A program made the position numbers and the translations under genes. The notes under the pieces were generated by a model. The model had not been told where the DNA came from. It saw only the letters and a program-made list of their open reading frames with translations, and ran no database searches. A stretch of 43,835 nucleotides of DNA from Bacteroidales bacterium (GTDB lineage: Bacteria; Bacteroidota; Bacteroidia; Bacteroidales; UBA932), in assembly GCA_024401715.1 (NCBI GenBank), contig JAKSKO010000010.1, forward strand, positions 1 to 43,835. The letters run 5' to 3'. Positions 1-43,835 of the stretch are shown one piece after another. Position 1 is the stretch's first letter, and each line of letters opens with the position of its first letter.

Positions 1-3
1 CGA

Positions 4-112
4 AATCCCCAGCCTCATTTTTGGGGCGAGGCTGGAGACACCACCTATGAACACAGCTCGTGAAACCAACATGCGAATCCCCAGCCATTCCACAAAAGTG
101 AGGCTGGGGATT
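4..112 (+). repeat. 109-nt imperfect palindrome, copy A
   Basis: Outer arms at 4-17 and 99-112 are perfect inverted repeats (AATCCCCAGCCTCA and its complement). Pairing continues in one register to 23/93 with one G-T pair. An inner stem at 30-35/81-86 (GGCTGG/CCAGCC) follows in the same register. The central loop is about 39-77. A second copy of identical length lies at 43677-43785. The element contains no convincing gene. It resembles a REP-like or other dispersed palindromic element, but I cannot name a family. Confidence 0.85.
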
Positions 113-150
113 GGATGATGGTGGTGGCAAGCCCTGGGGCACCGCGATCC

Positions 151-212
151 TGATAATTTCGTCCGAAAATGCTGTTCTGTCCACAAGGAAGGCGGTTTTT
201 GTGGATACGAGG
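151..212 (-). repeat. E2 repeat, copy A (inverted relative to copy B)
   Basis: The reverse complement of this stretch matches 43567-43640. A 12-mer (TTGTGGACAGAA, here at 175-186 on the minus strand) is identical, and a 15-mer (198-212) differs at one base. The two blocks are 11 nt apart in both copies. A third, weaker match covers 151-170. Within the unit TCCACAA (180-186) and TTGTGGA (199-205) can form a small hairpin. It always sits just inside the 109-nt palindrome, so the two appear to form one composite repeat. Function unknown. Confidence 0.65.
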
Positions 213-284
213 CGCTTTTTTTAGAGAAAGACACGCGATTGCTATTATTTTCATCTAAAAAGAGGAAAGCAGGGAAATCGGAGT

Positions 285-292
285 TATATTTG
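285..292 (+). promoter_or_regulatory. -7 box TATATTTG, redox protein
   Basis: This matches the Bacteroidetes consensus TAnnTTTG. Only four bases separate the box from the ATG at 297, so the transcript is predicted to be leaderless or nearly so. No clear -33 element was seen. Confidence 0.6.
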
Positions 293-296
293 CAGG

Positions 297-761
297 ATGA
301 AAGAGGAACTTCAACAGAGAGTGCAGCGAGCCGTGGAGAATTTCATGGCAGGATATGGATGCTGCCAGAGCGTGGTTGCAGCATTTGCAGACCTTTACGG
401 TTTCACGGACCAGCAGGCAAAACTGGTGGCCGCAGGCTTCGGCGGAGGTGTGGGACGCCTTAGGATGATGTGCGGTGCAGTATCGGGCCTTGTTATCCTT
501 GCCGGCATGAAAGATGGCCAGACAGACGGGTCCGATGCCCAGGGAAAAGCGAATTGCTACCGCGTGGTGCAGGAACTTCTGGAAGAATTCAGGAAAGAGA
601 ACGGCAGCGTGATATGCGCAGAACTGCTGGGCATCAAGGGAGCAGTGCCTCCGGGCAATTTCGTGCCTGACGTCCGCAATGCGGAATATTACAAAAAGCG
701 TCCTTGCGTGGCAAAAGTGGAAAGCGCGGCAAGGATATTCGCATCTTATCTGGATAATTAG
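297..761 (+). CDS. C-GCAxxG-C-C family putative redox protein
   Basis: This 154-residue soluble protein carries spaced cysteines typical of the C_GCAxxG_C_C family: a GYGCCQS segment near the N-terminus, an MCGAVSG motif in the middle, then NCY and VICAELLG. The glycine-rich FGGGVG stretch before the second cysteine is also typical. The family is thought to be redox active or metal binding, but its reaction is unknown. There is no signal peptide, so it should be cytoplasmic. The start is fixed by a -7 box four bases upstream. It is followed by a separately promoted membrane protein, so it is probably monocistronic. Confidence 0.85.
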   Translation: MKEELQQRVQRAVENFMAGYGCCQSVVAAFADLYGFTDQQAKLVAAGFGGGVGRLRMMCGAVSGLVILAGMKDGQTDGSDAQGKANCYRVVQELLEEFRKENGSVICAELLGIKGAVPPGNFVPDVRNAEYYKKRPCVAKVESAARIFASYLDN

Positions 762-773
762 AATATATTTGAT

Positions 774-781
774 TATCTTTG
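774..781 (+). promoter_or_regulatory. -7 box TATCTTTG, DUF21/CBS gene
   Basis: Perfect TAnnTTTG match, 11 bases before the ATG at 793. It supports that ATG over an in-frame extension back to 679, which would overlap the preceding gene. Confidence 0.6.
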
Positions 782-792
782 CAGCCTTAATT

Positions 793-1842
793 ATGGCAGC
801 GTTATTGTTTTACCTATTGGGTGCAATGCTTGTATCGGCTCTCTGCTCTGTCCTTGAGGCCACTCTTATGAGCACACCCATCTCTTATATCACCATGCGT
901 GAGGATGAAGGCTTCAAAGCAGCCGGCCTCATGAAGAAATTCAAACAGGACAGCGGACGGCCTATTGCGGCAATCCTAAGCCTCAACACCATTGCAAACA
1001 CAATTGGTGCGGCCGGTGTTGGCAAAGAGGCAACCCAGCTTTTCGGCAGCGAATGGTTCGGCCTTGTGAGTGCCATCGTAACCGTACTCATCCTCATCTT
1101 TTCCGAAATCATTCCGAAAACCATAGGCACGACATATTGGAAAAACCTTATGGGTTTCACCGCCAGAACAATAAGAATACTTATCTGGCTTATGTACCCT
1201 ATCGTAGTGTGCGTGGAATTCCTGCAGAAGATAATCACTCCTAAAGAAAGTGAGGCCAACTCCATAAGCAGGGAGGAAATCAGCTCCATGGCCGATGTGG
1301 CAGAGGAATCCGGAGAGCTAGACGAGGACGAGAACGAGATTATCCAGAACCTCATAAGCATGGACGAAACCACAGCCACAAGCGCAATGACCCCGCGCGT
1401 GGTCTGTGACATTGCCCCGGAAAGCATGAAAGTGGGCAAATTCTATCAGGACAAACGCTATCTGCACCACTCCCGCATTCCGGTGTATGCAGGCGATGAC
1501 GAATACATCACCGGCTATATCCTCCGCATGGAGGCCCTCCAGCTTATGGCCGAAGATAAACCGGACGTAACCCTGGGCAGCATAAAAAGGGACATAGCCT
1601 CTTTCCACGAGGATGCCACCCTGGACGACATCTGGGAGGAGATGCTGGAAAAAGACGAACAGATTGCCATCATCATAAACGAATATGGCAGTTTCCAGGG
1701 AATTCTTACCCTGGAGGATATCATTGAGACCCTGCTGGGAGACGAGATTGTGGACGAGCAGGATGCGGTGCGCGATATGCAGCAGCTTGCCAAAGAACGC
1801 TGGAAACGCCGCGCCGCCAAGGCTGCAGAGAAAAAAGAATAA
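793..1842 (+). CDS. DUF21/CBS-domain membrane protein (CNNM/CorC-like hemolysin family)
   Basis: The 349-residue protein begins with a DUF21/CNNM transmembrane domain of roughly 150 residues, with hydrophobic segments at the start, around GLVSAIVTVLILIFSEIIPK and around IRILIWLMYPIVV. A linker and a CBS pair follow, ending in the motif QGILTLEDIIETLLGDEI. It lacks the C-terminal CorC_HlyC domain of longer paralogues and ends in a basic tail. Relatives are linked to Mg2+/Co2+ export or homeostasis, and CBS pairs usually bind adenine nucleotides. The hemolysin name is historical. The start was chosen from the promoter box and because the upstream extension lies inside the previous gene. Confidence 0.88.
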   Translation: MAALLFYLLGAMLVSALCSVLEATLMSTPISYITMREDEGFKAAGLMKKFKQDSGRPIAAILSLNTIANTIGAAGVGKEATQLFGSEWFGLVSAIVTVLILIFSEIIPKTIGTTYWKNLMGFTARTIRILIWLMYPIVVCVEFLQKIITPKESEANSISREEISSMADVAEESGELDEDENEIIQNLISMDETTATSAMTPRVVCDIAPESMKVGKFYQDKRYLHHSRIPVYAGDDEYITGYILRMEALQLMAEDKPDVTLGSIKRDIASFHEDATLDDIWEEMLEKDEQIAIIINEYGSFQGILTLEDIIETLLGDEIVDEQDAVRDMQQLAKERWKRRAAKAAEKKE

Positions 1843-1847
1843 TTTTT

Positions 1848-2642
1848 TTACTTGAAGATCTCGTTAAGGATCCTTGCAAGACGGAGACCGCCGGCAAGAA
1901 GCTGCTGCTCCACAACCGGAGACCACTCATTCACATAGTCGTAAGACAGTTTGGAACCCTTCGGAGTGCCCTCATAAATCCTTGTGGCAATCTCAAAGGT
2001 CTCTTTTCCCCACTGTGCAGGAGTTCCTGCCACGATAGCCTCAATCTCCTTCTTGCTCACGGTGTCTATCTCCTGCGCCCACTCTGTATAAGTCCACTTG
2101 CGCGCATTGTCTATAACGCCGCTATCCCAAATGGAATGCAGGTTCCTGGACTGATTGAAGAACTGCACCTGATGGTTGTTGCCACCGCGGTCCGATCTGT
2201 GAGCCATATGCATGGGGCAATGAAGGTCACCCACAAAATGCACAAGCATCTTAAGTGCAAGGGCCTGGGCCTCCTTGTTAAGAGTACCGCTCTTCAAAGC
2301 CGCAATCTGGGCCTCGATTGCAGTGAGGACATCACCGGCAGGCTCCTGATATGCAGTCTCATAAGCCTCATCGGCATCAATGTTTTTGTAATGCCAGGTT
2401 TTTGTATAGGCAAACTCCGGAGTGTGGCTGGCGTTATCCATCCACGAAGACCAGTATACAATGGATTTTCCGTCCAGAATCTGGTCTATCTTCTTTGCCG
2501 CCTTCTTTGTAAGGTGCTCACGTGCAACAGCGCAGGTGATATCATGGCCTTTCTGGCCCCACGCAAAAAGATCTGTTGAATTCATCATCAGGGCCGATGC
2601 AACGATGCATGCAAAGCCCGAAATTCTGTTAATTGCTTTCAC
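1848..2642 (-). CDS. Secreted S1/P1-type nuclease
   Basis: A 264-residue zinc-dependent nuclease that degrades single-stranded DNA/RNA. The signal peptide ends at ...LFA (residue 27), exposing Trp28 as the mature N-terminus, which is itself a zinc ligand in this family. His33 (WGQKGH), the HFVGDLHCPMH motif, RGGNNH and NLHSIWD supply the other expected ligands. The start codon is GTG (2640-2642); no in-frame ATG would keep the signal peptide. It is the last gene of a minus-strand run after a DUF362 protein. Likely role: extracytoplasmic nucleic acid digestion or scavenging. Its stop is five bases from the stop of the convergent DUF21 gene. Confidence 0.92.
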   Translation of the reverse strand: MKAINRISGFACIVASALMMNSTDLFAWGQKGHDITCAVAREHLTKKAAKKIDQILDGKSIVYWSSWMDNASHTPEFAYTKTWHYKNIDADEAYETAYQEPAGDVLTAIEAQIAALKSGTLNKEAQALALKMLVHFVGDLHCPMHMAHRSDRGGNNHQVQFFNQSRNLHSIWDSGVIDNARKWTYTEWAQEIDTVSKKEIEAIVAGTPAQWGKETFEIATRIYEGTPKGSKLSYDYVNEWSPVVEQQLLAGGLRLARILNEIFK

Positions 2643-2667
2643 TATATCTGGAATTTAAAAATTGGAC

Positions 2668-3816
2668 TTAATCTATCCTCACAAGCTCGTAGCTGCAGGT
2701 GCCAAGGCCAAGCTGCTCTGCATAGTCAAGGCCGGCCTTCCAATCTGTGTCCGGATGCATCATGCGGAACTTGTCGTCCTGGTGATGATGGTGAGCGTCC
2801 TGGCAGCCGCAAGAGCAGGAGTGCTGCTCCTTGTCATGAAGGACATTGGTGGTTGAAAGAACAGGAGCTGCATTCACCATATCGGCACAAGCCTGGTCCA
2901 GGGCAACGGGGTCGAAACTGCAGGCGATACCAAGGTCCGGCACGATGGCTGCATCGTTATGTGCCCAACAGTCGCACTCCGGACTCACATTCATGATGAA
3001 GGAGATATGGAAGTTAGGCTTGTCCTTCAGAACAGCCTTTGCATATTCGTCAATCTTGTAATTCAGAATCTTGGAGCTTTCAGTACTGCCTGGAAGAGCA
3101 GCCTGGTTAGGGCAAAGGGCAACACACTGGCCGCAACCCACGCAATTCTCGTAATTGATGCAAGCAAGACCGTCCACAATCTCCAGCGCACCGTGACGGC
3201 AGTTATCGGCACATATGCCGCAACCTATGCAGTTGGAAGCCTCAATCCTTGGCTGTGCGGTGCTGTGCATCTCTTTTTTGCCCGCAACACTGCCACTGCC
3301 CATGCCAAGGTTCTTAAGCGCACCGCCGAAGCCTGCCTGCTCGTGGCCCTTGAAATGATTCATGCTTATAACAATGTCTGCATCAGCAATGGCCGAACCG
3401 ATGAGCGGAGCCTCGCAGTATTTGCCGCCAACATTCACCGCCCTCTCCTCTGTGCCCTTGAGGCCGTCGGCGATAATAACATCACAACCCGTAACGATGC
3501 GGTTGAAACCGTTCACATTGGCAGTGTTCAGATGGTCCACGGCGTTGCTGCGGCTGCCTGTGTAAAGGGTGTTGGAATCGGTGAGGAAAGGCTTGCCGCC
3601 AAGTTTCTTTATAACATCAACAATAACGGCTGCATAGTTCGGACGTATGTAGGCCATATTGCCATACTCTCCGAAGTGAATCTTTATTGCGACATATTTG
3701 TCTTTGAAATCTATATTTCCTATGCCTGCGGTCTCCACCATTCTGCGGAGCTTTGAAAGCAGGTTTCCGGTCTGGGCACTTGTGCGCAAGTTGCCGAAAT
3801 AAACTTTTGAAGCCAT
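2668..3816 (-). CDS. DUF362 protein with 2x[4Fe-4S] ferredoxin domain
   Basis: A 382-residue cytoplasmic iron-sulfur protein. The N-terminal half is DUF362, with the conserved segments KIHFGEYGN and MNHFKGHEQAGFGGALKNLG. Two ferredoxin motifs follow: CIGCGICADNC and CVGCGQCVALC. Near the C-terminus is an unusual metal-binding-like insertion, HSCSCGCQDAHHHH. The reaction is unknown; DUF362 proteins are assumed to be electron carriers or reductases. It starts four bases after the PorP/SprF-like gene, so the two are probably co-transcribed. Confidence 0.88.
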   Translation of the reverse strand: MASKVYFGNLRTSAQTGNLLSKLRRMVETAGIGNIDFKDKYVAIKIHFGEYGNMAYIRPNYAAVIVDVIKKLGGKPFLTDSNTLYTGSRSNAVDHLNTANVNGFNRIVTGCDVIIADGLKGTEERAVNVGGKYCEAPLIGSAIADADIVISMNHFKGHEQAGFGGALKNLGMGSGSVAGKKEMHSTAQPRIEASNCIGCGICADNCRHGALEIVDGLACINYENCVGCGQCVALCPNQAALPGSTESSKILNYKIDEYAKAVLKDKPNFHISFIMNVSPECDCWAHNDAAIVPDLGIACSFDPVALDQACADMVNAAPVLSTTNVLHDKEQHSCSCGCQDAHHHHQDDKFRMMHPDTDWKAGLDYAEQLGLGTCSYELVRID

Positions 3817-3820
3817 ATTA

Positions 3821-4678
3821 TCAGAAGTTTTTTAATTTTATGATAAAGGAAAGATTCACGTATGAATATTTGTGCTGCGAAGAAAGCGAATATCCCGCAT
3901 GAATATCCACCCAAGAAGCAATGTTCACACCCACGTTCACATTGCTGTGAAGATCCGGCACACGTAAGGAATAGTTGATGCGGAAGTTCTTGAACAGGCG
4001 GAAATCCAGTCCGAATACAGAATAGATTCCCTGATAGTATCCAAACAGCAGGTATGGTACCATTGTAAATTTATCCTTGACAATATCCGCATCGAACACC
4101 ATGTGCAGGAAATATGCCCTTGGCCACCTCACATATTCAATACCATCGTATTTTTTGCTTGTGGAAACAAGGTTCTTTATTGATGCTCCCAGGTGGAAGA
4201 ACTTGTATGTATACTCAAAACCGAAATCAAGATCAGGTGTATACAGCATCTTTTTTCCACTGTCTCCATATGCCAGCTTGGAAAAATCTATATTGTTCAG
4301 GCCCAGAATAAAGCGTCCTCCCAGAGAAACGCTGTGATGTCCGTTCCCAAGTCCCTTCCACACATGATTGTAGCCCAAGCTCACGGAATGAGTGTTGAAA
4401 TATGAATATCCGTCATGATCCAGACTGCCGAACACGGCATTGTTTCCCTTGGCCAGCATGAAGGCAACATCAATATCCAGAGGATTCTTCCCGGACAAAG
4501 CCGGCATTTTTAACGCATACTGGGAATAAAGTTTCAGGTAGGCACCATCAGACACTGTATTTACAGCCGGATTATAATGCGTGATTTCCTGAAGGAAGTC
4601 CGTCTTCAGTTGAAAAATCTGTGCAAAGGAATTCACGCATAGCAGAATAAAGATCAATATCAATGCAGTTCTCTTCAT
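3821..4678 (-). CDS. PorP/SprF-like outer membrane protein
   Basis: A 285-residue protein with a cleavable signal peptide ending around NSFA|Q. Alternating aromatic/polar beta-strands predict an outer membrane barrel. The early motif ITHYNPAVN and the repeated SLGYNH / SLGGRFILGLNN strands resemble the PorP/SprF family of type IX secretion system-associated proteins. No other T9SS genes are in the window, so a direct secretion role is not shown. It lies three bases after the lipoprotein hydrolase gene and four before the DUF362 gene, inside a tight operon. Confidence 0.75.
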   Translation of the reverse strand: MKRTALILIFILLCVNSFAQIFQLKTDFLQEITHYNPAVNTVSDGAYLKLYSQYALKMPALSGKNPLDIDVAFMLAKGNNAVFGSLDHDGYSYFNTHSVSLGYNHVWKGLGNGHHSVSLGGRFILGLNNIDFSKLAYGDSGKKMLYTPDLDFGFEYTYKFFHLGASIKNLVSTSKKYDGIEYVRWPRAYFLHMVFDADIVKDKFTMVPYLLFGYYQGIYSVFGLDFRLFKNFRINYSLRVPDLHSNVNVGVNIASWVDIHAGYSLSSQHKYSYVNLSFIIKLKNF

Positions 4679-4681
4679 AGC

Positions 4682-5935
4682 CTAGAGGTTTTCATAAAAT
4701 TCTTCAACCGTCTTTGCTGCAAAAACCGGAATGAACGTAAGATGTCCCTGTCCCTCATACAGATGCAGCTGGATATCGCAGCCCAGACTGCTGAAAAGAT
4801 TATATGCGTCCACCGAATTGAAAGAGGGTACCCAGGTGTCTGCAGTGCCGTGATGAAGATATACGGGAGCCACAGGCTTCCATCTCGGTGATACAAAATC
4901 CTTGTCTATGACTGTACTGACGTCCTCCATCACACTATTGAAAGCCACATCTATACCGTTAAGCATATTCTTTATAAAGAAGTCTGTAAAAACCTCTCCG
5001 GCACTGGAGCCGATCAGCATGAAAGCGTCTGTCTGATCATAGATGGGATTGCGGAAAATCTGGTCCATCGGCCTTTGCAAATTCTCACAGAAGCGATTGA
5101 CCGCGTAGGCTGTCCAACTGTACAGCATCATCATTGTATGAAGCTTGTCCGGTTCTTCAAAAACGTAACGCATATACCCTTTCATGTTGAAAGGCCCCGA
5201 AACACAACTAACCGCCTTGACATTGAAATGCTCCTTGTACTGCGGATTGTTTTCAAATTCCTTCTGCATGTAAAGGGAAAGTCCAGCACCCTGGCTCCAG
5301 CCGCACAGCCATAAATCCTTGCCAGTATCAATTCCCAGATTCTGCTTCAAGGCCTCCCTGCCGCAGATTATGCCATCGTATGCGCTCTTGATAAGTTCTG
5401 GGAAATATATGAAGGGGTGATCCCTGTCTTTTGTGGGGCCGTAACCGGTATAGTCCGGCATCACCACGCAGAAACCGGAAGCTGCAATGGGCAGGCCCAT
5501 TTCCCTTACATCCTGCGAACCGTTCACGCAATCAAAATCCGTTGGAATACCTATGGGAAAGGTGGAAGTTATGATCTCCATTGGCACAACGGTTCCATGC
5601 ATCACCGCAGCAAGACGATACTCCTCCACCCCTTTCGGAACCAGCAGAAGGGCTCTGGTAAGAACAATATCCTTCTGCTCATACAGAGTGTAGTATGAAA
5701 GTTTCCATACGGAGACCTCATATTTCAGTTTGTCTGCATAACCCAGACTGTCTATCATTACCTTAGGGCCTATAAAATCACGAATTTTGTCCAGATCCAG
5801 GTCTCCCACATGGTCCATGGAGACGATTTCTCCTCTCATGTGTTGTTCCTGGTCCGTATTTTCCTTTTTGCAGGAAACCAGAAGAAGGGTGAAGAACACC
5901 GCAAACAAGCCAAAGTTTTTCATATAATTGCGCAT
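4682..5935 (-). CDS. Lipoprotein alpha/beta hydrolase (secreted lipase/esterase-like)
   Basis: A protein of about 417 residues with a lipoprotein signal (LLLVSC lipobox, followed by KKENTDQ), so it is probably surface or periplasmic and membrane anchored. The alpha/beta hydrolase features are the nucleophile elbow GWSQGAG, a late acid region HHGTADTWVPS and the catalytic His in GQGHLTF. An oxyanion-type segment MHGTVV precedes them. The substrate is unknown; the layout resembles secretory lipases or peptidase-like esterases. ATGs at 5935 and 5923 are both possible: the first lies six bases after a -7 box, the second begins exactly at the signal peptide. First gene of the minus-strand operon down to the S1/P1 nuclease. 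Confidence 0.85.
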   Translation of the reverse strand: MRNYMKNFGLFAVFFTLLLVSCKKENTDQEQHMRGEIVSMDHVGDLDLDKIRDFIGPKVMIDSLGYADKLKYEVSVWKLSYYTLYEQKDIVLTRALLLVPKGVEEYRLAAVMHGTVVPMEIITSTFPIGIPTDFDCVNGSQDVREMGLPIAASGFCVVMPDYTGYGPTKDRDHPFIYFPELIKSAYDGIICGREALKQNLGIDTGKDLWLCGWSQGAGLSLYMQKEFENNPQYKEHFNVKAVSCVSGPFNMKGYMRYVFEEPDKLHTMMMLYSWTAYAVNRFCENLQRPMDQIFRNPIYDQTDAFMLIGSSAGEVFTDFFIKNMLNGIDVAFNSVMEDVSTVIDKDFVSPRWKPVAPVYLHHGTADTWVPSFNSVDAYNLFSSLGCDIQLHLYEGQGHLTFIPVFAAKTVEEFYENL

Positions 5936-5941
5936 AGTGTG

Positions 5942-5949
5942 CAAATTTA
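5942..5949 (-). promoter_or_regulatory. -7 box TAAATTTG, hydrolase operon
   Basis: TAnnTTTG match on the minus strand, six bases before the ATG at 5935. It is divergent from the box at 5973-5980 with a 23-bp gap. Confidence 0.55.
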
Positions 5950-5972
5950 CTAAAATTCAATTCTATTTTAGC

Positions 5973-5980
5973 TATCTTTG
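5973..5980 (+). promoter_or_regulatory. -7 box TATCTTTG, acyltransferase
   Basis: Perfect consensus, 23 bases before the ATG at 6004. It forms a divergent pair with 5942-5949. Confidence 0.6.
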
Positions 5981-6003
5981 TCCCGATTTTTTTTTGCATA
6001 AAA

Positions 6004-6876
6004 ATGAAAGATTCAGGATATAGAATAGCCAAAGCATATCTTGCCCTCTGTGCAAGACTGGGATGGAGAAGATTTGAAGTGAAAGGACGTGAGAACATCC
6101 CTTCAAAGGGACGCTTCATCATTGTTGCAAATCATTCCACCGGCATGATGGACCCGATGGCAATATTGCTTGCCTCCCCCTTCACAATGTATTTCGGGGC
6201 CAGGAAAGATATTTTTGACAATCCGGTTGCAGGCACCCTTCTTTCATACGCAAAGATACTCCCTATGGGCCGCGCCCGTGACGGCAGGGAGGCTGTGCTG
6301 GAAAACCTGGAAACATTCAAAAGGATAAACGGCATACTGCAGCAGGGAGCCGCCTTCGCCCTGTTTCCGGAAGGAACCCATTTTCCGGACTACGAGGTTC
6401 ATCCTTTCAAGAAAGGTGCGGCCAGGATTGCTGTTTCCGCCGCCCAGATGCCCGGAGAGCAGGTGTACATACTCCCCTTCGGCCTGGAGCACAAGAACAT
6501 CTTCCGCTATTGCAGCGATACCTGCGTTAACATAGGAAAAGCCATCCCCGTTTCGGCCGATGCAGACATTCTGGAGCTTACGCACCAGTGCCAGCAGGCA
6601 GTCACCTCCCTCACAAAAGAAATGGGAGTTGAAAAGCCATATAAGGCGAATCTGCCAAACATCATTCTTGCCGCGCTGCTATTCCCGTTGTGGCTGTGCT
6701 GCGCAGCGGCTTCACTGATAATCCTCATCCCCACAGCCATCATCAAAAGGAACATGGAAGACCTGGGCTGGAGCCTCACCCTCCCCTACTGCATAAGCCT
6801 GCCGTTCTTCCCGCTGTGGCCTTTCCACAGCCTGTTTCACATAATCAGCAATTTCTACAGGAGACTTGGGCGCTAG
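6004..6876 (+). CDS. PlsC-like lysophospholipid acyltransferase
   Basis: This 290-residue protein contains the acyltransferase motifs NHSTGMMD (HxxxxD catalytic form, about residues 43-48) and FPEGTH (about 123-128). It also has a C-terminal pair of hydrophobic helices (IILAALLFPLWLCCAAASL and a second about 30 residues later). Such enzymes move an acyl chain to a lysophospholipid or related acceptor at the inner membrane. It is one of three PlsC-like proteins in the window, so it need not be the housekeeping PlsC. Its TAG stop shares the palindromic CTAG at 6873-6876 with the recG stop on the other strand. Confidence 0.88.
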   Translation: MKDSGYRIAKAYLALCARLGWRRFEVKGRENIPSKGRFIIVANHSTGMMDPMAILLASPFTMYFGARKDIFDNPVAGTLLSYAKILPMGRARDGREAVLENLETFKRINGILQQGAAFALFPEGTHFPDYEVHPFKKGAARIAVSAAQMPGEQVYILPFGLEHKNIFRYCSDTCVNIGKAIPVSADADILELTHQCQQAVTSLTKEMGVEKPYKANLPNIILAALLFPLWLCCAAASLIILIPTAIIKRNMEDLGWSLTLPYCISLPFFPLWPFHSLFHIISNFYRRLGR

Positions 6877-8948
6877 GAAATTACGCTGTAGTCCTTAAGA
6901 TTGTATTTCCCGCTTTTGAGCGCCTCCACCAAGGGGGCGTTCAACGGATTGGACAGCATGGGATCACGTTCCAGAATGCGCGCCGCATAGTCCCTGGCAT
7001 CACTTAGGATAAGACCGTCCTTTGCCAGAGAAGCAATGTTCAGCTCTATAGGCATGCCGCTCTGTGCCGTTCCCTCCAGGTCTCCAGGGCCGCGCAACTT
7101 CATATCCTCTTCGGCCAGTTCAAAGCCGTTGTCCGTGGCGCACATCAGCTCTATGCGTCTCTTGCTTTCCTTTGAAAGCTTGTAATCGGTCATCAGCAGA
7201 CAATAGCTCTGGTTGCTGCCCCTTCCCACACGTCCGCGCAGCTGGTGCAGCTGTGCCAGGCCGAAGCGTTCCGCACTTTCTATGACCATAACCGTGGCAT
7301 TGGGCACATCCACACCCACTTCTATCACCGATGTTGCCACCATGATATTGGCCCTTCCGGCCACAAAGGCCTGCATGTTGAAATCCTTGTCCTGTATGCT
7401 CTGCTGGCCGTGGACTATGGCCACCTTGTAGCCGTCTTCCAGACGGAAGGCCGTTGCAATCTGCTCGAAACCCACTTCCAGGTTCTTGTAGTCCATCTTT
7501 TCGCTCTCGAAAATCAGCGGATACACCACAAATATCTGACGGCCCAGGGCAATCTGCTCCTTCATGAACTTGAACACGGCGTTGCGCTTGTCTTCATAGC
7601 AGTGTTTGGTTATGATGGGAGTTCGGCCCGGAGGCATCTCGTCCAGGACGCTAACATCAAGATCTCCATACAGCGTCATGGCCAGGGTGCGCGGGATAGG
7701 GGTTGCGGTCATCACCAGGACATGAGGCAGGAAACCGTCGCTGCGCTTGCTCCACAGGCGGGCGCGCTGGTCCACGCCAAAGCGGTGCTGCTCGTCTATC
7801 ACGGCATAGCCCAGGTTATGGAAAACCACATTTTCCTCTATAAGGGCGTGCGTTCCCACTATTATCCCTATGCTCCCGTCCTCCAGTCCGGCATGAATCT
7901 CCCTTCTTTCGGCAGTTTTCGTGCTGCCGGTAAGCAGTGCGCACCTGACACCCGTCGGGGCCAGGTACTTGCAGATATTGCGGTAATGCTGCTGGGCCAA
8001 TACCTCTGTTGGGGCCATGATGCAACTCTGGTATCCGTAGCCGTAGGCCATTAGGGCCGACAGCACAGCCACCATGGTCTTTCCGCTGCCCACATCGCCC
8101 TGCAGCAGCCTGTTCATCTGGCGTCCGCTTCTGAAATCCTCCCTTATCTCCTTTATCACCCTTTTCTGGGCCCCGGTAAGGGAATATGGCAGGGCATTAT
8201 AGCAGGCGTTGAAATCCGCGCCCACCTTGTCCATCACTATGCCGTTGCTGCCGCGCATGCGTATGTATTTTGCCTTCAGAAGGGACAGCTGCAGCAGGAA
8301 CAGTTCCTCGAACTTCAGCCTGCGCTGCGCCTTCACAAGGGCATCGGCCGAATCCGGGAAATGTATATTCCGCAACGCGAAGTGAATGGGCACAAGTTGC
8401 TTTCCCTTAAGCACATAGTCCGGAAGATTCTCCTTCACACCGGCAAGGCCAACCGCAAGTGCGGAAGACATTATCTTGTTCATCACCTTTGCGGTGACAC
8501 CGGCATTGCGCAGCTTCTCCGTTGAAGGATAGATTCCCGTCATCTTGCCGGAAAGCATATCGTCCGCTGCCGGATCTATCTCCGGGTGCACAAGGTTTAT
8601 GACCCCGTTGAACACCGAAGGCTTGCCGAAGAAGACGAACTCCAGGCCCGGTTCCAGTTTTGCGGCCACATACTTCACACCCTTGAAGAATACCAGCTCC
8701 ATGCGTCCGCTGTCATCCTCCACCCATACGCTAAGGCGCTTGGGCATCTGGTCCTTCCTCACCACCCTTGCACGTATCTGTATGTATGCCGCATCGGGCA
8801 CGACATCTGCGATACGCACAAAGCAACTGCGGTCTATGTAGCGTGTGGGATAGAAATGAAGGAGGTCCTCTATGCTCTCAAGCCCCAGTTCAGACTTGAG
8901 CAGTGCAGCCCTTTTGGTTCCCACACCCTTCAGATACTGGATTTCCAT
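6873..8948 (-). CDS. recG: ATP-dependent DNA helicase RecG
   Basis: The 691-residue protein matches the usual RecG length. Residues 1-130 contain the wedge/OB region. Walker A GDVGSGKT is at 284-291, DEQH at 385-388, followed by TATPIPRTLAMTLYGDLD and the RecG/Mfd-type motif QLRGRVGRG. RecG remodels stalled replication forks and branched recombination intermediates. The ATG at 8948 lies five bases after the -7 box at 8954-8961 and begins the canonical N-terminus MEIQYLKGVG; longer frames run through the promoter. It is divergent from pdxA and convergent with the acyltransferase. Confidence 0.97.
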   Translation of the reverse strand: MEIQYLKGVGTKRAALLKSELGLESIEDLLHFYPTRYIDRSCFVRIADVVPDAAYIQIRARVVRKDQMPKRLSVWVEDDSGRMELVFFKGVKYVAAKLEPGLEFVFFGKPSVFNGVINLVHPEIDPAADDMLSGKMTGIYPSTEKLRNAGVTAKVMNKIMSSALAVGLAGVKENLPDYVLKGKQLVPIHFALRNIHFPDSADALVKAQRRLKFEELFLLQLSLLKAKYIRMRGSNGIVMDKVGADFNACYNALPYSLTGAQKRVIKEIREDFRSGRQMNRLLQGDVGSGKTMVAVLSALMAYGYGYQSCIMAPTEVLAQQHYRNICKYLAPTGVRCALLTGSTKTAERREIHAGLEDGSIGIIVGTHALIEENVVFHNLGYAVIDEQHRFGVDQRARLWSKRSDGFLPHVLVMTATPIPRTLAMTLYGDLDVSVLDEMPPGRTPIITKHCYEDKRNAVFKFMKEQIALGRQIFVVYPLIFESEKMDYKNLEVGFEQIATAFRLEDGYKVAIVHGQQSIQDKDFNMQAFVAGRANIMVATSVIEVGVDVPNATVMVIESAERFGLAQLHQLRGRVGRGSNQSYCLLMTDYKLSKESKRRIELMCATDNGFELAEEDMKLRGPGDLEGTAQSGMPIELNIASLAKDGLILSDARDYAARILERDPMLSNPLNAPLVEALKSGKYNLKDYSVIS

Positions 8949-8953
8949 TTGCA

Positions 8954-8961
8954 CAAATATA
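8954..8961 (-). promoter_or_regulatory. -7 box TATATTTG, recG
   Basis: Consensus on the minus strand, five bases before the recG ATG. It faces away from the pdxA box across an 11-bp gap. Confidence 0.6.
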
Positions 8962-8972
8962 CTTAATTTTAT

Positions 8973-8980
8973 TATCTTTG
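8973..8980 (+). promoter_or_regulatory. -7 box TATCTTTG, pdxA-rnhA
   Basis: Consensus box, with a possible -33 TTTG at 8948-8951 (21-bp spacing). The ATG of pdxA follows 23 bases later. Confidence 0.65.
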
Positions 8981-9003
8981 TACAAACACTTATACGTATA
9001 ATT

Positions 9004-10083
9004 ATGAATAAAAAGATAGTAGTGGGTATCACCCAGGGAGACGGCAACGGAATTGGCTACGAGGTAATCATCAAGGCGCTGGCCGATGAGCGCATGCTTG
9101 ATTTGTGCACTCCCGTCATCTACGGTTCCCCTAAACTTTTCAGCTTCTACAAAAAGACACTTCACAACATAGAACATATCAACACCAATCTCATCTCCGA
9201 TGCAAAGGATGCGAAACAGAAGATTGTGAACATAGTGAACTGTCTGCCGGACAACATCTATGTGGAGCCGGGACAGCCCACACCGGAATCCGCAAAGGCG
9301 GCAATGAAGGCGCTGGAGTGCGCTGTGGCCGATGCCAAGGCCGGCAAGATTGACGTCATAGTTACAGCTCCTTTCAACAAGAGGGCCATGAACGCGGAAG
9401 GTTTCGGTTTCACCGGCCACACAGAGTTCCTGGAGAAGGCTTTCGGCGTGAACGACGCTGTTATGCTTATGGTGGCCGACAATCTGAAAATTGCCGTTGC
9501 AACCCAGCACATCCCTTTGCGCGAGGTTCCGAAAGCCATCACAAAAGACCTTCTCGTGAACAAGCTGCGCCTGATGAAGGCCTCGCTGGAGAAAGACTTC
9601 GGCATCTACGATCCCAAGATTGCAGTGCTTGGCCTGAATCCTCACTGCGGTGACGGCGGCCTGATTGGCGACGAGGAGCAGACAACCATACTTCCTGCAG
9701 TGCAGCAGGCCCAGAACGAGGGCATCATGGCCTTCGGCCCGTATTCTCCTGACGGCTTCTTCGGCCTCGGCAACTACAACAGGTTTGATGCCATTCTTGC
9801 GATGTATCACGACCAGGGACTCACTCCTTTCAAGGCTCTTGCATTCGAGCTGGGCGTAAACTATACAGCCGGTTTGCCTATAGTGCGCACATCTCCGGAC
9901 CACGGCACAGCCTACGAGCTTGCCGGCCGCGACGAGGCAGACCCTAGAAGCATGATTTCCGCAATCTACACCGCAATAGACGTCTTCCACAAACGTGCCG
10001 AGCACAAGTCTCTTATTGACTCCCGTCCGGTGCTGAAGACAAAGGTTGAAGGATTCTCGGAGAAAGGCGACGTAAATGAATAG
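9004..10083 (+). CDS. pdxA: 4-hydroxythreonine-4-phosphate dehydrogenase PdxA
   Basis: This 359-residue NAD-dependent enzyme oxidises 4-phosphohydroxy-L-threonine in the DXP-dependent route to pyridoxal phosphate. The three metal-ligand histidines are visible: His169 in TQHIPL, His214 in NPHCGDGG and His269 in YHDQG. The substrate-binding GHTEF motif lies at about 138-142, and TSPDHGTA follows near residue 300. The ATG at 9004 is the natural start (MNKKIVVGITQGDGNGIG); the frame upstream of it overlaps recG. The last eight bases overlap rnhA, implying translational coupling. A PLP-binding YggS protein is encoded 3.5 kb away but is not in the same operon. Confidence 0.95.
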   Translation: MNKKIVVGITQGDGNGIGYEVIIKALADERMLDLCTPVIYGSPKLFSFYKKTLHNIEHINTNLISDAKDAKQKIVNIVNCLPDNIYVEPGQPTPESAKAAMKALECAVADAKAGKIDVIVTAPFNKRAMNAEGFGFTGHTEFLEKAFGVNDAVMLMVADNLKIAVATQHIPLREVPKAITKDLLVNKLRLMKASLEKDFGIYDPKIAVLGLNPHCGDGGLIGDEEQTTILPAVQQAQNEGIMAFGPYSPDGFFGLGNYNRFDAILAMYHDQGLTPFKALAFELGVNYTAGLPIVRTSPDHGTAYELAGRDEADPRSMISAIYTAIDVFHKRAEHKSLIDSRPVLKTKVEGFSEKGDVNE

Positions 10084-10573
10084 ACCCCCCATCACATTAT
10101 ACACCGATGGAGCGTGCAGTGGTAATCCCGGGCCTGGCGGCTACGGGATTATTCTTCAGTGCAACGGCCTGGAAAAGGAGCTTAGTGCCGGCTTTGCCCG
10201 CACAACCAACAACCGCATGGAACTGCTGGCCGTAATCGTGGGGCTTGAAAGCATCAAGTGGGAGAATGCCGAAGTTAACGTCTACAGCGACAGCACCTAT
10301 GTGGTGAAGGCCCTTAACGAAGGCTGGCTGCAGAAATGGGTGAAAACCGGTTTCAAAAAGGTGAAGAACGTGGACCTGTGGCAGAGATTCCTGCAGATTT
10401 ATCCCAAGCACAAGGTAAGCTTCCACTGGGTGAAGGGCCATGCATCCAACCCTCTGAACGAGCGTTGCGACCGTCTTGCCGTTGCAGCAGGCGCCGGAGC
10501 CGTTGCATCAGGCCGCATCCTGCCCCAGGACCAGGGTTTCATCGCCGCGGAAGAAGAGTGCAAACTCCTTTAA
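10076..10573 (+). CDS. rnhA: Ribonuclease HI
   Basis: A 165-residue RNase HI that cuts RNA in RNA-DNA hybrids. The catalytic set is complete: Asp11 (YTDGACSGNPGPGG), Glu49 (NNRMELLA), Asp72 (YSDSTY) and Asp132 (NERCDRLA), with His122 in VKGHASN. A basic handle-like region (KWVKTGFKKVKN) is present. A tail of about 25 residues after the last catalytic helix makes it slightly longer than E. coli RNase HI. It overlaps the 3' end of pdxA by eight bases and is converged upon by a DUF486 gene. Confidence 0.96.
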   Translation: MNRPPITLYTDGACSGNPGPGGYGIILQCNGLEKELSAGFARTTNNRMELLAVIVGLESIKWENAEVNVYSDSTYVVKALNEGWLQKWVKTGFKKVKNVDLWQRFLQIYPKHKVSFHWVKGHASNPLNERCDRLAVAAGAGAVASGRILPQDQGFIAAEEECKLL

Positions 10574-10577
10574 CTTC

Positions 10578-10946
10578 TTACTTCAAAAATACGAAGAAGA
10601 CTGCCAGGATAAGGCAGAAGAAGGCAGCGATGTGATTCCACTGAATTGTCTCTCCCTTGAAACAGAAGATGACTATGCAGCTGAACACGGTAAGGGACAC
10701 CACCTCCTGGATAACCTTAAGCTGGACAAGTGAGAAGGGGCCGCCATTTATCTGGCTTCCTATCCTGTTTGCCGGCACCTGGCAGATGTACTCGAACAGG
10801 GCAATTCCCCAGGAAAAAAGAATGATGCCTATCAGCGGCCAAGAAGTGCTTATATTCATTTCCTGAAGCTTCAGGTGGCCATACCAGGCGAAGGTCATGA
10901 AAATATTGGAAAGTATAAGCAACAGTATAGTCCAAAGTATCTGCAT
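10578..10946 (-). CDS. DUF486 (DMT-like) four-helix membrane protein
   Basis: This 122-residue protein is almost wholly hydrophobic, with four predicted membrane helices at about 3-20, 36-52, 78-94 and 103-121. The segments TFAWYGHLK, ISTSWPLIGIILFSWGIALFEY and PANRIG are characteristic of DUF486, a small-multidrug-resistance-like branch of the DMT superfamily. No substrate is known. It has its own promoter, divergent from the tRNA-Arg promoter. Confidence 0.9.
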   Translation of the reverse strand: MQILWTILLLILSNIFMTFAWYGHLKLQEMNISTSWPLIGIILFSWGIALFEYICQVPANRIGSQINGGPFSLVQLKVIQEVVSLTVFSCIVIFCFKGETIQWNHIAAFFCLILAVFFVFLK

Positions 10947-10969
10947 AATTGTCTTTTTAAAATCGGACG

Positions 10970-10977
10970 CAAATTTA
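10970..10977 (-). promoter_or_regulatory. -7 box TAAATTTG, DUF486 gene
   Basis: Consensus on the minus strand, 23 bases before the ATG at 10946. Paired divergently with 10990-10997 across a 12-bp gap. Confidence 0.55.
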
Positions 10978-10989
10978 ATAAAATTATGC

Positions 10990-10997
10990 TAACTTTG
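10990..10997 (+). promoter_or_regulatory. -7 box TAACTTTG, tRNA-Arg
   Basis: Consensus box ending 12 bases before the tRNA 5' end. Confidence 0.6.
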
Positions 10998-11009
10998 CAC
11001 AAGTTAAAC

Positions 11010-11081
11010 GGCCCCTTAGTTTAATGGATAAAATTTGGGATTCCGGTTCCCACGATGGGCGTTCGATTCGCCCAGGGGTCA
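11010..11081 (+). tRNA. tRNA-Arg (anticodon CCG)
   Basis: The 72-nt sequence folds as a full cloverleaf. The acceptor stem is 11010-11016/11074-11080 (one G-T), with discriminator A11081. The D-stem is GTTT/AAAT. The anticodon stem is 11036-11040/11048-11052 with loop TTCCGGT, placing CCG at the anticodon, which reads the arginine codon CGG. The T-stem is GGGCG/CGCCC with loop TTCGATT. The 3' CCA is not encoded. It has its own promoter and a terminator immediately downstream. Confidence 0.95.
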
Positions 11082-11088
11082 CAAAAAA

Positions 11089-11112
11089 GGCTGACGCAAG
11101 TCAGCCCTTTTT
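11089..11112 (+). terminator. Intrinsic terminator after tRNA-Arg
   Basis: A seven-bp stem GGCTGAC/GTCAGCC with a GCAA tetraloop is followed by CTTTTT and preceded by A6. The A tract makes it usable in both directions, so it may also end the convergent cyuA-like transcript, whose stop is at 11119. Confidence 0.9.
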
Positions 11113-11118
11113 CGTATG

Positions 11119-12414
11119 TCAGTTTTTCAACATGATGTCCAGGATGACGTCATCGGTGGTGCTCATACCATCGCAGCCCAAAGTTCCCACGTGGCTGATG
11201 GTGCTTTCTATATCGCAGCCCACAATGCCCTCGCCATTATTGAAGCCCCTGCCCTTCTTTGCGGCAAAATAGGCATCAACGGCCGATGAAACGCCTGTGG
11301 CAATCTTTGTGGCGCAGGAACTTTTGGCTCCGTCGCATATCACGCCAGAAATTGTTGCAAGGGTGGTCTGAACGGCCATCTCCACCTGCTCCACCGAAAG
11401 GCCGTCCATATAGCACAGGGCACCGCTTACGCCTGCACTTGCAGCAACGGCGCCGCAATAGGCGCTAAGCCTTCCTATGGATTCCGTGATATGGATGGTT
11501 ATGAGGTGGGAAACGAAAAGGCCGCGTATCATTGCCTCGCGGCCAAGATTCTTGAACTGGCAGAAGCGTATCACCGGAAGGGAACAGGTCATGCCCTGGT
11601 TTCCGCTGCCGCTTGTAGTCATCACCGGAAGCGGACAGCCGTTCATCCTGGCATCACTTCCCGCCGCGGCAAAGCCGCTTAGGTTGTTGCGCAGGTCGTT
11701 GCCGTAACTGCCGTCTGCAATGCCTTCATATATGGTCTTTCCTATGGCAATGCCCCACTCGTTCCTGAGGCCCTCTTCGGCAATGGCGCTGTTGTATTCT
11801 ATAACCTTCCCGAACAGTTCACTGATATCGTCCAGGTCTATCTCCGAGGCCATCCTGCATATGAGGTCTATGGTAAGGAAACTCCTGTCCGTATAATTCT
11901 CCGACACCGCAATGCGGTTCTCCTGGCAGGAGGTATCACCCTCACCCATAAGGCTTTTGCCGTTCAACCATATGCGCGTAACATTGGTATGAAGATCTAT
12001 CAGCTCCACCAGAGCCTTGTCTTCCCCGCATGTGCCCTCAAGCCTTATGTAAAGCTTCGGCACGTTCTTTTCCAGATGGATGCCTGTCTTGCACCTCGCC
12101 ACATAGGCCTGCACCTTCGGAAGATCTTCCTTCTTCACATCGGCAAAGACCATAAGTTTCTTCTCGCTGTCTCCAAGCACCGCACCCATGGCCAGGGCGA
12201 ATTCAATGCCCACCTGTCCGTCCGAATTGGGGATATGCACGCTCTTCACGTTCTTGATCATGTTTCCGGACAGAAACACGTCCATGGTGTCCGGAAGCCT
12301 GCCGCCGAAAGCCTTCACCAGAAGACTGGCCGCATATGCAAGCGCAATAGGCTCTGTACAACCCTCGGCAGGAACAATCTCCTCCTTCAAGATACTTAGA
12401 ATCTTCTCTTTCAT
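11119..12414 (-). CDS. cyuA: L-cysteine desulfidase / UPF0597 (CyuA-like)
   Basis: The 431-residue protein belongs to the UPF0597/YhaM/CyuA family, iron-sulfur enzymes related to the serine dehydratase alpha chain that degrade L-cysteine to pyruvate, sulfide and ammonia. Family motifs are visible: AEGCTEPIA with Cys19, NDLRNNLSGFAAAGSDARMNGC, TTSGSGNQG, and CDGAKSSCATKIATGV near the C-terminus with cluster-type cysteines. It overlaps the upstream glycosyltransferase by four bases (ATGA), so translation is probably coupled. Substrate (cysteine versus another thiol or serine) is inferred from family only. Confidence 0.88.
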   Translation of the reverse strand: MKEKILSILKEEIVPAEGCTEPIALAYAASLLVKAFGGRLPDTMDVFLSGNMIKNVKSVHIPNSDGQVGIEFALAMGAVLGDSEKKLMVFADVKKEDLPKVQAYVARCKTGIHLEKNVPKLYIRLEGTCGEDKALVELIDLHTNVTRIWLNGKSLMGEGDTSCQENRIAVSENYTDRSFLTIDLICRMASEIDLDDISELFGKVIEYNSAIAEEGLRNEWGIAIGKTIYEGIADGSYGNDLRNNLSGFAAAGSDARMNGCPLPVMTTSGSGNQGMTCSLPVIRFCQFKNLGREAMIRGLFVSHLITIHITESIGRLSAYCGAVAASAGVSGALCYMDGLSVEQVEMAVQTTLATISGVICDGAKSSCATKIATGVSSAVDAYFAAKKGRGFNNGEGIVGCDIESTISHVGTLGCDGMSTTDDVILDIMLKN

Positions 12415-13571
12415 ACGGTCTTCTTCTCTTCTATCAATTGCTCTATCAGCAGCATGATGTCACGGCACACATGCGGATTGGCGTTCTGACGCTGTGCATC
12501 CAGCATTTTCTGGCGGAAGGTCATGTCGTGGCATAGTCGCATTGCAATCTGGGCCTGCATCTCAACCGTCTCGGCGCTGCAAGACATGCCGTGGCTGTTG
12601 AAGAATCTCTTGTTGTTCTCCTCAAGATCTGCAGTAGCCGTAGTGTGGATGACAGGGATGTTCTTGACGGCAGCCTCGGTGCTTGTAATACCGCCAGGCT
12701 TGGTGAAAAGCACATCGCAGGCATCCATCAGCAGAGGCACATCGTTGGTGTAGCCCAGCACCGTAAAGGCGTTGCAGTCCATGAACTGCTTTGAAAGACT
12801 CTTGCGCATCTTTTCGTTGTTGCCGCACACGCAAATCACACGGTCATTGTCGTTAACCTGCTCCAGAAGGGCGCGTATCTGCTTGCCCAGATCCCCGAAG
12901 CCCATGGAGCCCGACATCAGCAGATACCATTTTCCACCAGGATCCCTTGGGACGATGTTATACATCTTGCGTATCTTGTTCCTTGCAGTCTCCTGATCCA
13001 CGCGCTTTGTAAACTTGCGCTCATCCACGGGAATGCCGATAGGGGCAATCTCGTTTGCAGGTATTCTCTTTTTCAGGAAGTGGTCTGTAAGGTCCTTGTG
13101 AGGAATCACAACGCGGTCCGTCTCTGTCTCGGGCACGAATGGAATGCAGACGTAATCCGTCATCACATAAATGGAAGGGAGTTTGAACAGGCCCTTGCGC
13201 TTGAGGTATGTAATAGCTTCGGCAGGAAAAAGATGGCAGCAGATTACTGCATCATAACCGCCGTCCTCAATCATCCCGAGCAGCTTTTTCGCATAAATCT
13301 TGTTTACCGTATAAACGGGCGATTTCACATTTCGGCCCAAACGCGAAAGGCCGTCGCTGATCCAGTCACCAATCTTGTAGATAGGTTTGAAAATAGTTCC
13401 AAGCGAGTGAACATAGATATCAGACACCATGGTTGCAGCCGACTGGCTGAATGCTCCGATGGTATCCACAAAATCGCTCTCGATGCCATTTTCTGTGCAA
13501 TAGCTCTTTATGGCACGTGCGGCACTGTTGTGCCCCTCGCCTGTCGTAACCGACAAAATAAGTACTTTCAT
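12411..13571 (-). CDS. GT28-type glycosyltransferase (MGDG synthase / UgtP-like)
   Basis: This protein of about 386 residues has the MGDG-synthase N-terminal motif MKVLILSVTTGEGHNSAARA and the C-terminal GT28 nucleotide-sugar region (KPGGITSTEAAVKNIPVI). Relatives transfer glucose or galactose from a UDP-sugar to diacylglycerol at the inner membrane face, so a glycolipid role is likely. The ATG at 13571 is used; a TTG one codon earlier is less likely. First gene of a two-gene operon with the CyuA-like gene, divergent from yggS. Confidence 0.85.
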   Translation of the reverse strand: MKVLILSVTTGEGHNSAARAIKSYCTENGIESDFVDTIGAFSQSAATMVSDIYVHSLGTIFKPIYKIGDWISDGLSRLGRNVKSPVYTVNKIYAKKLLGMIEDGGYDAVICCHLFPAEAITYLKRKGLFKLPSIYVMTDYVCIPFVPETETDRVVIPHKDLTDHFLKKRIPANEIAPIGIPVDERKFTKRVDQETARNKIRKMYNIVPRDPGGKWYLLMSGSMGFGDLGKQIRALLEQVNDNDRVICVCGNNEKMRKSLSKQFMDCNAFTVLGYTNDVPLLMDACDVLFTKPGGITSTEAAVKNIPVIHTTATADLEENNKRFFNSHGMSCSAETVEMQAQIAMRLCHDMTFRQKMLDAQRQNANPHVCRDIMLLIEQLIEEKKTV

Positions 13572-13587
13572 CAATAATCGTTTTAAA

Positions 13588-13595
13588 CAAATTTA
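13588..13595 (-). promoter_or_regulatory. -7 box TAAATTTG, GT28-cyuA operon
   Basis: Consensus on the minus strand, 16 bases before the ATG at 13571. Faces away from 13608-13615 across a 12-bp gap. Confidence 0.6.
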
Positions 13596-13607
13596 ATAAT
13601 ATTATCT

Positions 13608-13615
13608 TAACTTTG
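13608..13615 (+). promoter_or_regulatory. -7 box TAACTTTG, yggS-like gene
   Basis: Consensus box seven bases before the ATG at 13623, predicting a very short or absent leader. Confidence 0.6.
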
Positions 13616-13622
13616 CAATGTT

Positions 13623-14297
13623 ATGAAAGACATAATAGCAGCAAACATAAAGCGCATCAGACAGAACATTCCCGATGGCGTGAAGTATGTGGTTGTTAGC
13701 AAGTTCCGCCCTCTGGAACAGTTGCAGGCCGCATATGATGCAGGGGAAAGGCTCTTTGCCGAAAGCCGTCCCGCAGAGCTTGTGCAGAAAGTGGCCGCAC
13801 TGCCGCAGGACATACAGTGGCATTTCATAGGCCATCTGCAGACAAACAAGCTTAAGATGGTACTGCCGCACTGCAGCCTAGTCCAGAGCGTGGATTCCGT
13901 GCATCTTATGGAGGCGATGGAAAAATATTGCGAGGCTAACGCCCTACATGTGGACATACTCATGGAAGTTCATGTTGCGAAGGAGGAGGCCAAACAGGGT
14001 TTCAGCCCCGAAGAGTGCCTGGAATTCTACCGTAACGAAAGCTGGAAGGCATTCCCCCACCTGAACTTCTGCGGCCTTATGGCCATGGCATCTTTCACAG
14101 ATGATACAGGCAGGATTGAAGCTGATTTCGCTCTGGCGAAAGAACTTTACGATAATGTTTGCGCAATGCCCTGCCGTCCGCCTCATTTCACGGAGCTGTC
14201 CATAGGAATGAGCCAGGACTACACCCTTGCAATAAAACACGGTTCCACCATGGTGCGCGTGGGAAGTGCAACATTTGAAGACACAATGTTTAAATAG
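13623..14297 (+). CDS. YggS/PLPBP-family pyridoxal phosphate-binding protein
   Basis: This 224-residue, single-domain PLP-binding protein has the PLP lysine at Lys27 (VVSKFRP). Other motifs are LFAESRPAEL (usually FGENxxQE), WHFIGHLQTNK and the phosphate-binding LSIGMSQDY. The family regulates intracellular PLP and affects amino-acid pools and has no established catalytic turnover. The FAESRPAEL variant differs from the common FGENRVQE but keeps the overall pattern. A glycosyltransferase lies 43 bases downstream on the same strand and may be co-transcribed. Confidence 0.92.
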   Translation: MKDIIAANIKRIRQNIPDGVKYVVVSKFRPLEQLQAAYDAGERLFAESRPAELVQKVAALPQDIQWHFIGHLQTNKLKMVLPHCSLVQSVDSVHLMEAMEKYCEANALHVDILMEVHVAKEEAKQGFSPEECLEFYRNESWKAFPHLNFCGLMAMASFTDDTGRIEADFALAKELYDNVCAMPCRPPHFTELSIGMSQDYTLAIKHGSTMVRVGSATFEDTMFK

Positions 14298-14340
14298 AGG
14301 GAATTTTTCGTATATTTACAAGAACGAGAAAAGACAGATA

Positions 14341-15498
14341 ATGAAAGTTCTATACGTAGTAAACAATCTGTATGGCGTTGGAAACGGCCTTAACGCAAGT
14401 GCCCGCACATCAATCGCCAATCTTAAGAAGATGGGCCTGGACGTAAGAAGCCTTTCGATGGCCAACCGCCTTGCCGACAGTCCGCAGCCGGAATTTATCG
14501 TCCCCGCATACAAGTTCCCTTTATTCCAGCCTTTGATAGAGGCGCAGAACTACTATTTTGCGGAAACAGACTATAATGTTGTGCGTGAGGCACTTGAGTG
14601 GGCCGATATAGTGCATCTGGAAGAGCCTTTCGGCCTTCAGTACCGCGTGGCCTGCATGGCGAACGCCATGGGTGTTCCCGTTGTCGGGACCTACCACCTT
14701 CATCCGGAGAACATCTTCTGCAACATAAAGATGGCTTGGTGCAGAAGCCTTAACGGCGCCCTGCTGTGGCTTTGGAAAGTATTCATCTTTGACAAGTGCA
14801 GCCACCTCCAGTGTCCAACCAAGAACGTCACAGACCGTCTTACACGATACAGATTCAAAGCAAAACTCCACACCATATCCAACGGTCTCACCATTTACGG
14901 AGACTCTATGGAGAACAGTTGCCAGACAGACCCGTACCTCATCACATGCATAGGCCGTCTGTCCAACGAGAAAGACCAGTACACCCTTCTGAGGTCCATG
15001 CGCTACAGCAAATATGCCGACAAGATACAGCTGTATTTCGCAGGAGCCGGCCCGGAAGAGCATCGCATAAAGCTGTACGCAGAGGATCTGGTGGAGGCCG
15101 GAGTAATCAAGAACAAGCCTAAGTTCGGTTTCCACACCATAGACCAGCTTAACGAGCTGTCATCCAAGGCATATCTCTATATCCATTGTGCCGACGTGGA
15201 GGTTGAGGGTCTGTCTTGCGTGGAGGCATTAAGGCAGGGTTCAGTTCCTGTTATTGCCAAGGCACGCCTCAGCGGCACACCGCAGTTCGCGCTGGATTCA
15301 CGCAGCCTCTTCAAGGCAGGTAATGCAAGAGACCTGGCCGCCAAGATAGACTGGTGGATAGAGCATCCGGCAGAGCATGACGAGATGCGTCCGAAGTACA
15401 AGGCTTCCGTAGAGCAGTACGAGATAAGCAAATCCATGGAGCAGCTTGTGGACATGTACAAAAATGCGATTGCCGAAAACGACAACCGCAACAAATAA
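14341..15498 (+). CDS. GT4-family glycosyltransferase
   Basis: A 385-residue GT-B glycosyltransferase. The N-terminal Rossmann start MKVLYVVNNLYGVGNGLNASA and a C-terminal GT4 core are clear: ITCIGRLSNEKDQYTLLRS, then EVEGLSCVEALRQGSVPVI containing the EX7E-type glutamates. It should use a nucleotide-activated sugar for an envelope glycan or glycolipid, but the acceptor cannot be told from sequence. The start at 14341 is preferred over in-frame codons from 14266 onwards because those overlap yggS and lack the family N-terminus. Confidence 0.88.
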   Translation: MKVLYVVNNLYGVGNGLNASARTSIANLKKMGLDVRSLSMANRLADSPQPEFIVPAYKFPLFQPLIEAQNYYFAETDYNVVREALEWADIVHLEEPFGLQYRVACMANAMGVPVVGTYHLHPENIFCNIKMAWCRSLNGALLWLWKVFIFDKCSHLQCPTKNVTDRLTRYRFKAKLHTISNGLTIYGDSMENSCQTDPYLITCIGRLSNEKDQYTLLRSMRYSKYADKIQLYFAGAGPEEHRIKLYAEDLVEAGVIKNKPKFGFHTIDQLNELSSKAYLYIHCADVEVEGLSCVEALRQGSVPVIAKARLSGTPQFALDSRSLFKAGNARDLAAKIDWWIEHPAEHDEMRPKYKASVEQYEISKSMEQLVDMYKNAIAENDNRNK

Positions 15499-15519
15499 TC
15501 ACAACAAATATTCAGCACG

Positions 15520-15551
15520 GAGTTCGGGAACTGTTATCAGTTCTCGAACTC
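15520..15551. terminator. Hairpin between convergent genes
   Basis: A 14-bp stem with one G-T pair (15520-15533/15538-15551) and a TTAT loop lies 3' of the glycosyltransferase and overlaps the last codons and stop of the DUF975 gene. The T tract is poor (GCTTTTAC on the plus side), so efficiency is uncertain. Confidence 0.5.
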
Positions 15552-16163
15552 TGCTTTTACGTCCTCATAGAATGCAGCTATGGATGTCTGATAATATGGC
15601 AGCACCCAAAGCAAACCCACACCGCAGGTTACAACACATACAAGGAACCAGCCTATGAAGCTTAGCTCCAGTTTGAAAAGCTGCATCTTGTGGCCACGCA
15701 TCATCCTCTGGCTCTTTGCAATGGCCTCACCTGCATTCAGCTCCGGCTCGTCATAAAGGACGTAAGGAGTCATTGCATAGGCAAGAGCTTTCACCAGACC
15801 AGGGATGAAAAGCAGGAAGCTCCACAGAATAACCTTCACGCTCATATAGAACATTGTCCATACCACATCGAAGTATCTCTTGATGGGAATGGAAATGACA
15901 TCCCTTGCAACGCTCTCTGTCTGTGCAAGGTGATATTGCCTTATAGCTGTCTGATAGCCGAAAGACAAAGGCATGTTCACGAAGAATGTCCATACGGAAG
16001 TAAGGAAATATATGGAAGCGCCCACCCTGGTCATAGGGTAGTCATAGGTTCCGGCAAACAGGACCATGATGAACATAAGCACCACTGTGGCCATCACCGC
16101 TTCAAACCATCGGCCCCTTAGAGAGTCCAATGCTTCCTGTCTGTATTGACTGCTTGTTTTCAT
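15537..16163 (-). CDS. DUF975 family membrane protein
   Basis: This 208-residue integral membrane protein starts with the typical short cytoplasmic lead (SQYRQEALDSLRGRW). It has about five to six hydrophobic segments, with the DUF975 signature GLVKALAYAMTPYVLYDEPELNAGEAIAKS split by a helix break and SQRMMRGHK just after. Its function is unknown. It begins three bases after the nucleotidyltransferase gene, so they form an operon. The last four codons and stop form one arm of the terminator-like hairpin. Confidence 0.88.
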   Translation of the reverse strand: MKTSSQYRQEALDSLRGRWFEAVMATVVLMFIMVLFAGTYDYPMTRVGASIYFLTSVWTFFVNMPLSFGYQTAIRQYHLAQTESVARDVISIPIKRYFDVVWTMFYMSVKVILWSFLLFIPGLVKALAYAMTPYVLYDEPELNAGEAIAKSQRMMRGHKMQLFKLELSFIGWFLVCVVTCGVGLLWVLPYYQTSIAAFYEDVKAEFEN

Positions 16164-16166
16164 TCG

Positions 16167-17102
16167 CTATTCGTAAAGAGGTGAAGGATATACTTTATTT
16201 TCTGCCAGTTCCTGGAATTTTGCAACCACTGCAGGACGGTCCTCCTTGAAGGTTACGCCAAACCAATGTGAAGGGGTGAGAAGAACCTCACAGCTGCCTG
16301 TTCCCTGCCTGATCATATGGTCTACGGCGAAAGGAATGTAGTATTCCTTCTTAAGTTCGTTTATATTCTGTTTCAGGAAGTCCACGAAAAGTTCGCCCGA
16401 TTTCCGGAAATAGTCCGGAGTGAAGCCCCACATATTCATCGATACGGGAGCGCTTGCATCAAACTGCACGTGGGTCTCGCCTGTTACAGAGTTGTTGCCA
16501 TAGCAGTTGCCATCGGCCTCTCTCTGGATCTCGTGGCACTCCTCCACCTTTGTAAGCATGTTGTTGGCATCACGCTCGCATATTCCGCGGCTTACGCCAC
16601 CGCTCTCGCTTAGGGTGTGGTCCAGCTGGAATCCTACAAGGCAGTACTGGCCCTGAGTGTTCTCGTGTGCGCGAAGCCAGTCACCAAGAATCTTGAACGA
16701 CTCCTTGCCATAGAAATCGTCACCGTTGATAACTGCGAATGGTTCTTTGATTACATCGGCAGCCATCTGCACGGCGTGCGCTGTACCCCAAGGTTTCACG
16801 CGCTCCGGGTTAAGGGTGAACTCTGCAGGAATCTTGTTCAGTTCCTGGGTTACGAACACGAACTCCAGCGGAGTTCCGTCCAGGCATTTAACATTGCCGT
16901 ATTTCTCTTTGCAGTGAGCCTCCATCTGGTCTTTGAAATACTCACGTACAACATAAACAACCTTTCCGAACCCGGCCTGAACGGCATCGTATATGGAATA
17001 ATCAATAATGGTTTCTCCGCATGGTCCCACGCCATCCATCTGTTTAAGTCCACCATAACGGCTGCCCATTCCCGCAGCCAGAACAAGAAGAGTAGGTTTC
17101 AT
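16167..17102 (-). CDS. Sugar-phosphate nucleotidyltransferase-like protein
   Basis: A 311-residue protein with the nucleotidyltransferase GT-A fold. The nucleotide-binding start is LAAGMGSRYGGLKQMDGVG. PWGTAHAVQMA and the metal-site motif INGDDFYG follow. Enzymes of this type activate sugar-1-phosphates (UDP-, dTDP- or GDP-sugars), but the exact sugar cannot be read here. First gene of a pair with DUF975, divergent from the divIC-like gene. Confidence 0.85.
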   Translation of the reverse strand: MKPTLLVLAAGMGSRYGGLKQMDGVGPCGETIIDYSIYDAVQAGFGKVVYVVREYFKDQMEAHCKEKYGNVKCLDGTPLEFVFVTQELNKIPAEFTLNPERVKPWGTAHAVQMAADVIKEPFAVINGDDFYGKESFKILGDWLRAHENTQGQYCLVGFQLDHTLSESGGVSRGICERDANNMLTKVEECHEIQREADGNCYGNNSVTGETHVQFDASAPVSMNMWGFTPDYFRKSGELFVDFLKQNINELKKEYYIPFAVDHMIRQGTGSCEVLLTPSHWFGVTFKEDRPAVVAKFQELAENKVYPSPLYE

Positions 17103-17147
17103 ATGATATCAAATAATAATTGTTTATAATTCAAAACTGCAATAGAA

Positions 17148-17155
17148 CAAATATA
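17148..17155 (-). promoter_or_regulatory. -7 box TATATTTG, nucleotidyltransferase
   Basis: Consensus on the minus strand, 45 bases before the ATG at 17102. Faces away from 17169-17176 across a 13-bp gap. Confidence 0.55.
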
Positions 17156-17168
17156 CAGAATTTTTACA

Positions 17169-17176
17169 TAACTTTG
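17169..17176 (+). promoter_or_regulatory. -7 box TAACTTTG, divIC-like gene
   Basis: Consensus box with only four bases before the ATG at 17181, so a leaderless transcript is predicted. Confidence 0.6.
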
Positions 17177-17180
17177 CGTT

Positions 17181-17486
17181 ATGGCAAAGAAAAGTAACAA
17201 GAGTTTCAAAGATATTCTCAAAGGAAAACTGGGAGGTTACATCGCAATCACCGCTCTGTTTGCGGGACTGCTTCTCTTCTATCCCGGCAACAATCTTTTC
17301 ACCTTGCTGAAGACGATTGCGGAAATCCACAGCCAGGAGCGTCAGATGCGCAAATACCAGCTGGAGATTGTGGATATGAACCAGCAGATAGAAGACCTCA
17401 CCACAGACCGTGACACTCTGGAGAAATTCGCCCGTGAAAGGTTTCACTTCGCCCAGCCGGGTGAAGATGTGTATATCTTAAAATAA
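17181..17486 (+). CDS. FtsB/DivIC-type septum formation initiator
   Basis: A 101-residue single-pass protein. A basic cytoplasmic N-terminus (MAKKSNKSFKDILKGK) is followed by a membrane helix at about 20-35, then a coiled coil (about 45-80: SQERQMRKYQLEIVDMNQQ). It ends in the FtsB/DivIC terminal motif ARERFHFAQPGEDVYIL. Such proteins bridge FtsL and FtsQ in the divisome. It is followed after seven bases by an acyltransferase gene and shares its promoter. Confidence 0.9.
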   Translation: MAKKSNKSFKDILKGKLGGYIAITALFAGLLLFYPGNNLFTLLKTIAEIHSQERQMRKYQLEIVDMNQQIEDLTTDRDTLEKFARERFHFAQPGEDVYILK

Positions 17487-17493
17487 CATAGCC

Positions 17494-18048
17494 ATGAACA
17501 GCAGAATAGCAGGAAAGATTCTTGACATTTTCGGATGGAAACGCATAGGCGGCCTCATGGAAGAGAAATACGCAATAGTGCTTGCCGCCCCTCACACCAG
17601 CATATGGGATTTCGTCATAGGATTTCTTTATTATGAATCTCTTGGCGGCCACCTGAAAGTGATGGCCAAGAAAGAGGTATTCTTCTGGCCTCTGGGCGGC
17701 ATTCTGCGCAAGCTGGGCTGCTTCCCCATAGACCGCAGAAACCCTGCGGGAACAATCAAAAACACAATAAAACAGCTGGAACAAAGCTCTGACACCTGCC
17801 ATATTGCACTTTGCCCCGAAGGCACGCGCAAGGCAATAGCCAAATGGAAAACCGGCTATCACACAATGGCCCGCGGAGCCAATGCACCGGTGTATCTTTC
17901 CATCATAGACTGGGGGACAAAGACAGTGGGAATCTTCGCCAAGGTTCAGCTTACGGAGAACGCCCGCCAAGACACAGAGCGTATACAGAAGATGTATGCG
18001 GAAATGAAACCGCAGGGCCTTTACAAAAACAATTTCCGCACGGAATAG
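17494..18048 (+). CDS. Small PlsC-like 1-acylglycerol-3-phosphate acyltransferase
   Basis: This 184-residue protein has the acyltransferase HxxxxD motif (PHTSIWDF, His about 34) and the PEGTR motif (LCPEGTRKA, about 109). It is shorter than classical PlsC and lacks obvious membrane helices, as in a Bacteroidetes group of short acyltransferases. Likely reaction: acylation of a lysophospholipid or lysophosphatidate-like acceptor. It follows the divIC-like gene by seven bases on the same transcript. Confidence 0.88.
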   Translation: MNSRIAGKILDIFGWKRIGGLMEEKYAIVLAAPHTSIWDFVIGFLYYESLGGHLKVMAKKEVFFWPLGGILRKLGCFPIDRRNPAGTIKNTIKQLEQSSDTCHIALCPEGTRKAIAKWKTGYHTMARGANAPVYLSIIDWGTKTVGIFAKVQLTENARQDTERIQKMYAEMKPQGLYKNNFRTE

Positions 18049-18064
18049 AGCATAATCGCTCCCC

Positions 18065-19447
18065 TTATTTTCCTATCCTGGATCTGTAACTTTCAAGGGC
18101 TGCCAGATAATCGGCCCCGGCATTGATATAGTTCTCCATTGCCGTGCGCTGTTCGTTCTGCGCCATAAGCACATCGGTTACGGCACACAGGCCCGCCGCC
18201 TGGGTTTCTACAAGCTGCTGGAACCTTCTGGAGGCAAGCGCCTGGCTTTCGCGGGCAATCTGCAGCTGGTCGTAAGCTGAACAAAGCTCCATATAAAGCT
18301 GGCGCAACTGGAGTACAAGCTGGTTCCGGTAGAAATCGCGCTGGTTCTCCGCCTTAAGCATGTCTATCCTCTGCCTTTCCATCCTGCGGCTGGTCTTATA
18401 CCAGTCCGTAAGCGGAATCTGTACCGTTGCGAATATGGCACCGTTGAAATTAGGCCTGCCAACAAGGCCGAAGTGGCCGTACATGGCACCCAGGGCAACG
18501 GAAGGCAGAGCCCCGCCCATGGTCATTCGCCTTTGCAGACGCGCCGCATCCACCTGCAGCTGAAGAAGTTCCACCTCCCCAAGTGCGGAAACCGCAGTCT
18601 CTTCGTCCACCCACACATCCTCCGGACGCGGAACCCCGCCCAGGCTTCCTTCAAGAAGAAAATCATCTATATGGGTGTATTCGCTTTGCAGCGTGCGGTG
18701 CACATTGTATCCGATACCGCTCTGGTTCAGAAGATTCATCTTCGCCACCCTAAGGCCCAGATCCAATTTGGAGCGTCCCGCCTTAAGTTCTGCCATCTTT
18801 ATCCTTACGGCCGAAAGATCCGTTTCAACGGCAAGGCCGGCCTCAACGGCAAGCTGCACATTGGCATAAAGGGTGTCCAGCAACTTCTGTGTGGTTTCAA
18901 GTGAAAGCTGTTTTTCCTGCAGGGACAGTGCCTGGAAATAGCTCTGCCTTATCTGCTCTGCAGAATTTCTCTTCTGCAGGCTGTTCTGCACATCAGCAGC
19001 ACGTACCCCCAGTTCTGCAAGACGGTTTCCCCAGAAGATACGTCCTCCCGCATATACGGGCTGCAGCAGGTTCAGATTGGCCACATGTCCGTAATTAAGG
19101 GCCTTGTATCTGCCGTTCATACCGTTGGAAACGGCGAAATCCTGGAACTGATACTGCAGCATATACGCAGCATCCGAAGTTCCAAGGATATCCGTAACAC
19201 CCAGATTGATGAAAGGATTCAGGCTGTGAAAAGCCATGCCCACGGCAGATACCGTAGGAAAATACTCTGCAACGGCTTCCTGCTTCTGCAAGCGGGCCGC
19301 TTTCATATCAAGGGCAGCGTTACGCACTTCCCAGTTGGACATCAGGCCCTGCTGCACGCAGTCATCGGCGGTAAGGATAACCTTCTGCTGCGCATTCAAA
19401 GGCATAAAGGCCGAAATGGCCAGAATTGTGAAAATAATCTTTTTCAT
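18065..19447 (-). CDS. TolC-family outer membrane efflux protein
   Basis: A 460-residue outer membrane channel protein with a signal peptide ending at LNA|Q. Two OEP repeats are rich in long amphipathic coiled-coil helices; for example LEKQLSLETTQKLLDTLYANV-type helices with the segment AVEAGLAVETDLSAV lie in the first half, and QLVETQAAGLCAVTDVLMAQ lies near the C-terminus. It forms the exit duct of the tripartite pump encoded upstream and overlaps the RND permease by four bases. It is the last gene of the operon. Confidence 0.95.
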   Translation of the reverse strand: MKKIIFTILAISAFMPLNAQQKVILTADDCVQQGLMSNWEVRNAALDMKAARLQKQEAVAEYFPTVSAVGMAFHSLNPFINLGVTDILGTSDAAYMLQYQFQDFAVSNGMNGRYKALNYGHVANLNLLQPVYAGGRIFWGNRLAELGVRAADVQNSLQKRNSAEQIRQSYFQALSLQEKQLSLETTQKLLDTLYANVQLAVEAGLAVETDLSAVRIKMAELKAGRSKLDLGLRVAKMNLLNQSGIGYNVHRTLQSEYTHIDDFLLEGSLGGVPRPEDVWVDEETAVSALGEVELLQLQVDAARLQRRMTMGGALPSVALGAMYGHFGLVGRPNFNGAIFATVQIPLTDWYKTSRRMERQRIDMLKAENQRDFYRNQLVLQLRQLYMELCSAYDQLQIARESQALASRRFQQLVETQAAGLCAVTDVLMAQNEQRTAMENYINAGADYLAALESYRSRIGK

Positions 19448-22400
19448 TCCCCTTTCCTCCTGAAAACCATCCAGTAACTAACCGGCATTATAAACACCAT
19501 GAGGGCTATGCTGAACACTATGCCGAAGCATATGGTAAGGCCCACGGGCTGCCACAATGTATCGGCAGACAGAACCATGGGAAGAACGCCCAGGGCAGTT
19601 GTGCAGGATGTGAGGAAAATAGGCCTCATCCTGCGGCTGCCGGCAAGGTAAGCCGCCTCACGCACAGAGACGCCCTCGTTATGCTGCAGATGATCCGCGT
19701 ATTCAAACATGATTATACCGTTGCGCACCGTAATGCCTATAAGGGTTACGATACCCAGCACGCTTGTAATGCCGAAATCCTGGTTGAAAAGCCACAGCGA
19801 GAACGATGCTCCGAAAAGGCACAGAGAGCAAAGCACCATTGTGAGAACCGCAAGGCTTAGTTTCCTGAAATGCAAGAGCAGAAAGAAGAGCATTATTGCA
19901 ACAGCTGTGAAAAGAGCCACAAAGATATCCTTTCCCACCGTGCTGTTAATCTCGCTTAATCCGCCGTAAGTCACATGTACCCCCTCCGGCAGGTCCAGGG
20001 TTGATATATAGGCATCCAGCTTTTTCATTGCCTTGGGCTGCGAGTTTCCGTACCGCAGGTCCGCGCCCACTATCACGGCATTCTCTCCCGCATGAAGTAT
20101 CAGTTCCTTTGGCTCCCACACGCTTTCAAGAGTGGCAAATTGGCGTACAGGAACGGAAATGCCCGCCTGCATTGATGGAACCAGATGGTCCGCCACCGCC
20201 TCGTATCCCATATCTCCGCCTACATTTCCATCGTACAGGTTAACGGGGATATGGTGTCCGTTTTCGTATATATTCATAAGTGGCATGCCCCCGAAGCCCT
20301 GGCTGAGGCTTGCACTTACAATGGCACGGTCTATTCCAAGACGCGCGGCAGCCACCGGATCAACCTCCACATTCACATTGCTTACGAAACGTCCGCCATC
20401 ACGGTGTATCCACTTCAACTGTGAAGTCATCTCCCGTGACATATAGTTCTGGATACTGTCCGCAACGGACAGAAGCGCAGCTCTGTCTTCGCCCGTTATG
20501 CGCAGGGATACAGGCACGTCACAGGCCTGGTAACTAAGCTGGCGCACGGCAACAAGGGCTTTCGGGAAACGATGTTCCAATTCCGTCTCCATATATGGCA
20601 GCAATTCCTCTGTAGCCAGCAGAGACTCCGTATTCACTATCAACTGGGCGAAACACGGGTCCGGGAATTTAGGCTGGTACGGCCCATGGAAACGCGGCGA
20701 ACCCTGTGCAATGAAGGATGTCACGCTTACAATCTTATCCTCTTTCAGAAGAATATTCTCCAGGCTGTCCACAATCTCGCGTGTATCCCTTATATTGCAG
20801 CCATCCTCCAGATAAACCTCCAGAACGAAAGCCTGCCTTGGAGCATAAGGCATCATCTGGATGTTAAGATGCATGAACATGACCACACCAAGGGCCACTG
20901 CGGCAATGCCGGATGCAACTGTCATCCAAGGATGCCTGAAAACAAAGCTGAGCGCCTTGTCATACCCATTCTGCAAAGCGCTGAACATGCGGTTCTGCAA
21001 ATGCGTAATCACATTATCCCTGCCGGCATTCCTGTCGGCGATGAAACGCACCTCCAGGCTTGGAACAACCGTTACCGCGTATATCAGCGAAGCTGAAAGC
21101 GAAATCAGGACCACCCACGGGAAATATTGGCAGAATTCCCCCAGAAGACCGCGTATCAGGTGCGGCACTGGGAAGAACATCATGCATATGCTGAGGGTTG
21201 CCATGAACATGGGCATGAAAAGGTCTCTGGCTGCAGCCGATGCCGCTTCCAGGCGGCTCATTCCCCGCACCATGTTGTCCATATAGCCGTCCATGGTGAT
21301 AATGCTGTCGTCCACTATCATGCCCAGAACTATGATGAGAGCTCCCAGGGACACGTTGTTAAGGGCCATTCCGCTCATATACATCACAGCAATCGTAGCC
21401 AGCACGCACACCGGCACTCCGGAAGAGGCAATAAGCGCGCTTCGCATCGGGAACATCACTATCATCACCATGATCACCACCATTATGGATATGAACAGAT
21501 CCCTCAGGAAGCCCATCACGCTGTGGTTCACAACCTTGGGCTGGTCTGTTATCCTGTGCACATGCACGCTGTCCGGAAGCTGGGCCTGAAAGGCGTCCAG
21601 AACCTCATCCACATCGCGGCCGAAGGCAACTATGTTGTTGTCCGGACGCATCACAAGGTTCATTACCAGAGACACATTCCCGTTGAACTGCACAAGGCTT
21701 GAAGGCTCCTTGATGCGGCGCTCTATGGTGGCGATATCCTTAAGACGCACAACATGGCCGGCGGGATCGCTCCACACTATCTTGTTTTCAACCTCCTCTT
21801 CCGATGTAACGGAACTGGACACGGTTATGGGTGCCGAAGTATAGTCGGAATCGAAGGTTCCGGACGGAACATGAAGCGAGGACAGGGCGTAATCCAGCAT
21901 AAGCGTGGACGGTGATATGCCATAGCGTCCCAGACGTTCCATATCTATCGTCACAGCTATCTCCTCCAGCTGTTCACCTATAATGCTTGCCGATGCAAGG
22001 CGGTCTATCTTGCGCAGGCGGTCTCTGAGGTCTTCGGCATAAAGCCTCATCTCCTCCCATCCCTTGTCGTCGGACTCCAGGGTAAGCAGCACAGCCGACA
22101 TATCGGCGAATTCATCCAGAACCTGCACGGTGAGCACACCCGCAGGCAGTTTTATCTTGTTCTGGTTTATCTTGTGCTTGATATTGCTCCAAACGCTCTG
22201 CAGCATGCGCTGGTTTGCGTTGATTGTCACATAGATGTAACACATTCCGTCGCGGGAGACGCAATGAAGGGACTTCCTGTCCACCTCCGGAACCGCATTA
22301 AGCAGGTCACACAGGGGTTTGGCAAGTTGTGATTCTACCTGCGAGGCGTCCGCTCCCGGATAAACCGCGGCAACAAGTCCCTGATTTATCACGAAAGTGG

Positions 22401-22530
22401 GAAACTCATCCTTGTTTATCTTGAAGATGGAATATATGCCGAAAACACACAGGACGGCAACAAGCGCGTAGACCACTTTTCCGTAGTCCACCATAGTCTG
22501 GATAAAACCTGTTTTTCCGGGTATCTTCAT
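19444..22530 (-). CDS. RND efflux pump permease (AcrB-like)
   Basis: A 1028-residue inner membrane proton-drug antiporter with the usual 12-helix, two-lobed layout. The proton-relay aspartates are in TM4 (GMIVDDSII). The residue matching the AcrB TM10 lysine is Arg936 (ITVRNGIIMFEY), a charge-keeping substitution. Large periplasmic loops carry the porter domain. Substrates cannot be predicted; it resembles AcrB/MexB more than heavy-metal CzcA pumps. One base separates it from the adaptor gene and it overlaps TolC by four. Confidence 0.95.
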   Translation of the reverse strand: MKIPGKTGFIQTMVDYGKVVYALVAVLCVFGIYSIFKINKDEFPTFVINQGLVAAVYPGADASQVESQLAKPLCDLLNAVPEVDRKSLHCVSRDGMCYIYVTINANQRMLQSVWSNIKHKINQNKIKLPAGVLTVQVLDEFADMSAVLLTLESDDKGWEEMRLYAEDLRDRLRKIDRLASASIIGEQLEEIAVTIDMERLGRYGISPSTLMLDYALSSLHVPSGTFDSDYTSAPITVSSSVTSEEEVENKIVWSDPAGHVVRLKDIATIERRIKEPSSLVQFNGNVSLVMNLVMRPDNNIVAFGRDVDEVLDAFQAQLPDSVHVHRITDQPKVVNHSVMGFLRDLFISIMVVIMVMIVMFPMRSALIASSGVPVCVLATIAVMYMSGMALNNVSLGALIIVLGMIVDDSIITMDGYMDNMVRGMSRLEAASAAARDLFMPMFMATLSICMMFFPVPHLIRGLLGEFCQYFPWVVLISLSASLIYAVTVVPSLEVRFIADRNAGRDNVITHLQNRMFSALQNGYDKALSFVFRHPWMTVASGIAAVALGVVMFMHLNIQMMPYAPRQAFVLEVYLEDGCNIRDTREIVDSLENILLKEDKIVSVTSFIAQGSPRFHGPYQPKFPDPCFAQLIVNTESLLATEELLPYMETELEHRFPKALVAVRQLSYQACDVPVSLRITGEDRAALLSVADSIQNYMSREMTSQLKWIHRDGGRFVSNVNVEVDPVAAARLGIDRAIVSASLSQGFGGMPLMNIYENGHHIPVNLYDGNVGGDMGYEAVADHLVPSMQAGISVPVRQFATLESVWEPKELILHAGENAVIVGADLRYGNSQPKAMKKLDAYISTLDLPEGVHVTYGGLSEINSTVGKDIFVALFTAVAIMLFFLLLHFRKLSLAVLTMVLCSLCLFGASFSLWLFNQDFGITSVLGIVTLIGITVRNGIIMFEYADHLQHNEGVSVREAAYLAGSRRMRPIFLTSCTTALGVLPMVLSADTLWQPVGLTICFGIVFSIALMVFIMPVSYWMVFRRKGE

Positions 22531-22531
22531 C

Positions 22532-23560
22532 TTATCGCTTGATTTTCACCTTCATGCCCGTAGACACTTTGGACGCACCCTCCACAATAACCAGGTCACC
22601 GTCGGAAAGACCCTCGGAAACTATCACGCCCTTGGCGCGGAAACCGCTTGTGGCAATCCTGCGCTTGCGTACGGTGTCCCCGTTTTCCACAACCCACACA
22701 TATTTTCCTTCACCGTCCAGTTTCACCGCATCGGCACGCAGGACAATGCCTGCTCCGGATTCATTGCACAGAGTCAGCTTGCACACCATGCCGGGCAGAA
22801 GCGATGCATCGGCGGCAATGGAAAGCGTGCACCTGTACGAGTGTGAAAGCGGGTCCGCAACAACAGACTTGCTTTTCACCGTGGCAGGAATTTCCCTGTC
22901 CTGTGACGGGAAAAGCACAAGGGCCCTGTCTCCCGTATTCACGGAATTTATTTCTTTTTCAGGAACGGATATAACTATTTCCATCCCGTCCGTATCCACC
23001 AGTGTGAAAAGCGGCTGAAGAGCGGCAACATGAACCCCGCGCTGAACCTGCACATCATTCACCCTGCCGTCAAAAGGGGCACGAATGCTGCACTCCTCCA
23101 GATTGTGACGGGCGGCGTCAGCTGCCGCGCGCGCCTGTTCCAACTGTGTCTGGAGTTCCACCATCTTCACCTGCGAGACACTTCCGCCGGCAAACACTTT
23201 CGAGGCGCGGCTGTATCCGTCCTCCGCCCGGCGAAGCGTGGCCATCGCCACCTCATATGCGCTGCTTATATTCTTGGACTCCACAAGTGCAAGCACATCT
23301 GAGGCGTGCACATCAGAGCCCTCTTTCACATAAATCTCCTTAACGATGCCTCCGTTATTGGCCAGGATTACCGCCTCACGTGAGCTTTCAACAATTCCCA
23401 CATAGCTGTTACGGCTCTTGTCCGCCACGCTGTGCACCGTATCCACCGCAACATACACTTCCCCACCCTGCACCTTAATATGGCGCAATCTGGCCTGGCG
23501 GCATGAAGACAGCACCAGAAGCGATAGCAGTCCAAGGAGTATTGCTGTTGACCTTCTCAT
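22532..23560 (-). CDS. RND efflux periplasmic adaptor lipoprotein
   Basis: A 342-residue membrane fusion protein with a lipoprotein signal (LVLSSC lipobox, Cys about 20). Its domains, in order, are a beta-barrel/lipoyl strand (EIYVKEGSDVHASDVLALVES), a helical hairpin with repeated Ala/Glu (EVAMATLRRAEDGYSRAS to AAADAARHNLEE), the second lipoyl half (IRAPFDGRVNDVQVQRGVHV) and a C-terminal barrel ending SDGDLVIVEGASKV. It links the RND permease and TolC. The ATG at 23560 starts at the signal peptide and lies two bases after the upstream lipoprotein stop. Confidence 0.93.
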   Translation of the reverse strand: MRRSTAILLGLLSLLVLSSCRQARLRHIKVQGGEVYVAVDTVHSVADKSRNSYVGIVESSREAVILANNGGIVKEIYVKEGSDVHASDVLALVESKNISSAYEVAMATLRRAEDGYSRASKVFAGGSVSQVKMVELQTQLEQARAAADAARHNLEECSIRAPFDGRVNDVQVQRGVHVAALQPLFTLVDTDGMEIVISVPEKEINSVNTGDRALVLFPSQDREIPATVKSKSVVADPLSHSYRCTLSIAADASLLPGMVCKLTLCNESGAGIVLRADAVKLDGEGKYVWVVENGDTVRKRRIATSGFRAKGVIVSEGLSDGDLVIVEGASKVSTGMKVKIKR

Positions 23561-23562
23561 AA

Positions 23563-24096
23563 CTAATCCTGAAGATTTGCCACGGTATTCACCAAACACT
23601 CCTTAACCGTAAATGTACGGCCTCCCAGAACAAGATCCGAGGTGAATGAACCCTCATATTTCATTTCAATCACAAGCAGGCCGTTTGTCTTGTAGCCGCG
23701 GCCGCTTACCTCCAGCACCACAGACTGGACATCTTCCAATCCGTCCACCTGCAGGTTCAGGGAAACGGTTCTTTTCTGCGGCTTCAGCTCTATCTCCGTG
23801 CCCTTTATTTCTGCATCAAACACCTGGGTCTGCCCTACCAGGCTGCGCATGGTAAGCACAGCGGTACTGTCCTTTGGCTCTATATGGATTATGCCCGTCT
23901 CCGGAACAAGCGACGCATGGCATTCAAGAGCTTCCTCCGTCTCCTCGTCCTGATATTCCAGGGTGAGGCTGCCGCCTGTAGAGTAGCCGTATGTACCGCG
24001 GAAAAAGTCCATACCTTCTTTCGCGCATGAAACTGCAAAGGCAAGAGACAGAAGCAGGGCTGCGCAATGGAATAGATTTCTGTAATTCTTCATCAT
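23563..24096 (-). CDS. Predicted lipoprotein, first gene of the RND operon
   Basis: A protein of about 177 residues with a lipoprotein signal peptide (MMKNYRNLFHCAALLLSLAF then AVSC). The mature part is rich in beta-type residues and acidic segments (YQDEETEEALECH). I do not recognise a named domain. Its place two bases before the adaptor gene and behind the operon promoter suggests a periplasmic or outer membrane accessory role with the pump, such as ligand binding, but this is inference. ATG at 24096 or 24093 is possible. Confidence 0.8.
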   Translation of the reverse strand: MMKNYRNLFHCAALLLSLAFAVSCAKEGMDFFRGTYGYSTGGSLTLEYQDEETEEALECHASLVPETGIIHIEPKDSTAVLTMRSLVGQTQVFDAEIKGTEIELKPQKRTVSLNLQVDGLEDVQSVVLEVSGRGYKTNGLLVIEMKYEGSFTSDLVLGGRTFTVKECLVNTVANLQD

Positions 24097-24134
24097 ATCT
24101 GAATCGGTTTCCAATACTATATAATATAGGGGTG

Positions 24135-24142
24135 CAAATTTA
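24135..24142 (-). promoter_or_regulatory. -7 box TAAATTTG, RND efflux operon
   Basis: Consensus on the minus strand, 38 bases before the first ATG of the operon. Confidence 0.55.
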
Positions 24143-24156
24143 GTAAAAATCGGGGC

Positions 24157-24195
24157 AAATAAAAACGGTTTTCGCATCACTGCGGAAACCGTTTT
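24157..24195 (-). terminator. Intrinsic terminator without a preceding gene
   Basis: A 15-bp stem (24162-24176/24181-24195, one G-T) with a four-base loop is followed on the minus strand by TTTTTATTT. No recognised minus-strand gene ends here, so it may close a small RNA between about 24200 and 24300. It lies directly upstream of the RND operon promoter. Confidence 0.7.
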
Positions 24196-24280
24196 GACAA
24201 TTAGAATTTAAAGTTTAACCTAGACGAAGAACATCCTACGTTGTTTCTTCTATTTAAATTTAAGTATTAGTTTGTTCACA
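24157..24280 (-). ncRNA. Possible small RNA upstream of the RND operon
   Basis: On the minus strand, a short hairpin near 24225-24250 (GAAGA/TCTTC arms with one bulge) is followed by an AT-rich linker and then the strong terminator. No open frame longer than a few codons is present (the only ATG gives four residues). I could not find a clear -7 box for it, so its 5' end is a guess. It could also be a leader or attenuator remnant. Speculative. Confidence 0.3.
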
Positions 24281-24381
24281 GCAAAATTTTTCAACAGAAA
24301 AACACAAAATTTTACATTTTTTATCTAAATTGGACCTCACATGTCACAAATGCCGATATTTTCTATTAAATTTAATTTGTT

Positions 24382-24389
24382 TATTTTTG
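24382..24389 (+). promoter_or_regulatory. -7 box TATTTTTG, glycine-lipid operon
   Basis: Consensus box four bases before the ATG at 24394, predicting a leaderless transcript. Confidence 0.55.
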
Positions 24390-24393
24390 CAAC

Positions 24394-25182
24394 ATGACAC
24401 TGGACTTCGAAGGAATCGTTAAGGAAAAGACCGGAGGGAAAGGGCTTCCCCCCTTCGTTATGCGCTTCCTGAAGCACTTCCTGCACCTGGACTTCATCAA
24501 TACCTATGTGGAAAAGGGAGACGTGGGAGTGGACTTTTGCGTTGGCACCCTGGAATATCTGAAGGTGAAACTTGTGGTTGAGGGCTTGGAAAATGTTCCC
24601 AAAGACCATTCCCGATACACTTTCGTAAGCAATCACCCCCTTGGCGGCGTGGACGGAGTTGCCATCGCCGGCCAGATTGGCACACACTTCGGAGAGATGA
24701 CAATGCTGGTGAACGATTTTCTTCTGGCATTGCCGGGCCTCAGACCCCTCTGCATCCCCATAAACAAGACCGGAGGCCAGTCCAGAATGCTTCCCAAACT
24801 GATATCGGAGGCCTTTGACTCACAGAAACACGTGCTAATCTTCCCTGCCGGCCTGTGTTCAAGACTCATAGACGGCAAGGTGCAGGATCTGCCCTGGACC
24901 AAGACTTTCATTAACCAGAGCATCAGGACACAGAGGGATATAGTCCCGGTGCACTTCATAGGGGAGAATTCCAAACGTTTCTACCGCATTGCAAGACTTT
25001 GCAAATTCCTTCACCTGAAGTTCAACCTTGCCATGGCCTTCCTGCCGGACGAGCTATACAAAAGCCAGGGCAAGACATTCACAATAAAATTCGGAAAACC
25101 CATACCATACACTCACTTCGACTCTTCCAGGACAACGGCAGAATGGGCTGCCTGGATGAGAGAGGAAGTATATAAAATCTGA
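24394..25182 (+). CDS. glsA: PlsC-like O-acyltransferase (GlsA-like, glycine lipid synthesis)
   Basis: A 262-residue acyltransferase with the HxxxxD motif in SNHPLGGVDGVAI (about residue 74) and the glycerol-binding-like FPAGLCSR (about 150). In Bacteroides thetaiotaomicron a PlsC-type gene next to a GNAT-type gene encodes GlsA and GlsB, which make glycine lipids by N- then O-acylation. The adjacent GNAT gene here fits that pair. The O-acyl transfer role is inferred from context. Start fixed by the -7 box. Confidence 0.65.
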   Translation: MTLDFEGIVKEKTGGKGLPPFVMRFLKHFLHLDFINTYVEKGDVGVDFCVGTLEYLKVKLVVEGLENVPKDHSRYTFVSNHPLGGVDGVAIAGQIGTHFGEMTMLVNDFLLALPGLRPLCIPINKTGGQSRMLPKLISEAFDSQKHVLIFPAGLCSRLIDGKVQDLPWTKTFINQSIRTQRDIVPVHFIGENSKRFYRIARLCKFLHLKFNLAMAFLPDELYKSQGKTFTIKFGKPIPYTHFDSSRTTAEWAAWMREEVYKI

Positions 25183-25186
25183 CAGA

Positions 25187-26245
25187 ATGGAACAGATCAT
25201 AGAGCCTGTAAGCAAAGAACTTCTTATCGGTGAGCTCACTCCCCAGCGCAAACTCCTTGACACGAACAAGGGTGGAAACGAGTTGTATATCTTCAAGGCG
25301 AATGAAGCCCCGAATCTCATGAGAGAGGTGGGACGCCTTAGGGAGGAAGCCTTCCGCATGGAAGGTGGATGTTCCGGACGCAGCATGGACATTGACGAAT
25401 ATGACACCATGGAGCAGCCGTACACCCAGCTTATCGTGTGGGACCCCGCAGAGCAGGAGATTCTTGGCGGCTACCGCTATATCCTGGGCAACGAGATAAG
25501 CTTCACCCCGGAGGGCCGCCCGCGCCTGGCAACAACAGAGCTGTTTGATTTTTCCGATGAATTCGTGAACGCATATCTGCCACACACCATGGAGCTGGGA
25601 CGCTCGTTCGTTTCCATCGGCCACCAGAGCAGTAAAGCGGGAACAAAGGCTCTGTTCGCCCTTGACAACCTATGGGACGGCATCTACTTTCTTATGGAAA
25701 GCCATCCGCAGATGCTTTATCTCTTCGGCAAGGTTACAGTTCACCCAAGCTACGACAAAGGTGCATTCGAACTTCTGATGCACTTCATGGGCAAACATTT
25801 TCCGGACAGCAGCAAACTTGTGTGGCCGAAAAAGCCAATCGCATCCTGCACACCGGACAACCTTCTGGAAGCCATGCTGTGTGACAGTGATTACGACAAG
25901 GACTACAGAAACCTCAAGGGGGCTGTCCTGAAAATGGGCTCCTACATCCCGCCTCTTGTGAACGCCTACATGAACGTGTCTGCAACAATGAAATACTTCG
26001 GCTTTGCAGAGTGCTACGACCTCATAGGTGCAAAAGAGGGCGGAATACTGGTGACATTCAGCGACGTTTTCCTTTCAAAAAGGGAAAGGCATTTCGCGGC
26101 ATTCCTCAACAATCATCTGAATGCCCTGAAAAAACGCTTCCCTTCCATAGACCTGGAAGTGGCGAAAAGCAACATGAACAAGCATCTCCAGAAAAAGAAG
26201 CTGGCTGCCCAGCGAAACTTCTTCAGGAAACTTTCCAAAAGGTAA
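25187..26245 (+). CDS. glsB: GNAT-type N-acyltransferase (GlsB/OlsB-like)
   Basis: This 352-residue GNAT-fold protein resembles the GlsB/OlsB acyl-ACP-dependent N-acyltransferases, often misannotated as hemolysin. Visible features are an N-terminal extended domain, then the family patch LREEAFRMEGGCSGRSMDID, the acyl-pocket region ILGGYRYILG and a central ELGRSFV strand. It should acylate the amine of glycine with 3-hydroxy fatty acyl-ACP, giving the substrate of GlsA. It starts four bases after the GlsA-like gene. The C-terminal 60 residues are basic and probably membrane associated. Confidence 0.68.
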   Translation: MEQIIEPVSKELLIGELTPQRKLLDTNKGGNELYIFKANEAPNLMREVGRLREEAFRMEGGCSGRSMDIDEYDTMEQPYTQLIVWDPAEQEILGGYRYILGNEISFTPEGRPRLATTELFDFSDEFVNAYLPHTMELGRSFVSIGHQSSKAGTKALFALDNLWDGIYFLMESHPQMLYLFGKVTVHPSYDKGAFELLMHFMGKHFPDSSKLVWPKKPIASCTPDNLLEAMLCDSDYDKDYRNLKGAVLKMGSYIPPLVNAYMNVSATMKYFGFAECYDLIGAKEGGILVTFSDVFLSKRERHFAAFLNNHLNALKKRFPSIDLEVAKSNMNKHLQKKKLAAQRNFFRKLSKR

Positions 26246-26259
26246 GGAACAGACGCTTA

Positions 26260-27828
26260 TCAATCGTCCGCCTTTTCATCGGCATACAGGCCCTGACGGG
26301 ACAACAGCTTCGGAAGATTGGCAATTCCGTATGCCACCACAGCGGTTACAACGGCCGAATGATTCTGATATTCAGGGAACAGCTTGTTGTAGTTGTCACT
26401 CTCCGTGTGCCATATCTCCCTATAGTTGAAATTGTAGCCGAAGACATCCTTTTCCTGGAAAGAGATGGTTGGGACACCGGCCATCGCGAAATATGCGTGA
26501 TCGGAGCCTCCTGCATTCTTCGGTCTTGGCCTTGGTTCGCCCGTGCGTTTGGTGACGGTGAAAGGAATGCCCTGGGTGTAGTTCTCCACCGGTTTGCACA
26601 CTTTCACGAAATCTTCATACATTGCCTCCGGCACCACAACGCCGCTTGCAGCAAGTCCGGCTCCGTCACGGTTGAAGTAGTTTGATATCTTGTCCAGGGC
26701 AACCGTCTTGTTCTCCACAAAGAATCTGCTGCCCAGAAGGCCGTATTCCTCGCCTGTCCACAGGCAGAACGCAAGGCTGCGTTTAGGCTTCGCCCCGCTG
26801 GCTGCAAGAAGCCTTGCCGCCTCCATTGCAACAGAGACTCCGTTTCCGTCATCAACGGCACCGCTTGCAACGTCATAAGCATCCAGATGGCCACCCATGA
26901 TCACATACTCGTCTGGATATTTGCTGCCGCGTATGATACCAATCACATTGTGATATTTAACAGGACCTTTGAAGAAATGGTTGCGGATGTCAAACTCAAG
27001 CATGAAGTCACGGCGCTCTGATACCATGCGGGCTATGTGGTCGTACTGCTGCTTGTCCAGTTTTATCTCGCAAACCGTAGGAAGGGTTTCCATTGTGAGG
27101 TTATAGCAGTTGGCCCTGTCGTAGTGCGCCTGCATGGGAAGTTCCGCTGCCTGGATGAATCCAAGTACACCGGCCTCTTTCATCTCCTGGCAGTATAGGC
27201 CCGGCACAGGAGTGATGGGGTTCAGTTCCTTCTGCTCTTTCGGATGTTCCCAGTTCCACATCCTTATCTGGCTGTTAAGCGCCGAAAGTGAGTCCAGCCT
27301 GCCTTTCTGGGCTGTTCTCACGGAATCCCCCCTGGCTGTCCAGTCCAGGGCGAAACCTGTGGAATTGCCGTTAATCAGCACCCAGGCACCGCGCAACGCA
27401 CCTTTCATCCTTTCAAATTCCTCCCTGCTCTGCGGCTCTTTAAGCACCCTGCCTTTCTGCGGGCCCTTGGTTCCGGAAGTATAACTTGGAGTTACGAAAT
27501 GAAGATACGGGCCGTCCGGGACATTTGCCCCTATGATGCGTCCGCTCCACGGGCCGCGGGAAAAGCCCACGCCAATCTCACCAACTTCCTGCACAATCAC
27601 CTCCAGTCCCCAGGAACGGAACTGGTCTGCAGCCCACTGCTCTGCATCCTGCAGGTTATGGCTGCCTATGGGCCTTCCGCCTATCCTGTTGGCCAGGAAA
27701 TCCACATGTTCCATTGTCCTGTTGTCGCTTTTGCCCAGTTCCATAACCTTCTGGACAACTTTGTCCTGGGCATCCAACAACGGAAGTTGCAGCATCAATG
27801 CCGCAATAATCAAAAATCTGCTCTTCAT
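26260..27828 (-). CDS. Secreted M28 family metallopeptidase
   Basis: This 522-residue zinc aminopeptidase-like protein has a signal peptide ending at LLDA|Q. The M28 metal ligands are present: His and Asp in GGHLDAYD, Asp in VDDGNG, the catalytic Glu pair in GEEYGLLGS and the late GSDHAYF and WHTESD motifs. A PA-like insertion lies in the middle (ALRGAWVLINGNSTGF region). It probably acts on peptides outside the inner membrane. It lies 17 bases after the small membrane protein downstream of hypA, so it may be on the same transcript, but functional linkage is doubtful. Confidence 0.92.
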   Translation of the reverse strand: MKSRFLIIAALMLQLPLLDAQDKVVQKVMELGKSDNRTMEHVDFLANRIGGRPIGSHNLQDAEQWAADQFRSWGLEVIVQEVGEIGVGFSRGPWSGRIIGANVPDGPYLHFVTPSYTSGTKGPQKGRVLKEPQSREEFERMKGALRGAWVLINGNSTGFALDWTARGDSVRTAQKGRLDSLSALNSQIRMWNWEHPKEQKELNPITPVPGLYCQEMKEAGVLGFIQAAELPMQAHYDRANCYNLTMETLPTVCEIKLDKQQYDHIARMVSERRDFMLEFDIRNHFFKGPVKYHNVIGIIRGSKYPDEYVIMGGHLDAYDVASGAVDDGNGVSVAMEAARLLAASGAKPKRSLAFCLWTGEEYGLLGSRFFVENKTVALDKISNYFNRDGAGLAASGVVVPEAMYEDFVKVCKPVENYTQGIPFTVTKRTGEPRPRPKNAGGSDHAYFAMAGVPTISFQEKDVFGYNFNYREIWHTESDNYNKLFPEYQNHSAVVTAVVAYGIANLPKLLSRQGLYADEKADD

Positions 27829-27845
27829 AGTATGTACTTTCTAGG

Positions 27846-28181
27846 TTAAGCTTTTTTCGGAGTTGCGCTGAAGGCGTATACCGCCCATACCGCAGTGAGT
27901 ACCAAAGACATAGGCACGCCCACTGAAAGCATCTCGCGCAGCATCACCTCCGCCCCGCCGAACTCATTCAAGGCGGTGAAGAAAGGGAAACGCCAGCTTA
28001 GCTCTCCGTTTATTATATGGTCCACAATCAGCATCACGGTGCCACCCCACAGCATTTTCTCCAATGCAGGGAGATTATGCTTCAGAACAGACGCCTGCGC
28101 GCTGTAGATGGATGATGAATTTTTCTTGCGATACACTGTGGTGGCAATAGCCTGCACCATAGGCACAATAAAGCAACACAT
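27846..28181 (-). CDS. Small membrane protein of unknown function, downstream of hypA
   Basis: A 111-residue protein with three likely membrane segments (N-terminus to residue 18, around LWGGTVMLIVDHII, and GVPMSLVLTAVWAVYAF). I do not recognise a family. It lies two bases after hypA, so it is translationally linked to the nickel/oxidoreductase cluster. It could be a subunit or membrane anchor for the oxidoreductase or its partner, but nothing in the sequence shows this. The ATG at 28181 is favoured over a TTG two codons upstream. Confidence 0.6.
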   Translation of the reverse strand: MCCFIVPMVQAIATTVYRKKNSSSIYSAQASVLKHNLPALEKMLWGGTVMLIVDHIINGELSWRFPFFTALNEFGGAEVMLREMLSVGVPMSLVLTAVWAVYAFSATPKKA

Positions 28182-28183
28182 AA

Positions 28184-28528
28184 TCAAATAACTTCTATTT
28201 CTTTTATTTCAACTTCATTTCCATGCAGGAGATAGGTTTTCCCGCTTCCGCAGTGGGGGCATGTCCTGCCGTGTTCCACCGTGGAATATTCCTTCCCGCA
28301 GTCTTCACAATACGTCACGCCCGGTATAGTCTCCACCTCCAGAACACAGCCCCGCATAAGTTCCTCCTTGTCCGTGGCCCATTTCCAGCAATCCGTAAGA
28401 TATTCGGGAATCACGGTGGAAACCTCGCCTATGCTCATAACCACCTTGGACACACGGGAACAATTGTTCTGCGCGGCCACCTCCTTCACATCCCGGATAA
28501 TGTAGAAAACTATACCAAGCTCGTGCAT
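28184..28528 (-). CDS. hypA: Nickel metallochaperone HypA
   Basis: A 114-residue HypA/HybF protein that delivers nickel to [NiFe] hydrogenase precursors. The nickel-binding N-terminus MHE (His2) is intact. The zinc knuckle cysteines at 74, 77, 90 and 93 (CEDC and CPHC) are all present. The ATG overlaps the preceding oxidoreductase stop by one base (TGATG), so the genes are coupled. No hydrogenase subunit is in the window. Confidence 0.95.
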   Translation of the reverse strand: MHELGIVFYIIRDVKEVAAQNNCSRVSKVVMSIGEVSTVIPEYLTDCWKWATDKEELMRGCVLEVETIPGVTYCEDCGKEYSTVEHGRTCPHCGSGKTYLLHGNEVEIKEIEVI

Positions 28529-31359
28529 CAGCCCTTGATCTTTTTAACAAGTATCTTCGCACCCCTCTTCAGTGCGTAAGGCAGTATTGCGCTGAACTTG
28601 TCCTCGGACTTGTACATATTGCTGGCATCCGGCAGATCCCTGTGCAACTGTATCGCATCAAAGGCACATTTCGTTGTACAGATGCCGCAGCCTATACATT
28701 TGTTAGGGTCTACAACCGATGCACCGCAGCCAAGGCAGCGGGCAGTCTCCTTGCGCACCTGCTCTTCGGTGAGAGTAAGGTGATACTCGGTGAACTTGTC
28801 TTCCGGTTTGGCGTTTGCAGCCACCTGGCGCGAAGAGTTGTCGTAGCTCTCCACAACGATATCGTTCTTGTCCAGCTGGATGAAATCCCAGCGGTTGCGG
28901 CCTATGGTCATATGGCCGTGCTGCACAAACCTGTGCAGGGATTCTGCAGCTTCCTTGCCGGCAGCAATTGCATCGATGGCGAATTTAGGGCCTGTATGGC
29001 AGTCACCGCCCACGAAGATATCAGGTTCTGCGGTCTGATAGGTGAGCTTGTCGGCAACAGGATATACGCCGCGGAAGAACTCCACCTTTGTATCCTTCAG
29101 CAGATCCTTCAGCACCACGGTCTGGCCGATGGCGAAGATCACAAGGTCTGCATCCAGGGTAAGAAGCTGGTTCTCGTCATATACAGGGGCGAATTTATGG
29201 TCGGCATCAAACACGGACACGCATTTCTTGAAAACGATTCCGCTTACGCCGTCGGTGCCAAGAACCTCCTTAGGGCCCCAGCCCGGATTAATCACAACGC
29301 CGTCCTCGCGTGCCTCTGTCCTTTCCTCAAGGGAAGCGGGCATGATATCCTCTGTTTCCAGGGACAGCATGGTAACCGAAGCGGCGCCGCTGCGTTTTGC
29401 AACGCGTGCCGCGTCAATTGCAACGTTTCCGCCGCCAACAACCACAACATTGCCGCTAAGCTTTATCTTGCCGCAGTTTGCGTCATGCAGGAAGTCTATG
29501 GCAGTGGTGGTTCCGGCAAGGCCGTCGCCAGGAATGCCCGGCTTGCGTCCGCCCTGGCAGCCTATGGCAACATAGAAGCCCTTGTAGCCCTGCTCGCGAA
29601 GCTGGGCGATGGTAACATCCTTGCCAACCTCCACGCCGGTCTTTATCTCCACGCCAATCTGTTTCATGATATCTATTTCGGCGTCGATGACCTCTTTACC
29701 CAGCTTGTATGAAGGAATGCCGTAGCGGAGCATGCCGCCAGGCTGTTCGTTCTTCTCGAATACTGTTGGATAATAGCCCATGGTGGCAAGATAGTATGCA
29801 CAGGTGAGACCTGCAGGGCCGCCGCCTATGATGGCAATCTTCTCCTGCCAGCGTCCGCGGTTGGAACCCACAACAATCTGCGGGATGAAACGGGTTTCGG
29901 CATTCATATCCTGCTCGGCTATGAACTTCTTAACTGCGTCTATGGCGATAGGCTGGTCTATGGTGCCGCGTGTGCAGGCATCCTCGCAGCGGCGGTTACA
30001 GATTCGGCCGCAAACTGCAGGGAAAGGATTCCAGCGTTTGATAAGCTCCAGTGCCTCTGTATATTTGCCTTCGGCAGCCTTCTTCAGATAACCCTGAACG
30101 GCAATATGGGCAGGACAAGCAGTCTTGCAAGGAGCGGTACCGGTTGGATAGCAGTTGATGCGGTTGCGGTCCCTGTAATCCTCGCTCCATTTCTCCGGTC
30201 CCCATGCGTTGTCGTCCGGAAGTTCCTGACGCGGATATTCTATCTCACCGTGGCTTGTGCAAAGCTTCTGGCCCAGTTTCACGGCACCTGCAGGGCAATA
30301 TTCCACGCATCGGCCGCAAGCCACGCACTTGTCTTTCTCCACCTTGGCAACATAGGCGCTGCGGCTCATGTTAGGAGTATTGAAAAGCTGGGATGTACGC
30401 AGGGCATTGCATATCTTCACATTACAGTTGCATATGGCGAAAATCTTCTCCTCGCCGTCGATATTCGTAACCTGGTGCACGAAACCGTTATCCTCTGCGC
30501 GTTGGAATATCTCCATGGCCTCGTCATGGGTGATTGCACGGCCACGTCCTGTCTCCACAACGTAATCGGCCATATCTCCCACAGCCACGCACCAGTCGCG
30601 GAAATCATCGGCGCAGCCTTCCTCCAGTTTCTTGCGTCCGTGACGGCAGGAACAGATGGAAGCGGCAATGTGGCCCTCGTAGCGTTTCAGCCAGTATGAA
30701 ATCATCTCTATATTTATGGAAGTGTTCTCCATGGAGATTGCCTTCTCCACAGGAATCACATGCATGCCGATGCCGGCGCCGCCAAGCGGAACCATAGGCG
30801 TAACCTTCTCCAGAGGGAGGAAGGTCATCCTCTCGAAGAACATCGCAAGCTCCGGATGCTTGTTCATCATCTCCACGTTCATGTTGGTGTACTCGCCGCT
30901 GCCCGGAACGAACATGGGAATCCACCAGATACGGTCTTCGAACGCATGTCCTGTGCCCGGAAGAGGTCCTTCATCGGTATAACGGTCTCCGTAGTCATAC
31001 TCCAACAGGCCAAGATATGCCAGACGGTCCAGCAACTTATGAAGTTCCTCAGTGTCGGCAACATAGTGCTTCTTCTCATTCATTTCCACAAGCTGCGCAT
31101 GCGTATGATGCTTGCGCACCTTCATGGGATGCTTCGGAAGCATATCCAGAAGCAGGTCCAGAGAGGCTTCCCTCTCCTGCGGGTTCATCTCGTCCTCGAA
31201 GATGCAGGCAAAGCCCCAGTACTCCGGATCATCGGTTGTTATGCCGTGAAGCTTGCCGTCGATACGGTCTGTGATGTGATGTACAAGCTTGATAAGCTTC
31301 GGATTAGGGTTCTTGTCTCCCTTGTGTGCGGGGACAAACCTTGTTGACATTTCAGGCAT
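28528..31359 (-). CDS. FAD/NAD(P)-dependent oxidoreductase with multiple Fe-S clusters
   Basis: The 943-residue protein has several redox modules. A cysteine-rich region lies at about 236-249 (CSCRHGRKKLEEGC) and 310-317 (CNCNVKIC). A ferredoxin site is at 345-355 (CVACGRCVEYC). Then comes a GltD-like cluster domain at about 411-462 (CKTACPAHI, CGRICNRRCEDAC), an FAD Rossmann fold near 510 (IIGGGPAGLTCAYY) and an NAD(P) fold near 638 (VVVVGGGNVAIDAARV). It ends with another cluster at 875-898 (CLGCGAS, CIGCGICTTKC). The GltD-like half moves electrons between NAD(P)H and Fe-S clusters. The partner is unknown; flanking hypB and hypA suggest a hydrogenase or other nickel enzyme. The start at 31359 is seven bases after hypB. 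Confidence 0.85.
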   Translation of the reverse strand: MPEMSTRFVPAHKGDKNPNPKLIKLVHHITDRIDGKLHGITTDDPEYWGFACIFEDEMNPQEREASLDLLLDMLPKHPMKVRKHHTHAQLVEMNEKKHYVADTEELHKLLDRLAYLGLLEYDYGDRYTDEGPLPGTGHAFEDRIWWIPMFVPGSGEYTNMNVEMMNKHPELAMFFERMTFLPLEKVTPMVPLGGAGIGMHVIPVEKAISMENTSINIEMISYWLKRYEGHIAASICSCRHGRKKLEEGCADDFRDWCVAVGDMADYVVETGRGRAITHDEAMEIFQRAEDNGFVHQVTNIDGEEKIFAICNCNVKICNALRTSQLFNTPNMSRSAYVAKVEKDKCVACGRCVEYCPAGAVKLGQKLCTSHGEIEYPRQELPDDNAWGPEKWSEDYRDRNRINCYPTGTAPCKTACPAHIAVQGYLKKAAEGKYTEALELIKRWNPFPAVCGRICNRRCEDACTRGTIDQPIAIDAVKKFIAEQDMNAETRFIPQIVVGSNRGRWQEKIAIIGGGPAGLTCAYYLATMGYYPTVFEKNEQPGGMLRYGIPSYKLGKEVIDAEIDIMKQIGVEIKTGVEVGKDVTIAQLREQGYKGFYVAIGCQGGRKPGIPGDGLAGTTTAIDFLHDANCGKIKLSGNVVVVGGGNVAIDAARVAKRSGAASVTMLSLETEDIMPASLEERTEAREDGVVINPGWGPKEVLGTDGVSGIVFKKCVSVFDADHKFAPVYDENQLLTLDADLVIFAIGQTVVLKDLLKDTKVEFFRGVYPVADKLTYQTAEPDIFVGGDCHTGPKFAIDAIAAGKEAAESLHRFVQHGHMTIGRNRWDFIQLDKNDIVVESYDNSSRQVAANAKPEDKFTEYHLTLTEEQVRKETARCLGCGASVVDPNKCIGCGICTTKCAFDAIQLHRDLPDASNMYKSEDKFSAILPYALKRGAKILVKKIKG

Positions 31360-31366
31360 GATATTA

Positions 31367-32038
31367 TTATTTTTTCCACTTTTCAACTTCGGCCAGAAGC
31401 CAGGCGGCGAATTCATCCACGCCTTCACCCGTCTTCGCACAGATAGGGATAACCTTGGCCTTAGGATTTCTCATGTGTATATATTCCTTGCATTTTTCCA
31501 TGTCGAAATCGAAGTACGGCATCACGTCAATCTTGTTGATGACAACCACATCGCAGATGGAGAACATCAGGGGATATTTCAAAGGCTTGTCGTGTCCCTC
31601 GGGCACGGAAAGAATCATTGCGTTGCGGCAGCTTCCCGTATCGAACTCTGCAGGACACACCAGATTGCCCACATTTTCAAGAATCGCAAGGTCCGTGCCC
31701 GCAAGACTAAGGTTGTCCAGGCCCTGGCGCGTCATTGCGGCATCCAGGTGACACATGCCTCCCGTATGAAGCTGTATGGATTCTATTCCTGTGGCTTCCT
31801 TTATCTTTATGGCATCCACATCGCTGTCTATATCGGCCTCCATCACCGCCACCCTTATCTTGTCTTTCAGGCGGTTGATGGTCTGTATCAGCGTGGTTGT
31901 CTTTCCGCTTCCGGGAGAAGACATCAGATTCAGGAGGAACACGCCCTTTTCCTTCAGTTCGGCCCTCAGATTATCGGCATCCTTGTCGTTATCGGCAAAG
32001 ACGCTGCGTTTGATTTCAATAACTTTTACCTTTTCCAT
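31367..32038 (-). CDS. hypB: Nickel-inserting GTPase HypB
   Basis: A 223-residue HypB GTPase that works with HypA to load nickel. The P-loop SSPGSGKT is at 40-47. The GTP-specific NKID is at 168-171. The metal-site residues Cys96, His97 (GMCHLD) and Cys128 keep the 32-residue spacing seen in E. coli HypB. There is no N-terminal CxxC or His-rich tail. ATG at 32038 is preferred over the upstream TTG. First gene of the hyp cluster, divergent from DUF5692. Confidence 0.93.
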   Translation of the reverse strand: MEKVKVIEIKRSVFADNDKDADNLRAELKEKGVFLLNLMSSPGSGKTTTLIQTINRLKDKIRVAVMEADIDSDVDAIKIKEATGIESIQLHTGGMCHLDAAMTRQGLDNLSLAGTDLAILENVGNLVCPAEFDTGSCRNAMILSVPEGHDKPLKYPLMFSICDVVVINKIDVMPYFDFDMEKCKEYIHMRNPKAKVIPICAKTGEGVDEFAAWLLAEVEKWKK

Positions 32039-32144
32039 TTTCGGCAACTTGCAGATTGATGGTTTCAGTCCGTGTTTAACAATGTATAGATACGAATTTT
32101 TTCCCGTTATTCAAAATTTCAATTTTATATTTCAATAAAAATGC

Positions 32145-32152
32145 TACTTTTG
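32145..32152 (+). promoter_or_regulatory. -7 box TACTTTTG, DUF5692 gene
   Basis: Consensus box giving a leader of about 50 bases before the ATG at 32208. No clear minus-strand box for hypB was found in the same interval. Confidence 0.5.
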
Positions 32153-32207
32153 CCATAGCCTATTACAGACTAACCGAAAAGACAAACCTTAATAAATTAT
32201 AAAAGTT

Positions 32208-33251
32208 ATGCTATTTCACGTTTACGGGGATCTGGCAATTTACCAGTGGCTGGCAATGCTTGGCGTGCTGGTTGGCCTCATTCTCCTCAATGAGTTTGCA
32301 CGCAAGACCAAATTCGGCGGTGCAATCACCTTCTTCGTTGTCCCTGCCCTTCTCACCTGCTATTTCGTGGCACTGCAGATAGGCAATGCAATGGGAGCCC
32401 AGTGGGCAACTGAAAACCAGACCATCGTTTACATGAACGGATGGTTCCACTATGCAAAACTGTACGCCGCACTCACAGGCTGTATCGGTTTCATGATGAT
32501 CAAATACGGCTGGGGCATAGGCAAACAGCACTGGTTCAAACCTTTCCCATTCGTTATCGTTGCAATCAACATCCTCATCGCGGTTGTTTCCGATTTCGAG
32601 ACTGCATGCAAAGGCTGGTACACCTGGTTCCTTTCAAACGAGGACGTATGGCTTTACGGCGGCTGGCATAATGTTATGAACGGCATTGCCGGTATCCTGA
32701 ACATCTTCTGTATGACAGCATGGTGGAGCGTTTATTCCTCAAAGGACAAAACCGATATGCTGTGGCCGGACATGACCTGGGTATACATCCTGGTTTATGA
32801 CGTATGGAACTTTGCATACACATACAACTGTCTGCCTACACACAGCTGGTTCTGCGGTATCGCTCTTCTTCTGGCCCCAACAATCGCAGCTGTATGCTGG
32901 AACAAGGGTGGCTGGATCCAGAACCGCGCAAACACCCTCACAATCTGGTGCATGTTCGCACAGGTATACCCTCTGTTCCAGGTTACATTCTCTGACGGTA
33001 CAGCTCCTTGCAAGTGGGCTACCCTCCCAACCCTTTATGCCGACGGCACTCTGAACGGCATAGTTGAGGGCGGCAGCGCAAATGCAGACCCTACCGCAAT
33101 GACTGTTGTAAGTGCAGCGGCTCTCATCGTTAACGTCATCGCCCTTGCATACATCATCTACCAGAGCAAGAAACGTCACATCAACCCATACAAGGAGGAC
33201 GTATTCGTAGACCAGAAATACTACAAGGACGCAGCTGCCCGCATGGCATAG
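32208..33251 (+). CDS. DUF5692 family integral membrane protein
   Basis: A 347-residue multi-pass protein, tryptophan rich, with about nine hydrophobic segments. It matches my recollection of DUF5692; the conserved-looking stretch is WPDMTWVYILVYDVWNFAY followed by the CLPTHSWFCG turn. Function is unknown. Codon choice (many ATC, CTC, AAC and GCA codons) hints at high expression. It has its own promoter and is followed by an intrinsic terminator, so it is monocistronic. Confidence 0.75.
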   Translation: MLFHVYGDLAIYQWLAMLGVLVGLILLNEFARKTKFGGAITFFVVPALLTCYFVALQIGNAMGAQWATENQTIVYMNGWFHYAKLYAALTGCIGFMMIKYGWGIGKQHWFKPFPFVIVAINILIAVVSDFETACKGWYTWFLSNEDVWLYGGWHNVMNGIAGILNIFCMTAWWSVYSSKDKTDMLWPDMTWVYILVYDVWNFAYTYNCLPTHSWFCGIALLLAPTIAAVCWNKGGWIQNRANTLTIWCMFAQVYPLFQVTFSDGTAPCKWATLPTLYADGTLNGIVEGGSANADPTAMTVVSAAALIVNVIALAYIIYQSKKRHINPYKEDVFVDQKYYKDAAARMA

Positions 33252-33273
33252 TCCCGAATCACATCTCTTACAG

Positions 33274-33306
33274 TCCCGGAACGCATTTCGCTCCGGGATT
33301 TTTTTT
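33274..33306 (+). terminator. Terminator after DUF5692
   Basis: A seven-bp stem TCCCGGA/TCCGGGA with an 11-base loop is followed by eight T (33299-33306). The last T belongs to the next -7 box. Confidence 0.88.
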
Positions 33307-33313
33307 ATCTTTG
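33306..33313 (+). promoter_or_regulatory. -7 box TATCTTTG, symporter-kinase pair
   Basis: Consensus box overlapping the T tract of the preceding terminator; 22 bases before the ATG at 33336. Confidence 0.55.
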
Positions 33314-33335
33314 CATTTCAGGACAATTCACAACT

Positions 33336-34841
33336 ATGGACAACAATACATTCCTGTGGTTTCTGCTGGCCTTCGTGGCATACACCACACTGCTATTCGC
33401 AATATCGGCAATAACATCCAGAAAGAGCAGCACGGCGTCTTTCTTCGGCGGAGAGCGCAAAACCCCGTGGCCCATCGTGGCCTACGGCATGATAGGCTCT
33501 TCCATTTCCGGCGTAAGCTTCATATCCGTGCCTGGCAACGTGTGGGTGCAGAACTTTTTCTACATGCCCATGGTCCTTGGCTTTATCGTGGGTTATGTTG
33601 TCATAGCGCATGTCCTGCTGCCCCTGTACTACCGAATGGGGCTCACTTCAATCTACACCTATCTGGGCGAAAGGTTCGGCCGTAAGACACACATCACAGG
33701 AACCGTAACCTTCATGGTTTCACGCCTGCTGGGGGCCGCCGCACGCCTTTTCGTTGTTGTGGTGGTGCTGTACACCTTCATCCCCGCGGGCATGATAGAG
33801 GCCCTGGGATCCACAGGCACCTACGCACTCATAAGCGCCGTTTTCCTTGTACTGCTGTATCTCTACACCTATAAGGGCGGTGTGAAAACCATAATCTGGA
33901 CCGATGTGCTCCAGACCACCTTTATGCTGCTGGCCGTGGGTCTCACCATCTATTTCATTTGCAGGGACCTTGGCTGGAGCTTCGGCGGAATGATTTCCGA
34001 GGTGGGCTCTGCCGTGAATGGCAACCAGGGCAGCGTGGGATACGGACGCGCTTTCACAGACTGGTTCGACTGGGACTACGGCCACGGCACCAATGCGGTG
34101 AAGCAGTTCATTTCGGGCATCTTCGTAACCATCGCAATGACCGGCCTGGACCAGGCCATGATGCAGAAAAACCTGGCCTGCAAGAACCTTGCTGCCGCAC
34201 AGAAAAACATGTACACCACCTCCCTAATCATATTGGCGGTGAACCTTTTCTTCATGCTTCTGGGCGCTTTGCTTTGCGTCTATGCTTCACGCATGGGTGG
34301 TTTTGAAGCCCTGGGCATAAGCAAAACCGACGAGCTTTTCCCTATAATCGCCAGCCGATATCTGGGCACCGGAGTGGGCATCATCTTCCTCATAGGCCTC
34401 ATCTCCGCTTCCTACCCTTCCGCAGGTGCGGCGCTAACCTCCCTCACAACATCATTCTGTCTGGATTATCTGGGATCGAAACAGGAGAAGACACGCAGGA
34501 TGGTTCAGGCCGGGGTAGCCGTGGTATTCTTCGCAATCATCATGGTGCTTTGCATAGTTTCCAGCGATGCGGTAATCAACCTCATCTACAAGCTGGCATC
34601 CTATACCTACGGCCCTCTGCTGGGCATTTTCTTCTACGGCATACTTTCAAGGCGCAATGTGAGGGACTGGGCTGTGCCATATATCGCTGTTGCCTCTCCC
34701 CTTCTTTGCATAGCCATCAACCAGGGGCTGCGCGGTCTTTTCAACTTCGACCTGGGCTTCTCCCTGCTTATTGTAAACGCCCTTCTCACCTTCGCGCTGA
34801 TGCATGCTTTCAGCCTGAAGGCCGATAGGAAAACCCTGTAA
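33336..34841 (+). CDS. Sodium:solute symporter (SSS family)
   Basis: A 501-residue transporter with about 13 membrane segments and the SSS-type early stretch FFGGERKTPWPIVAYGMIGSSI split by a glycine turn. SSS/LeuT-fold conserved areas are the TGLDQAMMQKNLACKNL loop and the SASYPSAGAALTSLTTSFCLDYL stretch. It should co-transport Na+ and a small solute. The neighbouring BadF-type kinase suggests an amino sugar such as N-acetylmuramic acid or GlcNAc, by analogy with the Tannerella MurT-MurK-MurQ system; substrate is inference. Confidence 0.88.
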   Translation: MDNNTFLWFLLAFVAYTTLLFAISAITSRKSSTASFFGGERKTPWPIVAYGMIGSSISGVSFISVPGNVWVQNFFYMPMVLGFIVGYVVIAHVLLPLYYRMGLTSIYTYLGERFGRKTHITGTVTFMVSRLLGAAARLFVVVVVLYTFIPAGMIEALGSTGTYALISAVFLVLLYLYTYKGGVKTIIWTDVLQTTFMLLAVGLTIYFICRDLGWSFGGMISEVGSAVNGNQGSVGYGRAFTDWFDWDYGHGTNAVKQFISGIFVTIAMTGLDQAMMQKNLACKNLAAAQKNMYTTSLIILAVNLFFMLLGALLCVYASRMGGFEALGISKTDELFPIIASRYLGTGVGIIFLIGLISASYPSAGAALTSLTTSFCLDYLGSKQEKTRRMVQAGVAVVFFAIIMVLCIVSSDAVINLIYKLASYTYGPLLGIFFYGILSRRNVRDWAVPYIAVASPLLCIAINQGLRGLFNFDLGFSLLIVNALLTFALMHAFSLKADRKTL

Positions 34842-34845
34842 GACC

Positions 34846-35685
34846 ATGATACTCATCATAGAAAGCGGCGCAACCAAAAGCGACTGGCTGGCAATAAGCC
34901 GGGACGGCAGGCAGGAGTTTACGGCCAAACTTGCCGGCATGAACATAAGCACTGCCGGAACGGATTTCCTGGCCGAAGTGATTGCGGAAGCCGCAGCGCT
35001 TCTGCCCTGCAATCAGATAGGCGAAGTGTTCCTGTACGCGGCCGGCGTGCCTTCGGAAGAGAAAGTGCAGATATTGCGCAAGCTGTTCCTGCAGTCCTTC
35101 CCCTGCATCACATCTTTCTGCGTGGAAAGCGACCTTCTGGCGGCAGCACGCGCAGTTTGCGGGCACAATAGCGGCATTGCGGCAATAATCGGAACCGGCT
35201 CCAATTCATGCTTTTACGATGGCGGCAAGATTACGGAGCACGTCAATTGCGGCGGCTTCATCATTGGCGATGAGGGCAGCGCGGCAAAACTTGGCTCCCT
35301 CTTTCTGGCCGATCACATCAAGGGGCTTGTTCCCGCCGAAGTTGACGATGATTTCAATGCCCGTTTCGACGGCTCATACTCCGGAATCGTTTCCAGGATA
35401 TACGGTGCGGCGGCACCATCGGCATATCTGGGTTCCATTGCACCCTTCATCCTTTCGCACTATTCAAATCCCTATATCAAGGAGATGGTGGACGGGAATT
35501 TCAGGGCTTTCTTCAGCCGATGCATTTGCCGTTATCCAAAGGCCCCGATCGGCTTTGCCGGCGGTTTTGCCTGGGCATGCCGGGGCATCATAAGTGAGAT
35601 TGCCGCAGAGTACGGCCTGGAAATCTCCTGCTTCGTGAAATCTCCAATAGAGAATCTAGCGGCCTATCATCTGGGCTATAATTAA
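34846..35685 (+). CDS. BadF/BadG-type sugar kinase (N-acetylglucosamine/MurNAc kinase-like)
   Basis: A 279-residue ASKHA-fold kinase. The phosphate-1 loop is ESGATKSDW at residues 6-14. The adenosine/phosphate region is IIGTGSNSCFY near 115, followed by CGGFIIGDEGSAAKLG, the family GDEGS motif that binds the sugar. It ends with FAGGFAWACRG (phosphate-2/adenosine) and an SPIENLAAYHLG tail. Family members phosphorylate N-acetylhexosamines such as GlcNAc or MurNAc. It lies four bases after the symporter gene. No MurQ-type etherase is in the window. Confidence 0.85.
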   Translation: MILIIESGATKSDWLAISRDGRQEFTAKLAGMNISTAGTDFLAEVIAEAAALLPCNQIGEVFLYAAGVPSEEKVQILRKLFLQSFPCITSFCVESDLLAAARAVCGHNSGIAAIIGTGSNSCFYDGGKITEHVNCGGFIIGDEGSAAKLGSLFLADHIKGLVPAEVDDDFNARFDGSYSGIVSRIYGAAAPSAYLGSIAPFILSHYSNPYIKEMVDGNFRAFFSRCICRYPKAPIGFAGGFAWACRGIISEIAAEYGLEISCFVKSPIENLAAYHLGYN

Positions 35686-35690
35686 GCATA

Positions 35691-35786
35691 CGACTAGGAT
35701 AAAAGTTTTTCTCAAGTGGGCCCCGGCAATTAACCGCGGCGGTACGCGGATTGCCGCCCCATTCGAAAAGCCTTTCATCCTAGTCG
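35691..35786. repeat. 96-nt nested palindrome between convergent genes
   Basis: Arms 35691-35700 and 35777-35786 (CGACTAGGAT and complement) are perfect. Pairing resumes at 35702-35711 with 35765-35775, then 35718-35720 and an inner stem 35724-35730/35750-35756 (CGGCAAT/ATTGCCG) capped by 35734-35738/35745-35749 (CCGCG/CGCGG). It could be a two-way terminator, but the length and nested arms are unusual. No flanking direct duplication was seen. Confidence 0.75.
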
Positions 35787-35810
35787 AAACATGAAGTAAA
35801 TTAGTTAAGA

Positions 35811-36971
35811 TTAATTAAACTTAAGCAGTGACTCGGGGACGGCGGCGGCCATGGCCTTGTAGGCCTCTTCGCTAGGGTGCAGATGGTCTCCGGAATCGAA
35901 GCCCGGGGCGAAGGACAGCGGATCCCGACTGTCACGCACGGCCGCATCAAAATCCACAACTCCGTCAAAGGCGTCACAGACACGCATCCAGTTGTTGAAC
36001 GCGGTCCTAAGCTGGTCACGCATGTCGTTATAAGTACGCCAGCCTTTGATTGGCAGCAGGGTTCCGGCATAGGCCTTCAAGCCCAGCTTGTGCGCATGGT
36101 TCACATACAGGCTCAACGTGCCGTCGCAAAGGTCCTGCAACGTTGGCATATCACTCCAGGGACGGAAAGGATTCACTTCCAAGCCCACAGGGTGGATGAT
36201 ATCGTTGATGCCGTGCTGTATGATTACTGCATCGGCCCCAGCGGTGTTCAGTTCTATGGGGAACCTGGTCTCGCCCTTTAGGCCATAGGCCTGGTATGCA
36301 ATGCAGCTGTACTGCCTGAGAATTCGCGTTCCGCACACGGCGCGGCGTATCACAGAAACGTTGCCAAAGCCTTCCTCACGCGCACGGATGGCAAGATAAT
36401 CGGGCCAGCTCTGGGCGGTTATGCTGTCTCCGTAGCACACCAGGGCATGCTTGTCTTCGGTTGTTAGAATGTCCACGGTATTCAGGAAATAATACCATTT
36501 TGTTGCTCGGGTAAGTTCTGCGGGAAGCAGCGCTGCGGTAGCATAATCCCCATAGGTGTAGCTTCCGCCGCTAAGTGGCCCTGTCACCAGGGTTCCGGCA
36601 TTCATCTGGGTGCATTCGCCAAGATAGATGCTAACCTGCAGGATATCGCCGCTTTTCACATCAAGCGGGGCGGCATCGCTTTCCACTTCCTGCCCCGGCT
36701 GCATATGCAGCTGCTCCACACCGTGGAAGCAAAGGACTGTATCGGCAACCGCGCGTTTCCCCTCCCTTTCCAGAGCGATGACAACCCTTGTGATTGCAAC
36801 GGGTTCCGTGCCCGTGAGGTTGGAAAAACGCAGCCTCAGCGCACTGCCGTCAAAACACATCGGGATGGGATATCGCAGCGTGATATCCTTTGCGTAAACG
36901 CATTCCTTCCTGTCACTTATCGATGTTGCCGTGCCCCAGCACGCCACCCATTTTGTATGATTGTCCTTCAT
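35811..36971 (-). CDS. SGNH/GDSL hydrolase family protein
   Basis: A 386-residue protein with an N-terminal beta-rich region (about 1-165) and a C-terminal SGNH hydrolase. The nucleophile motif is YGDSITAQ (Ser183). The Asp/His pair is in the late block GDHLHPS (Asp362, His365), and HGINDI supplies the conserved Asn. There is no clear signal peptide, so it may be cytoplasmic or the start may be mis-set. Such esterases deacetylate sugars or act on lipids; the substrate is unknown. It lies 19 bases after the sirtuin gene on the minus strand. Confidence 0.88.
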   Translation of the reverse strand: MKDNHTKWVACWGTATSISDRKECVYAKDITLRYPIPMCFDGSALRLRFSNLTGTEPVAITRVVIALEREGKRAVADTVLCFHGVEQLHMQPGQEVESDAAPLDVKSGDILQVSIYLGECTQMNAGTLVTGPLSGGSYTYGDYATAALLPAELTRATKWYYFLNTVDILTTEDKHALVCYGDSITAQSWPDYLAIRAREEGFGNVSVIRRAVCGTRILRQYSCIAYQAYGLKGETRFPIELNTAGADAVIIQHGINDIIHPVGLEVNPFRPWSDMPTLQDLCDGTLSLYVNHAHKLGLKAYAGTLLPIKGWRTYNDMRDQLRTAFNNWMRVCDAFDGVVDFDAAVRDSRDPLSFAPGFDSGDHLHPSEEAYKAMAAAVPESLLKFN

Positions 36972-36990
36972 CTCCAGATTTTACTTGTCA

Positions 36991-37695
36991 TCATCGGCCT
37001 ATCATCTGCATGAATTCCTTCATGCCTGCCGTTGCTGTTGCGCGTATATGGATAAGGCGCGGATCGGACACCCTAAGGTCTGCCGGGTCTATGATATACA
37101 CCGGAACCCCCGCCCTTGCATACTGATACAGGCTTGCTGCCGGGTACACCTGCAGCGACGTTCCCACAATCAGCACTATATCGGCAGCCATTACGGCACG
37201 CGCCGCATCGCTTAGCTTCGGCACGGATTCCCCGAAAAATACGATATGCGGGCGAAGCTGCACTCCGTCAGCTGCCCTGTCCCCAAGCTTGACGCTGCCA
37301 TAGCCTATATCCTGCACCTTGGCCTCGCTGAAGCAGTCTGCATCACAGCAGCTGTCCTCCGGGCGCACCTTTGTAACTTCTCCGTGCAAATGAATCACAT
37401 TTGAAGAGCCGGCCCTTTCATGAAGGTTGTCCACATTCTGCGTGATCACAGTCACCTGATATTCCTTTTCCAGATTGGCGATATCGATATGGGCAGAGTT
37501 CGGACTCGCCTTTTCCAGATTGGCTCTCTGCATGTTGTAGAAATCCAGCACAAGGCCCGGGTTGCGGCGCCATCCATCAATGGAAGCAACCTCCATCGGA
37601 TCATAATTGTCCCAAAGCCCACCGTTGTCGCGGTAGGTTCCCAAGCCGCTTTCGGCGCTGACGCCCGCACCTGTAAGTATTGAAATCTTCTCCAT
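36991..37695 (-). CDS. Sir2 family NAD-dependent protein deacylase
   Basis: A 234-residue sirtuin. The NAD-binding start ILTGAGVSAESGLGTYR, TQNVDNLHERAG, the catalytic His104 in HLHGE and VGTSLQVYPAA are clear. The zinc-binding Cys pairs of classical sirtuins are missing, as is common in Bacteroidetes class III-like forms (DIGYGSVKLGD region). In the acyl pocket Tyr53 is kept, but the residue three places later is Gln56, with Arg57 after it, instead of the YxxR pair of CobB/SIRT5 desuccinylases. It may therefore prefer other acyl groups. Confidence 0.9.
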   Translation of the reverse strand: MEKISILTGAGVSAESGLGTYRDNGGLWDNYDPMEVASIDGWRRNPGLVLDFYNMQRANLEKASPNSAHIDIANLEKEYQVTVITQNVDNLHERAGSSNVIHLHGEVTKVRPEDSCCDADCFSEAKVQDIGYGSVKLGDRAADGVQLRPHIVFFGESVPKLSDAARAVMAADIVLIVGTSLQVYPAASLYQYARAGVPVYIIDPADLRVSDPRLIHIRATATAGMKEFMQMIGR

Positions 37696-37729
37696 AAGGA
37701 ATCAGGAATATACGTTAATTTACAAATTA

Positions 37730-37752
37730 CCCTTCCTATGATTCAGGAAGGG
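37730..37752 (-). terminator. Hairpin after the small secreted protein
   Basis: An eight-bp stem CCCTTCCT/AGGAAGGG with a seven-base loop, 27 bases past the stop of the minus-strand gene at 37779. Only a weak T tract (GTAATTTG) follows. Confidence 0.55.
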
Positions 37753-37778
37753 CAAATCACAATATGTTCGGAAAGAAA

Positions 37779-38231
37779 TTATTTCTTTGCTGTTTTTACC
37801 TTATAATAAGGGGTATTGTAGGTAAGACGTGCATAACCGTCAATAACCTGCAGTTTAAGCTGTGTACCGTCCTTGTCAACAAGATAGGTTGGAACGCCGT
37901 CATGGCTATCCACCTGATGATAGAGGATGTTGAGGATTTCTGTATAATATTTCAGAACAAGTTCTGCCTTACCCTCTGTAGGAACGTCAACGATAAGCTG
38001 TCCCAGATGACCGGGCTGTGCCACGTCAAGATAATTGGCGCTCATGTATATATGCTGGCCACGGCAATCTCCCTGGAGGCAGTTGCGCTCCTGATTATAG
38101 GTGTAGCCGCGCTTAGCGATTTCCTGGATAATCTTGTTGTAAGAACCGTTAAGATCGATTCCGTCAAACTCAAATGCATTCGCACAAAGTGAAGAAAGCA
38201 AAAGAGAAGCCAATAGGATAATTTTCTTCAT
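37779..38231 (-). CDS. Secreted protein of unknown function
   Basis: A 150-residue protein with a strong signal peptide (MKKIILLASLLLSSLCANA). The mature part is a small mixed alpha/beta protein with two cysteines (NCLQGDCRG) that could form a disulfide. I recognise no domain. It has its own promoter and a hairpin downstream, so it is monocistronic. A periplasmic location is likely. Confidence 0.75.
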   Translation of the reverse strand: MKKIILLASLLLSSLCANAFEFDGIDLNGSYNKIIQEIAKRGYTYNQERNCLQGDCRGQHIYMSANYLDVAQPGHLGQLIVDVPTEGKAELVLKYYTEILNILYHQVDSHDGVPTYLVDKDGTQLKLQVIDGYARLTYNTPYYKVKTAKK

Positions 38232-38262
38232 AGCGTTAGTGTTTTAAATTCTACTTACCTAA

Positions 38263-38270
38263 CAAAAATA
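38263..38270 (-). promoter_or_regulatory. -7 box TATTTTTG, small secreted protein
   Basis: Consensus on the minus strand, 31 bases before the ATG at 38231. Confidence 0.45.
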
Positions 38271-38359
38271 CTCCTTCTTGTGCAAATAACCAAACTATTC
38301 TCTTATTTTTTGGCACAGTTTTGGATATCGCAACTCCGCACAAACAAAAAAGAACGATT

Positions 38360-39070
38360 ATGAGAAAGAGATTCACACTTGCCGCAGCAATGCTCATGAC
38401 ATCCGCATTGTTTGCATCGGCCGCACTGAAGGCCCAGAACAGCAATGAAATCGCAAACTACATTGAAGTGGATGGATATGCCGAGCAGGAAATTGCACCT
38501 GACACCTTCTATCTAAGAGTGGATATCAGGGAAGAGGATTCAAAAGGAAAGAAGAGCCTGGAACAGCAGCAGAAGGCCATGATATCGGCACTGAAAGCCC
38601 TTGGCGTGAATACAGACAAAGAACTTACACGTCTTGGCCTAAGCAGCAGCTTCCATGACAGGAAAAGCAATATGGCCGAAGCCGCATACCAGATAAAACT
38701 GAATGATGCAGAGCTGCTTGCCAAGGTTTGGCAGAAACTGGATGACGAGGGATTTTCACGGATAAGCTTCACGAAGGCCGAATATTCAAAGCTTGAGGAG
38801 AAGAAAAACGAATTGCGCCAGCAGGCTCTGATAAATGCAAAATCCCAGGCCGAAGCAATGGCAAAAGCCATAGGACAGAAGATAGGCAAATGTTTCAGGA
38901 TAAACAGCGGATACGTAAGCAATCCGGTTATTTACAGCCAGGCACGTCTGATGAGCAAAAGTTTCGAAGTTGATAGTTTCAATATGGCCGAAACCGAAGA
39001 AAGCGGAGGCATCATGTTCAACAACATCAAGCTGTCGGCAAACATAACAGCAAGATTTATTCTGGAGTAG
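38360..39070 (+). CDS. SIMPL/DUF541 domain secreted protein
   Basis: A 236-residue protein with a signal peptide (MRKRFTLAAAMLMTSALFAS then AALKAQ). The SIMPL (DUF541) signature is present: EVDGYAEQEIAPDTFYLRVDI near the start (split by a proline) and INAKSQAEAMAKAIGQKIGK in the second half. The family is periplasmic or outer membrane associated with no firmly known role. The ATG at 38360 begins at the signal peptide; an upstream in-frame start at 38321 lacks that logic. Confidence 0.88.
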   Translation: MRKRFTLAAAMLMTSALFASAALKAQNSNEIANYIEVDGYAEQEIAPDTFYLRVDIREEDSKGKKSLEQQQKAMISALKALGVNTDKELTRLGLSSSFHDRKSNMAEAAYQIKLNDAELLAKVWQKLDDEGFSRISFTKAEYSKLEEKKNELRQQALINAKSQAEAMAKAIGQKIGKCFRINSGYVSNPVIYSQARLMSKSFEVDSFNMAETEESGGIMFNNIKLSANITARFILE

Positions 39071-39076
39071 GAGGAT

Positions 39077-39112
39077 TTTCAGGCGACAAATCATTATATT
39101 TGCCGCCTGAAA
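39077..39112 (+). terminator. Terminator after the SIMPL gene overlapping a promoter
   Basis: A nine-bp stem TTTCAGGCG/CGCCTGAAA, one mismatch, then five further pairs and a six-base loop; CTTTTCTT follows. The -7 box of the next gene lies inside the hairpin. Confidence 0.72.
39095..39102 (+). promoter_or_regulatory. -7 box TATATTTG, CocE-like hydrolase
   Basis: Consensus box within the preceding terminator hairpin, 23 bases before the ATG at 39126. Confidence 0.55.
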
Positions 39113-39125
39113 CTTTTCTTGGGCC

Positions 39126-41051
39126 ATGAAAAAACACATCTTTCTTCTCATTTGTCTATGCCTGGCCGGCCTCTATTGTGCCCAAGCCCAGAGCGTGGAG
39201 GATCTCTACACAAAAACCGAAGTAGACATAAAAATGCGTGACGGAGTGAAGCTTCACACCATTATTTACGAGCCGAAGGACAAAAGCGTGAAACATCCCG
39301 TAATGATGGAAAGAACCTGTTATTCCAGTGCTCCGTACGGAGAAGGAAAGTTCAGGAATCTGGCCGCCTACGGCCCGTATTATGAGGCAAGGTATATCTT
39401 CGTTTTCCAGGACGTGAGGGGAAAATTCATGTCCGAAGGCGAATATGACGACATCCGTCCGTTCATAGAAAACAAGAAACTTTACAAGAAAGAGGCCAGG
39501 AACATAGGCAACACAGATGAGGCCAGCGACACCTACGATACCGTTGAATGGATAGTGAAAAACACCAACAATAACGGTTGCGTTGGCCAGCAAGGCATTT
39601 CCTATCCCGGTTTCTATGCCACCATGGGCGCACTTTCCGGCCATCCTGCAATGAAGGCGGTTTCTCCGCAGGCTCCGGTTACAGACTGGTTCCACGGCGA
39701 TGACGTACACCATAACGGAGCCTTTTTCCAGAGCGAAATGGTGGCATTCCAGCCTTTTTTCGAATATATGGCGTCCAACAGGAACGTGCGTTATGCCAAG
39801 GACGGTAAAAGGCCTCAATTCAAATTTCCGGAGCTTTTCCATAACGACGGCTACAGTGATTTCCTGAAGATTGGCACCTACGCCAATATCACAAAGGCCT
39901 ACGGAGACTCTCTTTCCTATCTGCGAACCATCAGGGAGCACCCTAACTGGGACGAATACTGGATCAGCCACACCGTAACCGAGGGGCACCTGCACGATGT
40001 GAAGCCGGCCGTGATGGTTGTAGGCGGTCTTTTCGACAAAGAGGACTGTTACGGCGCCTTTGCAACCTACAAGGCAATCAAAGAGCAGAGTCCGGACACA
40101 GAGCTGTATCTAGTGGAAGGTCCCTGGTACCATGGCGCATGGACACGCGAGATGACGGAATTCTGGGATAAGATATACTTCGGCAAGGAAGCTGTGTCTG
40201 AATACTACATAAACAACATAGAATATCCATTCTTCGCCTATTATCTTGAAGGCAAAGGGGAAAAGCCACAGGCCGGAGCCCTTGTATTTGACTCCGGAAC
40301 CAGAAGCTGGAACCATTACGGCAACAACTGGCCTCTGGTATGCAGGGAGGAAGCAACTCCTTTCTATCTGTATGCAGACGGCAGCATCGGCACTGATGCT
40401 CCGAAAGAGACGGCGGCGGTTATTGGATATGTAAGCGACCCCGCCAGGCCGGTTCCTTACCGCGGCACAATAGATTCCCGCACCAGTCTCAACTATATGA
40501 TTGACGATCAAAGATTTGCATCGCAGCGCCCGGACGTCCTGTGCTTCCAGACAGAGACTCTGGAGCAGGACATGAGCCTTAAGGGAGAGATTGAGGTTGA
40601 GCTGATGGTGGACATAAGCACCACCGATGCGGATTTCATTGTGAAGGTCATTGATGTATATCCCGACGGTTTCAGCTGGAGGCAGGAGCTGGGAATTCCA
40701 CGGGACAGTGACATTGCTGTTCCACAATACGTGATGGGCGGCTACCAGATGCTGGTGCGCGGTGAAGTGATGAGGGGAAAATACCGCAACAGTTTTGCCG
40801 ATCCCCAGCCTTTCCAGCCCGGAGAGACCACCAAAGTAAGCTTCACCATGCCGGACATCTCCCACACCTTCAAGGCGGGGCACAAGCTTATGATACAAAT
40901 CCAGAGCAGCTGGTTCCCTCTTGTAGACAGGAATCCGCAGACATTCTGTGACATCTACAGCTGCGGGGAAGATGCATATATGAAAAGCACAGTGAACATA
41001 CACTGCGAAGCGGAAGCCCCGTCAATGGTGAAGCTCCCGCTTGTAAAATAA
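39126..41051 (+). CDS. CocE/NonD family secreted hydrolase (X-Pro dipeptidyl-peptidase-like)
   Basis: A 641-residue protein with a signal peptide ending at AQA|Q. The alpha/beta hydrolase core has the nucleophile in GISYPG (Ser159), a cap region, and the later GGLFDKEDCYG and EGPWYHGAW segments that supply Asp and His. The C-terminal galactose-binding-like jelly-roll (about 400-640) is typical of CocE/X-Pro peptidases. It probably hydrolyses an ester or N-terminal peptide bond outside the inner membrane; substrate unknown. Confidence 0.9.
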   Translation: MKKHIFLLICLCLAGLYCAQAQSVEDLYTKTEVDIKMRDGVKLHTIIYEPKDKSVKHPVMMERTCYSSAPYGEGKFRNLAAYGPYYEARYIFVFQDVRGKFMSEGEYDDIRPFIENKKLYKKEARNIGNTDEASDTYDTVEWIVKNTNNNGCVGQQGISYPGFYATMGALSGHPAMKAVSPQAPVTDWFHGDDVHHNGAFFQSEMVAFQPFFEYMASNRNVRYAKDGKRPQFKFPELFHNDGYSDFLKIGTYANITKAYGDSLSYLRTIREHPNWDEYWISHTVTEGHLHDVKPAVMVVGGLFDKEDCYGAFATYKAIKEQSPDTELYLVEGPWYHGAWTREMTEFWDKIYFGKEAVSEYYINNIEYPFFAYYLEGKGEKPQAGALVFDSGTRSWNHYGNNWPLVCREEATPFYLYADGSIGTDAPKETAAVIGYVSDPARPVPYRGTIDSRTSLNYMIDDQRFASQRPDVLCFQTETLEQDMSLKGEIEVELMVDISTTDADFIVKVIDVYPDGFSWRQELGIPRDSDIAVPQYVMGGYQMLVRGEVMRGKYRNSFADPQPFQPGETTKVSFTMPDISHTFKAGHKLMIQIQSSWFPLVDRNPQTFCDIYSCGEDAYMKSTVNIHCEAEAPSMVKLPLVK

Positions 41052-41080
41052 GAAAATTTCCAAGGATTACTTTCCCGGGA

Positions 41081-41662
41081 TTACTGTCTGCGAAGTTTAA
41101 TCTGGCCGTTTGTATCGTCCAGAGACTCCACTATTGCAATAGACTCCAGATGATAGCCTTCCATGCGAAGTTCCTTTCCTCCGCGCTGGCTGGCCTTTTC
41201 AACAGCCACGGCAAGGCCCACAACCTCACCTCCGGCCTGCACCGTGATATCTATCATCGCACGTGCAGCCTCGCCATCGGCCAGGAAATCGTCCACTACA
41301 AGAACCTTGTCATCGGGGTTGAGATACTGTTTCAAGACAAAGACATCATTCATTTTCTGATGCGTAAAAGAGTAGGCGCTTGAAACGTATTTATCGTCAT
41401 TCGTTGTTTTGGAAGAACCTTTTTTTGCAAAAACCACCGGAACATCATAAAGGTCTCCAAGCATCACGGCGATAGGAATACCGCTGCTCTCTATCGTGAG
41501 GATCTTGGTAACTTCCGTATCGGCAAATCTGCGTTTGATTTCTTCCGCAATCCATTTGATGAGGCGGATGTCCAGCTGGTGATTAAGAAAGCCGCCGACG
41601 TTCAGGGTGCTGCTGTCTATCACCCTGCCGTCTTTCATTATTCTTTCTTCAAGTACGTTCAT
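41081..41662 (-). CDS. xpt: Xanthine phosphoribosyltransferase
   Basis: A 193-residue purine salvage enzyme that converts xanthine and PRPP to XMP. The PRPP-binding loop VLVVDDFLADGEAA and the early ESSGIPIAVMLG segment are present, as is the Xpt-type FAKKGSSKT turn. Length equals that of other Xpt proteins. It has its own promoter box at 41693-41700; no purine riboswitch is visible in the short leader. Confidence 0.95.
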   Translation of the reverse strand: MNVLEERIMKDGRVIDSSTLNVGGFLNHQLDIRLIKWIAEEIKRRFADTEVTKILTIESSGIPIAVMLGDLYDVPVVFAKKGSSKTTNDDKYVSSAYSFTHQKMNDVFVLKQYLNPDDKVLVVDDFLADGEAARAMIDITVQAGGEVVGLAVAVEKASQRGGKELRMEGYHLESIAIVESLDDTNGQIKLRRQ

Positions 41663-41692
41663 ATTTTGTTATTCAGGTCTTGGTTATTCAAG

Positions 41693-41700
41693 CAAATATA
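41693..41700 (-). promoter_or_regulatory. -7 box TATATTTG, xpt
   Basis: Consensus on the minus strand, 30 bases before the xpt ATG and four bases after the stop of the upstream gene. Confidence 0.6.
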
Positions 41701-41703
41701 GCA

Positions 41704-42114
41704 TTATTTCCGAATCTCGCAATAGACAACGTATGCAATATAAGCAAGTATTATGGCAATTTCGGAAAACATGAAAATATGATTGCCCGATGTTGCACCA
41801 ACGCCCATAGAACAGGTGATGAAGGCCGACAGTGCAAGCACGGCGGCTGAAATGTAGTACTGCCTGTGCTGTTTCACTTCCACGAAACGGGCTATCAGCT
41901 TTTCGGCAATCCGTCCTGCAATGCGTATGATGCAGATTGCAAGCGGGTACATATATACCACCCACACAGGAGCCACCGATGAATATTCTCCGGCAAGATT
42001 GTAATGCATTGGGAAACCGTCCGGGAATTTGCCGGCAGCATAGAATGCAAGGGCGAAGCATAAGATTACGAGAAGCTGCGATGCAGACCAAAGGAGTCTG
42101 TAAGTCTTTGTCAT
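41704..42114 (-). CDS. DUF1648-like membrane protein
   Basis: A 136-residue protein with four likely membrane segments and the early motif FPDGFPMHYNLAGE, resembling DUF1648 (P-x-HY/HW-N-x-x-G-E). Function unknown. The ATG at 42114 follows the stop of the esterase gene by four bases, so the two are probably co-transcribed. The longer frame up to 42216 lies inside the esterase gene. Confidence 0.72.
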   Translation of the reverse strand: MTKTYRLLWSASQLLVILCFALAFYAAGKFPDGFPMHYNLAGEYSSVAPVWVVYMYPLAICIIRIAGRIAEKLIARFVEVKQHRQYYISAAVLALSAFITCSMGVGATSGNHIFMFSEIAIILAYIAYVVYCEIRK

Positions 42115-42118
42115 GGTT

Positions 42119-43447
42119 CTAGAATTGTTTGATAAGCCAGTCCATAGGGGCATCCCGGTTATAATCGTTAAGCACACGGCACCAGGAGAAATGTGCAAGG
42201 AAGCCTCCGAAGCCATACTCTTTCATGTCGGCATCAGAATAGATTACCATCTTGTCGTCCCGGGCTCCCAGACGCTTTCTGGCGGTGAAATACGAGTAGG
42301 TGCTTATAACCTTGCATGTTGCATCATCCTGCGCATGAGCGAAATACATGGGAAGTTTCACAAAAGAATCTATATCCATAGGGCCGGCCACCATGTCGTT
42401 TCCATCCCATCTGTAGACGCAGTTCCCCTTCCAGACTTTTTCCACATCATCTGCAAACTGGCCGGGATAGCTTTCCTCCACTTTATGGATAGGAACTATA
42501 GGATCCATTGCACAAATAGGGATGGCAGCCTTGAAACGATGTGCAAATTGCATCATGAAACGCATTGTGCATCCTCCGCCGCTCGAGGCACCGGCACAGA
42601 AAAGACGGCTGCCGTCAACTTTCCCTTCGGCCACAAGCTGGTCTATGAAGGCCATCTGAAGAGCGTTATTCCTGTCTATGAGTTTAATTTTTTCGGGATC
42701 CAGGGATGCACTGTATGAATAGTTGGGGTTGGCTATTGCAAAGACCAGGGTGGCACATTTCTGCCCATGCTGCGGAAGAGAGGCAAGACATTTGTTTGCC
42801 AGAGCGCACACCATCATCGGCTGGTTGTATTCCCCTCCACCTATCTGCCAAACAAACAAAGGGACATTCGGGATGGTGTTGCCATCTTCATCTTTAGGAA
42901 GATACAGCATATATTCGCGTGTGATGCCGGCAAAGGTGAAAGAGCCTTTTATGCAGTCATCTATCACCTCGGTGTTTATCTGATCCACGTCCAGCATGGA
43001 AAAGTTAAGTTTGCTGTTACTGCATTCAACACGCCATGGACTCTTGCGGAAGTTAGGATTCCTGGAACCCTCCACATCAAAAGGGCGTGCTTTTATCACA
43101 AGCTTGCTTCCCTGTTTTTCAATACTGATCCCATCTTCCTGGAATGGTTGTACCGGCTGTCCGGTGGCCGGGTCATAGAAAGAGTTCAGGGCATTGTTTA
43201 CAATGTTGAAATCTTTGGCTTCCAGTTTTTTCAGCACGGCCTTGTGCTTTACAGTAAGCTCTATGCTCTTTACCACCCTGCCCCAGTCATCAACAACGGT
43301 ATTAACAATCACTTTCTCCACTTCCTCGCCTTTGGGAGGAACAGTTTCTGTTGGGGCAGCTGTCTGCCAGGAGAACTGTGCCATGGCTGCAATTGAGCAT
43401 GCGGCCGAAGCAAATACATAGCAAATCAACTTTTTCATTTCGCGCAT
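42119..43447 (-). CDS. Secreted alpha/beta hydrolase (esterase / PHB depolymerase-like)
   Basis: A protein of about 442 residues with a signal peptide ending at AMA|Q. An N-terminal Ig-like region (about 40-180) precedes an alpha/beta hydrolase with the nucleophile elbow GASSGGGC, an Asp in AHAQDDAT and a His in HFSW near the C-terminus. The layout resembles feruloyl esterase/PHB-depolymerase-type enzymes (Esterase_D/CE1 group); the substrate is unknown. ATGs at 43447 and 43438 are both usable, the latter starting the signal peptide exactly. A weak box (TAAATTTA) lies at 43462-43469. Confidence 0.85.
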   Translation of the reverse strand: MREMKKLICYVFASAACSIAAMAQFSWQTAAPTETVPPKGEEVEKVIVNTVVDDWGRVVKSIELTVKHKAVLKKLEAKDFNIVNNALNSFYDPATGQPVQPFQEDGISIEKQGSKLVIKARPFDVEGSRNPNFRKSPWRVECSNSKLNFSMLDVDQINTEVIDDCIKGSFTFAGITREYMLYLPKDEDGNTIPNVPLFVWQIGGGEYNQPMMVCALANKCLASLPQHGQKCATLVFAIANPNYSYSASLDPEKIKLIDRNNALQMAFIDQLVAEGKVDGSRLFCAGASSGGGCTMRFMMQFAHRFKAAIPICAMDPIVPIHKVEESYPGQFADDVEKVWKGNCVYRWDGNDMVAGPMDIDSFVKLPMYFAHAQDDATCKVISTYSYFTARKRLGARDDKMVIYSDADMKEYGFGGFLAHFSWCRVLNDYNRDAPMDWLIKQF

Positions 43448-43566
43448 TAGTTTCAAGACCATAAATTTAGGGAAAACGCCCGAAATCTGCAAGCCTTACC
43501 GCCGGCATGGCAATGAATGGTAGTGTATGGTACTGTTGCCGCAACACTGCCCGGCGATACTCCGCC

Positions 43567-43640
43567 CCTCGTTTCCACAAACAAGGCCGTATTTGTGGAC
43601 AGAAACCGATTCACACATCTGCATCGGCCGAAATAATGGC
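43567..43640 (+). repeat. E2 repeat, copy B
   Basis: Contains the 12-mer TTGTGGACAGAA (43593-43604) and the 15-mer at 43567-43581 shared with the reverse complement of 175-212, with the same 11-base spacing, plus a weaker match at 43621-43640. TCCACAAA/TTTGTGGA (43574-43599) forms a small hairpin. Confidence 0.65.
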
Positions 43641-43676
43641 CTCCAGATACCCCGGAATATTCCCTTATCGTCATTC

Positions 43677-43785
43677 AATCCCCAGCCTCACTTTTGAAGC
43701 GAGTCTGGAGACACTCCCCATAGACACAGCGCGTAAATACGGTATTCGAATCCCCAGACATTCCACGAAAATGAGGCTGGGGATT
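43677..43785 (+). repeat. 109-nt imperfect palindrome, copy B
   Basis: Same length and fold as 4-112: outer arms 43677-43690/43772-43785 are perfect, the inner stem is 43703-43708/43754-43759 (GTCTGG/CCAGAC), and the loop is about 43712-43750. One inner pair has changed from G-C in copy A to T-A here, a compensatory change. The interval 43448-43676 otherwise holds only E2 and no gene that I can support. Confidence 0.85.
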
Positions 43786-43835
43786 TCGGGGGCTGGTTGG
43801 AAGTGAGGTCGAAAATCGTCTGCAGCACCTGGGAC

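Follow-up and report, generated by a model that had tools for sequence, protein, structure and literature searches.

REPINs, as set out in the available text of Bertels and Rainey (2011; PMC3116915), are doublets of REP sequences which form hairpins. REPtrons of the GTAG type are known from E. coli, Stenotrophomonas and Marinomonas, and GTAG is required by the E. coli enzyme (PMC8266576, accessible part). Closer in taxonomy is subclass 2.6 of the RAYT/TnpA-REP proteins, equivalent to group 5 of Bertels and found mostly in Bacteroidetes: according to the available text of Quentin et al. (2018; PMC6006769), its genes are flanked by atypical secondary structures which lack GT[AG]G and have copies elsewhere in the genome, while its proteins carry a WQ motif and have a median length of 179 aa. 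CGTC repeats in Bacteroidetes are mentioned in PMC3733652, and beyond this mention and PMC6006769 the accessible open-licence literature yielded no such elements in Bacteroidales.

The stretch of DNA analysed here (the window, 43,835 nt) is the whole of contig C2 in an assembly of 1.98 Mb, 79 contigs and 90.27% completeness, and carries a copy of a 109-nt palindrome, element P, at each end. We propose that P is quite probably a family of non-autonomous, REPIN-like mobile palindromes with RAYT-1, one of four RAYT-like proteins of the genome, as the likely mover.

Element P and its copies

Copy A of P occupies 4..112 on the + strand, with the contig starting 3 nt earlier, and copy B occupies 43677..43785 on the + strand, with the contig end 50 nt further on. 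Both consist of 109 nt and pair in the same register (i+j=110), with arms of 35 nt and 39 nt between them, just as in the original prediction of two same-length copies sharing one register over about 35 positions per side. Complementarity of the arms is 83% in A and 77% in B, and the copies are 82% identical to each other. Each half of P is a hairpin on its own, the two halves are inverted around a spacer, and, in single-stranded form, the element can fold over its entire 109 nt into a single long hairpin. In copy A the left hairpin H1 (9..35, + strand) gives −8.2 kcal/mol when a 37-nt stretch is folded alone, and the right hairpin H2 (76..112, + strand), inverted with respect to H1, gives −12 kcal/mol. 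Folded as single-stranded DNA, both strands of A and B outperform 200 of 200 dinucleotide shuffles (z −4.7 to −6.0), and the palindrome is therefore not a product of chance. In the outer arm, columns 3–13 are paired in all copies with letters at both positions, and the spacer is variable, so that the ends of P are more conserved than its spacer, as is characteristic of REPINs. Integron attC sites have the core-site motifs GTTRRRY and RYYYAAC; neither window copy contains them, and we reject an attC site as the identity of P.

A blastn search of the own genome with window positions 1–125 returned 25 matches, which correspond to 17 places of P, one fragment at an eighteenth place (C9:20621-20649) and seven opposite arms. 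Fifteen of the 17 copies are full length, one (C53) is cut by a contig end and one (C21) is truncated, and they are 77–98% identical. By a crude ORF call ten copies run across no called ORF; the remaining seven (C71, C75, C3a, C9, C22a, C2b and C21) overlap ORFs of 86–170 aa (86–156 aa in six of the seven), which look spurious. Three copies (C46a, C46b and C60) have only P and short borders in common, 129–140 nt in all, in otherwise unrelated surroundings, which indicates that a discrete unit has spread. Elsewhere P is absent from everything sampled: blastn found it in 1 of 41 genomes, and a covariance model built on the 17 copies, a kind of search that the original prediction had proposed, detected it in a single one of the genus's 151 genomes (the own and 150 congeners; run with Infernal's stricter filters, by which weak matches can be lost), the positive genome being in both cases the own one. 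Within the genomes sampled P is species-specific.

RAYT-like genes and neighbouring palindromes

The original prediction also called for a RAYT or IS200/IS605-like gene, and four HUH/Y1 RAYT-like proteins are encoded in the genome, one of them 31 nt from a copy of P. Three genes were found by a Pfam Y1_Tnp search and a profile of RAYT relatives found the same three and a fourth. RAYT-1 (C46:13977-15059, 360 aa) is followed by a P copy (C46:15091-15199) which begins after 31 nt past the stop codon, and a second copy lies ~2 kb upstream of the gene. RAYT-2 (C55:9919-11007) has a palindrome of another family, L2, upstream, and a repeat module, L1, which follows its stop by ~35 nt, at the point where the contig ends. 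RAYT-4 (C23:22311-23153) sits between two direct palindromes of a third family, S, 86–88 nt long and nearly identical (3 differences, counted by eye). RAYT-3 (L044:4034-4957, on contig C28) is adjoined by no P, L2/L1 or S family; its neighbourhood holds terminator-like hairpins only, and it is either an orphan or has a palindrome family that we did not recognise.

For RAYT-1, RAYT-2 and RAYT-3 (307–362 aa) the best NCBIfam model is that of the REP-associated tyrosine transposase (NF047646), with scores of 38.7, 25.8 and 46.7 bits, all below its cut-off of 80. Against Pfam Y1_Tnp (cut-off 23 bits) RAYT-1 and RAYT-3 score above (23.5 and 32.3) and RAYT-2 below (19.5), while RAYT-4 is absent among the Pfam Y1_Tnp matches and has no NCBIfam match. 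We aligned RAYT-1, -2 and -3 with proteins from 14 of the 29 loci found in other genomes (alignment A2, one genus throughout; loci with in-frame stops and some others are left out). The two HUH histidines and the tyrosine and asparagine of the Y motif are invariant in all 17 proteins, and by eye HUH, tyrosine and asparagine are present in RAYT-4 too. None of the 17 has a tryptophan with E or Q directly after it in the part between HUH and the tyrosine, and the asparagine is followed by a tail of 171–192 aa. By eye this tail looks helix-turn-helix-like (L053, L055 and A2), with a weak sigma-like match (E 0.077) as the sole profile hit in its favour. Since phmmer with RAYT-1 as a single sequence found nothing among solved structures up to E 1, a profile was needed, and the RAYT profile matched transposases over the HUH region (E 0.003). 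Among solved structures, 2xm3 is that of ISDra2 TnpA. A scan of named genomes, from which the own genome and near ones may be missing, gave RAYT-1 a single, weak relative, which belongs to Streptomyces orinoci and has 35% identity across residues 83–132.

In the own genome alone, the adjacency of RAYT-1 and P could be chance at the per-cent level by our estimate. Across the genus, relatives of RAYT-1 (E 1e-10) are found in 118 of 151 genomes, the own included, with up to 9 matches per genome. From this longer list the best-scoring 30 loci were analysed, one per genome, and the set is consequently biased to closer relatives. A locus was counted as positive when its palindrome score was at least 14 or when a repeat was common to both flanks. 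The control was recA, found in 27 of the same 30 genomes at 30 loci, four of which were removed in advance (two were partial matches, one was weak and one was a second copy in its genome), leaving 26 loci from 26 genomes. Among the best-scoring RAYT loci 27 of 30 are positive, as against 3 of 26 recA loci (Fisher p 1.6e-9). The difference persists with the own locus excluded (26/29 against 3/26, p 2.7e-9) and with the score threshold raised to 18 (23/30 against 3/26, p 8e-7). Repeats common to both flanks were found at 17 of the 30 RAYT loci (16 direct, one inverted) versus none of the 26 recA loci. The three RAYT loci scoring negative are L053, L063 and L071; L053 is the closest relative among the matches listed (45% identity), and its weak post-stop palindrome does not rise above shuffles.

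Several further features of these loci were observed. The positive recA loci (L085, L092 and L106) have strong palindromes of ~73–87 nt just after recA, which may be elements of the same kind. Eight RAYT relatives (L056, L058, L062, L067, L068, L073, L076 and L080) contain 1–3 in-frame stops, so part of the genes are decaying. In some relatives tandem arrays take the place of single palindromes on the flanks of the gene: a 74-nt unit repeated ~8 times on each side in L074 (833-1438 and 2444-3092), a 52-nt unit repeated 15.6 times in L075 (630-1439), and a 52-nt unit repeated 5.9 and 2.8 times in L060 (1108-1413 and 2405-2552). At the level of the order, the profile search matched 40 of 198 genomes. 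Among the matches listed, full-length ones occur only within the genus (all four genes of the own genome and a single one in G167) and none outside it extends beyond position 170 of 286; the A2 profile comes entirely from one genus, so the shorter matches outside it may partly reflect divergence.

What is the role of a palindrome placed so close to the gene? In 14 RAYT loci the downstream palindrome reaches a score of at least 14, and in 12 of the 14 it begins 2–31 nt after the stop codon. It could serve chiefly to regulate the RAYT gene, as a 3' hairpin controlling it or read by it, with dispersed copies as by-products. In two relatives the RAYT-adjacent palindrome is indeed found hardly or not at all outside the RAYT locus: G051 has it at two places, the second 71% identical, and G150 at two places within a single locus, which argues against wide dispersal in relatives. 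However, P itself is found at 17 places in its genome, the 16 loci of 30 with a direct repeat on both sides of the gene have more than a 3' regulatory hairpin needs, and three of the 14 downstream palindromes (L056, L059 and L080) span only 46–52 nt and could be terminators. We regard this explanation as unlikely.

P could also be a MITE, derived by deletion from a DDE-type insertion sequence whose ends are long inverted repeats, and mobilised by the transposase of that insertion sequence. Its long inverted repeats and discrete ends would fit, but each half of P is itself a hairpin, by eye there is no target-site duplication in the flanks of the isolated copies C22b, C60, C46b and C2b, and the gene found beside a P copy is of the Y1 and not the DDE kind. 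A MITE origin thus appears quite improbable.

The explanation by a RAYT-moved, REPIN-like element is the one we favour, and with it the part of the original prediction which proposed a REP-type element moved by a RAYT-like transposase stands, backed by the 31-nt spacing and by the genus-wide contrast with recA. The pairing of RAYT-1 with P is likely, on the basis of position and of the pattern across the genus. Against this explanation count the lack of a palindrome family at RAYT-3, the NCBIfam scores below cut-off, the lack of a match for RAYT-4, the narrow spread of the RAYT-adjacent palindromes in G051 and G150, the per-cent chance of the RAYT-1/P adjacency in the own genome alone and the mosaics in which many P copies lie. 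We infer that P has moved, that RAYT-1 acts on it and that it may be acting still. By analogy with TnpA-REP, RAYT-1 would recognise the P hairpin in single-stranded DNA and would cut and rejoin P through its tyrosine, and P could in this way be copied or moved to new intergenic places. This path is taken over from the GTAG-type REPtrons in the accessible part of PMC8266576.

Taking the observations jointly, one can tentatively envisage a distinct RAYT clade which has multiplied in one genus, Bacteroidales-like as judged by us from promoter-like sequences and gene content. Its proteins lack the W-E/Q motif seen in enzymes that read GTAG and carry an extra C-terminal domain of ~170 aa; each may have a palindrome or tandem array of its own, in many cases beginning only a few bases past the stop codon. 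The choice of palindrome would then depend on this extra domain and not on a GTAG guide, with gene and palindrome changing together and new pairs arising quickly. This reading is possible, though we would sooner doubt it than rely on it. With relatives of RAYT-1 in 118 of the 151 genomes, there may be hundreds of gene–palindrome pairs in one clade, of which 30 loci are covered here, and co-evolution of enzyme and target could consequently be tested by sequence. The biochemistry in the available text of PMC8266576 covers enzymes of the GTAG type, and the present system bears on how RAYTs choose and spread palindromes.

Base pairing, repeat mosaics and contig ends

The original prediction had found in a G–C pair of copy A (G31-C85) replaced by T–A in copy B (T43704-A43758) a compensatory change, and in this change a sign of selection or constraint on structure. 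Both pairs exist as claimed, at columns 28 and 82 of alignment A1. Over 16 copies, however, this pair is G–C in 12, T–C in 2, T–T in 1 and T–A in 1; T stands at column 28 in four copies and is re-paired in only one of these, while the T–A change also breaks one pair in each of two small hairpins. Among the 35 pairs of the register 19 are invariant, 4 show variation on a single side, 10 deviate through unpaired cells alone, and in 2 (28–82, in window copy B, and 19–91) both sides are changed, each time in one copy. The search for more covarying pairs gave a covariation score of 0.042, compared with 0.048 on average for shuffles, of which 411 out of 500 scored at least as high. We reject a compensatory change in P: the further copies are many and show no sign of selection through covariation, and this part of the original interpretation falls while its mobile-element part is retained.

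These results also weigh on the idea that P is a structured RNA, or a cruciform bound by protein, whose base pairing is maintained by selection. A strong hairpin on both strands is what such an element would display, and copies of P often lie near gene ends (19, 25, 26 or 32 nt away, for example). Yet covariation does not exceed that of shuffles, P is missing from the 150 sampled congeners, and Rfam offers nothing positive for an RNA role: at gathering scores its sole match in the window is a tRNA at 11010-11081, with none at the palindromes of either window end. An RNA or cruciform is accordingly very unlikely. The window also contains a 30-nt AT-rich direct repeat (10970-10999 and 13588-13617, 90% identical), probably promoter-like.

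Many copies of P are embedded in mosaics with the L1 module, the L2 palindrome (a 162-column self-complementary match in the C39 copy) and S hairpins, and P occurs in both orientations relative to these neighbours: L2 lies to the left of P at C71, C30, C8 and C3b, and to its right, inverted, at C2b, C21 and C11. The window copies are no exception, since pieces of the palindrome families of RAYT-2 and RAYT-4 adjoin them. Copy A is followed by a repeat module found beside many P copies (115..207, − strand, 87% identical to the module beside copy C3a) and by a hairpin (174..205, − strand) of the S family which flanks RAYT-4 on contig C23; near copy B there is another S-family hairpin (43574..43604, no strand assigned), and directly beside copy B the end of an L2 palindrome (43791..43826, − strand), the family upstream of RAYT-2 on contig C55. 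As the P copies richest in number lie in such mosaics, larger duplications or recombination may have contributed to the spread of some of them.

A contig end is at most 1.3 kb away for 12 of the 17 copies, where ~10.4% of the genome would be expected to lie so close, and less than 200 nt away for 7 of the 17 (~1.6% expected). The presence of P at both ends of the window is best explained by breakage of the assembly at these repeats, which account for where it breaks. An assembly artefact or the plain segmental duplication of a larger repeat, to which this proximity and the longer flanks common to many copies might point, can be dismissed as barely conceivable, because copies 77–98% identical are not one sequence misplaced and because C46a, C46b and C60 are alike only in the element and its borders.

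Comparison with described systems

P shares several features with REPINs in the available text of PMC3116915: a pair of inverted hairpins which enclose a spacer and can fold together as one long hairpin, ~100 nt in length and dispersed; a cluster beside each RAYT, with several RAYTs and families per genome; and one family inserted into or next to another. In contrast to REPINs as described there, the GTAG-type foot is not found in P (of the 15 full-length copies none has GT[AG]G at the three feet inspected), there are 17 copies of P against 101 GI REPINs aligned from one strain, and compensatory changes, said there to be common, are not above chance in P.

In the GTAG-type REPtrons of PMC8266576 (accessible part), too, an HUH single-tyrosine enzyme stands beside its own palindromes, but their REPs are shorter than P and bear GTAG. 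With TnpA of IS200/IS605 the RAYT-like proteins share the catalytic core, as the profile matches to solved transposases over the HUH region suggest; the IS200 model, however, yields only 15.1 and 14.6 bits, far below its cut-off of 55, and unlike in IS200/IS605 the palindromes stand apart from the gene and are more numerous than it.

Subclass 2.6, in the available description (PMC6006769), resembles the present system in its flanking structures without GT[AG]G, their copies elsewhere in the genome, and the HUH and tyrosine motifs. It differs in its WQ motif, none of our 17 proteins having W-E or W-Q between HUH and tyrosine, and in size, the proteins here having 171–192 aa after the asparagine and RAYT-1, -2 and -3 reaching 307–362 aa. 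Given the missing motif, the long tail and a full-length profile match confined to the genus, we do not file these proteins in subclass 2.6. Judged from sequence, P and RAYT-1 would belong to a known kind of system, in which the branch of the enzyme and the palindromes look unusual.
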